DNA of 52,040 nt, taken from a virus. The notes below the pieces were generated by a model. The model saw only the letters and a program-made list of their open reading frames with translations, was not told the DNA's origin and ran no database searches. Below are positions 1 through 52,040 of the stretch, piece after piece (the stretch's first letter is position 1; the number at the start of each line of letters is the position of its first letter). The stretch lies in IMG/VR virus record IMGVR_UViG_3300024999_000147, positions 1 to 52,040 of that record; one strand, given 5' to 3'. The translations under genes and the position numbers were made by a program.

Positions 1-301
1 GTTGTTCTGCACTATAATATAAACTAGAATCAAAATATACATCAAGCAATCTACATAAAAAATATAATGCAGTTTTACAATCATCATATTTATTTACCAA
101 ATATGTAAATAAATCTATACAACATTGGCGACAGACAACCATTCTTTGATTATTTGCTTTTAATATTAATGAATTTGATTTGTAAAAATCTTTATCTTGA
201 TTTTTATCTATTCCACAACAAACACATTTAAAAATAACTTTTTCTTTTTTAGGTTGTGGCGTAGTTGCCACAGTTTTTTTAACTCTAGGAATAAACGCCA
301 C
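1..301 (-). CDS. Phage-type zinc-binding protein (3' end beyond window)
   Basis: Begins at GTG (299-301) and runs off the left edge after about 100 codons. After a Lys/Pro-rich N-terminus it shows two cysteine pairs about 40 residues apart (FKCVCCG and CRQCC), followed by a helical stretch containing a LCRLLD segment. This resembles zinc-finger proteins of large clostridial and bacillus phages that are sometimes annotated near terminase genes, but I cannot assign that role. The GTG lies only 1 nt after the GGAG of its ribosome binding site, so the true start may be slightly downstream (for example ATT of FIPRV). It sits 13 nt beyond the stop of the upstream HNH gene, in the same direction. 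Confidence 0.6.
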   Translation of the reverse strand, partial: MAFIPRVKKTVATTPQPKKEKVIFKCVCCGIDKNQDKDFYKSNSLILKANNQRMVVCRQCCIDLFTYLVNKYDDCKTALYFLCRLLDVYFDSSLYYSAEQ

Positions 302-314
302 ACTCCTTTATTAA

Positions 315-1661
315 TTAACTAATTGATTTTAAAATTTCTTTAAATTCTCCAAGATTATATCTTATTTTAAACTCCTCAAAATCTTCAATAGTAGATTCTT
401 TAGAATAAAGTTGATGGAAAAGCGTATGTATTAAATTATGTATGCATACTCCAAGAGGATATTTATTATGTAATTCAATAACTTTATTTCTAATATTAAT
501 AATTTCTTCACCAGAATATTTATCTTTTATATTATATCCAAGTTCATTTAATGCTTCTTTAATAATTTCATTATATGACTTCAAATGATGTATATCAAAA
601 GTTTTACTACCAGTAAAAATACATTTATTATTACAATTCTTTTTAGATTGGGTTCTCCATTTATTAATACTACTACGCAATCTTCTATTTAATTTACTTA
701 AAGATTTTTCTGCTCTACAATAATCACATGGTTCTTTTGTATTTTGCAAACCTGAATAAGAAGTTTCTTGTATATATTCTGAATGTAATTTACAACGATA
801 TTTTATATTTGTATCTTTATTTTTATATTGTTCTCCATCTAAAATAATTAATCCACGTTGTTCAAAATAATCAAAAACAATTTGTTCATCAGTTCTTAAT
901 TGTTCTTTCATAGCTTCTTTACTACAATAATAACATTTATAAGTATTAGTAAATAAATTTGCATATGCTTTGTATTGAATTCCTTTATCTAAATGTTCTG
1001 GACATAAATAAGGTAAAGGTATAGAATTTTTCTCATAATCTTCTGATTTAAATTTAGGTATTAATCCTTTATCAATAAATGCTTGATAAACAATATTACC
1101 ATCAAGTCTCGAAGATTCTGCACACAATTCACCCTTACCATATTCACAACAACCTTTATTCTTTAAAAACACTTCAGCAGGTGTAGATTGTATTCCACAA
1201 ATAAATCTTATTCGTGTATATTTATTATCATATTCTTCTTCCGTTGTTAATAATATTAAATCTTTCTTTTTTGCTTGATCTATAATAAGTTGAAAAGGTT
1301 TTTGTTGTCTTTTTCTAGATGCAACTTTATAACTATCTAATTTTTGAATATTATCAACACCATGTTCATCCAACATAATATCTTTTGTTTTAGCTGCACC
1401 ACATTTTTTATTAGTACAACAATTACCATATCCTCTTTCTTTATCTTCTATATATTGTCTATATGGTTTATTATGTACACCTTTACAACCTTCTTTTTTA
1501 TAATCACAATTAACTAAAACTTTTGCTGTAGAACCTGGAGGTAAAACTTCTACTTTTACTTCAAATAAATTTCCTTGTTTCGTCCAAGGATAACCTTTCT
1601 CATCATACCATTTCTTTGTAAAAGGATTCATTGTAACTATTGCTGTTTTACTAATTAACAT
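315..1661 (-). CDS. HNH-type homing endonuclease with zinc-binding repeats
   Basis: 448 aa. The first ~320 residues contain repeated modules with paired Cys/His (for example CDYKKEGC, CKLHSE, CDYCRAEK), each following a line like 'Y.N..T.I.Y.C'. The C-terminus has an HNH-like core: KCIFTGS, then FDIHHLKSYNEI and HNLIHTLFHQLYS. Such zinc-module plus HNH proteins are free-standing homing endonucleases in large phages. Good ribosome binding site (AAGAGG) before ATG 1661. It follows a hairpin terminator, so it is probably transcribed as its own unit or by readthrough. Function inferred from motif layout; no target can be read from the sequence. Confidence 0.7.
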   Translation of the reverse strand: MLISKTAIVTMNPFTKKWYDEKGYPWTKQGNLFEVKVEVLPPGSTAKVLVNCDYKKEGCKGVHNKPYRQYIEDKERGYGNCCTNKKCGAAKTKDIMLDEHGVDNIQKLDSYKVASRKRQQKPFQLIIDQAKKKDLILLTTEEEYDNKYTRIRFICGIQSTPAEVFLKNKGCCEYGKGELCAESSRLDGNIVYQAFIDKGLIPKFKSEDYEKNSIPLPYLCPEHLDKGIQYKAYANLFTNTYKCYYCSKEAMKEQLRTDEQIVFDYFEQRGLIILDGEQYKNKDTNIKYRCKLHSEYIQETSYSGLQNTKEPCDYCRAEKSLSKLNRRLRSSINKWRTQSKKNCNNKCIFTGSKTFDIHHLKSYNEIIKEALNELGYNIKDKYSGEEIINIRNKVIELHNKYPLGVCIHNLIHTLFHQLYSKESTIEDFEEFKIRYNLGEFKEILKSIS

Positions 1662-1720
1662 TTTTACAACCTCTTTTCTGTGTTATTTTTTCTCTGTGTG
1701 TTTATATTTTTCATATAGAA

Positions 1721-1781
1721 AAACAAAAAAAGAAACGAGTCCACACAGAGATAGGGAGCTACCCTATTCAAAACTCGTTTC
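1721..1781 (-). terminator. Two-stem intrinsic terminator
   Basis: Outer stem pairs GAAACGAGT (1732-1740) with ACTCGTTTC (1773-1781) and encloses a second stem (ATAGGG/CCCTAT). On the minus strand it ends in a T-rich tract (complement of 1720-1731), so it terminates the transcript of the Cys-rich gene upstream. Confidence 0.75.
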
Positions 1782-1939
1782 TTTCAAAACTTTATATATA
1801 AATTTATAATTATAATCTTAATCAAAAAACTTTTAATAAAATCTCACATTTATCACTATTTTAAAACATAATAAAACCCACCTAAAGTATAGATGGATTC
1901 TATATATCTTAAATTAAATTTAATTATCTCTAACTATAT

Positions 1940-2545
1940 CTATTCTTCCAACGCTTCATCCATCAATTCTCTCATAAACTCCTTATGGTTATTCCATCCA
2001 ATATTCTTACCTTTAATATATAAATCACCTAATAATTCAAAAGTACATTCTGGGCATCCATTTCTTTTCAATACTTCATCTGTGAAATAGGTAATCAACC
2101 TTAATTCCTCTAATTTTTCTGAACTTATTTGATTTTCGCATTCTATCTCATCACAATCAATACATTCATTACAACCTTGACACTCTTCATCTTGTATACA
2201 TATTTCATCCTCAACAATTTTATCTTCATCCTCACAATCACAAAAATCATTGCAACTATCATATTTCTTTTTATCTTTGTATTTACATTCATCACATTCA
2301 CAAATATCATCTTCATCAACGTATTCATAAGGATTTTCTTTTACTGTTTCTTTCACTGTCCCTTTTATTACTTCTTTTACTGTTTCTTGCTCTTTATTTT
2401 TTAATTTCTTATCCTCAGTATCTTTTTCTCTTTCCAAATAGAAATAATATACATCACAGTCCACACTCTCACCATTAATATAAAACTCTTCTAAAAATTT
2501 ACCAGTTTTAGAATCATAGATTGCTTTTGCTTCAAATAAATTCAT
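1940..2545 (-). CDS. Acidic cysteine-rich protein of unknown function
   Basis: 201 aa, start ATG 2545 behind AAAGGAG. The N-terminal ~45 residues look like a small beta domain (FEAKAIYDSKTGKFLEEFYI). A Lys/Glu/Thr linker with repeats (VKEVIKG, VKETVKE) follows, then an Asp/Glu-rich segment carrying over a dozen cysteines (CECDEC, CDCED, CQGCNECIDCDEIEC). The last ~60 residues contain a CPEC pair and a compact helical tail. The cysteine spacing suggests metal binding, but no known family is recognised. Followed by the two-stem terminator. Confidence 0.7.
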   Translation of the reverse strand: MNLFEAKAIYDSKTGKFLEEFYINGESVDCDVYYFYLEREKDTEDKKLKNKEQETVKEVIKGTVKETVKENPYEYVDEDDICECDECKYKDKKKYDSCNDFCDCEDEDKIVEDEICIQDEECQGCNECIDCDEIECENQISSEKLEELRLITYFTDEVLKRNGCPECTFELLGDLYIKGKNIGWNNHKEFMRELMDEALEE

Positions 2546-2614
2546 GGTTAAATAATCTCCTTTAAATTTATATTATAATTGTAATATTATATTTTTAACA
2601 TCATATAATCTAAT

Positions 2615-2971
2615 CTACAACATTTCTTTTTCCTTTAATATTGTCGCATTTTTAGAACTCTCAATACTAGCATTAGCATTTATATTAGTTATTTGTACAC
2701 TATGATCAACATTCATTTTATTTAATATTAATGTAATACTATCATCCATACTAAATCCTGAATTAATTAAACCTGTGTACATACCTGCATAATATGAAGA
2801 ATCTTTTAATCCTCTTTTAAATTCATATGAATCTAATTTAATATTAGTATCTTCTGCTAGATTATCTGTTGATATCTCTAATGGTTCAAAGAATAGAATC
2901 ACTTCTGATGTTGAAGAGAGTAGGGGAGTGGTATTTAATTCTTGTTCTTGTGTTTGTGTTTTATCGTTCAT
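2615..2971 (-). CDS. Small protein, unknown
   Basis: 118 aa, ATG 2971 preceded by TAGGAG at good spacing. Ser/Thr/Gln-rich N-terminus, then a predicted helical core (DSYEFKRGLKDSSYYAGMYTGLINSGFSMDDSITLILNK read in short pieces). The segment 'YAGMYTGLINSGFSMDDSITLI' resembles short helical modules seen in phage-encoded hypothetical proteins. It lies 22 nt after the ClpP-like gene in the same direction, so the two are probably co-transcribed. Confidence 0.6.
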   Translation of the reverse strand: MNDKTQTQEQELNTTPLLSSTSEVILFFEPLEISTDNLAEDTNIKLDSYEFKRGLKDSSYYAGMYTGLINSGFSMDDSITLILNKMNVDHSVQITNINANASIESSKNATILKEKEML

Positions 2972-2993
2972 AATATAATTTCTCCTATATATT

Positions 2994-3593
2994 TTATAGA
3001 ATTTTATCTACGCAACCTAAAATAATTGCTTCTTCAGGCCATAATGAAACGTCTAAATCATGTTCAGTAATATTATCAAGTTTATCTTGTGTAATATTAG
3101 TATATTTTAAAATTACATCTTGACATCTACGCCATAATTCTTCTAAATCTTTTAATTTTCTTTTAGATTGCTCTACTGACGTATCTCCTAATTCAAATGC
3201 TTGAACCTGATGGTATAGGAATCTTGTATGTCTTTGACAAATACGTTCAGAAGTAGATATAAATATTTTGAATGCTCCTGACATAATTTTACCATATGCT
3301 TTACCAATTATTTTATATCCCATATCTTTTAAAGTTTCTATAGTAGAAATAATACTTAATGTTGCGTAAACTGACCCACCATAACTTGAAACTTTTAATA
3401 CAATTGGTTCTGCATTTTCAGGATTTATATTACATTTTTTATCTCTTTCTATTATTTTTTCAAACATTCTATTGATTATAAATTCCGTATCTTCATCAAT
3501 AGTATTATCATTTAGATATATTGTCCGTTCATTAATATAAGCATTAAGTTTAATTTCTTCTACTATTTTATTTATTGGAGTTAATATTTCCAT
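2994..3593 (-). CDS. ClpP-like serine protease
   Basis: 199 aa, the usual size of a ClpP subunit. The fold markers are in order: VSSYGGSVYATLSI (oxyanion-side glycine motif), GKIMSGAF holding the likely nucleophile Ser, LYHQV with the catalytic His, and HDLDVSLWPEEAIILGCVDKIL with the catalytic Asp. The Ser region is longer than in housekeeping ClpP (three residues more between GKA and SGAF), as in divergent phage forms. Phage ClpP-like proteins act in capsid maturation or in degrading host factors. No ATPase partner or capsid gene is visible here, so the role is open. Confidence 0.85.
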   Translation of the reverse strand: MEILTPINKIVEEIKLNAYINERTIYLNDNTIDEDTEFIINRMFEKIIERDKKCNINPENAEPIVLKVSSYGGSVYATLSIISTIETLKDMGYKIIGKAYGKIMSGAFKIFISTSERICQRHTRFLYHQVQAFELGDTSVEQSKRKLKDLEELWRRCQDVILKYTNITQDKLDNITEHDLDVSLWPEEAIILGCVDKIL

Positions 3594-3629
3594 GTATTTG
3601 TTACCTTTCGGCAGTTTATTTTAATTTAA

Positions 3630-4538
3630 TTAACTAGCAAAATTCCATATAAAACCATGAGTATGAGGTCTTTTGCCTTTACATACTCTCGAAATCATTT
3701 TATAACCAATTCCAGTTTCTTTTTCTGCTTCTCTTGCTGATTCATATGTAGCAATAAAATTACCTTCTAAATCATATTGAGAGACAGGTTTACCATTTCT
3801 ACCGTATGCTTTTTCATATTCTGGAAAAACAATATCTTTAGTTAAATCTTTCCATGATTTATGAAGATGTATATCACATATTATAGTTTGTTTAACATTA
3901 AATTTACGTGCAATGTCTATTATATATTCATTATTAAGTAACATTATAATAATATCTTTAACTTTATTTTTAGTTAATTTAGTGTTATGATTTTCTTCAC
4001 CAGAATTTTTTCTTTGAATAAAATTTAAATCTTTAACAATATTAGTATAGTTTTCTTTATAATATATCTGGTAAATAGAACGATAATAAACTCCGGTTAA
4101 TTTAGAAATTTTAGGTATTGATATATTTGTATTGCACAAATAATATATAATAGCATCAAATTGATCTTTTGATATTTCAAATTTTCCATCTTCAATATCT
4201 TTATATGTAGTTGGTGAATGAGTACCATAAAATGAATTTTTACTTACATTATATCCATAATTAAAATCATATGATTTATACAAATCCATATAATGTTGTT
4301 CTAATAGCCTTAATTCTTTTATATTTCCATTAAAAATTTTAATAATTTCAAATTTAAAATCCTTTTCTTTGTATTTATTCCATGCTCTCTGCAACATAAA
4401 ACTATGATGTCTATTACCTCTCAAAGTGCTCTTATGATTTTCCCATCTTCTATAAATATCAATACTACTGCCAATATAAACCTTACCATTAACTAAATTT
4501 TCAATTTTATAAATACCGCAAATTTTTTCTTTTGCCAT
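3630..4538 (-). CDS. GIY-YIG homing endonuclease with NUMOD DNA-binding tail
   Basis: 302 aa. The N-terminal nuclease domain has the GIYKI and VYIGSS pair, an Arg/His segment (YRRWENHKSTLRGN) and a Glu in LLEQHYMDLYKSYDFNYGYN. The middle has two helix-turn-helix-like segments, and the C-terminus (PVSQYDLEGNFIATYESAREAE ... ISRVCKG) matches the NUMOD1-type DNA-binding module of group I intron and free-standing homing enzymes. Start ATG 4538 behind AAGGGGTGG. It lies between the ClpP-like and DUF5659-like genes, apparently as a mobile insertion. Confidence 0.9.
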   Translation of the reverse strand: MAKEKICGIYKIENLVNGKVYIGSSIDIYRRWENHKSTLRGNRHHSFMLQRAWNKYKEKDFKFEIIKIFNGNIKELRLLEQHYMDLYKSYDFNYGYNVSKNSFYGTHSPTTYKDIEDGKFEISKDQFDAIIYYLCNTNISIPKISKLTGVYYRSIYQIYYKENYTNIVKDLNFIQRKNSGEENHNTKLTKNKVKDIIIMLLNNEYIIDIARKFNVKQTIICDIHLHKSWKDLTKDIVFPEYEKAYGRNGKPVSQYDLEGNFIATYESAREAEKETGIGYKMISRVCKGKRPHTHGFIWNFAS

Positions 4539-4572
4539 ACAAAAACCACCCCTTCTTTTATGAATTTTTTAC

Positions 4573-4604
4573 AAATAAAAAACTGCTACTTAGTAATAGC
4601 AGTT
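4573..4604 (-). terminator. Intrinsic terminator overlapping a stop codon
   Basis: Stem AACTGCTA (4581-4588) with TAGCAGTT (4597-4604), followed on the minus strand by TTTTTTATTTG. The stop codon of the small gene above lies inside the stem. Confidence 0.8.
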
Positions 4605-4750
4605 AAATCGTTTCTGAATTTATCTGTATCTTCAAATACAAAAACAGTTTCATTCAGATTATTTTTATTAGGTTTAATATCTATAATAGGATTACCTTTA
4701 TGTAACAATATTCTTGCAATAGGAGGTTTAATTATAACTTTATAATTCAT
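4586..4750 (-). CDS. Small conserved phage protein (DUF5659-like)
   Basis: 54 aa: MNYKVIIKPPIARILLHKGN, IIDIKPNKNN and ETVFVFEDTDKF in order. The 'PPIARxLL..GNPIIDIKPNKxNxxxTVFVFE' pattern is a recurring short protein in Firmicute phages. I choose ATG 4750 because GAGGT lies 6 nt upstream; an ATG at 4756 abuts the GAGGT. Function unknown; the family is often encoded among replication or head genes. Confidence 0.75.
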   Translation of the reverse strand: MNYKVIIKPPIARILLHKGNPIIDIKPNKNNLNETVFVFEDTDKFRNDLTAITK

Positions 4751-4773
4751 ATTCATACCTCACAATTATTTTA

Positions 4774-5385
4774 TTAATTCAAAATAATATCATAAGTTTT
4801 TCTTTTGCCTTGTCTTTCAGTAAATTCAATTAAAGTAGCACCTGCCTTGGAACCAACCAATAATTGATCTGCGTAATCATCACTTCCTACAACCGAAGGT
4901 ATATTAATGACTTCACAATTATTTGTTAACCCTTCATTAACTACTTTTATATTACCTGAATGACGATGAGCAAAAAATCCATAATCAAAAAATATTCTAT
5001 ATTTATTACTAACATCTTTAAGAAAAGTATCTACATTACGTATATCATGTCCATGAGATGCAATCACATTATAATCAAATATTTTAAAAATTATATATTT
5101 TTCTTTACATTCAACAATATTAATACGAGGATTATTTTCAAGAATATCATGTATGTAAACAAATATAATCTTTTCCATATCTTCAGAAGCAAACTCATTT
5201 GCCTTAGTACCAAAAGGTCTAATTTGGGAGTGATTAGAGTATGGTGCTTGATAATATGTAATTTCAACATATTTACTTAATTCATTTAGCCATGAAACAA
5301 TAAATCTCATAAACTGAATTGTTTGTTGTACAATTCCAATTTTTAATTGTTGCATTTGAGAAATTCTAAGACATGCCCCCTTCAA
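4774..5385 (-). CDS. Metallophosphoesterase, C-terminal part (frameshifted)
   Basis: 203 aa from a TTG. This is the second half of a calcineurin-like phosphoesterase: ACLRISQMQQLK directly continues the metal motif GDVIEG of the adjacent ORF, then YSNHSQIRP supplies the Asn-His motif, VIASHGHDIR the second His motif and FAHRHSG the last metal ligands. Joining the two ORFs by skipping one G in a run of five (near 5375) gives one protein of about 410 aa. On its own this half lacks the first metal ligands. Likely a DNA repair or phosphodiesterase-type enzyme of phage origin. See the entry for 5366-6004. Confidence 0.75.
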   Translation of the reverse strand: MKGACLRISQMQQLKIGIVQQTIQFMRFIVSWLNELSKYVEITYYQAPYSNHSQIRPFGTKANEFASEDMEKIIFVYIHDILENNPRINIVECKEKYIIFKIFDYNVIASHGHDIRNVDTFLKDVSNKYRIFFDYGFFAHRHSGNIKVVNEGLTNNCEVINIPSVVGSDDYADQLLVGSKAGATLIEFTERQGKRKTYDIILN

Positions 5386-6004
5386 TTACATCTCCGAGTG
5401 CTAACACAGTTAATTTATTAATATTATTTTCTTCAATGATTTCTATTGTTTCTGATAATAATTTATTAAATCTATCATATGCAATATCAAGATCATATTC
5501 ATTAGTTATACTTTTAAATTCTTTGCCAACGTGAGAATCGGCAAATGAGAGGATATATTCTTTCTTAATATCCTGATTTAATAAAGGTTTAAATTCAGGA
5601 ATAGAAATATTACACATTTCTTTTAATGTATTAATAAATTCTTCATATAATAATTCAGTTCTAGAAGATTCTCTGATAATTCTATTCATATCAAGTCTTA
5701 ATGACTGTATTTTAACTTTTTCTTTCTGTAACTCAATCTTTTTGATTTCATATTCTTGAAGAATTTTATCATCACTAACATTTTCACTAACCATCTTATT
5801 CTTTAAATACTTATAAATCTCATACGCACCATAACCTTTAGGTTGTAATGCTTTTCTAAGGGAATCGTAATGACAATTAAAATTGCAATATTCCGCTATG
5901 TCGCTCCAATCTAAATCATCTGGTTTTTCTTCTATTTTTATTTCTGCTAAACGTAGAAGATATGGTATTGTATCTTCTGATTCCTTGCGTTTATATCGTT
6001 CCAT
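5366..6004 (-). CDS. Metallophosphoesterase, N-terminal part (frameshifted)
   Basis: 212 aa starting at ATG 6004 (GAGG 6 nt upstream; an in-frame TTG at 6016 overlaps the SD). Residues ~1-90 form a DNA-binding-like helical region (HYDSLRKALQPKGYGAYEIY), followed by a coiled coil. The phosphoesterase core then begins with FADSHVGKEF and ALGDVIEG. The frame ends at GGMS immediately after the GDxIEG motif, inside a G5 run, while the next frame continues the family pattern. One extra G (real or a sequencing error) explains the break. The two ORFs should be read as one gene. Confidence 0.75.
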   Translation of the reverse strand: MERYKRKESEDTIPYLLRLAEIKIEEKPDDLDWSDIAEYCNFNCHYDSLRKALQPKGYGAYEIYKYLKNKMVSENVSDDKILQEYEIKKIELQKEKVKIQSLRLDMNRIIRESSRTELLYEEFINTLKEMCNISIPEFKPLLNQDIKKEYILSFADSHVGKEFKSITNEYDLDIAYDRFNKLLSETIEIIEENNINKLTVLALGDVIEGGMS

Positions 6005-6076
6005 ACAATTCCTCAATTCTAATAGGTAGGGGAGAGGTATAAAAATATACCTTTATCGACCATTATTATTTTAAAT

Positions 6077-6107
6077 CTAAAAAGATGATAGATAAACATT
6101 CTATCAC
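6077..6107 (-). terminator. Intrinsic terminator after the PIN-PhoH gene
   Basis: On the minus strand, TGATAGA pairs with TCTATCA, followed by TCTTTTTAG. It lies between the PhoH gene and the phosphoesterase gene. Confidence 0.65.
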
Positions 6108-6155
6108 CAAACTCCACACAGAAAACAGTCTGAAGGAGTAAAAATTATCAAAAAA

Positions 6156-7406
6156 TTAAACATTAACAAAAACTTTACTTGCTTCCGATCTTATATCTTC
6201 TTCTAAAACTATAATTCCTACTAATGGATTTCCTTTTAATTTATCAATTAATTGCAATAAACCATTATTATTTTTATATTTTGGTTCTGATTGTTTATAA
6301 TCACCACAAAATACAACACAAGAATCAGATTCAATTCTACTACCTATTAATTTAAGAATATTTAAATTCATATCTTCAGATTCTTCTACAAAAACATATG
6401 TAGACCCGTAACTCATACCTTTAATATAAAATGGAATATCTTTTTTAATATATTCATCAATATTCTTATCCTTAGTAATAGAACTATCAATATATTGTTC
6501 AATACATTTGAAAAAGTCACCTATTTTTTCTTGTTTGTCTCCTTTTAAAAATCCAATCTCTTCACCTGATCCTAAAGGATTTCTAAGTAAATGAATACTT
6601 CCGTAATTGCCTTTTTCAAAAACATGATATAATCCCATTTTTGTAGTTAGGTGTGTCTTGCCACTTCCATAATTTCCTGCAATAATTTTAATTGGAATAT
6701 CATTATTATTTAATAAATCTAACGCACATCTTTGTTGAGCATTTTTACCTTTAATATATTTTGAATCAGGAAGTTTTAATCTCTTAAGTTCTCCATTAAC
6801 ATATCTAAATTCTTGTGATTTACGTTTATCTTTTTCATGGATAATTACATATTGATTTTCAACAAGATTATATTTACTTAAATTATCAAAAAATATATTG
6901 ATTTCATCAGAAGTTAAAGTTAATTCAATATATCCTTTATAGGAAGGTTTATAGTTATCATCACCATCAAATTTATCACACCTAATCCCTAACAATTTAC
7001 ACTTCTGCCTAAACAACATATCATTACTCAAAGCAATAATTTCAATACCATCTTCTTTACCGAATTCTTCATTGCCAAAATATAAATTATTTAATACTGC
7101 AATAATTTTATTATCCATTGATTCTCTATCAAAACTTAAAGGTAAAGTATATTCAAAATTATTTTCTCTCACTACATATTCAATTTTATCTTGATTTGCT
7201 TCTATATCTCTACTTGCTTGTCTTGCTTTATATTTTTTACTTTCATCAAATGAAATTTTATGATTATCTAATTCATTTAAGACAAATCCACATATAATAA
7301 ATTTTACATCAGGATTATCTTTGTATTTATTAAAAAGTTGGGAGGAGTAGGACATAAGCACATTCGTATCACAAAAAACTTTAAGTGTTTTTCGTTCATC
7401 TTTCAT
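6156..7406 (-). CDS. PIN-PhoH fusion ATPase
   Basis: About 416 aa. Residues 10-150 are a PIN ribonuclease domain: FCDTNVLM acidic motif, VLNELDNHK, and ALSNDMLFRQKC carrying a later Asp. A PhoH-type P-loop ATPase follows: GNYGSGKT Walker A (~res 245-252), TYVFVEESEDMN Walker B, and CGDYKQSEP sensor. This architecture is that of bacterial and phage PhoH2/YlaK-type proteins, thought to couple RNA unwinding to cleavage. ATG 7406 fits the AAAGGA ribosome binding site (9 nt); an ATG at 7415 directly touches it. The terminator after it suggests it ends its transcript. Confidence 0.85.
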   Translation of the reverse strand: MKDERKTLKVFCDTNVLMSYSSQLFNKYKDNPDVKFIICGFVLNELDNHKISFDESKKYKARQASRDIEANQDKIEYVVRENNFEYTLPLSFDRESMDNKIIAVLNNLYFGNEEFGKEDGIEIIALSNDMLFRQKCKLLGIRCDKFDGDDNYKPSYKGYIELTLTSDEINIFFDNLSKYNLVENQYVIIHEKDKRKSQEFRYVNGELKRLKLPDSKYIKGKNAQQRCALDLLNNNDIPIKIIAGNYGSGKTHLTTKMGLYHVFEKGNYGSIHLLRNPLGSGEEIGFLKGDKQEKIGDFFKCIEQYIDSSITKDKNIDEYIKKDIPFYIKGMSYGSTYVFVEESEDMNLNILKLIGSRIESDSCVVFCGDYKQSEPKYKNNNGLLQLIDKLKGNPLVGIIVLEEDIRSEASKVFVNV

Positions 7407-7463
7407 AGAATTCATTCCTTTACAGAAAATTTTTGTTGCACCTTATTGAGTTTTTATTTTGTT

Positions 7464-7637
7464 TTATTTATTACTCATAGTACGTAATCTATCAACCATA
7501 TAATCAGGGACATAATACCTTTTCCTATGTTTCTTGCGTTTTGATGTGATACTTAAATCAGGATACTTACCCATTTCCATTTTGAGAATATTGTGTTTTA
7601 TTAATAAATCTTTTTCTTCCTTTGTGACTTGTTTCAA
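7464..7637 (-). CDS. Small basic phage protein
   Basis: 57 aa from TTG 7637 (no ATG in frame; an AAAGGAG lies 14 nt upstream, longer than usual). Sequence pieces: KQVTKEEKDLLIKHNILKM, MGKYPDLSIT, then a very basic stretch SKRKKHRKRYYVPDYMVDRL. The 'Y.VPEYM' ending recurs in small Firmicute phage proteins. The basic patch suggests nucleic-acid contact; function unknown. Confidence 0.6.
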   Translation of the reverse strand: MKQVTKEEKDLLIKHNILKMEMGKYPDLSITSKRKKHRKRYYVPDYMVDRLRTMSNK

Positions 7638-7837
7638 TGTTTAATTTAATTCTCCTTTTATATTTTATTTATATTTAGTTTTTTTGTTTAAATTTTTAGG
7701 AACTACATATCTCTTTTATTTGTATATTAGACCTTGCTTCCCTAGTTATTTAATTCAATTTTTTAAGAATTTAATGCTTAAGAGTATTGATATTACTAGG
7801 TTTGTAGTATATTTAATTTAAAAATTAACAAAAATAA
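7638..7837. other. Short AT-rich intergenic region
   Basis: No convincing coding frame on either strand. It separates the RNA-polymerase-like gene and its terminator from the small basic gene. Confidence 0.5.
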
Positions 7838-7875
7838 AAATAAAGAAAAACCCTTATAGATTAAGGGTTTATTAA
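7838..7875 (-). terminator. Intrinsic terminator after the RNA polymerase-like gene
   Basis: Stem AAACCCTTA / TAAGGGTTT with a 5-nt loop. On the minus strand it is followed by TTCTTTATTTTTATTTTTG. Six nt after the stop of the 859-aa gene. Confidence 0.85.
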
Positions 7876-7881
7876 TATTTT

Positions 7882-10461
7882 TTAAACTATGACGATTTTT
7901 TTATTATCTCTATATTTTTGAGATGCATCTTTCCATAATCCTTTTTGTTTTTCCTTCCAGCAATCTTTACAAAATTTAATTCTATTTGAAACTATTTTTA
8001 CACGTTTTCCACAGTTTTCACACATTATATATCCATTTTCTAAACTTTCTTTGATATTATTCTTCATATTTTCTACAATTATATTGCCAAAACATTGCCA
8101 TAAAGTTTCTTTAAACCTACTTTTAGAAATATTATATAAATGTTTAACTAAAACATCAGTTATATAATATTCATCTTTATACATACTAATTAATTCATTT
8201 CTAAAACTATCAAAAATATATCTTGCATTATTTTTTGCTTTTTCATCTTTAAATTTACTACGTCTATTTATTATATTATAATTTTTTCTATTAAAATTAG
8301 TATAAAGTTTAATCAACATATTATCAATTTCAATATGCTTATTTTTCATTAATATCATATAATTAAATTTGCCTAAACTATTGCATTTAAAATTCATATT
8401 CATATCTGGAAATATATTTTCTAATCTATTAACTACACTATTATTTATAACTTCTACATTATTAATTTCTTTATTTTTTGCATAAATAAAGAAGTGAGGA
8501 GTTTTAAGTTTGGTATATTTCCTAATTAATTTTTTAATTTCTTCTGGTCTTTTAGGTTTATACAATGTCTTAGCATAGTCAATTACAAAATTATTTTCCA
8601 TACATAGTAATTTAATTACTTTTAGCATTTCTTCTTTTTTATCATAAATATTTACACTATCACTATTCCATATTTTTGTAATATCATTACTAATTATACC
8701 AATATTCCCACCAGTATATGCCAATCTTAATCCTTCATAAACACTATCGTTATTTATTTTACTAACTCCTGCTTTTGCCATATTGTAATATAAAGGTACA
8801 ATACCTTTCATATTTCTTTCACCAATTGAATTAATTAATGAATCTGAGCAAACTAGACTTTTATCTCCATCTACATCAAATTGTAAAATTTTTGAAATTA
8901 AATCTTTACAACTTGTATATACACCATTTGTTATAAACCATTTTCTTTTTTCACTATCTATCATATTATTCCTTATTGCCCATTCTCTATATAAATGTGG
9001 AGATCTTAAACAACTTAATTTATCTATATCTTTGTACAACCAACAAAAAACTTCTCCATCTTCTAATAAACCTTTTGGATTTTCATTTTTTGAAAATAAG
9101 TATTCACAAAAGGCATATAAATCAGGTGTAATAAAAGTGTATTTTGCATCCAATTCAATTTTTGCAGACCTTGCTTCTTTAATTTTACTTGCTTTTATTT
9201 GTTTTAATACTTCTCTAGTATAAACATCTGATAATAATTCAGGATAAATTTCTAACGCATGTTGAAAATAAGTTTTATCTTTATTATACTTAGTTGCTCC
9301 AAAAACTTTTAACATTGTGTTTCTATCACTTGCTATATTTTTAATATCATTTTTTGTTTTTTCACATATTATTTCTAATTCTTCATCATTAATATCTACA
9401 AGAGATTGTAACATCTGATAATTAATTTTAGCATTCTTAAAATATTGTTCTTCTTCATTACATTTACCTGCTTGACAATTATATTTATTAAAATTGGCAA
9501 TATATGAATTCCAGTCTTGATAAAACTTATACATCTTAAACTGACTTTTTGTAAAAATTATTTCTATATCATCTTTTAAAATATCAAATTCTTTGTTGTA
9601 TATATCTTTTACAATCCCATGATTTTTTTCAGGATTAAGTTTATTTTGCTCTTTTATAAATCTATCAAAGGGGAAGGGTACTAATAACCCCTTCACCCAA
9701 GGTAGACGTACCATCATACTTTTTTTACTTTTTTTAGGAAGTATCATTCCACATCCATCTGTATGACAAATTGGAATATCCATTTCTTTTCTAGTAATTT
9801 CATAAGTTTTATCGTCAATAAAATCTACAACACCATTAACCATAGTTTCCATATCTTCAACAACAATAGATTTACTAATATCAAAATCATCCCATATATC
9901 TGTTGCCGAATTACAGAGTGCCAAATATGCTAAATACTTATTAACATTCATTCCACCAAGATTATTTATATCTTCTATGGTTAGTCCACACATTAATTCA
10001 TTCATATGCTTGTTTAATAAAGATTCTTTAATAAAAACAGTTTTCTTTGTTCTTATTTGTCCAGCAGAAGCAGTAAAACAAACATATTTTTCGTTATTAT
10101 GTATAAATCCATTTAAAATTATATCTTTAATAATATCAAAAAAATATGCTCTAACAATTATAATATCATCATATAATTTATTTACCTCTAATTTTAAATT
10201 TCTTGTTAATACAGATTCAAAAACTGATACTATATTATAATTATTAATTGCTTTAGGATTAAGTTTTCTTATAATTTTATTCATATTGAATTCTTCATAT
10301 AATTCATTTTTTATACACTTTATTTCATTCTTACATTTTAATTTACCATCTTTTTTTAAACTATATAATACATTTAAATGTTTATGTATTTCCATTTCTT
10401 TTTCATTATAAAATGCAGAAGTATCAACACTATAAATATGTACTTGTTTATCTAATGCCAT
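7882..10461 (-). CDS. Candidate YonO-like single-chain RNA polymerase
   Basis: 859 aa. The key evidence is LQFDVDGDKS at residues 526-535: the DxDGD metal-binding motif of double-psi beta-barrel RNA polymerases. It is preceded by CLRSPHLYREW (~484-494), which occupies the place of the RNP..HPG-type segment in YonO/QDE-1-like enzymes. TASAGQIRTKK (~130-140) and MMVRLPWVKGLLVPFP (~249-264) could belong to the first barrel. The C-terminus is a zinc finger (CENCGK ... FCKDCW) with a basic tail. Phage SPbeta YonO (about 900 aa) transcribes late genes as a single chain; this protein has a similar length. ATG 10461 behind AAAGGAG; strong terminator downstream. The assignment rests on motifs; a divergent RNA-dependent polymerase role cannot be excluded. 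Confidence 0.65.
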   Translation of the reverse strand: MALDKQVHIYSVDTSAFYNEKEMEIHKHLNVLYSLKKDGKLKCKNEIKCIKNELYEEFNMNKIIRKLNPKAINNYNIVSVFESVLTRNLKLEVNKLYDDIIIVRAYFFDIIKDIILNGFIHNNEKYVCFTASAGQIRTKKTVFIKESLLNKHMNELMCGLTIEDINNLGGMNVNKYLAYLALCNSATDIWDDFDISKSIVVEDMETMVNGVVDFIDDKTYEITRKEMDIPICHTDGCGMILPKKSKKSMMVRLPWVKGLLVPFPFDRFIKEQNKLNPEKNHGIVKDIYNKEFDILKDDIEIIFTKSQFKMYKFYQDWNSYIANFNKYNCQAGKCNEEEQYFKNAKINYQMLQSLVDINDEELEIICEKTKNDIKNIASDRNTMLKVFGATKYNKDKTYFQHALEIYPELLSDVYTREVLKQIKASKIKEARSAKIELDAKYTFITPDLYAFCEYLFSKNENPKGLLEDGEVFCWLYKDIDKLSCLRSPHLYREWAIRNNMIDSEKRKWFITNGVYTSCKDLISKILQFDVDGDKSLVCSDSLINSIGERNMKGIVPLYYNMAKAGVSKINNDSVYEGLRLAYTGGNIGIISNDITKIWNSDSVNIYDKKEEMLKVIKLLCMENNFVIDYAKTLYKPKRPEEIKKLIRKYTKLKTPHFFIYAKNKEINNVEVINNSVVNRLENIFPDMNMNFKCNSLGKFNYMILMKNKHIEIDNMLIKLYTNFNRKNYNIINRRSKFKDEKAKNNARYIFDSFRNELISMYKDEYYITDVLVKHLYNISKSRFKETLWQCFGNIIVENMKNNIKESLENGYIMCENCGKRVKIVSNRIKFCKDCWKEKQKGLWKDASQKYRDNKKIVIV

Positions 10462-10477
10462 AATTAATCTCCTTTTA

Positions 10478-11482
10478 CTATTGAATATTTATATTTATAA
10501 TCTTATGTATAAAATCTTTTAAATTATTATGTATGTATTGATAATACCAATCACGATTTTTAAACTTTTTATTATTGTGATATTCTAATCTAAATAAAGG
10601 AATATTATTATCTAAACAATATTGATCTTTAATTTTATCTCTTTCTCTTGCTTTAACTCTTCTTTCTTGTTTATGATTTTGTCTATGCTCATCATCGTCA
10701 ATTTCTATCAAACCTAATAAATTATCATTTAAATCTAAAAAACCAAAATCATATTTTAATAATTCATCTGTTTTTCCTCTTAAATTATCAAATCCATGTT
10801 GAACAATTATTTTATATTCAGGATATGTATTAACTAAATAATCATATGGAACTCTTTCAGAATAAGGTAAAGCACATATAGGGCACCATCTTCCTTTAAT
10901 AATATTAGAAGGATACATACTCCATTCATAATTATCTTTATTACATTTTACTCTTATATGAGTTTTACCATCAATATAATCACTTAACATTTGTCCATCT
11001 TTACTTTCAATAATATCTTTATATTTAGTATTAAAATCTCCACTTCTTCCTGAACAATATGGACACCATTGAGGTTTGTTTAATAAACTATCTGCATTAC
11101 TACTAAAAATAGGATGGTTTGGATTACCGCAATCAACTTCATATGTATCTTTTGCTGTAGTCCATTTTGTGCTTATTAATTTACCTCCCATTGATTCACA
11201 ATAATCTTGTAATCTTTTCAATTGATAATTTTTATCTCTTACTGCTAATTTTGCTTTAATGCTTTTTAATTCTAAATCACATTGTTTGCATGGTTGAAAA
11301 GATTTACCGAAAATATTTTTAGCGTTTAATGTTTTATATATATCACCATGTTTTTCACAATGATATAAAATATCAATTGGTTTTGTATCTCCTAAATATT
11401 CACTTAATATTTCAACTTTATCACCATGTTTCTTAAAAACATCTTCTTTAAATTGTTCTGTTGTTCTTCTTGGATTTGCCAA
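10478..11482 (-). CDS. Zinc-ribbon PD-(D/E)XK homing endonuclease-like protein
   Basis: 334 aa, TTG start 11482 behind AAAGGATG. Three zinc-ribbon modules (CEKHGD..CKQC; CGNPNHPIF..CPYC; WCPIC) lead into a restriction-fold nuclease at the C-terminus. That part reads KYDFGFLDLNDNLLGLIEIDDDEHRQ, then ERDKIKDQYCLDNNIPLFRLEY. The spaced E/D...E-x-D/H residues match the EDxHD group of homing endonucleases and Vsr-like proteins in phages. It lies directly upstream of the RNA-polymerase-like gene, 16 nt apart, typical for a mobile free-standing nuclease. Confidence 0.75.
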   Translation of the reverse strand: MANPRRTTEQFKEDVFKKHGDKVEILSEYLGDTKPIDILYHCEKHGDIYKTLNAKNIFGKSFQPCKQCDLELKSIKAKLAVRDKNYQLKRLQDYCESMGGKLISTKWTTAKDTYEVDCGNPNHPIFSSNADSLLNKPQWCPYCSGRSGDFNTKYKDIIESKDGQMLSDYIDGKTHIRVKCNKDNYEWSMYPSNIIKGRWCPICALPYSERVPYDYLVNTYPEYKIIVQHGFDNLRGKTDELLKYDFGFLDLNDNLLGLIEIDDDEHRQNHKQERRVKARERDKIKDQYCLDNNIPLFRLEYHNNKKFKNRDWYYQYIHNNLKDFIHKIININIQ

Positions 11483-11533
11483 TAATTATATCATCCTTTT
11501 ATTATATTATTATATTATTATATTATTAATCTA

Positions 11534-11565
11534 TTAGTACAAGAGATATTTTACTCTTGTACTAA
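11534..11565. repeat. 12-bp inverted repeat
   Basis: TTAGTACAAGAG (11534-11545) and its perfect complement CTCTTGTACTAA (11554-11565), loop 8 nt. No T-run on the minus strand, so it is a weak terminator at best. Next to it is a TATTAT microsatellite (about 11,500-11,530). Confidence 0.6.
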
Positions 11566-11607
11566 TCTCAACTCAATCAATCAACTAGTATACTTAACTA
11601 ACTAATC

Positions 11608-12048
11608 CTAACAATCCATCATATAATCATTAAACCTTTCATACAATTCATCTTTCCCAATCCCATAAATACTCTCGCACTTTTGTATAATTCCACCTTG
11701 TATCCATTCAAAAACATTTCTACTCACAAATTTACCATCAATATAAAATGGTTTACTACCTTTAAATACCAACATCATCCCAACACTTTCATTCCTTACT
11801 CCATAATCTTTAATCAAATAATTATATTGTGGGAAACTAACATCTAACCATAATTCACATCTAAATTCATCCTTAAAACATCTCATATTATCATCCATAT
11901 ATTCAATATATTCTGCTTTTACTTTAATATTTTTATAAATTTCTTCGTCAAAAGTTTCTACTACAAAATTATGTAATTTTTCTTCCATAATTGCTTCAAT
12001 TTCATCTAAATCATATTCAGATATAATAAAATTCTTGTCAATAGTCAT
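11608..12048 (-). CDS. Hypothetical protein
   Basis: 146 aa, ATG 12048 behind AAAAGGAG. Mixed alpha/beta: an N-terminal helix (LDEIEAIMEEKLHNFV), strands containing CELWLDVSF and a conserved-looking GMMLVFKGSKPFYIDG turn, then a C-terminal helix ending in DC. No recognised family. It shares direction with the short zinc-finger gene upstream. Confidence 0.6.
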   Translation of the reverse strand: MTIDKNFIISEYDLDEIEAIMEEKLHNFVVETFDEEIYKNIKVKAEYIEYMDDNMRCFKDEFRCELWLDVSFPQYNYLIKDYGVRNESVGMMLVFKGSKPFYIDGKFVSRNVFEWIQGGIIQKCESIYGIGKDELYERFNDYMMDC

Positions 12049-12101
12049 AATATTAATCTCCTTTTATTTAATTTATTTTATATGTAAAAATCTAAAAATT
12101 C

Positions 12102-12308
12102 CTAAAAACCACCTATAACTTCCTCAATCAATTTCCTATTTTCCTTATGAAATTCCACTTTACACCATTTATCGCAGAAAAAATTATTATCTACATCTTT
12201 CACTACATCACTATCCTCACTATCCAATTCTCTCAAACATTTAGAACAATATGTATTAGTATCACTTATATTATTATTCTGTATATTATTTAATATGTTT
12301 TGTTTCAA
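12102..12308 (-). CDS. Small zinc-finger protein
   Basis: About 68 aa. CSKCLRELDSED ... FFCDKWCK gives a four-Cys metal site near the middle. I place the start at TTG 12308, 9 nt after AGGAG; an in-frame TTG at 12317 touches the SD. The start overlaps the end of the upstream 138-aa gene, so translation is probably coupled. Confidence 0.6.
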   Translation of the reverse strand: MKQNILNNIQNNNISDTNTYCSKCLRELDSEDSDVVKDVDNNFFCDKWCKVEFHKENRKLIEEVIGGF

Positions 12309-12702
12309 AAGCCACAACTCCTAGTCTGTCTAAGTCATTATCTCCTTGCCTACAATCAATATCATCTAAAAATCCACTAAATAACTCAATATCTAAATAT
12401 TCTTCAGTATTATTAAACAGCACAGACTCTAAATCCTCACTGTTAACATGATAACTAAGCAATCCATTTATATCATCAATCTTGTTTAACAATCTGCCTG
12501 ATTCATTAAATAATATCTTACAACCTTTCATAATTTTAATTTCTATTTGATTATTTGAAGAATAGCATATATTATAAAGTATGTCTGATATGTTAATTGT
12601 TGATTTAGTAGTAGGAGAGTAGATGATATAATTTGCTTGTTCGTTGTAAGATAATTTCCCTGTGTAAATTATTGTATTTTTATTTGTTTTATTATTATTC
12701 AT
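12286..12702 (-). CDS. Hypothetical protein
   Basis: 138 aa, ATG 12702 behind AAAGGA. Asn-rich N-terminus, then beta-rich sequence (IIYTGKLSYNEQANYIIYS), and an acidic C-terminal half (LDIELFSGFLDDIDCRQGDNDLD). No recognisable domain. Its 3' end overlaps the start of the zinc-finger gene by 23 nt. Confidence 0.55.
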   Translation of the reverse strand: MNNNKTNKNTIIYTGKLSYNEQANYIIYSPTTKSTINISDILYNICYSSNNQIEIKIMKGCKILFNESGRLLNKIDDINGLLSYHVNSEDLESVLFNNTEEYLDIELFSGFLDDIDCRQGDNDLDRLGVVAFETKHIK

Positions 12703-12773
12703 ATGTAATTCCTTCTTTCTATTTATATATTATTTTTATTTTTATCCAATTTAACTAACTAATATATGTATAA

Positions 12774-13550
12774 TTATATTGCTAATTTATTTCTATGTTC
12801 GTCAATTCTTTCATTCGCTAAATCTACCCAATACTTGCCTGTCTTATTATCTTTACCATTATCAAACCCTATGTAATTTCTATTAAGATTTATACATGCA
12901 ATTGCAGTAGTACCTGATCCAACACAATTATCTAATACTAAATCTCCTTCATTTGTGTATGTTTTTATAAAATATTCACATAATTCAACTGGTTTCTGAG
13001 TAGGATGTAAACCTCTTTCAACATTTATATCTAAAACAGATTTAGGGCATCTTAATTCATGATCTTCTGTATAAGATATTCTGTTTTTTATATTTCCAAT
13101 AAAATCTCTTTGTGTTGTATCTTTATATGCATATTTTGTTCTTTCTTTATCAATTCTTTCAATTTTTTGTTGATTATATGTCCATTTACCATTACTAAAA
13201 ATTAATATACTTTCATGTTGTTTCATAGGTTCTCTTTTTACATTTAAAAAATTACTTCCTTTATTTTTACTCCATATCCATTCATGTTTATACATTTTTG
13301 GATTACTCATTACTAAAGCACTTGTAAAAGGTTGACTTGCAGTTAAAGCAATAATTCCATTACTTTTTATTATACGTTTATATTGTTCCCATAATTTATC
13401 AAAAGGAATTACTGCGTCCCATTTACATGCTGTAGTCCCATATGGTAAATCACAAAAAATCATATCAATACTATTATCATCAATTAGTTGCATACCATTT
13501 TTACCTATACAATCTTCATTATATATTTTATTAATTTCTAACAAATACAT
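12774..13550 (-). CDS. DNA N6-adenine/N4-cytosine methyltransferase
   Basis: 258 aa. DLPYG (res 34-38) is motif IV in place of the more common DPPY; HPTQKPVELCEYF and DNCVGSGTTAIAC (motif I) come at the C-terminal end, and NYIGFDN follows. The order IV then I marks a beta-class enzyme that modifies adenine (or cytosine N4). RGLHPTQKP is the typical target-contact loop. ATG 13550 with AAGGAGG. No restriction enzyme is next to it, so it is likely a solitary phage methylase protecting DNA from host restriction. It has a second, damaged relative at 15,100. Confidence 0.85.
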   Translation of the reverse strand: MYLLEINKIYNEDCIGKNGMQLIDDNSIDMIFCDLPYGTTACKWDAVIPFDKLWEQYKRIIKSNGIIALTASQPFTSALVMSNPKMYKHEWIWSKNKGSNFLNVKREPMKQHESILIFSNGKWTYNQQKIERIDKERTKYAYKDTTQRDFIGNIKNRISYTEDHELRCPKSVLDINVERGLHPTQKPVELCEYFIKTYTNEGDLVLDNCVGSGTTAIACINLNRNYIGFDNGKDNKTGKYWVDLANERIDEHRNKLAI

Positions 13551-13560
13551 TTATCCTCCT

Positions 13561-13854
13561 TTAAATTAATTGTAAAACCTCATCCCAATCATACCTAACA
13601 ATCTTACCTGTTTTAATATCAACAATCTCTCTATAATAATCTCCGTCTATCATCATATACCCATATTCTTCTAATAAATCAGAATTAAATTCATTTGTTT
13701 CATATGGAGCAAATACTAATTTCTCTTGATTAGTATCTTCATCTAATATGTATAGATTTGCTTCGATGTTCCATGAGGTGTAAATACCCTTGATTAAATT
13801 ATCTTCTTGGAAGTAACCATTATCACCCATATTATTTTCGTAATAAAAATTCAT
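13561..13854 (-). CDS. Hypothetical acidic protein
   Basis: 97 aa, ATG 13854 with AAAAGG upstream. Small beta-rich protein (LYILDEDTNQEKLVFAPYETN; YYREIVDIKTGKIVRYDW). Its stop is 10 nt before the methyltransferase start, so they probably form one transcript. No family recognised. Confidence 0.55.
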   Translation of the reverse strand: MNFYYENNMGDNGYFQEDNLIKGIYTSWNIEANLYILDEDTNQEKLVFAPYETNEFNSDLLEEYGYMMIDGDYYREIVDIKTGKIVRYDWDEVLQLI

Positions 13855-14159
13855 GTGTCATTTTATCCTTTTGATATTATTTAGAATTAAAATAAATGCA
13901 AAATAATCGTTCAAATTTACTTCAAATTTAACTACATTTACACTTATACAAAAATTTACACAACTCTTGAATATGACCTCTTAAATTAAATTTAAAATAC
14001 AATTATTTCTAAAAAGTGCTACAAAACATTAATATTATTGACTTTATAGCATATTACCACAAACTACTGATTTATAAGGGTTTATCACAGTTTTAAAATT
14101 AATTGAATTTAGATCAATATGAAAATTTCTAACAAAAATTAAAAAATAATAATACAAAT
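13855..14159. other. Non-coding AT-rich gap
   Basis: About 300 nt without a supported frame on either strand. I see no clear hairpin or promoter. Confidence 0.5.
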
Positions 14160-14549
14160 TTATTTTATAATTTTGTTATTTTCCTTTTTTAACATTTTCT
14201 CTAATTTTTGTTGACGTTTAAATTCTTTTAATTGCTCTAAACGTCCTTTTACTTTGAATTTAAGTGCTAAATTTAATTTATCTATGTATTTTTCATCTAC
14301 TAATAAAATAGATTCTGTATCGCCTTGTGCTAATATAATATATTCAATATTTTGTTCATCTAATTTATTGATGGTTTGATTACTGGGAAAATAGATTGCT
14401 AGTATGTCTTTAGAGTATCTGTATATATGCGTACCTGAATTTCCTTGAAGATATTGATTCTTTTCATTTGTTATTTTGTCTATTATTGTTTCATATGTAT
14501 TATAGTAATTTTCTGTAAAGATGTTGTAAATTCCTAAATATTTCTGGAT
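14160..14549 (-). CDS. Hypothetical protein with a near-cognate start
   Basis: 129 aa read from ATC 14549, 8 nt after a perfect AAAGGAGG; there is no ATG, GTG or TTG near it in this frame. Content: QKYLGIYNIFTENYYNTYE, then IYRYSKDILAIYFPSNQ, LLVDEKYIDKLNLALKFKVK and a basic coiled-coil tail (EQLKEFKRQQKLEKMLKKE). The frame stays open for 130 codons of ordinary amino-acid composition, so I consider it a real gene. A lost start codon is the alternative. Confidence 0.55.
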   Translation of the reverse strand: MQKYLGIYNIFTENYYNTYETIIDKITNEKNQYLQGNSGTHIYRYSKDILAIYFPSNQTINKLDEQNIEYIILAQGDTESILLVDEKYIDKLNLALKFKVKGRLEQLKEFKRQQKLEKMLKKENNKIIK

Positions 14550-14602
14550 AGGGTAGACCTCCTTTCTTATAAATATAATACAAATATAATATAACTTAAA
14601 CT

Positions 14603-14769
14603 TTATTTATCATCCTTCTCTAATATTGTAAAAGTAACCATAGGATTATTTACATATTGCAATAATTCTGATCTTATTATATTAGTTATTTTATCAAGAA
14701 TAATAGGTATTGTTTTTCTAGATTGTTTGTTTCAAACTCAACTTTATATTCATATTTATTCTTACTAAT
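14603..14769 (-). pseudogene. Small gene interrupted by a frameshift
   Basis: Begins at ATT 14769, 5 nt after AAAGGAG: SKNKYEYKVEFETNNLEK, then the frame breaks in an A5 run. With one added A the sequence continues TIPIILDKITNIIRSELLQY and VTFTILEKDDK to a stop at 14603. Both parts together give a coherent ~55-aa protein. The start is non-standard and no function is recognised. Confidence 0.5.
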
Positions 14770-14985
14770 TTATTCTCCTTTCTTATAAAAATCATCATAA
14801 CATTTATTTTCAATTTTTAACATATTACAAATATTCATATTATTATCATCAATCCAATTTAAAAACTTAAAAACATTACATTCATTGTATTTAATTTCTT
14901 TATTACAAATAGTTTTATATTTACATTCTTCTGTACAAAATTTATCAATTATACATTGATTTATAAAATTTTTTGTTACTTTTGC
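14770..14985 (-). CDS. Possible cysteine-rich small protein, start unclear
   Basis: Open frame of 71 codons ending at 14770. Cys-rich region CIIDKFCTEECKYKTIC, then helical text (VFKFLNWIDDNNMNIC). There is no conventional start codon in its first half. Its last codons contain the AAAGGAG of the next gene, as expected in an operon, and a consensus promoter lies just upstream. Either the start is unusual or this is a remnant. Confidence 0.35.
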   Translation of the reverse strand, partial: AKVTKNFINQCIIDKFCTEECKYKTICNKEIKYNECNVFKFLNWIDDNNMNICNMLKIENKCYDDFYKKGE

Positions 14986-15030
14986 TTACTTTGATTATTT
15001 GTTTTTTGTATTTGTTTACTGACTAATTGT

Positions 15031-15060
15031 ATTATAGCATGAGAGTAGGGTAGAAGTCAA
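15031..15060 (-). promoter_or_regulatory. Sigma-A promoter, minus strand
   Basis: Minus strand reads TTGACT (15060-15055), 18 nt, TATAAT (15036-15031). It would transcribe the Cys-rich frame and the genes at 14,603 and 14,160. Confidence 0.75.
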
Positions 15061-15099
15061 CTATTTATTTTTATATTCTGTTAAATATTTAATAAATTA

Positions 15100-15684
15100 T
15101 TATATTACTGACTTATTAATTAATTGATTAACTCTTTCATTTGCTATATTGTAGTATTTATTATCTAACTCAAAACCTATGTATTGTCTACCAGTATTTA
15201 AACAGGCAATCACAGTTGAAGCACTACCTATAAAACCATCAAATATAATATTATCTTTATCACTTGAATTTTTAATGAATAATTCTAATAATCCTACAGG
15301 TTTTTCTGTTGGATGAAGTAATTGTTTACTTGGAACTTTAGGAAAATCTATTACATCAGGAATACGTTTTTCTCTAAATAATGATCTTCCTTTATGACCA
15401 TATAATATTAATTCATGTTTTGGAGCATATGCACCTTTTAAATCACCAGAACCATGATTATTTTTGCTCCATACAATTAAATTTTTAAGTTTAAAATACT
15501 TTTCAAATTCTTGTTTAAAGAAATCTATATGATGCCAACTACAAAATAAATAAATTGCAGTATTATCCTTAAGTATTCTAAAACATTCTTCTATGTATTT
15601 AATAATCATTTCTTCTGAATTAATATCATTCATTATGTAATCAAATTTTTCTTGTTTAATTCGTCTATTACTTTTGTAATTCAT
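15100..15684 (-). CDS. DNA methyltransferase, C-terminal part (frameshifted)
   Basis: 194 aa. It contains the beta-class C-terminal motifs: LHPTEKPVGLLELF and FDGFIGSASTVIACL (motif I, with SAST replacing the common SGTT), then QYIGFELD. The N-terminal MNYKSNRR continues directly from DPPY-like codons in the neighbouring frame (15,668-15,784), where motif IV reads TDPLPY. The C5 run there is two bases short of encoding DPPY followed by LMNYKSNRR. As it stands this half lacks its catalytic motif and is probably inactive unless the frame is restored. Confidence 0.75.
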   Translation of the reverse strand: MNYKSNRRIKQEKFDYIMNDINSEEMIIKYIEECFRILKDNTAIYLFCSWHHIDFFKQEFEKYFKLKNLIVWSKNNHGSGDLKGAYAPKHELILYGHKGRSLFREKRIPDVIDFPKVPSKQLLHPTEKPVGLLELFIKNSSDKDNIIFDGFIGSASTVIACLNTGRQYIGFELDNKYYNIANERVNQLINKSVI

Positions 15685-15784
15685 AAGGTAGGGGGTCTGT
15701 GATTATCATATCTATTGATTTACCATTAACAAGTTTCATACCTTCAAGACAATCTTGATTATATATTTTGTTTAGTTGTAACAA
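15668..15784 (-). pseudogene. N-terminal fragment of the methyltransferase
   Basis: TTG 15784 (10 nt after AAAGGAGG) encodes LLQLNKIYNQDCLEGMKLV and IDMIITDPLPYELQK, then stops. QDCLEGM and the motif IV region identify it as the first 30 residues of the methyltransferase. The break lies in a run of five C (minus strand, 15,694-15,698 approximately). Confidence 0.7.
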
Positions 15785-15843
15785 TAAGGGTAGTCCTCCT
15801 TTTTAATCTTGATATATATTATATTATTATTCTATAAAAAAAT

Positions 15844-18800
15844 TTATTCATCATCTTCCCAATCTTCTTCATCTTCAAATTCTTCAATATATCTACTTTT
15901 AATGTAATTACTATCAAACAAATCATATATAAATTTACTAATTCCCATATCTCTATTACCATAAAATCTAGTAGAACTAATATACAGTTCATGTTCGCTT
16001 CTAGTCATACCTACGTAAAGTAATCTCCGTTCTTCTGCTTCATTTCCTGATTTAGCATGAGGTAATAATCCATCATTAACCCCTGCTACAAATACAATCT
16101 TAAATTCTAATCCCTTACTCTTATGGCAGGTCATTATTTTAACTCTATCTTCACTATCTAAACCTTTAGAAAATCCTAATAAATTATCTACATCTTCAAG
16201 AAATTTATCAATATTATCATATTTATTTGCTAAAACAACTAAAATATCTAAATTATCAATCTTTTCACTTCTAATATTACTATCAGTATCTTCTTTTGAT
16301 ATGTATTTGTCATAATCTAAATCTTTTCTGATAATATTTATTAAATCTCCAACCTTATATTTCTTTTTCCTTTTAATATTTAGTACAATATCATGTATTT
16401 CATTAATACCTTTCTTATATCTCCATTCATTACTTCTAGGAAATAAAAGCATACTAGCAAATAATGATTTACTATATTTCTGTGAATATGTAGTAACTTC
16501 ATTTAAAAATACGGCACCTAAATATCTATTAGGTGAATTATATATTTGTTTAAATGCTTCATCATTATTAATATCTTTGACTAATCTAAGGTAAGAAATC
16601 ATATCCTTGATCTCTTTCTGCTCATAAAAGAGATTGCCTCCAACTACCTCGTATGGTATATTATTCTTATATAATCCTCTCTCAATTGCTTGTATCTGAT
16701 AATTTGTTCTAGTTAAAATAGCAAAATCAGAAAATTTACTATCTGAATTCTTTATCTCAAGTATTTTATTAGCAATTCCTTCTGATTCACTAACTTCATC
16801 TGTATAATAAGAAAACTCTGGTGATTTAAATTTAGGTTTATGTGCAATAGATTCATAGTAATATTTATGCGTTGTTTCTTTTGTTCCTTTAACTAACTTA
16901 TTAGATAATTCAACAATATCTTGAGAACTTCTATAATTAGTATTAAGAGGGATGATTGTTGTATCAATCCAATCCTTATGAAAATCAATGAGGTAGTTAT
17001 TGTTTGCCAAATTCCACTCGAAAATGCAATTGTGTACGACAATACCATTAGCAATATAATTTCTATAATAATCAACATTAATATCATAAACAAATCCATC
17101 ATAATCATAAATTTCTACCGATTCAATTTCATCATCTATAATACCATTTTCGTTTTCTATAGGTATTGTCATTCCTCTTCTTGCATACGACATAGGAGTA
17201 AATCTATAAAGTGTATCCGTAATCTTAGCGTTAAGATTAATTTTTACATTATTAATTCCATTTTCTTCACAATTATTTTTAATATTATGAACTAATTCAA
17301 ATAAATAATCATAATCAAAATTATGTTTTGTAAATCTATAATAATCATATCCTACAGTATTCCTTTTATGTACTGGTTTTAAATATTCGCTTACTTTATT
17401 TATAAATTCTACATTTGAAGTATCAATAGTAACACCATGTCTATGTATATAATTTTTATTATTTTTAGTTCTATCAGTTAAATAATTGCATTTACTAAGT
17501 GATGTGTGATCGAACATTGTAAAATTTATTCTCTTTTTATTAATACCACCTGCTTGTGTATGATATGGTATGTCTTCAAACAATAATTTATCTTTCATAA
17601 GTTGCTTAACATTTTCATAAGTATTTATATTTTTAAATAATTTATCTATATTATTTTGATTCAAGGATTTATTATTATGATTTAAAAATGTATTTTGAGG
17701 TATTCCATAATTGAAAGAATAATATGATTCATAATACATTGCTTCTTCTATTGTGTTACAAGTTTCAATTATCCATAATCCATCTGCTTGTTCTTGAGTT
17801 AATCTTATTTCATAACCATTTACTTTATTTCTATTAGATCCTCCTCTTAACGCTGAAGTTACTCCTATTCTATATCCATATTCTTCTTTATACATTAAAT
17901 AAACATAATACATATTATCTTTTGGAAACTGTCTTGTAAAAATACAATGATTAGGTGTACCTTCTAATACATTTCCTGATTTAGTTGTTATTTTAATAAT
18001 TTTACCTTTATAATGTTTATTTAGTACACTTGATACTTGTGTTTCAATTTTCTTACCTCTGCCATATGCAACAATTATATTATCATTTTGTTGTATATCT
18101 TTAATTTCTTTATTTCCATCAGGTGTAGATATTAACGTATTAGGAAGTAAACACTGTAAGGGATCACCGACCACAAAGACATTATTATATTTTTTACCTA
18201 ATAATCTTAATATCTCATATTGTGCTACACTACTGTCTTGGTGCTCATCTACTGAGATAAACCTATACCTATTTTGGTATCTTTCTCTTTCTGAATCATT
18301 GCTAGATAATAATTTATATGTATTAATTAACATATCATCAAAATCCATTAATTTTTCATTTTTCTTAGTTAATTCATATTTTTTATATATTTCTCTCATT
18401 GTATTAATGCCGTATGGCATATAATTAGTTTTTAAAATTTCATCATTGCAATCTATTAAATTATTTTTCTGATAAGATATAAATGATAATATATCTTTAG
18501 TATTTACGTCTTTTTCATTATTTTCAATACCTAGAATTTTAACAACAATATTATTTATAAATTGTTTCTGTTGCCATACTTTAATTTTATTATGAAAATA
18601 ATTATATTTACTTTCTTTCATCAATTTATTTCCGAGTGCGTGAAAAGTCTCTATTGTAACCATGTTTATATCCTCACCAATTAATTTTAATAATCTCTCT
18701 TGCATATTTTCTTTTGCTTTAACGCTAAATGTGATTGCAAGTATATTTTCTGGTTTTACTTTATGTACATTAATAAGATTAACTATTCTATTAGTTAGTA

Positions 18801-18891
18801 CACTTGTCTTTCCAGATCCGGCACTCGCTAGTACACAGCAATTTCCTTCATAATGATTTATTGCTTTTAATTGATTTTCGTTGAAATTCAA
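15844..18891 (-). CDS. UvrD/PcrA-type DNA helicase interrupted by an intein
   Basis: 1015 aa precursor, TTG start 18891 behind AAGGAGG. Helicase motifs: ASAGSGKTSVL (Walker A, ~22-32), TFHAL (Ia), VDEHQDSS (Walker B, ~214), VGDPLQ (III), NYRSSQDIV (IV), TCHKSKGLEF (V) and RRLLYVGMTRS (VI). Motif III is split after Q246: residues 247-621 are an intein (CLLPNTLISTPDG to VVHN), and the extein resumes with CIFEWNLAN, the QSIYEWRGA-type continuation. Spliced length is about 640 aa, normal for phage superfamily 1 helicases that work 3' to 5' in replication and repair. The C-terminus is very acidic (EDEEDWEDDE). Confidence 0.93.
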   Translation of the reverse strand: MNFNENQLKAINHYEGNCCVLASAGSGKTSVLTNRIVNLINVHKVKPENILAITFSVKAKENMQERLLKLIGEDINMVTIETFHALGNKLMKESKYNYFHNKIKVWQQKQFINNIVVKILGIENNEKDVNTKDILSFISYQKNNLIDCNDEILKTNYMPYGINTMREIYKKYELTKKNEKLMDFDDMLINTYKLLSSNDSERERYQNRYRFISVDEHQDSSVAQYEILRLLGKKYNNVFVVGDPLQCLLPNTLISTPDGNKEIKDIQQNDNIIVAYGRGKKIETQVSSVLNKHYKGKIIKITTKSGNVLEGTPNHCIFTRQFPKDNMYYVYLMYKEEYGYRIGVTSALRGGSNRNKVNGYEIRLTQEQADGLWIIETCNTIEEAMYYESYYSFNYGIPQNTFLNHNNKSLNQNNIDKLFKNINTYENVKQLMKDKLLFEDIPYHTQAGGINKKRINFTMFDHTSLSKCNYLTDRTKNNKNYIHRHGVTIDTSNVEFINKVSEYLKPVHKRNTVGYDYYRFTKHNFDYDYLFELVHNIKNNCEENGINNVKINLNAKITDTLYRFTPMSYARRGMTIPIENENGIIDDEIESVEIYDYDGFVYDINVDYYRNYIANGIVVHNCIFEWNLANNNYLIDFHKDWIDTTIIPLNTNYRSSQDIVELSNKLVKGTKETTHKYYYESIAHKPKFKSPEFSYYTDEVSESEGIANKILEIKNSDSKFSDFAILTRTNYQIQAIERGLYKNNIPYEVVGGNLFYEQKEIKDMISYLRLVKDINNDEAFKQIYNSPNRYLGAVFLNEVTTYSQKYSKSLFASMLLFPRSNEWRYKKGINEIHDIVLNIKRKKKYKVGDLINIIRKDLDYDKYISKEDTDSNIRSEKIDNLDILVVLANKYDNIDKFLEDVDNLLGFSKGLDSEDRVKIMTCHKSKGLEFKIVFVAGVNDGLLPHAKSGNEAEERRLLYVGMTRSEHELYISSTRFYGNRDMGISKFIYDLFDSNYIKSRYIEEFEDEEDWEDDE
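17029..18153 (-). mobile_element. Intein in helicase motif III, with GIY-YIG-like endonuclease domain
   Basis: Encodes 375 residues. Splicing features: Cys1 at the start, block B as GTPNHCIFTR, block F/G as FVYDINVDYYRNYIANGI and VVHN, and Cys as the +1 extein residue. Inserted between them is a domain beginning YYVYLMYKEEYGYRIGVT, which resembles the paired GIY and YIG strands. An Arg-rich segment and EAMYYESYYSFNYGIP follow, with a Glu placed like the catalytic Glu of that family. No LAGLIDADG motif is visible. The later part (~450-570) could be DNA-binding. Confidence 0.8.
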
Positions 18892-18906
18892 AATTAATTA
18901 TCCTCC

Positions 18907-19566
18907 TTATATAGTTTGTTTAAAAATATCTCTTATATCTGTAATTGCCCAATCATAAATTCTACACACTATTGATAAATCTTCTTTATTATTTCTATAA
19001 AATAATTTTCTAGTAATAATTGGCATATCATAGCTTGTACTTGGCAATTTATATTTTCTTTTAAGTTTACTATGTAAACAAAATGTATATACTAAATCAA
19101 AATAATCCATGCAAAAATATATAAAATTAGATTTATTAAAATTTTCATTTTTTATTATATCTTTAATATTTTTATTGAAATCTTTAGATTTAATATAATT
19201 ATATTCATCAATTATATTAAGTATAGAGATGAATTTATCAACATTTTCATAAACAAATTTATTAAAAATTTTATCTTCTTGTTCTTTTTGTTGTGATACT
19301 CTATTATATTCATTACATCTTTGATATGTAGTATAATTCAAATATTTATTTATTTTATGAATATGAAAATGACAATTTTTGCAAAGAGTAATTAATTCAT
19401 CTAAATTTTCATTTCCTAAAAATTCATAAGATTGGTGATGTACGTGTAAATTATTTTCTGAATTGCACAATTTACATCTATAATTATCACGTTTTAAAAT
19501 TTGTTCTCTAATATCTTGCCAATAATCTGATTTTAAATATTTATTATAATCATTTTTAAACGTCAT
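18907..19566 (-). CDS. HNH endonuclease
   Basis: 219 aa from ATG 19566 behind AGGAGG (upstream in-frame ATGs lie inside the helicase gene). The HNH core is complete: YRCKLCNSENNLHVHHQSYEF, then LITLCKNCHFHIH, with two Cys pairs holding a zinc. The N-terminal YLKSDYWQDIREQILKRDN is typical of HNH enzymes. The long helical tail (~100-219) has no recognised domain and may bind DNA. It lies between the SF2 helicase and UvrD genes, so it may be a homing enzyme, though the family also contains packaging and repair nucleases. Confidence 0.85.
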   Translation of the reverse strand: MTFKNDYNKYLKSDYWQDIREQILKRDNYRCKLCNSENNLHVHHQSYEFLGNENLDELITLCKNCHFHIHKINKYLNYTTYQRCNEYNRVSQQKEQEDKIFNKFVYENVDKFISILNIIDEYNYIKSKDFNKNIKDIIKNENFNKSNFIYFCMDYFDLVYTFCLHSKLKRKYKLPSTSYDMPIITRKLFYRNNKEDLSIVCRIYDWAITDIRDIFKQTI

Positions 19567-19576
19567 TAAAATCCTC

Positions 19577-21037
19577 CTATATTTTTCTTGTAACTGATTC
19601 ATATGTAACTTTATCTTCATCAAATTCTATTACAAGTTTATATGTATACTTTTTTCGTTTAATTTTTATTCTACTTCCTTCAATAGTATAACCTAGACTA
19701 TTTTCCATTAAATCTATTACCTTATTAAAAGTAATCTTTGATGCACATAAATTAAGTAATTTACAATCTATAACTTTATTAATTATTTCTTGTTTATCTT
19801 CTACTTTATAAATTTTATATTTATCTAAATCCTCCTTTTCTGTTATATTACTAGGTACTAACCATTTAGAATTAATAAAGTTTATAAATTTCTTTTCTTG
19901 CGAACCTAAAATAAATTTAATTGTTTTATAAATATCATGCTTAATTAAATGAGATATACTATCAAACCATGAAGTGCTATTTTTATTTCTCATAAAATCT
20001 TTATACGCACTCCTACACTTACTTAAATATGAATCAGTATCATAATTATCACTACGAATATATGTATGTGCAACAATTAAATTATCAATATTGAATCTAC
20101 ATCTACCCATAAATTGTGTTATATGTAATTCATCAGTAAAACAACATATTACATTTCTAACTCCACTTTCTTCTCTAAGATTAACACCTTCTCTTAATGT
20201 ACTTGTGGTTATTAAGACATCTAATTTCTTTTCTATTTCATCTTCATCAATAAATGTTTCTGGCAAACTTTCATTATCAATTATATAATCACGTAATTTA
20301 GACATTTCTTCAGTAAAATATTTCTTATTACTTTTACTAACTAATATACATGAGTTTGGTATTTTACTTTTTAATTTAATACAATCTTCTACTGAATAAC
20401 ACATGATTATCGTTCTACCTTCAACTTGATTAGTCGTTATTATATAAGGGATAGTATCAAAATCAGTACAATGTAATTGTTTTGCTTTATAATTAATCAA
20501 TATTTCAGAATTAATTTGCTTCACAGTTACACCCCATTCTTTCTGATAGTAAAAAATAATATTAGGTGTTGCGGTCATTCCTAGTATAATTTTATTTCCA
20601 ATATAAAGAATATCTCTTATCCAAACCTTAAGCATTTCTATATCTTTTATAAATTTATCACTGAATAAAGAATGACATTCATCAAAAATAATTAATTTAA
20701 CTTTATTTAATGTTTCAAGTCCTTCTGAATTTTTATGTATTAATATATTAATAATCTTATCATAAGTCATTATTTGTATCCCTTTTTTCTCTAATAATTT
20801 AGCATTGTCATATAATCCATTCCAATGATTTATATAAATAAGATTATGCATATCATACTTAGAAATTCGTTCTGATTTAGACTGTTGATCTACTATTAAT
20901 GATCTAGATGTTACAAATAATATTTCTGAATATTTAATATTAGGAAAATATTTATTTAATTCATTTGCTACAAAATATGTTTTTCCCGTACCTGTCCCTG
21001 AAGATATAAGATTAAAATTCTTTCTATCTACATCCAT
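19577..21037 (-). CDS. Superfamily 2 helicase (DEAD/DEAH type)
   Basis: 486 aa. GTGTGKTYFVANEL (Walker A, ~14-26), TSRSLIVDQQ (Ia), IFDECHSLFS (DECH Walker B), GMTATPN (III), TTSTLREGVNLRE (V) and QFMGRCRFN (VI, with QxxGRxR) are all present. The C-terminal ~150 residues are unassigned. Typical of phage replication or recombination helicases. The ATG at 21037 has no ribosome binding site. A strong AGGAGG lies upstream with ATA (21067) at 7-nt spacing, and the frame is open from there, adding ten residues (IKFISDEIDN). Confidence 0.88.
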   Translation of the reverse strand: MDVDRKNFNLISSGTGTGKTYFVANELNKYFPNIKYSEILFVTSRSLIVDQQSKSERISKYDMHNLIYINHWNGLYDNAKLLEKKGIQIMTYDKIINILIHKNSEGLETLNKVKLIIFDECHSLFSDKFIKDIEMLKVWIRDILYIGNKIILGMTATPNIIFYYQKEWGVTVKQINSEILINYKAKQLHCTDFDTIPYIITTNQVEGRTIIMCYSVEDCIKLKSKIPNSCILVSKSNKKYFTEEMSKLRDYIIDNESLPETFIDEDEIEKKLDVLITTSTLREGVNLREESGVRNVICCFTDELHITQFMGRCRFNIDNLIVAHTYIRSDNYDTDSYLSKCRSAYKDFMRNKNSTSWFDSISHLIKHDIYKTIKFILGSQEKKFINFINSKWLVPSNITEKEDLDKYKIYKVEDKQEIINKVIDCKLLNLCASKITFNKVIDLMENSLGYTIEGSRIKIKRKKYTYKLVIEFDEDKVTYESVTRKI

Positions 21038-21222
21038 ATTATCAATTTCATCTGATATAAATTTTATAAAAATTCCTCCTTAAATTTTTAGTGGTGGGGG
21101 ACAATAATTGGATATTCGATTATAGATTAAGTTAAAAAGTGTCCCTTTAAATTATATTAATATTCTATAATTTAAAAAAATAATAACATCCTATTATATT
21201 ATCGTACAATTATAATAATACT

Positions 21223-21300
21223 TTATACCTTTATAAAAATAAATTTATCACCACTTAAATCCAACCATAAAAAGAATAAAACAACCATTGCACCAATCAA
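21223..21300 (-). CDS. Possible 25-aa membrane peptide
   Basis: TTG 21300 after AGAGGTGAG, encoding LIGAMVVLFFLWLDLSGDKF and five more residues. One hydrophobic helix followed by a short polar end. It is the first frame downstream of the promoter at 21,350. Could be a leader or small toxin-like peptide; this rests only on RBS, promoter and hydrophobicity. Confidence 0.35.
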   Translation of the reverse strand: MIGAMVVLFFLWLDLSGDKFIFIKV

Positions 21301-21349
21301 ATTTCTCACCTCTTTTCATTTAATTTTCTTTGTTATCATTGTTATCCGT

Positions 21350-21379
21350 ATTATAACACAATATAAATATAATTGTCAA
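21350..21379 (-). promoter_or_regulatory. Consensus sigma-A promoter, minus strand
   Basis: TTGACA (21379-21374), 18 nt, TATAAT (21355-21350) on the minus strand. Reads into the small peptide and the SF2 helicase, HNH and UvrD genes. Confidence 0.8.
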
Positions 21380-21457
21380 CACTATAATAAAAATAAATAA
21401 AAAATATTATTCTTACGGATTACTTTTTTGCTGTCAAGCAAAAAATAATACGGAAGA

Positions 21458-21537
21458 CTTTATTTAAAATATATTATAGTATGAAGTGAATGAACGATAG
21501 TGAATGAACGGATTACTATAATATATTTTAAATAAAG
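21458..21537. repeat. 24-bp inverted repeat enclosing tandem 11-bp repeats
   Basis: Arms 21458-21481 and 21514-21537 are perfect complements (24 of 24, starting CTTTATTTAAAATATATT). The 32-nt loop has GTGAATGAACG twice (21486-21496 and 21500-21510). ACGGATTACT occurs both at the edge of the loop (21509-21518) and near 21415. A smaller TTTTTTGCT/AGCAAAAAA hairpin lies at about 21424-21445. The region is non-coding. Possible replication or transfer origin, or part of a structured RNA from the promoter at 21,609. Confidence 0.75.
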
Positions 21538-21608
21538 ATATGCCTTTGGCAATAGTTAATAAATAATAAAAATATATTTAAAATTAATTAGTTTCCTCCT
21601 TAATTGTT

Positions 21609-21637
21609 ATTATACAATATTACAATCTATATATCAA
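21609..21637 (-). promoter_or_regulatory. Promoter upstream of the large hairpin, minus strand
   Basis: TTGATA (21637-21632), 17 nt, TATAAT (21614-21609) on the minus strand. An AAGGAGG follows but only a 10-codon frame, so the product may be a structured RNA covering the 24-bp hairpin. Confidence 0.55.
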
Positions 21638-21684
21638 CACAATTATATTTATAATTTGTAAATAATTTATTTATTAATAAAATT

Positions 21685-21737
21685 TTATTTATCAAAAATA
21701 ATTAATACACCACTAATAAATAATGATGTATTAATTA
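21685..21737 (-). terminator. Intrinsic terminator after the recombinase gene
   Basis: TAATTAATACA (21699-21709) pairs with TGTATTAATTA (21727-21737); on the minus strand it runs into ATTTTTGATAAAT. About 20 nt past the recombinase stop. Confidence 0.75.
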
Positions 21738-21758
21738 TTTTATAAAATATAATTCACA

Positions 21759-22604
21759 CTACAATCCAATTTTCAAATTATTAATTTTCTTCTTAATATT
21801 TTCTTTTCTTGCTTGTGCATAGATGCCTACGGTATTTAGTTTGCTATGACCAAGTTGATTCTGTAATTCTGGTAATGTAAAAACTCCTTGTTCTATTGCA
21901 CTCGTAGCCATATGATGTCTTAATTGGTGGATTCCAACCTTACAATCATCACCATAACTATTAAATATATAATTAATTGTACTTTTATCTAATTTCTTAC
22001 TTCTTTCAGATAAAAATATATATTGACTATTAGCAAATTTATATTTTTCTCTAATTTTTAAATAATCTTTAATAACATTTATTGCAATATCATTTAATAA
22101 CACAGTTCTTTCCTTATCACCTTTACCAATCAACTTCAATTCTCCTTTTTCTATATCTAAATTTCTTAATTTCAAATTTGTAATTTCTTCTCTCCTAATT
22201 CCTGTATGAGCAATAAGAAAAACAATGGCAATATTTCTATCTCTATGCAAATTATATTTATTACTAACTTTATCTAAGAATTCAGATACTTGTGATTTAG
22301 TTATATTTGTTGGATTACCACTTGATTGTATTTTAATAAAATCCCTTTTAATAACCTTCACACTATCAATCAATCCTAACATTAATAAAAATTTATTAAA
22401 CGATTTAATTGCAGATAATTTTCTATTGATAGAGGAAGATGATAAATTACTAATATCTTCCTTATATTTAATAATAGAATCCCTACTAATCTCATCATGT
22501 AATGTAAAGAAATGATTTAAGTCTGACACATATGATGATATTGTATTATTTGATTTTGCTTGGTTAATTAAATAATTTTTGTATTGCTCAATTTTATTTT
22601 TCAT
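21759..22604 (-). CDS. Tyrosine recombinase (XerC/D-like)
   Basis: 281 aa, about the size of simple Xer proteins. It has an N-terminal SAM-like core-binding domain (KNYLINQAKSNNTISSYVSDL) but no extra arm-binding domain. Catalytic residues in order: Arg137 (HTGIRREE), Lys161 (GKGDKER), His226 and Arg229 (HQLRHH), His253 (LGHSKLN) and Tyr262 (VGIYAQ). It has its own promoter (22,645-22,674) and terminator. Size and location next to a palindromic site suggest dimer resolution or element integration; the dif/cer-like repeats at 28.9-29.0 kb are candidate targets. Confidence 0.92.
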   Translation of the reverse strand: MKNKIEQYKNYLINQAKSNNTISSYVSDLNHFFTLHDEISRDSIIKYKEDISNLSSSSINRKLSAIKSFNKFLLMLGLIDSVKVIKRDFIKIQSSGNPTNITKSQVSEFLDKVSNKYNLHRDRNIAIVFLIAHTGIRREEITNLKLRNLDIEKGELKLIGKGDKERTVLLNDIAINVIKDYLKIREKYKFANSQYIFLSERSKKLDKSTINYIFNSYGDDCKVGIHQLRHHMATSAIEQGVFTLPELQNQLGHSKLNTVGIYAQARKENIKKKINNLKIGL

Positions 22605-22644
22605 ATTATCTACTCCTTTTGTAATGTAATTTATTTGTAAAATA

Positions 22645-22674
22645 ATTCTACCATAATAATATTATTGTTGTCAA
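22645..22674 (-). promoter_or_regulatory. Promoter of the recombinase gene
   Basis: TTGACA (22674-22669), 18 nt, TAGAAT (22650-22645) on the minus strand, 40 nt before the recombinase start. Confidence 0.75.
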
Positions 22675-22710
22675 TAGGATTATAAAAATAATTATATAAA
22701 AATTATATTT

Positions 22711-22792
22711 TGTCATACACCTGTTATACACTAAATATTACCATGTATAATATGTCATACAGTCAAATATAATTAAATATAACCGTCATACA
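22711..22792 (+). promoter_or_regulatory. Three TGTCATACA-type repeats before the plus-strand operon
   Basis: TGTCATACA at 22711-22719 and 22753-22761, and GTCATACA at 22785-22792, plus the variant TGTTATACA at 22722-22730. A TATAAT at 22746-22751 lies between copies. The layout suggests operator sites for the ribbon-helix-helix protein encoded just downstream. Confidence 0.55.
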
Positions 22793-22818
22793 AAATCAAA
22801 AAGGAGAGTGGTTTATCA

Positions 22819-23079
22819 ATGATGATTAGTTTTAGGTTAAACAGGAAAAATGACAATGAATTAATCCTACTTCTAAGTAAATATGAAAATAATATGTCTG
22901 AATTTATTAGATGTGCATTGAGGAATAATTTATTAACTAGTAAAGATATTACTGAAGATCCATTTATTAATAGTAAGAGTGCATCCAATACGGATAATGT
23001 TGAGGTTAGGAATATTAATAAGAAAACAGAAATTAATAAATCTAAATCTATTAAATGGGATAATCCAAAATTAAAATAA
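22819..23079 (+). CDS. Ribbon-helix-helix DNA-binding protein
   Basis: 86 aa. The N-terminal 45 residues fit the ribbon-helix-helix pattern: ISFRLNRKNDNELILLLSKY, then MSEFIRCALRNNLL. The tail is basic and disordered. Proteins like this regulate plasmid partition, mobilisation or replication operons by binding short repeats. As first gene of the plus-strand cassette, downstream of three TGTCATACA repeats, it is a good candidate autoregulator. ATG 22819 follows AAAGGAG; a second ATG follows immediately. Confidence 0.7.
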   Translation: MMISFRLNRKNDNELILLLSKYENNMSEFIRCALRNNLLTSKDITEDPFINSKSASNTDNVEVRNINKKTEINKSKSIKWDNPKLK

Positions 23080-23099
23080 TCAAATTGAGGAGGTATATG

Positions 23100-23387
23100 A
23101 TGTATAAATATATAATATTATTAATTTGTTTACTATACCCCCTACCTTGCTATGCTATGACCATTGCTGGTTTGATGAGTGAGACTGTTGGTATAGGTAA
23201 ACCTGGATTTGCTATATTGTTAATTGTAGGTTGTGCTATTGCTGCCTTTATAGGAAAACAAATATGTAAAATAATAGGAGAGAGTAATTTTGCTGTATTA
23301 GTAGGTATAGTTGCTACATTTGTTGCCACACTTATAATGGTAGATTCTGGATTTAAAATAGTAAATAAATTATTGGCATATTTTTAG
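23100..23387 (+). CDS. VirB2/TrbC-like small membrane protein
   Basis: 95 aa. A signal-peptide-like start (MYKYIILLICLLYPLPCYA) is followed by a Gly-rich segment and two hydrophobic helices (FAILLIVGCAIAAFIG and FAVLVGIVATFVATLIMV) split by a short basic loop. Signal peptide plus two helices is the layout of VirB2/TrbC pilin-like subunits. I choose ATG 23100, 6 nt after AGGAGG. Sequence identity to known pilins cannot be judged here, so the assignment is structural only. Confidence 0.55.
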   Translation: MYKYIILLICLLYPLPCYAMTIAGLMSETVGIGKPGFAILLIVGCAIAAFIGKQICKIIGESNFAVLVGIVATFVATLIMVDSGFKIVNKLLAYF

Positions 23388-23399
23388 GAGGATATATAG

Positions 23400-23783
23400 A
23401 TGTTTTTTATAATACCAATATTATTATTTACTATTTTATGTTTATGTTTACCTCAATTAATGATTATGACTATAATTGGTGCATTTGGTTATGTTATTTG
23501 CAGAACATTAAGTAATAGAAGTATGTCAAAAATGATTATAGTTATAGTTTTACTTTCTTGTTTGAGTACAATCATGGAAAAAGTAATGCCTATAATTGAA
23601 GAAGAACAAAAGAAACAAGAATATGTAGAAGATAAAATTGATGATGTTAAAAAATATGTTGATCCTACTAGTAAATTGCATGATAAAAAGGATATACAAA
23701 AACCTATTGATAAAATATTAGAAGAAAAATTACCTGATAATATTATTACTAGAATATTACAAGAGTATCCAAGGACTAGATAA
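23400..23783 (+). CDS. Membrane protein with cytoplasmic coiled tail
   Basis: 127 aa. Three hydrophobic stretches in the first ~62 residues (IIPILLFTILCLCLPQLMIM, IIGAFGYVICRTL and MIIVIVLLSCLSTIM), then a charged helical tail (EEEQKKQEYVEDKIDDVKKY). It is 12 nt after the VirB2-like gene, with AGGAGG. It has the position of a small channel component, but no family is recognised. Confidence 0.55.
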   Translation: MFFIIPILLFTILCLCLPQLMIMTIIGAFGYVICRTLSNRSMSKMIIVIVLLSCLSTIMEKVMPIIEEEQKKQEYVEDKIDDVKKYVDPTSKLHDKKDIQKPIDKILEEKLPDNIITRILQEYPRTR

Positions 23784-23804
23784 GTAATATAATGAGGTGA
23801 AATT

Positions 23805-24515
23805 ATGCAAACTGTAATAGTTAATAAATTTATTATAGGTGCAATGGCATTATTTGTAATGTTAGGTATGAATAATTTACTATTTAAAAGTGGTAATATT
23901 GATGTAAGAATATATAGACATGATAATAATCAATTTTTTGGTGAATTGATTATTAAAGATAAGAAATTACCTTTGATTGTAAATGTAGATGGTGATAATG
24001 ATAGCAATAATAGTGAGAAAACTTATAATGAGAATAAAAATTATCATGAAGATAAGGAATATACTGAGTATAAAGAGAGTAACGATAAAAGGGAAATAAA
24101 TGAGAATAAACAATATGATGAAAATAAACAGTATAATGAGCAAAAAGATCATAATATTAATAATAATTCTAATAAAAAAGAGGAAATAATTAATAAAAAT
24201 GAAGATTATAGTAACAAAAAAGAAGAAAAATTTAATGAAAATATTAAGATTACAGATGATAAAACTCCTGGAAGTATAGATATTATTATTAAAAATGGTG
24301 ACATTGAAGTTAATATTAATAGAGATATAGGAAGCAGAGAAATGAGCGAAATAGATAAAGAGATTTGTAGGAAAAGTATTGATGCTGTAGTTGATTTTAT
24401 TCAAAACATTAAAGGAAATAGTAAAAGTAATATTAAAAATAATGTTGTTGAAAAGGTTAAAGGATTTAAAGATTATATTTCAAGAAAGAAAGAAGGTAGG
24501 TGGTTTAAATGGTAG
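23805..24515 (+). CDS. Membrane-anchored protein with Asn/Glu/Lys repeat linker
   Basis: 236 aa. One N-terminal membrane helix (FIIGAMALFVMLGMNNLLF), a short beta segment, and a long low-complexity linker (~70-140) with repeated NENK/YDENKQYNEQK units. A C-terminal globular part follows (IDIIIKNGDIEVNI, then helical VVDFIQNIKG) with a basic end. It overlaps the FtsK-type gene by 7 nt, indicating translational coupling. Function unknown; the topology suits an extracellular or periplasm-spanning linker. Confidence 0.6.
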   Translation: MQTVIVNKFIIGAMALFVMLGMNNLLFKSGNIDVRIYRHDNNQFFGELIIKDKKLPLIVNVDGDNDSNNSEKTYNENKNYHEDKEYTEYKESNDKREINENKQYDENKQYNEQKDHNINNNSNKKEEIINKNEDYSNKKEEKFNENIKITDDKTPGSIDIIIKNGDIEVNINRDIGSREMSEIDKEICRKSIDAVVDFIQNIKGNSKSNIKNNVVEKVKGFKDYISRKKEGRWFKW

Positions 24516-25816
24516 ATAAGAACAATATTAAAGAAAATTTTACAAAATATTTAGAACAATTATGCTATAAACCTTTAAAAGAAAAAAAGAAAGAGGATTT
24601 AAAAACTACTATTAAGAAAATGATTCGTACTAGGAAAAGTAGAAGTTTAGAATCAGAAATTGAGAATATTATGTTTGAATGTGGATTATATAATAATTCA
24701 GGTGATTACGCCATGCATATAGAAACTATTAAGGATGAAAATAACGAAAATCATTATACTACATTATGGAAATTACCACATTCATTAACATTTAAAAAAT
24801 ATATTGATAAGGTTGATAACTTTGCTAATTCATTGATTGCTCAAGTAATTATTGAAGAAGCAAATGGATTATTGAAGATAGAAGTGTGGAAAGGTATTGT
24901 TCCTAGAAAAGTTAATTATAATTTTAATACTATAGAATATTTAGATAAATACGTATTACCAATACCTCTAGGAAAATGCCAAATGGGTTTAGTTGTATGG
25001 GATTTACTGGATACATTAAATGTGCTTATTGCAGGGAGTACAGGTGGAGGCAAAAGTGTATTGGCAACATCATGGGCAGATGCATTATTACAAAATCCAG
25101 ATGTATTATTATTTATAATAGATTTAGCAAAAACAGATTTTATTCATTTAAAAGATTATACCTATTTTGCTGGAGATGTAGAGATTGCAAGAGAAATATT
25201 AGATATGTTATGGGATGAAGTAGTTAGGAGATTAGATTTATTAGTTTATTATAAGAAAAGGAGATTAAGAGATTATAACTTATCCTATCCAAATAATAAA
25301 TTGCCTTATTTAATATTATTTATTGATGAATTTGCTTTTACTGCTCCTGGTAAATTTCATAATAAAGAAGAAAAAGAATTATTGCATTATTTACAGAAAA
25401 AGACATACGATTTAGCACAATTAGGAAGAAAAGCAGGAATAAGATTAATTATATGTATGCAACGACCTGACAGAGAATTAATATCTCCTATTATTAAGAA
25501 TAATCTGACAGCTAGAATTGCTTTCAAATGTGGAGATAAAGGTCATAGTTTAACTGTATTAGGCAATACTAATGCATTTTATTTACCTGACGTTGATGGT
25601 AGATTTATATCTTTATATAAGAATAAACAAATTGAAGCACAGGCATTATATTTAGATCCTGATATAGCAGAAGATAGATGTAAATTGTTTAATAATTTGT
25701 ATGATAGAAGAAAAGCATATGCATCATACTTCTACAAAGGTGATGATATTTATGTTGGAGAGCAATTTCAAATACAAGAACATGAATACCAGACAAAAAG
25801 GTTATTACCGAGATAA
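24509..25816 (+). CDS. FtsK/SpoIIIE-type DNA translocase (conjugation-type ATPase)
   Basis: 435 aa. Walker A GSTGGGKS at 176-183, LFIIDLAKTDF shortly after, Walker B LILFIDEFAF at ~268-277, and the family-typical IICMQRPD and FKCGDKGHSL segments. No N-terminal membrane helices are evident, unlike host FtsK. It resembles the Tcp/ConQ-like coupling ATPases of Gram-positive conjugative elements and phage-plasmid segregation ATPases. It is translated with the upstream membrane proteins and the downstream relaxation-like protein, so the cassette probably moves DNA at the membrane. Confidence 0.85.
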   Translation: MVDKNNIKENFTKYLEQLCYKPLKEKKKEDLKTTIKKMIRTRKSRSLESEIENIMFECGLYNNSGDYAMHIETIKDENNENHYTTLWKLPHSLTFKKYIDKVDNFANSLIAQVIIEEANGLLKIEVWKGIVPRKVNYNFNTIEYLDKYVLPIPLGKCQMGLVVWDLLDTLNVLIAGSTGGGKSVLATSWADALLQNPDVLLFIIDLAKTDFIHLKDYTYFAGDVEIAREILDMLWDEVVRRLDLLVYYKKRRLRDYNLSYPNNKLPYLILFIDEFAFTAPGKFHNKEEKELLHYLQKKTYDLAQLGRKAGIRLIICMQRPDRELISPIIKNNLTARIAFKCGDKGHSLTVLGNTNAFYLPDVDGRFISLYKNKQIEAQALYLDPDIAEDRCKLFNNLYDRRKAYASYFYKGDDIYVGEQFQIQEHEYQTKRLLPR

Positions 25817-26507
25817 GTGTATAGTAGAGACAATAGATCAATTTGAATGTTTAAATACAGAACAAATATATTATTTGTTTTTTACTAATATAAAATATGG
25901 GATAGTTAAGTGCAGAGAAAGATTAAGAATATTAAAAGAAAAAGGTAAAATTAATTCAATTAGGGTAGATATTAATGAATGTAATTATTATTTTACAAAT
26001 AAAAAATCTAAATTTATGATTCATGATATAAATAGAAATTGGGGATATATTTATTTATTATATATGTATAAGTTTAAAGAATATTATAAATTTGTTGAAA
26101 TTAAGAATGAATATGTTTTTAAATGTGGTCAAAGAGCAGATGGAATAATTGGATTTAGAAATTATGTTACTAATGAACATAGATATTTAATAATTGAAAG
26201 TGATAGAATAGATAGCAGGAATAGATTTAATAAGATTAAAGAATATGTTGATATTTATAGAGAAGGTAGATATAAGAATGAATTCTGGTATAAAAAGGTT
26301 AGTAGATTCCCTCATGTATTAATTGTTTGTGATAGTGAAAAGAAAAAGGATAAGGTATTAGAGATTGAGAAGAAAGATAATATTAAGTTTATTGTTTTAG
26401 ATAAGAGCGTAGGAAAGGAGAATAAATTAAGTTTAAAATTTATTGTTTTAACTGTAGATGAGATAAAAAAGGAGGTTATTAACTATAGAAAAAGAATTAG
26501 TTATTGA
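25782..26507 (+). CDS. Replication-relaxation-like protein
   Basis: 241 aa from ATG 25782 (35-nt overlap with the FtsK-type gene; an upstream in-frame ATG is deep inside it). N-terminal winged-helix: CIVETIDQFECLNTEQIYYLFF, then RLRILKEKGKI. A nuclease-like fold follows (CGQRADGIIGF, RYLIIESDRID, RFPHVLIVCDS). This matches the replication-relaxation (Replic_Relax) family found with FtsK-type ATPases on Firmicute plasmids. Expected to bind origin or transfer DNA; activity not proven by motifs. Confidence 0.65.
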   Translation: MNTRQKGYYRDKCIVETIDQFECLNTEQIYYLFFTNIKYGIVKCRERLRILKEKGKINSIRVDINECNYYFTNKKSKFMIHDINRNWGYIYLLYMYKFKEYYKFVEIKNEYVFKCGQRADGIIGFRNYVTNEHRYLIIESDRIDSRNRFNKIKEYVDIYREGRYKNEFWYKKVSRFPHVLIVCDSEKKKDKVLEIEKKDNIKFIVLDKSVGKENKLSLKFIVLTVDEIKKEVINYRKRISY

Positions 26508-26631
26508 TTTAGAGGAAGTTGCTAAATATATTAGTAAGAAAGCATTAATACCATATTCAATAGTTCATAGAGTGTTAGAAATTGAAACTGAATGGATGGA
26601 AGAAAACGGATTTATAGAAGAAGAGAAATAA
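26485..26631 (+). CDS. Small acidic protein starting at ATA
   Basis: 48 aa from ATA 26485, 9 nt after AAAGGAGG. The frame has no ATG/GTG/TTG before it: IEKELVIDLEEVAKYISKK, LIPYSIVHRVLEIETEWMEE, NGFIEEEK. Similar 50-aa helical proteins with 'EEVAxYI..K' and 'VLxIExE' occur in Firmicute phages. The overlap with the 3' end of the previous gene suggests coupled initiation, which could tolerate a poor start codon. Confidence 0.6.
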   Translation: MEKELVIDLEEVAKYISKKALIPYSIVHRVLEIETEWMEENGFIEEEK

Positions 26632-27136
26632 TATAATAATAGGATATTATTTAATTCAATCAGAAATGGTTGAATATTTTTATGTGTTTTTATGTAAGGT
26701 TATATAGGTTGTACATTAGGATATTATAAAATTATAGATTACTACAATATGGATGAGAATATGAATTACAATATAGGTTATAATATATATTAGAATACGT
26801 ATTGTAGAAAATATAAATTACCTTGTCCAATACTATATAAATACCATAAAAACAAAAAGGACTAAGAAGTTAGAGGAACGAAAACTTCTGATGTGAGATA
26901 ATTTTGAGTGAATTTTGGGTGGTAGGTGTAGTGGTGTGTGAGTGGTATGGTATGTGAAATTGTTTAAATTACGCCCCCTGGTTAATTGATTAATTGAATA
27001 ATTTATTAGTTAATTATATGGTTATTATATTAATAATTTAAAAATATTACAATGAATAAAATTTGAAATAGTGGATATGATAAGGGATAAGATTATAATA
27101 GCAAGATAATACAATTAGAAAAAGGAGAAATATTAC
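26632..27136 (+). other. Non-coding G-rich region with a hairpin
   Basis: No supported frame in about 500 nt. AGAAGTT at 26867-26873 pairs with AACTTCT (about 26884-26890), and a C-rich core TACGCCCCCTGG lies at about 26970-26981 in otherwise AT-rich sequence. The long stretch with few C residues could be an untranslated RNA or a transfer/replication site; nothing decides. Confidence 0.4.
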
Positions 27137-27436
27137 ATGGAAAATAATATTGCAGAAAAATTTGAGAATGAGAATGTTAAATCTAGCAATGTAAATGTAA
27201 ATGTAAAGAATATAATGTATATATCATCAATATTAAGTTTATCATTATTTAGTATTGCTGGTTATAATATTGGAGATATAGGGAGTATAAGTGGTAGTAA
27301 TATATTAGGAATAGGGAGTTTATTTAAAAGTATTAGTTATATATGCTATGGATTTGGAGTGTTTAGTTTTAGTTTATTGTGGTATTTAGGGTATAATTAT
27401 AAGGGTTCATGGGTGAATGTATATTATGATAGGTAG
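27137..27436 (+). CDS. Small membrane protein
   Basis: 99 aa, ATG 27137 behind AAAAGGAG. Charged N-terminus, two hydrophobic helices (IMYISSILSLSLFSIAGYNI and SYICYGFGVFSFSLLWYLGY) separated by a Gly/Ser/Ile-rich loop. No family recognised. Followed by a hairpin terminator. Confidence 0.6.
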   Translation: MENNIAEKFENENVKSSNVNVNVKNIMYISSILSLSLFSIAGYNIGDIGSISGSNILGIGSLFKSISYICYGFGVFSFSLLWYLGYNYKGSWVNVYYDR

Positions 27437-27485
27437 GGAATAGGGTAGATAATGTAAATAGATAAGTGAAATTAGTGATAAATTT

Positions 27486-27513
27486 AATCCTCTTAGATGG
27501 GGATTATTTTTTG
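27486..27513 (+). terminator. Intrinsic terminator
   Basis: AATCC (27486-27490) pairs with GGATT (27501-27505), followed by ATTTTTTG. Confidence 0.6.
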
Positions 27514-27715
27514 TTAAATATAATTTCAAACAAACAGGGTTTTTATTGATTAAAACCGCTTTGTTGGGTTATTATTTAATGTTAGTTTATGTAGATGTTA
27601 TAAGGATTATTATAAAAATATAAAATAAATATATTATAAGTATAGTATAAATATAATTATTATAGGTTAGATTAATATTAATAATAGTAAAATAAAAATA
27701 AAGGAGAGATATAAT

Positions 27716-27922
27716 ATGAAATGTTTAAAATGTGGTAATACTGATTTAAGTATGTTGGTTAGAATTATTGTTGAATTTCCTATGGATGAGAATGGGAATA
27801 TTTATATTAATGATTATGAGGGATATGATGATTTATTAGGAAAGGCTGTGAGAGATGTTGATATAAAAGATAAAATGTATAGATGTTGGAGATGTGGATT
27901 AGAGTGGAGGATTGGAAAGTGA
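27716..27922 (+). CDS. Zinc-ribbon mini-protein
   Basis: 68 aa, ATG 27717-frame behind AAAGGAGAG. CLKCGN at the N-terminus and CWRCGLEW at the C-terminus form a four-Cys zinc ribbon around a beta segment and an acidic insert (DYEGYDDLLG). Similar mini-proteins recur in the right arm. Function unknown. Confidence 0.65.
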   Translation: MKCLKCGNTDLSMLVRIIVEFPMDENGNIYINDYEGYDDLLGKAVRDVDIKDKMYRCWRCGLEWRIGK

Positions 27923-28793
27923 TTTATACCGTTTATATAGGAAAATATTTTTGTGAAATATTATTGAAAATTTAGTTTGCGTATATGGAATGAGTATGAG
28001 GAATTGTTGAATGACAAAGATTAAAAATTTACCAAAGGTGAAAAAACAATAAATAGCTATAAATCATTGTTAAATAAGCGTTTAAAGCATATAGCATGGA
28101 CAAGTTATATTATATTATATACATTTTATCCGAGGGATGTTGCCTAAAATGTTGTGTGGTAAGGAATTGATGGTTATTTGGTTTAAGTTAAGTTTGGTAA
28201 ATTTTTAGGTTATTATTTTAAAAACAAAATTAATAATTAAATATAATAAATTATAAACAAAAATCAAAATTGTTTATATAATTAAAAATCTAACCAACGT
28301 ATCCAAATTAGGTTTAGTTATATTGGTTGGGTTTTGTAAAAGTGATATAAATGTAGATAGTATAATGGATGTAGGGATGTTTAGGTAAAATATATTAACA
28401 CTATTTTATATAAATTTAATGTTAAAAATATTATTCGATGTTTATGAAATTAATATTATTTAATTAGAATATAATGAGTATATTTTAAAGTGTAATTAGG
28501 GTATGATTAAAGTATAATTAGGATAAAATTTAATGTGTGAAAAATTATTGATATTATTTGATTTGTGATATAATAAAGGAGAGCATAGAAGGATAAAATT
28601 TGTTATATTTTTGATTGTGTTGGATGATAAATTTTTTGATTATTAATTGATTAAAATTAAAAATATGCGGTGTTAAGATGTTTTGATTATTATATGGAAA
28701 TAGTTGTTATTTATGATGTTGTACGATTGATTTGCGATAATCGTAGTTTAAAAATAAAATGGACGTGAAGATACATCTGATCAGGTGGCATAT
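27923..28793. other. Long non-coding, strongly G-skewed stretch
   Basis: About 870 nt without a credible gene. The plus strand has very few C residues: 28441-28500 contains 8 G and no C. CTAACCAA/TTGGTTGG at about 28,287-28,326 and TACGATT/AATCGTA at about 28,721-28,744 are weak inverted repeats. It leads into the Xer-like and parS-like sites. Confidence 0.5.
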
Positions 28794-28812
28794 GATAATG
28801 ATAATCACTCTC
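28794..28812 (+). promoter_or_regulatory. Fur-box-like sequence
   Basis: GATAATGATAATCACTCTC matches 17 of 19 positions of the classical Fur box GATAATGATAATCATTATC. No gene follows closely, so significance is doubtful. Confidence 0.25.
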
Positions 28813-28875
28813 AATTTGTAAACCATGCCCCGGTCTGCTCATCTCTCTTTGAATAACTTTGAATATCTCTAAATA

Positions 28876-28903
28876 TCTCCACATAATAAACCTTATGTGG
28901 AGA
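28876..28903. repeat. dif-like inverted repeat (11-6-11)
   Basis: TCTCCACATAA (28876-28886), centre TAAACC, TTATGTGGAGA (28893-28903): perfect arms with a 6-bp centre. The ATAA-N6-TTATGT core and the 28-bp length match the architecture of XerCD dif sites. No T-run on either side argues against a terminator. Confidence 0.5.
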
Positions 28904-28977
28904 ATTGTTGGTAAAAATTAGTGGTATTGGGAATTGTAAGGATGTTTGTTTGTGTGGTTGTTTGTTACTGAATAAAA

Positions 28978-29011
28978 TCTCCTTACATAATTATAGTATT
29001 ATGTAAGGAGA
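28978..29011. repeat. cer-like inverted repeat (13-8-13)
   Basis: TCTCCTTACATAA (28978-28990), centre TTATAGTA, TTATGTAAGGAGA (28999-29011). Perfect arms; an 8-bp centre is the spacing of plasmid cer-type Xer sites. Arms share TCTCC and ACATAA with the repeat 100 bp upstream. It is followed by an AGGAGGTGAT sequence without a frame. Confidence 0.5.
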
Positions 29012-29312
29012 ATAGGAGGTGATTAATAAGTAAACGATAAGAAATTAAATCTAAAATAAGATTCAAATAAGACTCTATAATTTATTTTTAGGTACAAATA
29101 CACCAGAATGATATTTACATTTGATGTCGTGGTCATCGTAAGACTGTGTAGGATTGAAAATTGATGATTATTCCGGTTAATATGAATATTGCCAGCTTCG
29201 CCGGGAATAATTTTGTCGTGAATATAAATTGTAAATATGAATTGTGAAATGAAATATTGATAATGAGGTGTGAATCGTGAAGCTGTGGAACACAATCAAA
29301 AAATAATTTTAA

Positions 29313-29328
29313 TGTTCCACGTGGAACA
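29313..29328. promoter_or_regulatory. parS-like ParB binding site
   Basis: TGTTCCACGTGGAACA is a perfect 16-bp palindrome and differs by one symmetric base pair from the chromosomal parS consensus TGTTTCACGTGAAACA. A partial copy (GTGGAACA) lies 25 bp upstream. No parB gene is in the window. Confidence 0.6.
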
Positions 29329-29344
29329 TTTTTAACTGCTGTCT

Positions 29345-29368
29345 TGTCAGGTGTATATACACCTGACA
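29345..29368. repeat. 24-bp perfect palindrome
   Basis: Half-site TGTCAGGTGTAT followed by its exact complement. A second palindrome TGACATGTCA overlaps its right edge, giving spaced AGGTG/CACCT elements. It lies 16 bp from the parS-like site at the point where strand composition changes. Confidence 0.7.
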
Positions 29369-29466
29369 TGTCACCTCGTTTTAGATAACAAACAGCGTTT
29401 TGTTTAACTATTACACTTTATCAATTTAACACGTTACTACTTTAACGCTTTATCATACTAAAGTAT

Positions 29467-29475
29467 TTATCCACA
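29467..29475 (+). promoter_or_regulatory. DnaA box
   Basis: TTATCCACA matches the consensus DnaA box exactly. A variant, TTATCCATA, lies at 29544-29552. Only these two are evident, so an origin is possible but not established. Confidence 0.45.
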
Positions 29476-29810
29476 ACCCTGTTAATAAATTATGTATAAC
29501 TTTCTACATCTAATACTAATTAATACTACATTTAATCATATACTTATCCATATAAAATATAATCCTATGCTATCTAAAATATACATCAATGCTACATCAC
29601 ATAGTAATCAATACTACATAATAATTACACAATTACAGAGTAATCAATACAACAACATGCAATTATACAATCCATATCACTTAGTAATATAAACTATCTC
29701 ATATAGAAATCATTACTATATAATTATCTGACAATTAATAAATTGTATCACTGTACTAGCACCCTCATACACTCTATCATAATAGAACACTATTACACAC
29801 TGTACATAAA

Positions 29811-29851
29811 TTATCCCTACATTGCCAAAATGTAACATGATGTAGGGATAA
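29811..29851 (+). promoter_or_regulatory. 12-bp inverted repeat before the first right-arm gene
   Basis: TTATCCCTACAT (29811-29822) and ATGTAGGGATAA (29840-29851), perfect, 20 nt before the start of the next gene and just ahead of its AGAGGAG. Possible operator or attenuator hairpin. Confidence 0.5.
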
Positions 29852-29871
29852 ACTAAGAGGAGAAACCAACA

Positions 29872-30141
29872 ATGACATTAACCCAATTATCCAAACAAAT
29901 ACAATCAAAATTAAAAGAAGGCATTTTAAACTTTGTAATATACAAGCAAAATAATATCTGGTTATGGGAATACATTGAAATGGGTTTATCTCTGAAAGAT
30001 TGTCCAGACCCGGACGCTGTAAAGGAATACAATAAATATAAAGCTATAGACCCAAAAGCAATAATAAACGGTTATAAGCATTTTGCAGTTTATAACCTAA
30101 AATACATACAAGAACATATTAAGACATTATATAACCGTTAA
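29872..30141 (+). CDS. Hypothetical protein
   Basis: 89 aa, ATG 29872 with AGAGGAG. Helical protein (LSKQIQSKLKEGILNFVIYK) with a central WLWEYIEMGLSLKDCPDPDAVKEYNKYKA segment read in pieces. No family recognised. First gene of the C-rich block, closed by a terminator that overlaps its stop codon. Confidence 0.6.
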   Translation: MTLTQLSKQIQSKLKEGILNFVIYKQNNIWLWEYIEMGLSLKDCPDPDAVKEYNKYKAIDPKAIINGYKHFAVYNLKYIQEHIKTLYNR

Positions 30142-30161
30142 AATTTAACGGTTATTCTTTT
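30131..30161 (+). terminator. Intrinsic terminator
   Basis: ATAACCGTTAAA (30131-30142) pairs with TTTAACGGTTAT (30144-30155), then TCTTTT. Overlaps the stop codon. Confidence 0.8.
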
Positions 30162-30202
30162 CCCTCCACCCAACACAACCACAAAATAAATAATCCCTCA
30201 AT

Positions 30203-30218
30203 TGTTCCACGGGGAACA
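30203..30218. promoter_or_regulatory. Second parS-like site, one mismatch
   Basis: TGTTCCACGGGGAACA differs at one central position from the parS-like palindrome at 29,313, about 890 bp away. Confidence 0.4.
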
Positions 30219-30312
30219 CATAGTATTTAATACTATATATTAACCATAAATAACCAAATACAAATCAAACTCAAATCATACCAAAAACAACCACAAATAA
30301 AAAATTCACACT

Positions 30313-30368
30313 CACACAATCGCCATATACCAGCTTTAAATTAATAATACCTACTCTAACACCTAAAC
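30313..30368 (+). repeat. Intergenic repeat, copy 1 of 3
   Basis: Shares the order CACAATC, TTTAAATTA, ACTC, ACACCTAAA with copies at 32,669 and 36,058. Most diverged copy. Lies in a 400-nt gene-free stretch (30,142-30,571). Confidence 0.35.
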
Positions 30369-30504
30369 TATACAAACTGCCCTTAAAACAAATCCTAACG
30401 ACATATAAGCCTATTCGCCTAATAAATTATAAATCTAACCATGAATAAACTAATAAAAATCAATAAAATTAAACACAAACATAATATAAATATCATTAAA
30501 ACTA

Positions 30505-30533
30505 TTGCTATTCAGACTTAATTTTGGTATTAT
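30505..30533 (+). promoter_or_regulatory. Sigma-A-type promoter
   Basis: TTGCTA (30505-30510), 17 nt, TATTAT (30528-30533), about 40 nt ahead of the 113-aa gene. Confidence 0.55.
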
Positions 30534-30571
30534 ATATATTAACTACATTCAATTTTAAGGAGGCCGAAACA

Positions 30572-30913
30572 ATGTATCAGAAAATTATAGATTATCACAA
30601 TAAATTAGCTTCTAAAATTTGTATTCCTGTAAATTTTAGTTGCACCCTTCCAGCACTTGCAAATAAATTCAGGATGTCAGAACGCGACATAATGGTTCTT
30701 GTGTCAGAGACAGAATATAAAGAATCAGATTGGGAAACAATCTACATTTATTGGGGCGATGGTACAGATAGAAGAGCAATGGGGAGAATAAATGTAATAA
30801 ATTCAACTACAATATTATTAGGCAGGTTTGGCTATGGAAAAGATGAAATTTATACATTTGCTAAATTCAAATATTTTATAACAATGGGAACTCTGACAGA
30901 TAAAAAGGACTAA
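30572..30913 (+). CDS. Hypothetical protein
   Basis: 113 aa, ATG 30572, 9 nt after AAGGAGG (an upstream in-frame TTG precedes the SD and is rejected). N-terminal helices (IIDYHNKLASKICIPVNF) include MSERDIMVLVSETEY; a beta-rich C-terminal half contains YWGDGTDRRAMGRINV. No family recognised. Own promoter and terminator, so a single-gene unit. Confidence 0.6.
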   Translation: MYQKIIDYHNKLASKICIPVNFSCTLPALANKFRMSERDIMVLVSETEYKESDWETIYIYWGDGTDRRAMGRINVINSTTILLGRFGYGKDEIYTFAKFKYFITMGTLTDKKD

Positions 30914-30926
30914 TCTTTTTACATAG

Positions 30927-30972
30927 AGCAGGATTTAATGATATAATGTAATATAAAGTATCCTGCTTTTTA
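30927..30972 (+). terminator. Intrinsic terminator
   Basis: AGCAGGAT (30927-30934) pairs with ATCCTGCT (30960-30967), followed by TTTTAT; a long AT-rich loop. Confidence 0.65.
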
Positions 30973-31017
30973 TAAAGGGATTAACCAAGCCAAACAAATC
31001 ATAAGGAGATGAAACAA

Positions 31018-31359
31018 TTGCAGAACATACAATTTATTACAAAATACACTATAACTATCAACAAAGGCACCATCATAGAAAATACCCAAAAACTAGAAGT
31101 ATACAAAGAAACACCTAAAATTTACTATGTTAAATATCACCATCCGCATAAAATACATAAATTAGAAGATATTGACATAATAGCTTATAGTGCCTGGAAT
31201 CATTATGATAGTAGTTTATCATCTTGGATTTATTTACTAGATCCATCATTAATTCCAGAATATAGGAATAAGATTTTAAATGGTTACAAAAATGGCTTAA
31301 TAAAACATAAAACAGCTATTATGCTAAATTTAGAAGCAATTATTAATTATATTAAATAA
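31018..31359 (+). CDS. Hypothetical protein
   Basis: 113 aa from TTG 31018, 9 nt after AAGGAG; an ATG at 31009 abuts the SD. The N-terminal half is beta-rich (FITKYTITINKGTIIENTQK) with KIYYVKYHHPHKIHK, the rest helical. Operon with the following zinc-finger gene (14-nt gap). Confidence 0.55.
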   Translation: MQNIQFITKYTITINKGTIIENTQKLEVYKETPKIYYVKYHHPHKIHKLEDIDIIAYSAWNHYDSSLSSWIYLLDPSLIPEYRNKILNGYKNGLIKHKTAIMLNLEAIINYIK

Positions 31360-31373
31360 TAGGAGGTCATATA

Positions 31374-31598
31374 ATGAATAAATTAACCTGCATAGTTTGC
31401 GGAAAAGAAAACACAACGGATGATCTACTGTACTGCTCAAACGAGTGCTACAACTTAGATTTAACACAACTACTAAAACCAGCAAAAACCAAATCTAAAA
31501 TCAAAAAATCTACACATTATCCCGAACCAAACAAACATTATACTTGCAATTGTCGCGGAGCTGGTTGTATCCAGTGCCAACCGAAAAAATATTTATAA
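31374..31598 (+). CDS. Zinc-finger mini-protein
   Basis: 74 aa, ATG 31374 with AGGAGG. CIVCGKENTTDDLLYCSNEC is a four-Cys finger; a Lys-rich linker and a second Cys cluster CNCRGAGCIQC follow at the C-terminus. Two metal sites are likely. Unknown role, probably nucleic-acid or protein binding. Confidence 0.65.
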   Translation: MNKLTCIVCGKENTTDDLLYCSNECYNLDLTQLLKPAKTKSKIKKSTHYPEPNKHYTCNCRGAGCIQCQPKKYL

Positions 31599-31601
31599 AC
31601 T

Positions 31602-31625
31602 AGAGCTTTTCAGCTCTTTTTTATT
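31602..31625 (+). terminator. Intrinsic terminator
   Basis: AGAGCT (31602-31607) pairs with AGCTCT (31612-31617), then TTTTTTA. Confidence 0.75.
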
Positions 31626-31760
31626 TTCCTTGCACGTCCTAAAATTATTTTTCAAAAATAATTAAACAACTATAAAAATAATTGTATAAATTTATACATA
31701 ATTTAATATAATACAAACTATTTTATATAAATTATTTTAAAAAATATAAAAATAAATCTC

Positions 31761-31809
31761 CTAAAAAAGAAGGTATTAAAAAACTTTTGGTGAATACTAT
31801 AGTAGCAAC
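31761..31809 (+). promoter_or_regulatory. Repeated leader element, copy 1
   Basis: AAAAAAGAAGG, about 17 nt, GGTGAATACTA and TAGTAG. The same parts in the same order occur at 32,911-32,960. It ends 32 nt before the next gene start. Function unknown. Confidence 0.45.
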
Positions 31810-31841
31810 AAAATAAAATAATAAACAGGGAGGCACAACTA

Positions 31842-32219
31842 ATGGCTACATATCACGTTTGGACAATGGGGAATGGCACCTACGGCAACGCGACAATCAG
31901 CAAAATGGAAATCCGCGACGTACCCGGTCGGCATATTGGCTATGCATACAGCAAAAAAGAAATCCCTACCGTCATTGCCGAATTTGAAGCAGAAGAAGCT
32001 AGACAGCAGACTCCGGAATATTTAGTACCTTTGCTAAATGCAGCAATGAGATTATATTACAAAACTTGGAATACTGGCAGTAAAACAATAGATTTCCTAG
32101 AATCTTTTTTGCAGGATGGAATCGCTTCGGATCACCCGTATACCTTACAGGAAGTAGAAGAAAAATATTTCTGCACCTATAACGGTCACAATTTTACAAT
32201 AAAGGAGGTGACAAAATAA
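31842..32219 (+). CDS. Hypothetical protein, unusually GC-rich codons
   Basis: 125 aa, ATG 31842 with GGGAGG. First half beta-rich (YHVWTMGNGTYGNATISKME, RDVPGRHIGYAYS), second half helical with LVPLLNAAMRLYYKTWN. Codons such as GGC, AAC, TAC and CCG are much more frequent than in neighbours, suggesting separate acquisition. Its stop overlaps the start of the next gene (TAATG). Confidence 0.6.
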   Translation: MATYHVWTMGNGTYGNATISKMEIRDVPGRHIGYAYSKKEIPTVIAEFEAEEARQQTPEYLVPLLNAAMRLYYKTWNTGSKTIDFLESFLQDGIASDHPYTLQEVEEKYFCTYNGHNFTIKEVTK

Positions 32220-32353
32220 TGCTAACCTGGGACGATATAACATTTATATATGTCGAATTTTCCAGCGGCAACAAAGGTTTTACCCTTCTACACCCGCAAA
32301 CAATTATAAATCTAAAATTGCAATATCCTGGTAAATGTCAGTTCAATTATTAA
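32219..32353 (+). CDS. Small hypothetical protein
   Basis: 44 aa, ATG 32219 overlapping the previous stop by one base, with AAAGGAGGTGA upstream: MLTWDDITFIYVEFSSGNKG, then FTLLHPQTIINLKLQY. Translationally coupled to the preceding gene and sharing its codon use. Confidence 0.6.
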   Translation: MLTWDDITFIYVEFSSGNKGFTLLHPQTIINLKLQYPGKCQFNY

Positions 32354-32358
32354 TTATT

Positions 32359-32388
32359 TCCGGTTTATGGTAATCCGTTAAAACCATA
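32359..32388 (+). ncRNA. Compact pseudoknot-like RNA element, copy 1
   Basis: CGG (32361-32363) can pair with CCG (32375-32377), and TATGGT (32366-32371) with ACCATA (32383-32388). The pairs interleave as in an H-type pseudoknot. It lies between a stop codon and the ribosome binding site of the next gene (30 nt before ATG 32419). Copy 2 at 43,922 keeps the pairing with a compensatory change. Confidence 0.5.
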
Positions 32389-32418
32389 TTAATATTACAA
32401 ATTATAGGAGGAACTACA

Positions 32419-32583
32419 ATGACCAACACAACAACTAATCAATATTGGGTATGGATTACCGCTCAAAACGAAAATAACGAATCATTTGAATTTTTAGATC
32501 AAATAGCAGCAAATAACCGCTACCAAGCCGAAGCAAAAGCTCTAGATCAATACAGATGGGCACAATCAGCCAAAGCAGTATAA
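32419..32583 (+). CDS. Small hypothetical protein
   Basis: 54 aa, ATG 32419 behind AGGAGG: MTNTTTNQYWVWITAQNENN, ESFEFLDQIAANNRYQAEAK. Mixed, soluble; helical C-terminus rich in Ala and Gln. Last gene before a terminator; the RNA element just upstream may control it. Confidence 0.55.
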   Translation: MTNTTTNQYWVWITAQNENNESFEFLDQIAANNRYQAEAKALDQYRWAQSAKAV

Positions 32584-32617
32584 AATATAAATATATATAT
32601 AAATACAATTATAACTT

Positions 32618-32644
32618 AAACCCTTCACCGGGTTTATTTTTTTG
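32618..32644 (+). terminator. Intrinsic terminator
   Basis: AAACCC (32618-32623) pairs with GGGTTT (32630-32635), followed by ATTTTTTTG. Confidence 0.8.
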
Positions 32645-32668
32645 CTCACCCTAACAATTTCATGCCTC

Positions 32669-32720
32669 ACACAATCAATTTTAAGACTACTATAAATTAT
32701 TTTACCCACTCCAATACTTA
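32669..32720 (+). repeat. Intergenic repeat, copy 2 of 3
   Basis: CACAATCAATTTTAAGAC, TATAAATTATTTTACCCACT and CCAATACTTA in order. Close match to the copy at 36,058. In the gene-free stretch 32,584-33,013. Confidence 0.5.
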
Positions 32721-32910
32721 CAATTCCTGAAATCAACTCCTACAACGATTATTATATAAACTTAGATATAATAACTATTTAATCAATTATCTATCAAATA
32801 CCTAATAACCTTTTAACCATACAAAATACTTATACAAATATAGATAAACATATATAATACATACATTCCAACCAACAAAAAATAAAAATAAATTTTCTCA
32901 AAAAAAATTA

Positions 32911-32960
32911 ATAAAAAAGAAGGATAATACAAGGCCGTTGGCGAATACTAATAGTAGTAC
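32911..32960 (+). promoter_or_regulatory. Repeated leader element, copy 2
   Basis: AAAAAAGAAGG, about 16 nt, GGCGAATACTA and TAGTAG; same order as the element at 31,761. Ends 54 nt before the amidoligase start. Confidence 0.45.
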
Positions 32961-33013
32961 ATATTTATTTTTACATTCTTAAAACTTAAAATTAAAACCG
33001 GAGGTGCTTTTAA

Positions 33014-34270
33014 ATGCCAGAATTAGTAAAATGTTTTCATTGTGACACTGAGTTTAACTTTTCAGAATTAACAAAAATTGACTATGACTATTATTGCCAG
33101 GAGTGCATTGACGAAAATTTTACCAAGTGTAGCGAATGCAGGGAATTAACACATAACAACAATATTTCTTACGATAGTTCCGATAATGCTTACTGTGAGG
33201 ATTGTTTTTCCGAAAAAGTAATTATCTGTGAACACTGCAACGACTCTATACATATTAACGATGCAGAAACAACTGCCAACGGCGATCGTTATTGCTATGA
33301 TTGTTTCAATAATCATTCCACCGCTTGTGATTGGTGTGGAGAAGTCCACCACGATGATGATATACACCATAATCAACATAACCAGGATCTTTGCGAAAGT
33401 TGCTGGGAGAATGCAAGTTGTTGTGAAAATTGTGGGGAATGGCTCCAAGATGATGCTACATATTCCCATAACGATTGTACCTATTGTGAGCAATGTTACA
33501 ACGATATAGAAAAATTTATTCATCCTTATTCCCATAAACCAAATCCAATTTTTCATGGCGAAGGCAACGATCAATTTGGACTGGAAATAGAAGTCGATGA
33601 AGGCGGTAAGTCAGAAGCCAACGCCGAAGGATTATTAGAAATCATGAATTTTCAAACAGAGGATAAAATTTACATTAAAGAAGACGGCAGTCTTAACGAT
33701 GGATTTGAAATAGTCAGTCATCCTGCAACCCTCTCCCAACATTTAACAGTATTTGACTGGGAAGAATTGTTAAAAGAAGCTAAAACCCTTGGTTACACTT
33801 CCCACGATGCAGGCACTTGTGGAATGCACGTACATATCAGCAGGGATGCATTCGGCAATACAGAACTTGAGCAGGATCTAAATATTACCAAGTTATTGCT
33901 TATAACAGAAATATTCTGGGACAAATTGGTAACATTTAGTCGCCGAGACGAAGCTCAATTATCAAGATGGGCTAAAAGATACGGATTAACTTCAGATTCC
34001 GACGAACTCCTAAAAACTGCTAAACGCTCAAATCGTTACCATGCAGTTAATTTAGATAATTTTCACACCATAGAATTAAGAATTTTCCGTGGCACTCTAA
34101 ACTATACAACTTTTGCAGCAACCTTGCAATTATGCCAGTTATTGCTGGATATTTGTCGAAACTATAAAATCCAGGATATCCAACAAATAACCTGGGAAAA
34201 GGTAACAACTCATGCTAGCGAATACGAATATATGGAACTCCAAAAATACCTACAAAAAAGAGGCTTATAA
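33014..34270 (+). CDS. Zinc-finger amidoligase
   Basis: 418 aa, ATG 33014 behind GGAGGTG. Residues 1-162 hold a series of treble-clef/LIM-like Cys pairs (CFHC, CQEC, CSEC, CEDC, CEHC, CYDC, CDWC, CESC, CENC, CEQC). Residues 188 to ~400 fit the amidoligase fold, related to glutamate-cysteine ligase and glutamine synthetase: FGLEIEVDEGG, IKEDGSLNDGFEIVSHP, CGMHVHISRDAF and HTIELRIFRGTL. These carry the acidic and His residues that bind ATP-metal. Family members are predicted to form amide bonds on peptides or proteins. The next gene is a class II glutamine amidotransferase, which fits a shared pathway. Confidence 0.85.
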   Translation: MPELVKCFHCDTEFNFSELTKIDYDYYCQECIDENFTKCSECRELTHNNNISYDSSDNAYCEDCFSEKVIICEHCNDSIHINDAETTANGDRYCYDCFNNHSTACDWCGEVHHDDDIHHNQHNQDLCESCWENASCCENCGEWLQDDATYSHNDCTYCEQCYNDIEKFIHPYSHKPNPIFHGEGNDQFGLEIEVDEGGKSEANAEGLLEIMNFQTEDKIYIKEDGSLNDGFEIVSHPATLSQHLTVFDWEELLKEAKTLGYTSHDAGTCGMHVHISRDAFGNTELEQDLNITKLLLITEIFWDKLVTFSRRDEAQLSRWAKRYGLTSDSDELLKTAKRSNRYHAVNLDNFHTIELRIFRGTLNYTTFAATLQLCQLLLDICRNYKIQDIQQITWEKVTTHASEYEYMELQKYLQKRGL

Positions 34271-34288
34271 CACAATATAAAAATAAAT

Positions 34289-34315
34289 AAACCCTTTGAC
34301 CGGGTTTAATTTTTT
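34289..34315 (+). terminator. Intrinsic terminator
   Basis: AAACCC (34289-34294) pairs with GGGTTT (34302-34307), followed by AATTTTTTG. Confidence 0.8.
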
Positions 34316-34381
34316 GCAATATCTCTATAACAGATTACCATATTTCACCTTTTAAATTGTATCAAATACCAAACAATTCAC

Positions 34382-34410
34382 TTGTTAATATTCCCTGTCT
34401 GTGATATAAT
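34382..34410 (+). promoter_or_regulatory. Sigma-A promoter
   Basis: TTGTTA (34382-34387), 17 nt, TATAAT (34405-34410); drives the amidotransferase gene. Confidence 0.65.
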
Positions 34411-34441
34411 AAACTATCAAAATAACTAGGAGGTAACATCT

Positions 34442-35065
34442 ATGTGTATAATTTTACATAAACCAATTAACATTCAACTCCCAGATATTCAAACATTAAA
34501 AACCTGTTTCCAAAACAACCAGGACGGGGCCGGGTTTATGTATCAACATGATAACTCTGTACATATTCAAAAAGGATTTATGACATTCAATTCACTCATA
34601 ACAGCACTTGATCACCTCCAAAAAAATATCAATATAATAAACACCAACCTAACGATCCACTTCCGCTTGGCTTCACACGGCAAAGTAACACCAGGCAATT
34701 GTCACCCTTTCCCAATAACTATCAACGCCAAACAATTAAAATCCAAATCCTGTATAACAAATCTAGCAGTGGTGCATAATGGTATTATTCCATTTACTTC
34801 CTATAACAGATCAATATCAGACACTATTATATTTGTCAAAGAATACCTTACAGAAATTAAGGATAATCTATTTAACCCTATAACAGCAGAACTAATCAGA
34901 CATGCCACAAAAAGTAAATTTATCATAATGTCACCTGATAATATCCAATTAATAGGAGAATTTATCTTAGATGAATATGATCAATGCTATTATAGCAACG
35001 ACTCATATATTCCTTATTATGGGTATTATGATAAAGAGGAAGAATATAACTATATTAACTATTAA
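34442..35065 (+). CDS. Class II glutamine amidotransferase-like protein
   Basis: 207 aa, ATG 34442 behind AGGAGG. MCIILHKP places Cys2 as the N-terminal nucleophile after Met removal. FQNNQDGAGFMYQ, LTIHFRLASHGKVTPGNCHPFPI and LAVVHNGIIPFTS are the class II (Ntn-hydrolase) glutaminase signature, including the HFR and HNG motifs. No synthase domain follows, so it would supply ammonia to a partner or hydrolyse an amide itself. The neighbouring amidoligase is the natural partner candidate. C-terminal tail Tyr-rich and acidic. Confidence 0.85.
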   Translation: MCIILHKPINIQLPDIQTLKTCFQNNQDGAGFMYQHDNSVHIQKGFMTFNSLITALDHLQKNINIINTNLTIHFRLASHGKVTPGNCHPFPITINAKQLKSKSCITNLAVVHNGIIPFTSYNRSISDTIIFVKEYLTEIKDNLFNPITAELIRHATKSKFIIMSPDNIQLIGEFILDEYDQCYYSNDSYIPYYGYYDKEEEYNYINY

Positions 35066-35110
35066 TACCATTCATTATCCGGAAACAAAAAATAAATAGG
35101 AATTAACAAT

Positions 35111-35148
35111 AATAGTATAGCCAACAATGCTATACTATTTATTTTTTG
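35111..35148 (+). terminator. Intrinsic terminator
   Basis: AATAGTATAGC (35111-35121) pairs with GCTATACTATT (35129-35139), followed by TATTTTTTG. Confidence 0.85.
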
Positions 35149-35332
35149 CTCAATTTTCAAATCCCTACTCCTCTATAACAGCAGCCGACATAACACCAGT
35201 CAAAAAACCACCTTCACAGGATGGCCAATAAGCCACTTAAAAACAATTTAACATATATTATATCCTACATTCCCTTAAAACTTATCACATAGCAATAATT
35301 AGATATAAAACCAATAAAAATATAAATATACC

Positions 35333-35361
35333 TTGACGACTACTAACCATTTTGATATAAT
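35333..35361 (+). promoter_or_regulatory. Sigma-A promoter
   Basis: TTGACG (35333-35338), 17 nt, TATAAT (35356-35361); upstream of the J-domain gene. Confidence 0.7.
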
Positions 35362-35438
35362 TATTCCTAGCACCATACATAGTAACACCTCGTATCAACT
35401 CTTTGAAAACTAAATATAATTAACAGGAGGCGTACATA

Positions 35439-35936
35439 ATGAAAATTAATCATTTCCTTAACATTAACACCTTAGAAGAATTAAAATCAGCTTATCGCAA
35501 ACTAGCAAAACAATTTCACCCAGACATCAACAAAGCTCCCGAAGCACTTCAGATCATGAAAGAAATCAACACAGAATACGAATTCTTAGCTCAACAACTG
35601 AAAAATGAAAGAGGTTACACGGAAACCAAAAAGCAAGCCAACGATTTTATTTCCATAATAGACCAGCTCCTAAAATATAACAATATAGAAGTGGAAATAA
35701 TTGGCACATGGTTATGGGTAAGAGGCAAAGGAACTTTCCCCATAAAGGATTTTTTACAGGATACACTGGGAATGATATACACGAAAAGCCATAAAGCTTT
35801 TTACTGGTATGCAGGATGCGTAAAAAAGGTTAAGCGGAGCAGCAAGCAAAGCATGGATAAAATCCGGAATAAATACGGCAGTGTAATAGTTAAATCCGAT
35901 AACGATAATAACTTTACACCATCACCGACAATGTAA
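35439..35936 (+). CDS. J-domain (DnaJ-like) protein
   Basis: 165 aa, ATG 35439 behind AGGAGG. The first ~60 residues are a J domain: TLEELKSAYRKLAKQFHPDI with the HPD motif, then ALQIMKEINTEYEFLAQQL. It lacks the Gly/Phe and zinc domains of full DnaJ. The C-terminal part has a GTWLWVRGKG strand pair and KAFYWYAGC, a combination seen in plasmid- and phage-borne J proteins. It probably recruits host DnaK to an element-specific client. Single-gene unit with promoter and terminator. Confidence 0.85.
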   Translation: MKINHFLNINTLEELKSAYRKLAKQFHPDINKAPEALQIMKEINTEYEFLAQQLKNERGYTETKKQANDFISIIDQLLKYNNIEVEIIGTWLWVRGKGTFPIKDFLQDTLGMIYTKSHKAFYWYAGCVKKVKRSSKQSMDKIRNKYGSVIVKSDNDNNFTPSPTM

Positions 35937-35946
35937 ATATAAATCA

Positions 35947-36000
35947 AAAACCCTATTCAATAGCTGATTAAATTTAGTAAAATTGAATAGGGTTTTATTA
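35947..36000 (+). terminator. Intrinsic terminator
   Basis: AAAACCCTATTCAA (35947-35960) pairs with TTGAATAGGGTTTT (35983-35996), followed by ATTA. Confidence 0.75.
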
Positions 36001-36057
36001 TGTCCTTTTCTCTTTCTCCACTCCTTATAATTCCTCCTCACCCGGTTAATACTCTTC

Positions 36058-36111
36058 CTACAATCAGTTTTAAAGCCGTATAAAATAATTTTACATACTC
36101 TAGCACCTAAA
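36058..36111 (+). repeat. Intergenic repeat, copy 3 of 3
   Basis: TACAATCAGTTTTAAAGC, TAAAATAATTTTACATACTC and TAGCACCTAAAA in order; close to the copy at 32,669. It marks the end of the C-rich block. An IR (TTAACTATC/GATAGTTAA) follows at about 36,168-36,210, ahead of the next gene. Confidence 0.5.
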
Positions 36112-36235
36112 AACCTTAAAACGCCTCGTATAAAGATAATTATATATAATTGGATATAATAATATTAACTATCATATATTATGATTATGTATACTATAGA
36201 TAGTTAATAATTTAATACATAAGGAGGTCTTTTTA

Positions 36236-36592
36236 ATGATAAAATTAATGCAAAATTTGAGCGATGAGGCGTTTGAAACTATTTCCAATGTAATAAAAGA
36301 ATCTATTGCGTATGAAGTTGCTCGTAATCGAAAAGCAAAAATAGTATTAAATTTAGGTATGACTTATGAAATTTCAAAAGCAATAATTGAAAAACAACCA
36401 GGATATATTACATTATGTTTAGAATTTGCTAGAAAAGTATCAGGAATCAGAATTCCAACGTCTGTTATAAGGGAAATTATTACTGAAAAAGTATGGCTAA
36501 GTTTTAACGAAGACACTAATCAATGGTATGCTTCAGAAGAAAAAAATTGTTTTATAAGGCCACTATTGGCCTTTTATTGTTTATTAAAATAA
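36236..36592 (+). CDS. Hypothetical protein, C-terminus runs into a terminator hairpin
   Basis: 118 aa, ATG 36236 with AAGGAGG. Helical text (FETISNVIKESIAYEVARNR) then beta (ITLCLEFARKVSGIRIPTS). The last residues (CFIRPLLAFYCLLK) are encoded by an AAGGCCA/TGGCCTT hairpin followed by TTATT, which looks like this gene's terminator. An A7 run just before it would give EEKIVL and a stop if one base shorter, so the 3' end may be a frameshift artefact. Confidence 0.6.
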   Translation: MIKLMQNLSDEAFETISNVIKESIAYEVARNRKAKIVLNLGMTYEISKAIIEKQPGYITLCLEFARKVSGIRIPTSVIREIITEKVWLSFNEDTNQWYASEEKNCFIRPLLAFYCLLK

Positions 36593-36601
36593 CAAATATA
36601 C

Positions 36602-36630
36602 TTGACAATTATAATATTATTGTGTATACT
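36602..36630 (+). promoter_or_regulatory. Consensus sigma-A promoter
   Basis: TTGACA (36602-36607), 17 nt, TATACT (36625-36630). Confidence 0.75.
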
Positions 36631-36667
36631 ATTAATTAATCACATAACAATTAAAGGAGTGGAGCGA

Positions 36668-36862
36668 ATGTTAGCGCAGGAAATTCAATCGTTATTAAGT
36701 GAAAAGGTATTAAAACAAATTGAGGACAAATCAATTCAGAATATTATTAGAGGAATTATATTTAATTCTAGTAATAAAATTGACTGGGACGATGCATTAT
36801 ATAAAGTTTATAAGAATATGCCAGAATTAATAATGGAGAAGGTAACACAAAATGAAAAATAA
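36668..36862 (+). CDS. Small hypothetical protein
   Basis: 64 aa, ATG 36668, 8 nt after AAAGGAG: MLAQEIQSLLSEKVLKQIED, then IIRGIIFNSSNKIDWDDALY. Helical and acidic. Overlaps the next gene by 11 nt, so translation is coupled. Confidence 0.55.
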   Translation: MLAQEIQSLLSEKVLKQIEDKSIQNIIRGIIFNSSNKIDWDDALYKVYKNMPELIMEKVTQNEK

Positions 36863-37127
36863 AATTGAAGAACAATTAAAACTTAATAAATCTTATCTAA
36901 GAAGTGCCGAACTAGGGTTAAACGATAAACTGAATAAGGCAGTAAATGATTTAGAGCGAATGGCCAAAGAAGTAAAGTATATTATTAATGATAATAATTA
37001 TGCTTTAGATGAACGGGTGAATAGAATCATACATTTAATCCATTGGGGTATTGCTAATATGCATATTGACAGTATGAGCGAAAATCAGTTAGATATAAAA
37101 CAATCAAAGGACAAATTGAAATTTTAA
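36852..37127 (+). CDS. Small coiled-coil protein, 3' end probably frameshifted
   Basis: 91 aa, ATG 36852. Helical (KSYLRSAELGLNDKLNKAVN, LERMAKEVKYIIND). After SENQ the adjacent frame reads RYKTIKGQIEILKELIEDNN and stops at 37153, right at the terminator. That looks more like a natural C-terminus than the annotated DIKQSKDKLKF. A shift near 37,090 is therefore suspected. Confidence 0.55.
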   Translation: MKNKIEEQLKLNKSYLRSAELGLNDKLNKAVNDLERMAKEVKYIINDNNYALDERVNRIIHLIHWGIANMHIDSMSENQLDIKQSKDKLKF

Positions 37128-37151
37128 AAGAGTTAATCGAGGATAACAATT

Positions 37152-37180
37152 AAGGCCACTAACGGCCTTATTTTTTATTT
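37152..37180 (+). terminator. Intrinsic terminator
   Basis: AAGGCC (37152-37157) pairs with GGCCTT (37164-37169), followed by ATTTTTTATTT. Confidence 0.8.
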
Positions 37181-37211
37181 AAAATTAATCAAACTATTTT
37201 ATAAAAACATA

Positions 37212-37240
37212 TTGCATTTATTTTATTATTATGTTAAAAT
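37212..37240 (+). promoter_or_regulatory. Sigma-A promoter
   Basis: TTGCAT (37212-37217), 17 nt, TAAAAT (37235-37240); precedes the ring nuclease gene. Confidence 0.6.
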
Positions 37241-37306
37241 AACATTGTCAGTAAATAAACAAATCAAAATAAATTAAATAAAAATAAACTTTAGGAGGAT
37301 TTTTTA

Positions 37307-37639
37307 ATGAAAACTAATCAAATTATCGGTATCTTAAACACTTCTATCATCACAGCAGACGGAAACTATACCTTAACAACCATTTCAACAACTCAAGCTC
37401 AAGAATTAGCACAAAACAACCAAATATTATCCGCTGTAGGTCACGAAGCAACAGCACAGGTATTAACTACTTTGCTAGGTGTAGGTATCCCGGTTAACCG
37501 GATTATGTATGCTCAGGAAGTCGGGCAACAAGCAATAGTTTTAAAAATAAACGGAAGAATTCCAGAAGGGAAAATTTTATCTCTGGAGGATATTGAGGAA
37601 ATCGGTTATACTTTAAAGTTGATGATAAGAAATAGTTAG
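37307..37639 (+). CDS. DUF1874 ring nuclease, AcrIII-1-like anti-CRISPR
   Basis: 110 aa, ATG 37307 with AGGAGG. The whole length fits DUF1874: GILNTSIITADGNYTLTTIS, then LSAVGHEATAQVLTTLLGVG, IPVNRIMYAQEVG and INGRIPEGKILSLEDIEEIG. The His in SAVGHEATA (His46) corresponds to the catalytic His of the SIRV1 gp29 family. Those viral enzymes cut cyclic tetra-adenylate and so switch off type III CRISPR signalling; cellular Crn2 versions are also known. Own promoter, in an early-type small-gene array: consistent with an anti-defence role. Confidence 0.92.
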   Translation: MKTNQIIGILNTSIITADGNYTLTTISTTQAQELAQNNQILSAVGHEATAQVLTTLLGVGIPVNRIMYAQEVGQQAIVLKINGRIPEGKILSLEDIEEIGYTLKLMIRNS

Positions 37640-37736
37640 AATATTTATTTGTGGACATTGTTGTATTTAGTATATAATCTATATAACAGTGTCCCATAAT
37701 AAGTATTTTGATTAATATAAATGGAGGTTATTTATA

Positions 37737-38243
37737 ATGGATTTAAGAAGAAAAATAACTTTTGGTTATAAGTCCTCTAGTTATCCCTATCATGCAGAAG
37801 ATTTTGCCGATTCTTTATATGGCGGTGTTATCTTAGTAGACGTTCAAAATGTCGAAAAGATAGACAGTATTGAAATAATAACCTTAAAAAGCGGAAATAA
37901 GTTGGTTATAGATAAAACTAATCCAGGATATCGGGGTGAGTGTTTTGCTTACATAATCCCTGCTGATGGTGTGATGGAAAAAATTAATAATTGTCAGATT
38001 AATTATATCTATAAGCAAACACAACTTAGGCATGGTATTTGCTTAAATGGGATAAGGGTTTTATATCTTAATAGTAGATTGTTTACTATAGATATAAGAC
38101 TTAAAAAAGGTCTTAGTTTTGCGGATATGGATAATAGATTAATCCGTAAGACTGAGATAATTGAAATAAAAGAAGTTAAATTGGAAGATTTTTGGGATGT
38201 CAAAAGGAATAAATCACCAGAAATAACTTCTTCACTGTCGTAA
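37737..38243 (+). CDS. Hypothetical protein sharing a module with the next gene
   Basis: 168 aa, ATG 37737 with GGAGG. Contains SIEIITLKSGNKLVIDKTNP and YRGECFAYIIP, clearly like IETITLPDGNSLIIDYSRRN and YGEYYAHIIS of the following gene. The rest (LNGIRVLYLNSRLFTIDIRL, KTEIIEIKEVKLEDFWDVK) is beta-rich. No known domain. Confidence 0.6.
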   Translation: MDLRRKITFGYKSSSYPYHAEDFADSLYGGVILVDVQNVEKIDSIEIITLKSGNKLVIDKTNPGYRGECFAYIIPADGVMEKINNCQINYIYKQTQLRHGICLNGIRVLYLNSRLFTIDIRLKKGLSFADMDNRLIRKTEIIEIKEVKLEDFWDVKRNKSPEITSSLS

Positions 38244-38271
38244 TAATACATAATCAAAGGGAGGAATTCAA

Positions 38272-38790
38272 ATGTTATTAATAGAAAACCCGAAATACAT
38301 ACAGTACGATAAAAGTATATTATCCCAATTGCCCGACATGGGGTATGAGAAGCATACAGTGAACGATCATTATATGAGGAGTATTGCTATTGAGAAAAGT
38401 AAAATAGAAGAAAACACATTTCCTGGGTTCTGGTGGAAAACTGGATTGCAGGTAAAATATTTGTATGAAGATTTCAATGAAAAACACCGTGCAGGTGCAT
38501 CTGTTGTATATGTTCAACATGGCGGATCTCCGATATTTATACAAGAATATACACATATTCGTCTGTATAGAAGTATATTTATAGATATTAATTGTAGGAA
38601 TTCTGATAATATTGTTGGCTTGCCATGTGCAAGATCTGGAAATCCTAATGTCTTTATAGAATCTGTTGGAAATCCCAGCAGAGAAGGAGATATCGAAACG
38701 ATTACTTTACCGGACGGTAACAGTCTTATTATAGATTATTCCCGTCGAAATGCATATGGGGAGTATTACGCCCATATTATATCAAAATAA
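38272..38790 (+). CDS. Hypothetical protein, partial paralogue of the previous gene
   Basis: 172 aa, ATG 38272 with GGGAGG. N-terminal part unique (GFWWKTGLQVKYLYEDFNEK, VVYVQHGGSPIFIQEYTHIR). The C-terminal ~35 residues are the shared ETITLPDGNSLIIDYS ... GEYYAHIIS module. Unknown role; co-directional and closely spaced with its neighbours, probably one transcript. Confidence 0.6.
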   Translation: MLLIENPKYIQYDKSILSQLPDMGYEKHTVNDHYMRSIAIEKSKIEENTFPGFWWKTGLQVKYLYEDFNEKHRAGASVVYVQHGGSPIFIQEYTHIRLYRSIFIDINCRNSDNIVGLPCARSGNPNVFIESVGNPSREGDIETITLPDGNSLIIDYSRRNAYGEYYAHIISK

Positions 38791-38808
38791 TAATAAGGAG
38801 GTTTTACA

Positions 38809-39282
38809 ATGGGACATTTTTGGGATTCAGAAAAAAATTATCCTCTATATTCTTATTCTAGACCAGATAATTTTCCTCATCTACCAGCACATAATTGTGG
38901 AAAATCAAGGATATGTAAAAATATCGAGTTGGATAAAAATAGTAAATGTATACATACTGATGTAACAGTGTATGACAATTGTAAATTCTATGAAAAGAAA
39001 AGAGAAGGAGAATACCCACAACCAGGAGATTTATTTGTTTTTGGTAATAATTGGGAAGTTGGCAAGAAAGAAGGTCAATTATCTCAAGAATATTGCATAC
39101 TTGATGAAAGAAAATATTATTATCTTATTGCCGAGAAAGAGAGTATCCCTTATCAAGTTATAGAGAAAAAGAATTTGATAGGGAAAGTAACAGGAACTTT
39201 TAATTTGTATCCTGATGGATATTTTAGAATAGTTAAGAAACTAGAAAAAGTAATATTTGTTCGTTGGGTTTGCGGAAGGTAA
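38809..39282 (+). CDS. Hypothetical cysteine-containing protein
   Basis: 157 aa, ATG 38809 with AAGGAGG. An N-terminal cluster of Cys/His (HNCGKSRICKN, CIHTDVTVYDNCKFYEK) may bind metal. The remainder is a beta-rich domain (PQPGDLFVFGNNWEVGKKEG) reminiscent of small barrel folds. Stop codon abuts a terminator. Confidence 0.6.
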   Translation: MGHFWDSEKNYPLYSYSRPDNFPHLPAHNCGKSRICKNIELDKNSKCIHTDVTVYDNCKFYEKKREGEYPQPGDLFVFGNNWEVGKKEGQLSQEYCILDERKYYYLIAEKESIPYQVIEKKNLIGKVTGTFNLYPDGYFRIVKKLEKVIFVRWVCGR

Positions 39283-39310
39283 AGGCCATATAATCGGCCT
39301 TTTTCTTTTT
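39282..39310 (+). terminator. Intrinsic terminator
   Basis: AAGGCC (39282-39287) pairs with GGCCTT ending at 39301, followed by TTTCTTTTT. Confidence 0.8.
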
Positions 39311-39330
39311 GCTCAAACATGAAATAAAAC

Positions 39331-39359
39331 TTTACTTTTATATTAATATTGTGTATAAT
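39331..39359 (+). promoter_or_regulatory. Sigma-A promoter
   Basis: TTTACT (39331-39336), 17 nt, TATAAT (39354-39359). Confidence 0.65.
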
Positions 39360-39393
39360 AGATTAACGAATATAGTTGAAAGGAGCAAATAAA

Positions 39394-39807
39394 ATGTCAT
39401 ATACTGCATTATGCAAAAAATGGGAAAGAGAATCTAAAAGAAAGGATAAGCAGGAGTCAGCAGAAAGAAAAAGACAGCAAGTAAGAGCAGAAAAATTTAA
39501 AGAAGCAATTTATATTGCAAAGGGTAAACAGGAGAAGCAAGAAAGGATAGAGCAGGAGGAAAGGCAAATAAAGATTAACAATATTAAGCAGGAAATATTT
39601 TTATCCTTGCGAAAGAATAATCCTTTTAGTTATAAGCAATTCTTAATAATTTATGATATTTTGTCTTATGACTTTAATCAAATTATATCAGACGTATACA
39701 AGAATAAAATAACTATAACTGATATAAAGGCAGTTATTGAGTATATAGAAGGATATAGCAGGGAATTGATAAGTGAATACTGGAAAGATAGATTACAAGC
39801 AATATAA
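39394..39807 (+). CDS. Charged coiled-coil protein
   Basis: 137 aa, ATG 39394 behind AAAGGAG (an upstream TTG overlaps the SD). Residues ~10-65 are almost all Lys/Glu/Arg/Gln (KWERESKRKDKQESAERKRQ, EKQERIEQEERQIK), a long helix. A compact helical domain follows (SYKQFLIIYDILSYDFNQII). Unknown function. Confidence 0.6.
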   Translation: MSYTALCKKWERESKRKDKQESAERKRQQVRAEKFKEAIYIAKGKQEKQERIEQEERQIKINNIKQEIFLSLRKNNPFSYKQFLIIYDILSYDFNQIISDVYKNKITITDIKAVIEYIEGYSRELISEYWKDRLQAI

Positions 39808-39829
39808 AGGCCATAGAGCCTTTTTTATT
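39806..39829 (+). terminator. Intrinsic terminator
   Basis: AAAGGC (39806-39811) pairs with GCCTTT (39818-39823), then TTTATTTTG. The stop codon overlaps the stem. Confidence 0.75.
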
Positions 39830-39849
39830 TTGCTGAATAGTAATAACAC

Positions 39850-39879
39850 TTTACAAATATAATATTATTGTGTTATAAT
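39850..39879 (+). promoter_or_regulatory. Sigma-A promoter
   Basis: TTTACA (39850-39855), 18 nt, TATAAT (39874-39879). Confidence 0.65.
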
Positions 39880-39912
39880 AGGTTAATGAATTATACAGGA
39901 GGTGCAGAGCGA

Positions 39913-40053
39913 ATGAAGAAATACATAACCAGGAAAATAATTAAATCATGGTTAGAAAATGGTATTTATTTTGCAGATGTTGAAGGTTTTAACTTTATCA
40001 TAGAAGTTGATAATAGGGACGTTAAGGCCGGGGTTGTATTGTGTGGTTTATAA
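39913..40053 (+). CDS. Small hypothetical protein
   Basis: 46 aa, ATG 39913 with AGGAGGTG: MKKYITRKIIKSWLENGIYF, then VEGFNFIIEVDNRDVKAGVV. Basic helix plus beta hairpin. First of three short co-directional genes. Confidence 0.55.
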   Translation: MKKYITRKIIKSWLENGIYFADVEGFNFIIEVDNRDVKAGVVLCGL

Positions 40054-40073
40054 AATTGGAGGGAGCAAAACGA

Positions 40074-40328
40074 ATGACCAAAAAATTTTGGCAGGGTGGA
40101 GTAAATGAAATAATTGGAAAAATATTAAACGGAAAAAGAACAATTCAAGATGCCAAATTTTACATGGAGTATAAATTTGTTGGAGATAGCAGGGAAGCAT
40201 TTAACCATAAAGCATATATAGCAACATCAGCAGACCAAACGGCTGAAATGACTGTATATAACATGTTAAATGATGCTATTAAATTGGGATATGGAAAAGA
40301 TTCAAATTTTGAGAGAGTGTTCCGGTAA
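40074..40328 (+). CDS. Small hypothetical protein
   Basis: 84 aa, ATG 40074 behind GGAGGGAG. KKFWQGGVNEIIGKILNGKR, then AFNHKAYIATSADQTAEMTV and a helical tail. Same operon as its neighbours. Confidence 0.55.
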   Translation: MTKKFWQGGVNEIIGKILNGKRTIQDAKFYMEYKFVGDSREAFNHKAYIATSADQTAEMTVYNMLNDAIKLGYGKDSNFERVFR

Positions 40329-40377
40329 CATTAGCAAACTGGTATTTTATGTCAATATTTGAAGGAGGTTAAAACTG

Positions 40378-40530
40378 ATGAGAGCATTAAAACAGGAAGT
40401 AAGAAATAGTTTGTTATTCTTAATTGACATGGATTTAAAAATTTATGGTCATGTAAGCACTAGAACACTTGAAGCAATAAAAACACAAGGTTATATTTTT
40501 AATAAAGGAAAACTTACAGAAGTTAACTAA
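40378..40530 (+). CDS. Small helical protein
   Basis: 50 aa, ATG 40378 with GGAGG: MRALKQEVRNSLLFLIDMDL, KIYGHVSTRTLEAIKTQGYI. Ends at a terminator. Not recognised. Confidence 0.55.
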   Translation: MRALKQEVRNSLLFLIDMDLKIYGHVSTRTLEAIKTQGYIFNKGKLTEVN

Positions 40531-40556
40531 GAGTCTTTTCAGACTCTTTCTTTTTG
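40531..40556 (+). terminator. Intrinsic terminator
   Basis: GAGTC pairs with GACTC around a 6-nt loop, followed by TTTCTTTTTG. Confidence 0.75.
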
Positions 40557-40581
40557 TCTATAACAATCTATAAATTAACCA

Positions 40582-40610
40582 TTGACAATATTATATTTAT
40601 ACTCTATACT
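40582..40610 (+). promoter_or_regulatory. Consensus sigma-A promoter
   Basis: TTGACA (40582-40587), 17 nt, TATACT (40605-40610). Confidence 0.75.
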
Positions 40611-40659
40611 ATATTTATTGGTAGATAGTAAATACATATTTTAAAGGGAGGAACTAGAA

Positions 40660-40893
40660 ATGAATAAAAACGTAGGGAAACATAAGGATTATATATTTGT
40701 TGGTAATACACCAACTGGAGGAAATTTATCAGAATTTAAAAATATAAAATATATTATCGGAGATCTTGCTTATGATATTCATGGGGAAAAGTTAGATAAG
40801 AATTATATGCTTCCATTGTTCGTAGCAAAAGAAAGCTATAACGAATATGATAGAATTATGATGGCACAATTAAAAGCAATTAGAAATAGTTAA
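40660..40893 (+). CDS. Small hypothetical protein
   Basis: 77 aa, ATG 40660 with GGGAGG. KHKDYIFVGNTPTGGNLSEF, then YIIGDLAYDIHGEKLDKNYM and a helical end. Not recognised. Confidence 0.55.
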   Translation: MNKNVGKHKDYIFVGNTPTGGNLSEFKNIKYIIGDLAYDIHGEKLDKNYMLPLFVAKESYNEYDRIMMAQLKAIRNS

Positions 40894-40937
40894 AAATATG
40901 AAAGATTTATATAAAATAAATTTAGGAGGACTAAAAC

Positions 40938-41171
40938 ATGAGAAAAGAATTAAGAGAACACATCAAAGAAGAAAATAAATATAGTGATTTATTAAAAAGT
41001 AACCCAAAATACAGATTACAAGGCTGTACCGCAGACTTTAAAAAGGTTGTTGTTGGAATTATAAAAGGTGATCCAACCGAATATAAATCATATAGAGATC
41101 ATCTTGATTTTAAATATTTTGATTCATGGAAAGATGCATATATACAATTAGAAAATGGAAATATAAATTAA
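40938..41171 (+). CDS. Small hypothetical protein
   Basis: 77 aa, ATG 40938 with AGGAGG. RKELREHIKEENKYSDLLKS, a single CTADF cysteine, then DHLDFKYFDSWKDAYIQLEN. Ends at a terminator; shares the promoter at 40,582. Confidence 0.55.
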   Translation: MRKELREHIKEENKYSDLLKSNPKYRLQGCTADFKKVVVGIIKGDPTEYKSYRDHLDFKYFDSWKDAYIQLENGNIN

Positions 41172-41194
41172 GAGCCGAAAGGCTTTTCTTTTTG
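41172..41194 (+). terminator. Intrinsic terminator
   Basis: GAGCC, GAAA tetraloop, GGCTT, then TTCTTTTTG. Confidence 0.75.
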
Positions 41195-41210
41195 TCTATA
41201 AAAATAACAC

Positions 41211-41239
41211 TTGACATTATTATATTTATAGTTTAAAAT
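41211..41239 (+). promoter_or_regulatory. Consensus sigma-A promoter
   Basis: TTGACA (41211-41216), 17 nt, TAAAAT (41234-41239). Confidence 0.75.
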
Positions 41240-41284
41240 AGTAAGTGTAGATAGTAAATACATATTACTGAGGAGGTTTTAATA

Positions 41285-41455
41285 ATGGCAAAGTGTATTA
41301 ATTGTGAACAAGAAGAAGCAATGGAAAATAATATTTACTGTGAAAAATGTGATACGGAAAATTTTAGTCAATATTGTAAAGATGTTTCAGCAGCTTATTG
41401 GGCAGAAGAAGACGAAATTAAAATGGGTGTACACACTAGTCAAATAATTGAATAA
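41285..41455 (+). CDS. Zinc-finger mini-protein
   Basis: 56 aa, ATG 41285 with GGAGG. CINCEQEEAMENNIYCEKC is a four-Cys finger at the N-terminus; the rest is an acidic helix (VSAAYWAEEDEIKMGVH). First of two zinc mini-genes in one unit. Confidence 0.65.
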   Translation: MAKCINCEQEEAMENNIYCEKCDTENFSQYCKDVSAAYWAEEDEIKMGVHTSQIIE

Positions 41456-41501
41456 AAAAAATAACGATTTCATAATGATATATAAAGGAGGTTTATAATT
41501 T

Positions 41502-41636
41502 ATGATATGTCAAAAATGTAAGCAGGAACATGGTAGAAGAGTACAATTTAAATCTAAAGAAGGATTGAATATTTGCTGGAAATGTTTTAGAGAAGAAATT
41601 TCTTCAAGTGATAAAAAACAAAGTAAAAATAGTTAA
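41502..41636 (+). CDS. Zinc-finger mini-protein
   Basis: 44 aa, ATG 41502 with AAAGGAGG. CQKCKQEHGRRVQFKSKEGL, then ICWKCFREE: CxxC-N20-CxxC zinc ribbon with a basic tail. Ends in the following terminator. Confidence 0.65.
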   Translation: MICQKCKQEHGRRVQFKSKEGLNICWKCFREEISSSDKKQSKNS

Positions 41637-41670
41637 ACAGGAGAATAAAAAACTCCTGTTTTTCTTCTTC
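41635..41670 (+). terminator. Intrinsic terminator
   Basis: AAACAGGAG (41635-41643) pairs with CTCCTGTTT (41653-41661), followed by TTCTTCTTC. Confidence 0.8.
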
Positions 41671-41699
41671 TTGACAACGTAACAAAATAGTATTATAAT
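41671..41699 (+). promoter_or_regulatory. Perfect consensus promoter
   Basis: TTGACA (41671-41676), 17 nt, TATAAT (41694-41699), directly after the terminator. Confidence 0.85.
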
Positions 41700-41734
41700 T
41701 ATACTAATACATATTTGAAGGGAGTCGATAAAAT

Positions 41735-42019
41735 ATGGAATGTTTAAATCGTGCTGTTTCTTTTGGTGTAGACCCTGAACAACTTAAATATTCAGATACT
41801 TGGTGTACGGATTTATCATGTTTTAAAAATTGTCCTATTCTTGAGAAAGAACAAAAACAACAGGAACAATTAGAAAAAGGCGAATACTTTGCAGACTATG
41901 ACGAGGAAACAGAATCATACTGTGTATTCCATACAGATTATAAAACAGGTCATGCTTTTAGTAGTTGTTTCAGTATGGCACAAGCTGAGAGGGACGCAGA
42001 GGAAAGGAATAATAAATAG
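41735..42019 (+). CDS. Hypothetical cysteine-containing protein
   Basis: 94 aa, ATG 41735 with AAGGGAG. CLNRAVSFGVD, then WCTDLSCFKNCPILEKEQKQ (Cys cluster), acidic ADYDEETESYCVFHTDYKTG and a helical end. Possibly metal binding; no family recognised. Confidence 0.6.
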   Translation: MECLNRAVSFGVDPEQLKYSDTWCTDLSCFKNCPILEKEQKQQEQLEKGEYFADYDEETESYCVFHTDYKTGHAFSSCFSMAQAERDAEERNNK

Positions 42020-42027
42020 ACACACAA

Positions 42028-42057
42028 AAACGGGAGCCTAAACTCCTGTTTTATTTT
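42028..42057 (+). terminator. Intrinsic terminator
   Basis: AAACGGGAG pairs with CTCCTGTTT (one G-T pair), followed by TATTTTG. Confidence 0.75.
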
Positions 42058-42067
42058 GTCTAAGGTA

Positions 42068-42096
42068 TTGCAATATAATTATTTTTATATTATAAT
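42068..42096 (+). promoter_or_regulatory. Sigma-A promoter
   Basis: TTGCAA (42068-42073), 17 nt, TATAAT (42091-42096). Confidence 0.7.
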
Positions 42097-42144
42097 AGGT
42101 ATTAAGCAATACATAATAAATCAACTTAAAGGGAGTGTTAAACA

Positions 42145-42384
42145 ATGTTTGATTATATACAAATAGGTAAGAAATTTTATGACATGAATAACAAACTTTG
42201 GACAAAAACAGAACCAAAATAAAAAGCATGTTCAGCTTGTGGAGGATTTAAAAATGCAGTAGATGAAAATGGAAATATAACACATTTCTGCTATGACGAT
42301 ATTGTTTTATCATGGGACTATGCCGGAATGATGACAGAAGGACAGAGAATAAAAATAATTGAAAAAATGACAGAAATAAATTAA
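42145..42384 (+). pseudogene. Small gene with an in-frame TAA
   Basis: ATG 42145 behind AAGGGAG opens MFDYIQIGKKFYDMNNKLWT and KTEPK, then TAA at 42220-42222. The same frame continues for 53 codons to the stop at the terminator: KACSACGGFKNAVDENGNIT, FCYDDIVLSWDYAGMM and onward. Both parts read like one 79-residue protein, with the CSACGG metal-type motif in the second half. Either a nonsense mutation, a sequencing error or readthrough. Confidence 0.6.
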
Positions 42385-42426
42385 TTAGAAAAGCAGGTTA
42401 AAAAATACCTGCTTTTCTAATTAATT
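42379..42426 (+). terminator. Long perfect hairpin, probable bidirectional terminator
   Basis: 20-bp perfect stem: 42379-42398 with 42407-42426, loop of 8 nt. The gene's stop codon lies in the left arm; CTTTTCTAATTAATT trails on the right. Confidence 0.75.
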
Positions 42427-42471
42427 TACTCATACTTACTTTAAAATTAATAATTAAATACCAAAAAACAT

Positions 42472-42500
42472 TTGACATTATATTAACATTATGATAACAT
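42472..42500 (+). promoter_or_regulatory. Sigma-A promoter
   Basis: TTGACA (42472-42477), 17 nt, TAACAT (42495-42500). Confidence 0.65.
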
Positions 42501-42551
42501 ATACATAAGGTTAACAACCTAATACTTATTAATAATAAGGAGGGTCTTAAC

Positions 42552-43013
42552 ATGACCAATCAATCAAAAGTAAGTTTAGAAAATTTGCAGGTTAAAGTAC
42601 AATCTATGCTTGACGGTGAGAAAAAACGCCGTGAAACAGCAATTAAATTCACTAATGTTCTGCATAATATTTTAATTGATGTTGCCGAGGATATTTGGGG
42701 CAGCGGTGAAAATAACCAATTTGACGGAACTGCTACAGTAAGAATTAAGGATAAAGAAGGCAAGAATAAACCAACTGACTTTTATTTCCGGTATGAAAAA
42801 CATATCACAGAACGCAAAGACGAGGATACAGGGTTTTATTATTCCATTGAATACCCACTTTGGGGAACTGCTATAGAAGATTTAAAAGGAGCAGACTTTT
42901 GGAATGCTATCAGATGTATTATTAATTGGGTTCCGGTGTTGGTAGAAATAATTGACAATCGGAATAACAGTAGGGATCAGTTATTAAGTTTAGTTAATGT
43001 GGATCAATTGTAA
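42552..43013 (+). CDS. Hypothetical protein
   Basis: 153 aa, ATG 42552 with AAGGAGG. Helical N-terminus (SLENLQVKVQSMLDGEKKRR, LHNILIDVAEDIWGSGENNQ), then beta (TATVRIKDKEGKNKPTDFYF) and DFWNAIRCIINWVPVLVEII. Larger than most of its neighbours and slightly more GC-rich. No recognised domain. Single-gene unit. Confidence 0.6.
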   Translation: MTNQSKVSLENLQVKVQSMLDGEKKRRETAIKFTNVLHNILIDVAEDIWGSGENNQFDGTATVRIKDKEGKNKPTDFYFRYEKHITERKDEDTGFYYSIEYPLWGTAIEDLKGADFWNAIRCIINWVPVLVEIIDNRNNSRDQLLSLVNVDQL

Positions 43014-43031
43014 AATTGTAGATGGAATTTA

Positions 43032-43066
43032 TTAACTCCTAGAAATGGGAGTTAATTTTATTTTTG
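43032..43066 (+). terminator. Intrinsic terminator
   Basis: TTAACTCC (43032-43039) pairs with GGAGTTAA (43048-43055), followed by TTTTATTTTTG. Confidence 0.85.
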
Positions 43067-43084
43067 TTTTAGGTGTTTTGGGTA

Positions 43085-43113
43085 TTGACTTGTTATTAAA
43101 AGTATAATATAAT
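43085..43113 (+). promoter_or_regulatory. Consensus sigma-A promoter
   Basis: TTGACT (43085-43090), 17 nt, TATAAT (43108-43113). Confidence 0.75.
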
Positions 43114-43154
43114 TGTATTTAATCAAATACATATTAACTGAGGAGGAATTATTA

Positions 43155-43286
43155 ATGAAAAACAGAGAAATAATCTATGATAATTTAGCACAGGTAAGAA
43201 GTATTTTACTTTCTACATTATTACTTTTAGATGAAGAAAACAAAGACGGTAAGCAGTTTGACTATGTAAACAGTAAGATAGAATAG
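43155..43286 (+). CDS. Small helical protein
   Basis: 43 aa, ATG 43155 with AGGAGG: MKNREIIYDNLAQVRSILLS, TLLLLDEENKDGKQFDYVNS. One long amphipathic helix. First gene of the unit driven from 43,085. Confidence 0.55.
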   Translation: MKNREIIYDNLAQVRSILLSTLLLLDEENKDGKQFDYVNSKIE

Positions 43287-43318
43287 ATAACATAATAATT
43301 AAAAGGAAGGTGTACCAG

Positions 43319-43606
43319 ATGAATAAAATTAAAATGAGTGCAGGTCTATTAGATTTAATTATCATGGTGCAAACTCATAAGCAATTGATTATTAGAGAAA
43401 GTATTTTTCATAATGAACATGGAACTAAAATTAAAAAAGATTGGCGTAAAGATACTGAAAAATATTATAATAATATTGATAGTAATATATTAAAACAGTA
43501 TGGACTTTCTAAAAACATTGCTTCTTACGAAAAAGTAATTAGTTATAAGGTAACACCGAAAATGACGGCAACAGAAATACATCATCTTGATAAGTTTGAG
43601 TTTTAA
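43319..43606 (+). CDS. Small basic protein
   Basis: 95 aa, ATG 43319, 8 nt after AAGGAAGG (an in-frame GTG at 43310 is too close to the SD). MNKIKMSAGLLDLIIMVQTH, then a Lys-rich middle and YKVTPKMTATEIHHLDKFEF. Not recognised. Confidence 0.55.
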   Translation: MNKIKMSAGLLDLIIMVQTHKQLIIRESIFHNEHGTKIKKDWRKDTEKYYNNIDSNILKQYGLSKNIASYEKVISYKVTPKMTATEIHHLDKFEF

Positions 43607-43648
43607 CCAAACATGGAATTGAAAACGATATTTTAAGGAGATGTTCTT

Positions 43649-43912
43649 ATGAACGAACAAGAATTTATGAATAATATCCTTGAAAATAAAGACTCAGCAG
43701 AAATAATAATTGAGACAAAAGATGGTGAAAAATATAAAATTGTAGCAGGACAATTATTATACATAAACGGTCAAGATAATGTTGACATTTATACTTTTTC
43801 TAGTAAGAAGGGCAATATTTTTGAGACAGATTTAAAAGTTTTAGCTTGGAAAGTATATTTTTATTTAACAGTAGAATTAGATAAAGAAATAGTTTTTGTT
43901 TATGGTGGTTAG
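43649..43912 (+). CDS. Small hypothetical protein
   Basis: 87 aa, ATG 43649 with AAGGAG. NEQEFMNNILENKDSAEIII, ETKDGEKYKIVAGQLLYING, then FETDLKVLAWKVYFYLTVEL. Beta-rich core. The second pseudoknot-like RNA element lies just after its stop. Confidence 0.55.
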   Translation: MNEQEFMNNILENKDSAEIIIETKDGEKYKIVAGQLLYINGQDNVDIYTFSSKKGNIFETDLKVLAWKVYFYLTVELDKEIVFVYGG

Positions 43913-43921
43913 GATTATAAC

Positions 43922-43951
43922 TTCGGTTTATAGTTATCCGTTAAAACTATA
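43922..43951 (+). ncRNA. Compact pseudoknot-like RNA element, copy 2
   Basis: CGG (43924-43926) with CCG (43938-43940), and TATAGT (43929-43934) with ACTATA (43946-43951), interleaved. Relative to copy 1 the second stem has A-T where copy 1 has G-C, a compensatory pair change. The loop ATCCGTTAAA is identical. Ends 28 nt before ATG 43979. Confidence 0.5.
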
Positions 43952-43978
43952 AAATAAAAATAAAGGAGATATAACAAT

Positions 43979-44173
43979 ATGATTAAACTTTTATGTAAAA
44001 AAGATAGTTACGGTTATAATGAGAAATATGGTATGATGGATATAGAATATACTAAAGGTAAAATATACTCAGCAGAAGGTAGTTTAGACAATAGAATTTA
44101 TATGACGAATAATTTTGGTACAGTAGATTATTTTAATTCTGTAGAAGGAAATGAATTTTTTGAGTTAAAATAA
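43979..44173 (+). CDS. Small hypothetical protein
   Basis: 64 aa, ATG 43979 with AAAGGAG. KLLCKKDSYGYNEKYGMMDI, YTKGKIYSAEGSLDNRIYMT, then NFGTVDYFNSVEGNEFFEL. Likely a small beta barrel; the 'FTKGKxY' type of turn is common in phage SH3-like mini-proteins. The pseudoknot-like RNA element precedes it. Confidence 0.55.
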   Translation: MIKLLCKKDSYGYNEKYGMMDIEYTKGKIYSAEGSLDNRIYMTNNFGTVDYFNSVEGNEFFELK

Positions 44174-44216
44174 GGTATTTATCTTGACATTGAATAAAGA
44201 AAAGGAGGAATAGAAA

Positions 44217-44423
44217 ATGGAACATAGAATTATAGATTACATGACTATATATTTAGGTGGTGAATTTGGTGCAAAACCTATGGTAAAAGTTATCTATATG
44301 GTGGATGGTGTTAAAGAAAATGCTATTGATTTACCGTGGGATGAACCTAAAGTAAGAGAAGAAAAAATTTTCCCATATCTTAATGGTTATACTTTAATTA
44401 ATGATACAAGAATATTAAAATAA
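44217..44423 (+). CDS. Small hypothetical protein
   Basis: 68 aa, ATG 44217 with AAAGGAGG. EHRIIDYMTIYLGGEFGAKP, MVKVIYMVDGVKENAIDLPW, then FPYLNGYTLINDTRIL. Beta-rich. Not recognised. Confidence 0.55.
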   Translation: MEHRIIDYMTIYLGGEFGAKPMVKVIYMVDGVKENAIDLPWDEPKVREEKIFPYLNGYTLINDTRILK

Positions 44424-44438
44424 AGATATGATATATTC

Positions 44439-44467
44439 TTGACATTTATATTTATATTCTGTATAAT
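44439..44467 (+). promoter_or_regulatory. Perfect consensus promoter
   Basis: TTGACA (44439-44444), 17 nt, TATAAT (44462-44467). Confidence 0.85.
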
Positions 44468-44505
44468 TAATATAATGAGAAATAAAAACAAAGGAGGACT
44501 ACATA

Positions 44506-44739
44506 ATGATACCGAAAAGTATATTAGATTACGCCAAGGGAGTATCGCAATTAAAGAAAGATACTGGAATTGATTTGTTAAGTTTTGATTGGAGCGAACC
44601 AATGTTAGAGACTGAAAATGGTTGTATATATTTTCTGACTTGGGATAAAGAGAAAGAAGAATATACAGTAGAACCAGGAGCAAGACAGGCTGAAAATTGT
44701 GAGGAAATAATTAGAAAAAAAATGAAAAAGGAGGAATAA
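44506..44739 (+). CDS. Small acidic protein
   Basis: 77 aa, ATG 44506 with AGGAGG. PKSILDYAKGVSQLKKDTGI, FDWSEPMLETENGCIYFLTW, ending in EEIIRKKMKKEE. Not recognised; followed 5 nt later by the next gene. Confidence 0.55.
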   Translation: MIPKSILDYAKGVSQLKKDTGIDLLSFDWSEPMLETENGCIYFLTWDKEKEEYTVEPGARQAENCEEIIRKKMKKEE

Positions 44740-44744
44740 ATCAA

Positions 44745-44990
44745 ATGAAAGCAAAATATATAACAATTCCACTGTTAAAAGAAATCAACAATAAATCTTA
44801 TAACCGCAAACTTGAGAATAAATTCATTAACAGTTTGCCGAGTGATTTATTAATGCCACTTCATACCCATATGATGGCAAATGAAGATTCTATTAGATGT
44901 AAATTTGTTTATAATGAAAAAGGTAATACATTTACCTTAGATATGTCAATTAAGGATTTTAATGAACTTCCATATGTTGAACGTGATTAA
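44745..44990 (+). CDS. Small hypothetical protein
   Basis: 81 aa, ATG 44745; the AAGGAGG lies in the end of the upstream gene. KYITIPLLKEINNKSYNRKL, LLMPLHTHMMANEDSIRCKF, then TFTLDMSIKDFNELPYVE. Not recognised. Confidence 0.55.
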   Translation: MKAKYITIPLLKEINNKSYNRKLENKFINSLPSDLLMPLHTHMMANEDSIRCKFVYNEKGNTFTLDMSIKDFNELPYVERD

Positions 44991-44996
44991 CCTTTA

Positions 44997-45143
44997 GTAT
45001 TAACTTAGTGGTCTGGGCAACCACAAAAAGTTAATACTATTAAAATACCAAAACATCATTAGCATAAGTATTCCATGTATGTCTCCTAAGTTTGTTATCT
45101 CTGTCCATTTGATAAGATATAAGTGGGCAGAGGTAATTAAATT
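44997..45143 (+). ncRNA. Structured leader or intergenic RNA
   Basis: AGTATTAACTT pairs with AAGTTAATACT (about 44,997-45,042) around an inner TGGT/ACCA hairpin. A second stem pairs CTCTG.CC with GG.CAGAG (about 45,098-45,138). Both lie between the stop at 44,990 and ATG 45,164, without a T-run or clear promoter. Candidate regulatory RNA; no known riboswitch is recognised. Confidence 0.4.
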
Positions 45144-45163
45144 AATGGAGAGGAGATTATAAA

Positions 45164-45544
45164 ATGAGCAAAGTATCAATGACAGTAAAGCAAATTATGG
45201 AATTAGGTTTATGGGATAAAGTTTGTGAATACTTAGGTATTAATCCTTTTGCATTAAGTGAAGGTAGAATATCTATTAATGAAGTTTTAGAATTTGATAC
45301 AGAATTCAAGAAACCAAAGAAAGAATTGCTGAATGAATTTACAGGTGAATGTTTTATACTCAGGAATATTAATGGCGAATTTTGCTATGGTGAATGTTCT
45401 GGTGTTGGCAATTATTTTGATGAAGCAGAAAAATGGAATGATGAAGAGGATGTAGAAAGATTTATTAATCACAATAGGGAGTATGATAATGAGGATTGGA
45501 AGATTTGTAGGGTAAAAATTAGTTATAAAATTGTGGGTAAATAG
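45164..45544 (+). CDS. Hypothetical protein
   Basis: 126 aa, ATG 45164 with GAGGAG. SMTVKQIMELGLWDKVCEYL, NPFALSEGRISINEVLEFDT, then a second half with FILRNINGEFCYGECSGVGN. The first part resembles a helical domain; no family recognised. The structured leader lies upstream. Confidence 0.6.
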   Translation: MSKVSMTVKQIMELGLWDKVCEYLGINPFALSEGRISINEVLEFDTEFKKPKKELLNEFTGECFILRNINGEFCYGECSGVGNYFDEAEKWNDEEDVERFINHNREYDNEDWKICRVKISYKIVGK

Positions 45545-45559
45545 AGAGGAGATAAAATT

Positions 45560-45724
45560 ATGAGTGAATATAGAGGTTTATGTCCCGAATGTTTAGAAGA
45601 AGAAATTTATAGTAAAACATTAACTAATGGATTGTGTTTGAATTGTTATACTAAAATTCAAGATGAAATTAGACTTGCAGATATTGAATCAAGACTTGAT
45701 TATGAAGATGGATATGGAATATAA
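45560..45724 (+). CDS. Zinc-finger mini-protein
   Basis: 54 aa, ATG 45560 with GAGGAG. CPECLEEEIYSKTLTNGLCL, then NCYTKIQDE: CxxC-N17-CxxC zinc ribbon with an acidic helical tail. Confidence 0.65.
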   Translation: MSEYRGLCPECLEEEIYSKTLTNGLCLNCYTKIQDEIRLADIESRLDYEDGYGI

Positions 45725-45750
45725 AAAAAGGTAAGAAGGGAGATATGATA

Positions 45751-46266
45751 ATGCATATTAATAATTTTGGATATGAAAATGCTTTTGAAAAAGAAAATAT
45801 AATTAACGATGCATTTAAGAAAAGTAATAAAGAAGCAACTTATGTGGAATTTTCTCAAACAAAATTTAGAATACATACACCTAATTTCAATGGTGGTACA
45901 ATATCCACTAATTGCAAAAAATTAGATGGGGAAGATTTAGAAATTATTAGAAGTTTTGATTTAAAGGAATTAAATGATTTAGAAAATGATTTAGATTATT
46001 TAAAAGAGTTAATTATAAATAGGAAATCTGAATTGCTCAATACAATAACGGAATATAAATTAGAAGTTAACAAAACTAAAAACGGAAATAAAAAAGTAGT
46101 ATATATAAATATGTGGCAGTATGATAAAATTAAGGATATATACGGAGATTCAATTTGTAAAAATGAAAAAGTGATTGAAAGTTATGAAATATCAAATACT
46201 AAACCATATCAAGAAGAAATTGAAAAGAAAATTGCAGAATTAAAAACTAAGTACCAGTTTGTATAA
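45751..46266 (+). CDS. Hypothetical coiled-coil protein
   Basis: 171 aa, ATG 45751, 8 nt after AAGGGAG (an ATG at 45745 is too close). N-terminal alpha/beta part (FGYENAFEKENIINDAFKKS, YVEFSQTKFRIHTPNFNGGT), then acidic coiled coil (LKELNDLENDLDYLKELIIN) and a Lys-rich C-terminal domain. Not recognised. Confidence 0.6.
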   Translation: MHINNFGYENAFEKENIINDAFKKSNKEATYVEFSQTKFRIHTPNFNGGTISTNCKKLDGEDLEIIRSFDLKELNDLENDLDYLKELIINRKSELLNTITEYKLEVNKTKNGNKKVVYINMWQYDKIKDIYGDSICKNEKVIESYEISNTKPYQEEIEKKIAELKTKYQFV

Positions 46267-46292
46267 AATGTCAGTTTGGTGTTAATTTTAGG

Positions 46293-46374
46293 TGCAACAA
46301 ACCCAATAAAATCAATGGTTTGTGAAATTGCAAATTTTGATTTAACTTAAAATTAGTTGTTGCAATTATTTTTG
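46293..46374 (+). terminator. Long-range hairpin, probable terminator
   Basis: TGCAACAA (46293-46300) pairs with TTGTTGCA (46357-46364) and is followed by ATTATTTTTG; an AAACC/GGTTT inner stem is possible. Confidence 0.5.
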
Positions 46375-46388
46375 CATTGTGTTATACT
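46360..46388 (+). promoter_or_regulatory. Sigma-A promoter
   Basis: TTGCAA (46360-46365), 17 nt, TATACT (46383-46388); precedes the exonuclease gene. Confidence 0.65.
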
Positions 46389-46420
46389 AAATTAGTAGAA
46401 AAATTGAGGAGGAATACATA

Positions 46421-46936
46421 ATGAAAAATATTTTTAGTTTTGACTGTGAAACTAATGGTTTATACGGTAAATGTTTTGCTGTTGGTGCAATTGTATTAAA
46501 TAATCTAGGATTGATTATTGATAAATTTTCAGGTATTGCTCAAATTGAAGACGTTGACAATGATTGGGTAATACAAAATGTTATACCTGCTCTTGATGGA
46601 TTACAAAAATATCCTACACGCAAACAAATGAGAAATGCATTTTGGGGTTTCTGGATGAAACATAAAGATTCTTGTATGTGTATTGCTGATTTTGGTGTAC
46701 CAGTTGAATCTGGATTTTTCAAACAATGTGTTCTTGATGATTTAGATAATCGTCAATGGAATGCACCATATCCTTTGCATGAAGTAGAAACTTTGTTAAT
46801 TTCAAAAGGTATTGAATCTGATACTAGCCGGATTAAATACTCAGAAGTTAATTATGATGCAGTAAAACAACATAATCCGATTGATGATGCTTATGTGTCT
46901 GGATTATGTTGGATTAAAGCAATGGAGGTGAAATAA
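46421..46936 (+). CDS. DnaQ-fold 3'-5' exonuclease
   Basis: 171 aa, ATG 46421 with GAGGAGG. Motif ExoI is FSFDCETNGLYG (Asp and Glu), ExoII is CIADFGVPVESGFF (Asp), and ExoIII is HNPIDDAYVSG with His and Asp. The size fits a stand-alone exonuclease rather than a polymerase domain. Such proteins trim DNA or RNA in phage replication and turnover. Its 3' end is followed 1 nt later by the next gene, so the two are coupled. Confidence 0.85.
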   Translation: MKNIFSFDCETNGLYGKCFAVGAIVLNNLGLIIDKFSGIAQIEDVDNDWVIQNVIPALDGLQKYPTRKQMRNAFWGFWMKHKDSCMCIADFGVPVESGFFKQCVLDDLDNRQWNAPYPLHEVETLLISKGIESDTSRIKYSEVNYDAVKQHNPIDDAYVSGLCWIKAMEVK

Positions 46937-46937
46937 T

Positions 46938-47219
46938 ATGTCTTCAAATTTTGGTAAAGCAAGTAAGGAGCAATTTGGTAAGAAAGATCGTATTACTAAT
47001 ATATTTGAATATTGTCCTAAAGAACCTATAGTAAAAGTTAAAAGTAAAATTGTTAAAAATAATATGTATTCAAATGGTATTGATAATGCTTATTTTATAG
47101 ATATTTTTGTTGGAGATAAAAATGGAAGTAATGGAATGTCTAGTAGGGTAAAAGTTAATAGTAAAAGTAAAAAGGAAGCAGTAAAATATCTTTTAAAGCA
47201 TTGGAATATTATGGTTTAA
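46938..47219 (+). CDS. Small hypothetical protein
   Basis: 93 aa, ATG 46938 with GGAGGTG at the end of the exonuclease gene. Basic N-terminus (KASKEQFGKKDRITNIFEYC), then beta (YFIDIFVGDKNGSNGMSSRV) and KKEAVKYLLKHWNI. Possibly a partner of the exonuclease, from coupling only. Confidence 0.55.
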   Translation: MSSNFGKASKEQFGKKDRITNIFEYCPKEPIVKVKSKIVKNNMYSNGIDNAYFIDIFVGDKNGSNGMSSRVKVNSKSKKEAVKYLLKHWNIMV

Positions 47220-47266
47220 AATATATTAAATATTTTATATTAATGTTTTAAGGAGGTTTAATAAAC

Positions 47267-47464
47267 ATGTTCACAATCTCAGAGATAAGAACAAATGAAA
47301 AATTAAAAGAAAGTATTATTGAAATAGAAAAACAGATTTATACAGCGAAGCAATACCAAAAGAATAACCCTAGTCCATTTCAACAAGGGTTAATTATAGG
47401 ATTAAGGGATGCTTTGAAAGTATTAAAAGGTAGTAGTGAAATTGAATATTATAAAGGTAAATAA
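47267..47464 (+). CDS. Small helical protein
   Basis: 65 aa, ATG 47267 with AAGGAGG. TNEKLKESIIEIEKQIYTAK, then NPSPFQQGLIIGLRDALKVL: two helices. Similar 'QGxIxGLRxALxIL' hairpins occur in many small phage proteins. Confidence 0.55.
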   Translation: MFTISEIRTNEKLKESIIEIEKQIYTAKQYQKNNPSPFQQGLIIGLRDALKVLKGSSEIEYYKGK

Positions 47465-47468
47465 GGAT

Positions 47469-47765
47469 GTGATTAATATATTCATAGTAGAATTACGTTC
47501 AGGTGGTAGTCTATTTCATAAATTCAACAACCATCTTGAAGCACAAGAATTTTTACATAAAAACTATATGAACAATGGTATACTATTTGAGGTTATTGAA
47601 TTTAAATATCATAATAACACTTATTATCATACAATCAATAATGATGATAATACTCAGTCGATATTGCATGATGATTTTAGTTTTATTTGCAAATATGATA
47701 AAAGTATTATGACAGTACGTGAAGCACTTGAGGATCATTTGAATAATTGGGTAGTGCCGTATTAG
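47469..47765 (+). CDS. Hypothetical protein, start codon uncertain
   Basis: About 98 aa. Natural-looking N-terminus IFIVELRSGGSLFHKFNNHL, then EAQEFLHKNYMNNGILFEVI and a C-terminal acidic part. GTG 47469 touches the AAGGAT; the better-spaced codons are ATT 47472 or ATA 47478, both near-cognate. A GTG at 47436 would lie inside the previous gene. The frame itself is well supported. Confidence 0.6.
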   Translation: MINIFIVELRSGGSLFHKFNNHLEAQEFLHKNYMNNGILFEVIEFKYHNNTYYHTINNDDNTQSILHDDFSFICKYDKSIMTVREALEDHLNNWVVPY

Positions 47766-47794
47766 AATTCTAATTAATAAAGGAGGTAAAACTA

Positions 47795-48151
47795 ATGAAA
47801 GAATTTTGGACTACTGGCATAACTGTTAAATGTGGTATTAAAGATCAAAATAAAGTTATTGGTTGGTCCGCTGAGTGTAAATGGTATAGTAGAAAATTTA
47901 TGGAAAATGGATGTATAGAGGGAGAAATAGGAACTAGATATTATGAACCTACTATCACTGAAGCTATTGATTATATATTAGAATGTTTGAAAATATTTGG
48001 GATTAAACTTTGTAATGAAATTGAAGAAATGAAGGAAATGGGATTTGTTTTATATAGTAATGAAGAAAGAAATTATTATCCTAAAGAAGTATTACAAATG
48101 ATTAAAGATGAAGCAGAACGCAGAGATTGGAAGCATTATATTGAATTGTGA
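47795..48151 (+). CDS. Hypothetical protein
   Basis: 118 aa, ATG 47795 with AAAGGAGG. Beta sheet (WTTGITVKCGIKDQNKVIGW, CKWYSRKFMENGCIEGEIGT), then helix (ITEAIDYILECLKIFGIKLC) and DEAERRDWKHYIEL. Resembles small immunity- or dsRBD-shaped alpha/beta proteins, but not assignable. Confidence 0.6.
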   Translation: MKEFWTTGITVKCGIKDQNKVIGWSAECKWYSRKFMENGCIEGEIGTRYYEPTITEAIDYILECLKIFGIKLCNEIEEMKEMGFVLYSNEERNYYPKEVLQMIKDEAERRDWKHYIEL

Positions 48152-48205
48152 TTAATTAACAAATTTATCCATTTATTATCAGGTAAAAATATTTTTACAA
48201 AACTC

Positions 48206-48234
48206 TTGACTATCTTTACTGCTTGTGGTATACT
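48206..48234 (+). promoter_or_regulatory. Consensus sigma-A promoter
   Basis: TTGACT (48206-48211), 17 nt, TATACT (48229-48234); precedes the small gene and the Cro/CI regulator. Confidence 0.7.
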
Positions 48235-48269
48235 AATTATAGTAAATAAATTTGAAAGAGGTGTAGAAT

Positions 48270-48506
48270 ATGACAAAAATAAATGAATGGGATCATACTG
48301 GAGAATCTGAAGATGGCAAATTACAAATATGGTGTAAAATTGATATTATCCCATCTATTGACGTTGGAGATAATACAGAATACTTGAAAATGCAATATAG
48401 AGACAGTAATGGTAATGTAATGGGGACAACACAGGTCTATCCGGTTAATCAAATAAAACTACTACACAGTCTTATAGACAGTTGGTATATGAAACATGGA
48501 AAGTAA
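48270..48506 (+). CDS. Small hypothetical protein
   Basis: 78 aa, ATG 48270 with GAAAGAGG. KINEWDHTGESEDGKLQIWC, KIDIIPSIDVGDNTEYLKMQ, then QVYPVNQIKLLHSLIDSWYM. Beta-rich with a terminal helix. Operon with the regulator. Confidence 0.55.
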   Translation: MTKINEWDHTGESEDGKLQIWCKIDIIPSIDVGDNTEYLKMQYRDSNGNVMGTTQVYPVNQIKLLHSLIDSWYMKHGK

Positions 48507-48521
48507 TAAGTAGGTGACAAT

Positions 48522-48716
48522 ATGAAAGTAGCAGATTATATCCTGGAAATTTTAAATTCACAAGAAAGACAAAAAAGTTGGCTTGCTGATAAGGTTAATA
48601 TTAGTAAACAGGCAATGAACTATAAGTTTAAGAATAATAGTTTTACAGCGGAGGAGTTATTTGAGATAACAAAGGTATTGAATATCAACTTGGAAGAAAT
48701 GAGAGATAAAATTTAA
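48522..48716 (+). CDS. Cro/CI-type helix-turn-helix regulator
   Basis: 64 aa, ATG 48522 with GTAGGTGA. The whole protein is an XRE HTH: VADYILEILNSQERQKSWLA, DKVNISKQAMNYKFKNNSFT, AEELFEITKVLNINLEEM. Gln-Ala-Met in the recognition helix region. No dimerisation domain, as in Cro-like or restriction-modification controller proteins. The only clear transcription regulator in the right arm. Confidence 0.85.
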   Translation: MKVADYILEILNSQERQKSWLADKVNISKQAMNYKFKNNSFTAEELFEITKVLNINLEEMRDKI

Positions 48717-48728
48717 GGAGGTTACAAA

Positions 48729-49517
48729 ATGTCAAATAATAGCATAACTCAAAAACTTATGGATGAAGTATATACCAAATGGAATACAAATGAATGCAGA
48801 ACAATGAATAGATTAGAAGTAATCTCAAATCACTTCACACCATTGCATAAAGCAGCCGTTCAATTTGGTAACATGAATTATCAGGTTAATAATGGTGGAT
48901 TTACACAATGGCATGATAATGGTTATAGTGAAGACTTAGAAGATTTAATTGAATATGCCAAAAAAGGAACTGTTCAAGGTATTAAATACTTTGACGTATT
49001 ATTTCAGATATTAACTGATATAGAAGCACTTGGAGAATCTAGTGATTATGATGATGTGGAAGAATGTATTTGTACAGAATGTAGTGGTCATGGTACTATT
49101 ATGGATTATAATGAGGAAGATGAAGAAGTAGAAATAGAATGTCCAGAATGTTGTGGAGAAGGTTCTTGGGAAGAAAAAATTGACGGTGGGCAGGAATATA
49201 GTACATTACTTAGAGAATTTGATGATAAGTATTATGAATTTAATGAAGATGAATTAATTGCATCCTTTGATGAATTTATTAACAGGTTTAACGAGAAAGT
49301 TAACACAGCAGAAGTTAAGATCACAACCTCAATTAAACCTAGATGTAAATTAGTAGGTGCAGATGGTAATGTATTTAGTATAATTGGTAAAGTTAGAGAT
49401 AGTTTAAGAAATGCAGGATTAAGAGATAAAGCAGATGAATTTTCAAGTAATGCTATGAAACAGCATAGTTATGAGGATGTATTAAGTTTATGTTTTGAAT
49501 ATGTCGAAGTGTGTTGA
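48729..49517 (+). CDS. DUF4375-like protein with DnaJ-type zinc finger
   Basis: 262 aa, ATG 48729 with AAGGAGG. Residues ~45-100 (YQVNNGGFTQWHDNGYSEDL) fit DMP19/DUF4375. An insert carries CTECSGHGT and CPECCGEGS, the CxxCxGxG zinc-finger repeats of DnaJ. The C-terminal ~60 residues (KPRCKLVGADGNVFSIIGKV, AMKQHSYEDVLSLCFEYVEV) are a separate small module often seen alone in Firmicute phages. The three-part fusion is unusual; function unknown. Confidence 0.7.
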   Translation: MSNNSITQKLMDEVYTKWNTNECRTMNRLEVISNHFTPLHKAAVQFGNMNYQVNNGGFTQWHDNGYSEDLEDLIEYAKKGTVQGIKYFDVLFQILTDIEALGESSDYDDVEECICTECSGHGTIMDYNEEDEEVEIECPECCGEGSWEEKIDGGQEYSTLLREFDDKYYEFNEDELIASFDEFINRFNEKVNTAEVKITTSIKPRCKLVGADGNVFSIIGKVRDSLRNAGLRDKADEFSSNAMKQHSYEDVLSLCFEYVEVC

Positions 49518-49563
49518 ATTAACTCCAAACAATTATTTGATCGCGAAAAGGAGGTGAATAAAA

Positions 49564-49866
49564 TTGAAAGTATATTGTCCAATTACCTGCAAAAACAACG
49601 CTAATGGCCTATGCACTCTAGATGAAATAACTATCAACATTGATGGTTGTTTATGTTGGGAAGAAGAAAAATTAACCATCGGAACATATAAAGATAATCT
49701 ATTTGAATTTAATCTAGAGTATGACCATGATATTCTTGATAATCCTGATTTTGCTGAATCTTTAGATGAAAATTTTATTCATGACGAGACAGGATTATAT
49801 TTTCTAGGCACTGAGCAAGAATATCATGCAGTAATACAGAAAGCAATATCAGAATGGGAAGGTTAA
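49564..49866 (+). CDS. Hypothetical cysteine-containing protein
   Basis: 100 aa from TTG 49564, after AAAAGGAGGTGA. CPITCKNNANGLCTLDEITI, NIDGCLCWEE form a Cys cluster like small metal-binding phage proteins; the rest is acidic (YDHDILDNPDFAESLDENFI). No family assigned. Confidence 0.6.
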   Translation: MKVYCPITCKNNANGLCTLDEITINIDGCLCWEEEKLTIGTYKDNLFEFNLEYDHDILDNPDFAESLDENFIHDETGLYFLGTEQEYHAVIQKAISEWEG

Positions 49867-49911
49867 TCCCTTCCTTGAGTCTTCCAAGTGAGGATTCAAT
49901 AAAGGGATTAA
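49863..49911 (+). repeat. 10-bp inverted repeat after the gene
   Basis: TTAATCCCTT (49863-49872) and AAGGGATTAA (49902-49911), perfect, with an inner TGAGTC/GATTCA-like stem. No T-run, so an mRNA 3' or leader structure rather than a proven terminator. Confidence 0.5.
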
Positions 49912-49932
49912 AATTATAAGGAGTGTATTATA

Positions 49933-50319
49933 ATGATAATAGAATTAAATAAAACCTGTGATTGTGGAGCAGAATTAGAATTTGATAGTAGTATTGATGG
50001 TCACATTATTGAAAATTTAATTGATGATAAACTTTATAAACTACCATGTCCTAACTGTGGTGAACATTGGCAGTTTAGAGAATCAGATATTATAATCAAG
50101 AAATTTTATGTATGGGGTTCTGGTATGATATCTCCTCAAAATAAATTAATTGGTTTAGGAGAACCTTCTGAAGAAGCAGAAGAATATGCAATGTCGAAAG
50201 GATTGAAATTTGAGTTGGGTTCTGAAGATTGGGCAGAAGAAGTAATGGCAACTAGTAGCGAAATGGATATGGCTACTAGATTTGAACAGAATGTTTTAGG
50301 TTATAGGGAGGTAGAATAA
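49933..50319 (+). CDS. Zinc-binding hypothetical protein
   Basis: 128 aa, ATG 49933 with AAGGAG. CDCGAELEFD and CPNCGEHWQF make a zinc ribbon in the first 55 residues; the second half is acidic and helical (EPSEEAEEYAMSKGLKFELG). Its last codons contain the AGGGAGG of the next gene. Confidence 0.6.
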   Translation: MIIELNKTCDCGAELEFDSSIDGHIIENLIDDKLYKLPCPNCGEHWQFRESDIIIKKFYVWGSGMISPQNKLIGLGEPSEEAEEYAMSKGLKFELGSEDWAEEVMATSSEMDMATRFEQNVLGYREVE

Positions 50320-50320
50320 T

Positions 50321-50785
50321 ACGTCACTCAAATGTACTTGTGGTAAATGTAAAACTTGTCTGAATCGTGAATGGGCAAAACGTGCTAGAGAAAAAGCATT
50401 ATCACAAGGATTGTGTGTTAATTGCAAAATTAACACTATACGAGAAGGTAAGAAAACTTGCCAAGAATGTTGTGATGCAGCGGTAAAAAGACATAAAGAA
50501 AGACGGAAAACAGCAGATAATTTGTGTCATACTTGTTTAATACGGCCAGCAATGGAAGGAAAACATACTTGTTCTCATTGTTATGAAAGTAGTAAAAAAT
50601 GGTTTAATAAAAATTGTGTTGATGGAAGATATAAGAGATATGCAGATACTTATAAAAAACATCAACGCATATCATATGAGAAAAGAAAAATGTTAAAATT
50701 ATACACACGTTTATTAAAAGTATTTTATTATATATTGGAAAAGGAGGATTATAAAAATGAAAAACTTTCAAATTTGGGAAAGTGA
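50321..50785 (+). CDS. Triple zinc-finger protein, apparent ACG start
   Basis: 154 aa read from ACG 50321, 9 nt after AGGGAGG; a shorter form could start at TTG 50411. The upstream part is clearly coding because it adds a matching Cys module: KCTCGKCKTCLNREWAKRAR, then CVNCKINTIREGKKTCQECC and CHTCLIRPAMEGKHTCSHCY. These three related metal sites are each followed by a basic helix, as in nucleic-acid-binding proteins. A short form would lose the first module. Confidence 0.65.
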   Translation, partial: TSLKCTCGKCKTCLNREWAKRAREKALSQGLCVNCKINTIREGKKTCQECCDAAVKRHKERRKTADNLCHTCLIRPAMEGKHTCSHCYESSKKWFNKNCVDGRYKRYADTYKKHQRISYEKRKMLKLYTRLLKVFYYILEKEDYKNEKLSNLGK

Positions 50786-51413
50786 TTTTAACCAAGAATC
50801 TGATCGTGGTGGTATGTTGATACCTGAAAAAGAAATATCACAGATGATTGACTTTACTAATATGTCAGTATGTAGTATTACCAATTTAGCAGTTACCGAA
50901 ATTGACAACCTGGATGAAAAATTGAAAGGTTGGAATGGTATCACAGATGAGGAAGATTTAAGGGAATTCTTAACTGAAGAAGGTTATAAATTTGGTAACA
51001 TTGACTTTCTAAGTGATTCCGAAAAACCGGAAGAAATAGTTTGCTTTGATTTCACTAATAAAAACTTCTTCGATCTTGCTAATTGTGATACATATAGTTG
51101 GTATCAGTGGTCAGACGGAAGTAATTTTAAAGACGAATGGGCAGGAGAGAATACAACCGTTACAAAGGTGTCAGTTGGGGATGAAAAATATCTTGACTTA
51201 GATGAGTGGGACGGTAGTAATATGTGTACTGGTGGGATTAGATTTTACCATGAAACAGTTTATAAGGTGATAGAATTAGATGGTGAGAAGGTTGATAATA
51301 TGTATTTATTATGTGAATGGTCACAGTGGCAGGGTGATCATGAAACTGCTAAGATATTGAGTAAGGATGAATTGGAATCACATTTAGAGGAAATAGGTTA
51401 TAAAATTGATTAA
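50757..51413 (+). CDS. Hypothetical acidic protein
   Basis: 218 aa, ATG 50757 with AAGGAGG, overlapping the previous gene. KNFQIWESDFNQESDRGGML, then a Trp/Tyr/Asp-rich centre (ANCDTYSWYQWSDGSNFKDE) and a beta-rich end with LLCEWSQWQGDHETAKIL. No recognised domain; strongly acidic, which is common for DNA-mimic or host-interacting phage proteins, but that is only a guess. Confidence 0.6.
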   Translation: MKNFQIWESDFNQESDRGGMLIPEKEISQMIDFTNMSVCSITNLAVTEIDNLDEKLKGWNGITDEEDLREFLTEEGYKFGNIDFLSDSEKPEEIVCFDFTNKNFFDLANCDTYSWYQWSDGSNFKDEWAGENTTVTKVSVGDEKYLDLDEWDGSNMCTGGIRFYHETVYKVIELDGEKVDNMYLLCEWSQWQGDHETAKILSKDELESHLEEIGYKID

Positions 51414-51441
51414 TTTAAAAATAACAAAGGAGGAATATATA

Positions 51442-51633
51442 ATGTTAAAAGTAGGAAAATACACTGGCACAATTTATAATCAAGGAGAAAAAATAGAAGA
51501 ATGTTGTTTTAACGTATCAGATAAAAATGAGTTAACTGAGGAAATGCTTGGAAAACAGAAGAATGATTGTATTATGTGTGCGTTAATGTGCAATTTCTCA
51601 TCTCCTTGTATGCCATGTAGAAATATGAAATAA
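51442..51633 (+). CDS. Small cysteine-rich protein
   Basis: 63 aa, ATG 51442 with AAAGGAGG (an upstream ATG at 51406 belongs to the end of the previous gene). VGKYTGTIYNQGEKIEECCF, then CIMCALMCNFSSPCMPCRNM: a dense C-terminal Cys cluster likely to bind metal. Confidence 0.6.
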   Translation: MLKVGKYTGTIYNQGEKIEECCFNVSDKNELTEEMLGKQKNDCIMCALMCNFSSPCMPCRNMK

Positions 51634-51665
51634 TAATAGTTAAAAATTAAAAGGAGGATACATAA

Positions 51666-51911
51666 ATGAAAAAATGTCAATGTGGATTTGAAACTGGAAT
51701 TAATAGTTATAATATTTGTCCTATTTGTGGTGAGCAATTAGAAATAGATAAAGGTAAAAGAAAGTATATGATGGGGTTATCAGCCGAAGAAAGCTATGAA
51801 AAAGAAATTAAAATGACATACGAAGAAGCCAAAATAGTTAACAGAGTATTAAAAGAATTGAATTATGGAGCAAAAAATTGGTGTGGTAGATGTTGGATAG
51901 ACTTTGAATGA
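51666..51911 (+). CDS. Zinc-ribbon protein
   Basis: 81 aa, ATG 51666 with AAGGAGG. CQCGFETGINSYNICPICGE is a zinc ribbon; a helical part (MTYEEAKIVNRVLKELNY) and a C-terminal CGRCW follow. Unknown function. Confidence 0.65.
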   Translation: MKKCQCGFETGINSYNICPICGEQLEIDKGKRKYMMGLSAEESYEKEIKMTYEEAKIVNRVLKELNYGAKNWCGRCWIDFE

Positions 51912-51936
51912 AAGATCGGTTTTGTTATGTTGATGC

Positions 51937-51965
51937 TTGACATAGAAACAAAAGTATAATATAAT
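51937..51965 (+). promoter_or_regulatory. Consensus sigma-A promoter
   Basis: TTGACA (51937-51942), 17 nt, TATAAT (51960-51965). Confidence 0.75.
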
Positions 51966-51998
51966 TAAAGAAATACATAAAAGGAGCGTGTTTTTATA

Positions 51999-52040
51999 AT
52001 GACACAAGAAATTAATAGAATTAAGTTTATCAATATTGAA
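51999..52040 (+). CDS. Start of a gene cut by the window edge
   Basis: ATG 51999 behind AAAGGAG, own promoter; the first 14 residues are MTQEINRIKFINIE. Too short to identify. Confidence 0.55.
   Translation, partial: MTQEINRIKFINIE

Follow-up and report, generated by a model that had tools for sequence, protein, structure and literature searches.

The DUF1874 gene and its surroundings

The stretch of DNA analysed here, called the window throughout, is an IMG/VR virus record of 52,040 bp (IMGVR_UViG_3300024999_000147; completeness not given). An ORF on its plus strand at 37307–37639 has an ATG start, its own stop and a good Shine-Dalgarno sequence close 5′ (TAGGAGGA), and the opposite strand is broken by stops throughout. 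It encodes a protein of 110 aa, MKTNQIIGILNTSIITADGNYTLTTISTTQAQELAQNNQILSAVGHEATAQVLTTLLGVGIPVNRIMYAQEVGQQAIVLKINGRIPEGKILSLEDIEEIGYTLKLMIRNS. The features referred to below are:

7882–10461, minus strand: YonO-like phage RNA polymerase, 859 aa (phrog_8308, E = 9e-283; 51% identity to SPBc2 YonO)
33014–34270: amidoligase with N-terminal zinc-finger-like repeats, upstream of the ring nuclease gene
34442–35065: class II glutamine amidotransferase-like protein, upstream of the ring nuclease gene
35439–35936, plus strand: J-domain protein with a C-terminal GTWLWV domain (GTWLWVSG/LGFKWS-type), upstream of the ring nuclease gene
37151–37170, plus strand: intrinsic terminator 5′ of the ring nuclease gene (terminator scan; folding −10.7 kcal/mol, z −4.0)
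37212–37240, plus strand: candidate own promoter, TTGCAT - 17 nt - TAAAAT, with TG-extended −10 and weak −35 (consensus scan only)
37292–37299, plus strand: Shine-Dalgarno sequence TAGGAGGA of the ring nuclease gene (sequence, SD scan)
37307–37639, plus strand: gene for a predicted DUF1874/AcrIII-1-family ring nuclease, 110 aa (PF08960, fold match to 2j6b and 6scf, conserved residues)
37442–37444, plus strand: codon of His46, the predicted catalytic residue (invariant in both family alignments and the PDB alignments)
37516–37639, plus strand: 3′ part of the gene kept in the sister contig G001 (L100 14206–14339, tail of ORF L002 7950–8150)
37556–37567, plus strand: RIPE codons, Arg84 to Glu87 (Arg and Glu invariant in both alignments; predicted cyclic tetra-adenylate (cA4) pocket of the dimer)

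Family membership, predicted fold and active site

The protein matches the Pfam family PF08960 (STIV_B116-like, i.e., DUF1874) at E = 8e-27 with 93.8 bits (cut-off 26), covering residues 9–102 of 110 and profile positions 3–100 of 101, which is far above chance. Family members of known structure were recovered from the PDB both by phmmer (AFV3-109 at 1e-15; also STIV B116, SIRV1 ORF114/gp29 and the Crn2 domain of Csx1-Crn2) and by a profile built from 13 phage and viral DUF1874 sequences (AFV3-109 at 4e-34, Csx1-Crn2 at 8e-15 and SIRV1 gp29, 6scf, at 1e-11); a profile made from the full set of nine DUF1874 rows proved too heterogeneous for scanning. The Pfam and phmmer matches bear out the first-pass annotation, which had recognized the DUF1874 pattern over the whole protein. 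An NCBIfam scan of the protein returned no family at E ≤ 0.01. The Csx16 model of PADLOC, which probably spans DUF1874, matched at 4e-20, PF08960 being the stronger match. The predicted chemistry would be unchanged even if the protein were Csx16, because Csx16 too is a ring nuclease acting on cA4, and its fold resembles 2J6B (PMC12409355).

Residues S42, G45, H46, R65, R84, E87 and Y101 are invariant in two family alignments, together with L10, N11, A31 and N64 among nine family members and with T49, G88, L91 and G100 in a second set (n = 13), and the window protein has every one of them. The segments SAVGHEATA, with His46, and GRIPEGK, with Arg84 and Glu87, are present as they had been described from the sequence, and H46, R84 and E87 all belong to the invariant columns. 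PDB alignments equate His46 with His47 of SIRV1 gp29, His45 of AFV3-109 and His495 of Csx1-Crn2; the H47A variant of gp29 is catalytically inactive (PMC7213978), and the H495A variant of Csx1-Crn2 does not degrade cA4 (PMC7293037). The pocket of the AFV3-109 dimer holds His45, Arg64, Arg83 and Glu86 (PMC1796864), all of them equivalents of invariant residues in the window protein, with Arg83 and Glu86 corresponding to Arg84 and Glu87.

An AlphaFold2 model of the monomer (pLDDT 90.4, pTM 0.83) was compared with the PDB using Foldseek. All 16 matches with E ≤ 1e-3 were DUF1874 chains, including Csx1-Crn2, 6scf and the cA4 complex 8y7g, and the 17th match followed at E = 0.36. The TM score was 0.81 against AFV3-109 (2j6b) and 0.79 against SIRV1 gp29 (6scf), so that at a pLDDT of 90 the predicted fold agrees with that of gp29, the structure against which the first-pass annotation had proposed to check it. 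Membership in the AcrIII-1/Crn2 family is hence as sure as sequence and model allow. With family, fold and active site supported by profile, alignment, model and the tree described below, cA4 degradation is well founded by homology, and we consider cA4 cleavage by the window protein very likely.

Two other molecular activities were weighed against this evidence. DNA binding was reported for AFV3-109, which was also likened to viral transcription factors (PMC1796864), and several family records are still labelled “DNA binding protein”; a role as a DNA-binding transcription regulator is nevertheless very improbable, as the pocket holding the catalytic His is lined by the conserved residues, and cA4 cleavage has since been established (PMC7213978, PMC7293037; structures 6scf and the cA4 complex 8y7g). 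The protein might also act as a cyclic-nucleotide sponge, or as an enzyme that has changed its substrate from cA4 to cA3, cA6 or CBASS nucleotides, given that phage sponges and other nucleotide breakers are known (PMC12751052, PMC12409355). We regard this as improbable too, if a little less so: the catalytic His is present, and the described family members degrade cA4 (PMC12409355, PMC7293037).

Phylogenetic placement and comparison with known systems

In a maximum-likelihood tree of 24 DUF1874 sequences, the window protein falls inside a clade of bacterial-phage proteins (support 97/90) that excludes the archaeal viral proteins as well as the one Crn2 candidate from a type III locus, on a Vibrio aerogenes plasmid; the tree places the protein no more finely than in the phage clade, and long branches lead to the Crn2 and SIRV2 proteins. 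DUF1874 proteins from Fusobacterium phages (phiFN37, phiBB, Fnu1, phiKSUM) and Vibrio phage Rostov 7 are 47–57% identical to the window protein over 91–97% of the length, share its motifs and are likewise phage genes in small-ORF regions. Their carriers belong to other phage lineages, however, and no neighbour gene common with the window was detected except for a J-domain protein (Fnu1, phiKSUM). In phiKSUM, DUF1874 forms the C-terminal half of a 206-aa protein (L096 1701–2321).

The AcrIII-1 proteins SIRV1 gp29, AFV3-109 and STIV B116 resemble the window protein in fold (TM 0.70–0.82), catalytic His, Arg/Glu pocket, size and their occurrence as stand-alone viral genes; they are only 20–35% identical to it, and come from crenarchaeal viruses, whereas the window represents a tailed bacterial phage related to SPbeta. 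Cellular Crn2 of type III loci, including Csx1-Crn2 fusions, shares domain and active site. The Vibrio aerogenes candidate, a YddF/DUF1874 gene (L126 2989–3306) adjoining cas1 and near a RAMP CRISPR gene, is 33% identical to the window protein and outside its phage clade, and the window gene, in contrast to such Crn2 genes, belongs to a phage; none of the window proteins scanned was a Cas protein. YddF of ICEs (ICEBs1-like; a B. velezensis plasmid, Alkalicoccobacillus) belongs to the same Pfam family but is about 28–36% identical, sits within conjugation-type modules and forms a separate tree branch. Being virus-encoded, away from a type III CRISPR locus and placed in the tree among phage proteins, the window gene is a viral AcrIII-1 rather than a Crn2.

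DUF1874 is rare in phages: 40 of 50,697 phage records matched at E ≤ 1e-5, none of these 40 being a phage named for Bacillus, and a published survey found AcrIII-1 in 36 of 28,114 phage genomes (PMC12409355). The family was thus already known in phages; what is added here is an SPbeta-related lineage, to which AcrIII-1 is now extended, and a pair of an intact and a broken allele.

Phage lineage and host

Besides the YonO-like RNA polymerase, the minus-strand half of the window encodes YonJ-like nuclease pieces, PhoH, helicases, a DNA methyltransferase and homing endonucleases. At 24509–26507, an FtsK/SpoIIIE-type ATPase gene precedes a weak match to Replic_Relax (below cut-off), a plasmid- or ICE-like replication/transfer pair in a phage. 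A sister contig, IMGVR_UViG_3300024999_000065 (92 kb; here G001), is colinear with the whole window at about 68–99% nucleotide identity and adds a YonF-like terminase, a YonG homologue and YomU/YomV-like virion proteins, at weak to moderate identity. With YonO and YonJ in the window and YonF, YonG, YomU and YomV in its sister, the phage is by its gene content a divergent member of a broadly defined SPbeta group and a distant relative of Bacillus phage SPbeta.

The host is probably a low-G+C Gram-positive bacterium. For the 25 kb of the window tested, no near-identical entry was found among phage records. Relatives of its YonO in genomes did not exceed about 60% identity; they came from Brevibacillus, Paenibacillus and short MAG contigs carrying the labels Acholeplasmataceae and Gallicola, and none closer occurred in 28 genomes of the Acholeplasmataceae MAG’s family or 391 genomes of the Gallicola MAG’s class. 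DUF1874 exceeded the cut-off in 4 of the 391 genomes of the class of one YonO-bearing MAG and occurred in one of 50 YonO-carrying genomes, there directly behind a conjugation-type ATPase gene in an ICE-like setting.

Five of these 50 genomes contain Cas10 (PF22335, E < 1e-30). Only matches below this threshold were counted because PF22335 also picks up diguanylate cyclases, as seen with E. coli controls; the two Cas10 proteins checked were genuine Csm1 and Cmr2 (TIGR02578 at 7e-224 and TIGR02577 at 7e-59). YonO-bearing hosts can therefore have type III CRISPR, which makes it a realistic opponent for such phages.

Expression signals and neighbouring genes

The ring nuclease gene had been described as part of an early-type array of small genes. 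The array itself is evident as a dense plus-strand run of small ORFs with Shine-Dalgarno sequences and several near-consensus sigma-70-type promoters. Intrinsic terminators are over-represented in the region (15 observed vs 2.5 expected), and promoter-like sites show no clear excess (62 vs 51). Given the strong terminator at 37151–37170, the ring nuclease gene is probably a transcription unit of its own with its own promoter. The candidate for the latter is weaker than the near-consensus promoters of several neighbours, e.g., at 36602, 40582, 41211 and 41671; early expression would therefore be a guess that the promoter does not support. Just 3′ of the gene, an inverted repeat GGACA ... TGTCC surrounds a TATAAT box (37653–37694) in a stretch conserved in G001, and could be an operator for the next gene.

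The suggestion that neighbouring genes may be further anti-defence factors found no support, as no anti-defence or defence family matched among the neighbours scanned (Pfam, PHROGs, PADLOC). The amidoligase and the amidotransferase-like protein (33014–35065) are both 82–86% identical in the sister phage; relatives of the amidoligase are encoded by genes that bear the label “glutamine amidotransferase” in Marvin-type genomes of Mycobacterium phages. At 34% identity, the J-domain protein resembles one encoded directly after DUF1874 in Fusobacterium phage Fnu1, and in phiKSUM a relative lies 3.3 kb from DUF1874. Its long form was found in four distinct phages of the collection searched, and the co-occurrence with DUF1874 in two of the four (both Fusobacterium) is suggestive. 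As a partner of the ring nuclease it was set aside and is kept as a lead only, because the same architecture exists in Enterococcus phage Efs 1-1-1 and the Manatee Spring podovirus, where no DUF1874 match was present in the 8–9 kb around the J-domain gene. The adjacent proteins encoded at 37737–38243 and 38272–38790 have a 44-residue motif in common (IEIITLKSGNKLVID...FAYII; 41% identity), located near the N terminus of one and at the C terminus of the other. The remaining small ORFs tested near the ring nuclease gene gave no informative family.

A broken allele in the sister contig

In G001 the ring nuclease gene is reduced to its final ~37 codons, fused in frame to MIIKAKFNSKCPVCGKEIQIGQEVSWNPGS, which looks from its sequence like the start of a zinc-ribbon protein, and window positions ~35331–37516 are replaced by other DNA. 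The resulting chimeric ORF of 66 aa (L002 7950–8150, equal to L100 14130 onward) thus combines a zinc-ribbon-like start with a DUF1874 tail, half of each gene being gone. Lacking His46 and the N-terminal half, this allele constitutes a natural active-site loss. The chimera may be an assembly artefact; this is countered by the G001 DNA 5′ of the junction (G001 74.1–74.3 kb), which departs from the window over about 2 kb before the contigs are colinear again.

Between the two contigs, 20 of the 111 positions in the shared codons differ, 12 of them at third positions. The NG86 method gave a dN of 0.09, a dS of about 1.0 and a dN/dS of about 0.09 on a small sample, 37 codons, the first two of which touch the junction. 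The low dN/dS and the third-position bias indicate that purifying selection acted on the protein during at least some of the divergence. What fits these sequences best is a gene that was ancestral at the locus and stayed under selection at the protein level for a time, until recombination disabled it in the sister lineage.

Proposed function and its relation to type III CRISPR

We conclude with high confidence that the window gene encodes a viral DUF1874 (AcrIII-1/Crn2) ring nuclease whose dimer would cut cA4 so that type III effectors stay off. By analogy with the family, two subunits would form a dimer and bind cA4 in a pocket of the invariant His46, Arg84 and Glu87 together with Asn11, Ser42 and Asn64-Arg65, and cA4 would be cut to linear di-adenylates (A2>P), as members of the AcrIII-1/Crn2 family have been described to degrade cA4 (PMC12409355, PMC7293037; also PMC7213978). 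Once cA4 is removed, cA4-activated effectors such as Csx1-type RNases would not be activated when the type III complex senses phage RNA. A benefit of this for the SPbeta-related phage in a type III host is less certain than the cleavage itself, and may depend on the host, since recombination has deprived the sister phage of the catalytic half. Of the first-pass reading as a cA4-degrading, AcrIII-1-like ring nuclease that disarms type III CRISPR, family, fold and active site are thus confirmed by profile, alignment, model and tree, and cA4 cleavage is predicted by homology; a natural anti-CRISPR benefit, judged by analogy, is plausible. The enzymology is strongly implied and the action in vivo is not, because the native function of AcrIII-1 in SIRV2 is disputed.

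The window protein could be a genuine cA4 ring nuclease that is ineffective as a natural anti-CRISPR, made too late or too weakly or serving another role, for instance the removal of stray cyclic nucleotides or the protection of a lysogen. Expressed from its native middle-stage promoter, AcrIII-1 was reported to fail as an anti-CRISPR in SIRV2 (PMC11065993), in line with a challenge to its native action there (Nature 2025 640:E8, as cited in PMC12751052); the weak promoter candidate behind a terminator and the loss of the catalytic half in the sister phage point in the same direction. Against this stand a reply which, as cited in PMC12751052, defends the original claim (Nature 2025 640:E15), the purifying selection on the codons shared with the sister, and the distribution of AcrIII-1, which suits an anti-defence role: it is by far the commonest phage ring nuclease and is seldom found in type III loci (PMC12409355). 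We consider an enzyme ineffective in nature a real possibility, albeit short of an even chance.

Returning to the ring nuclease as an agent against type III CRISPR, the gene may be an accessory locus of the SPbeta-related lineage that recombination switches, intact in the window and chimeric in the sister, and that tracks host type III CRISPR with cA4 signalling. This proposal is tentative and we would rather bet against it; if true, the two phages form a natural pair with which the disputed role as a native anti-CRISPR could be put to the test in bacterial phages. With the native role of the viral copies contested, an intact and a naturally disabled allele in phages colinear over 52 kb are a useful natural experiment. 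The window and G001 also end at the identical base inside a gene start (window 51908–52040, L101 12003–12135; last 133 bp 98.5% identical), which could mark the real end of the genome, the border of a repeat or an assembly break common to both.
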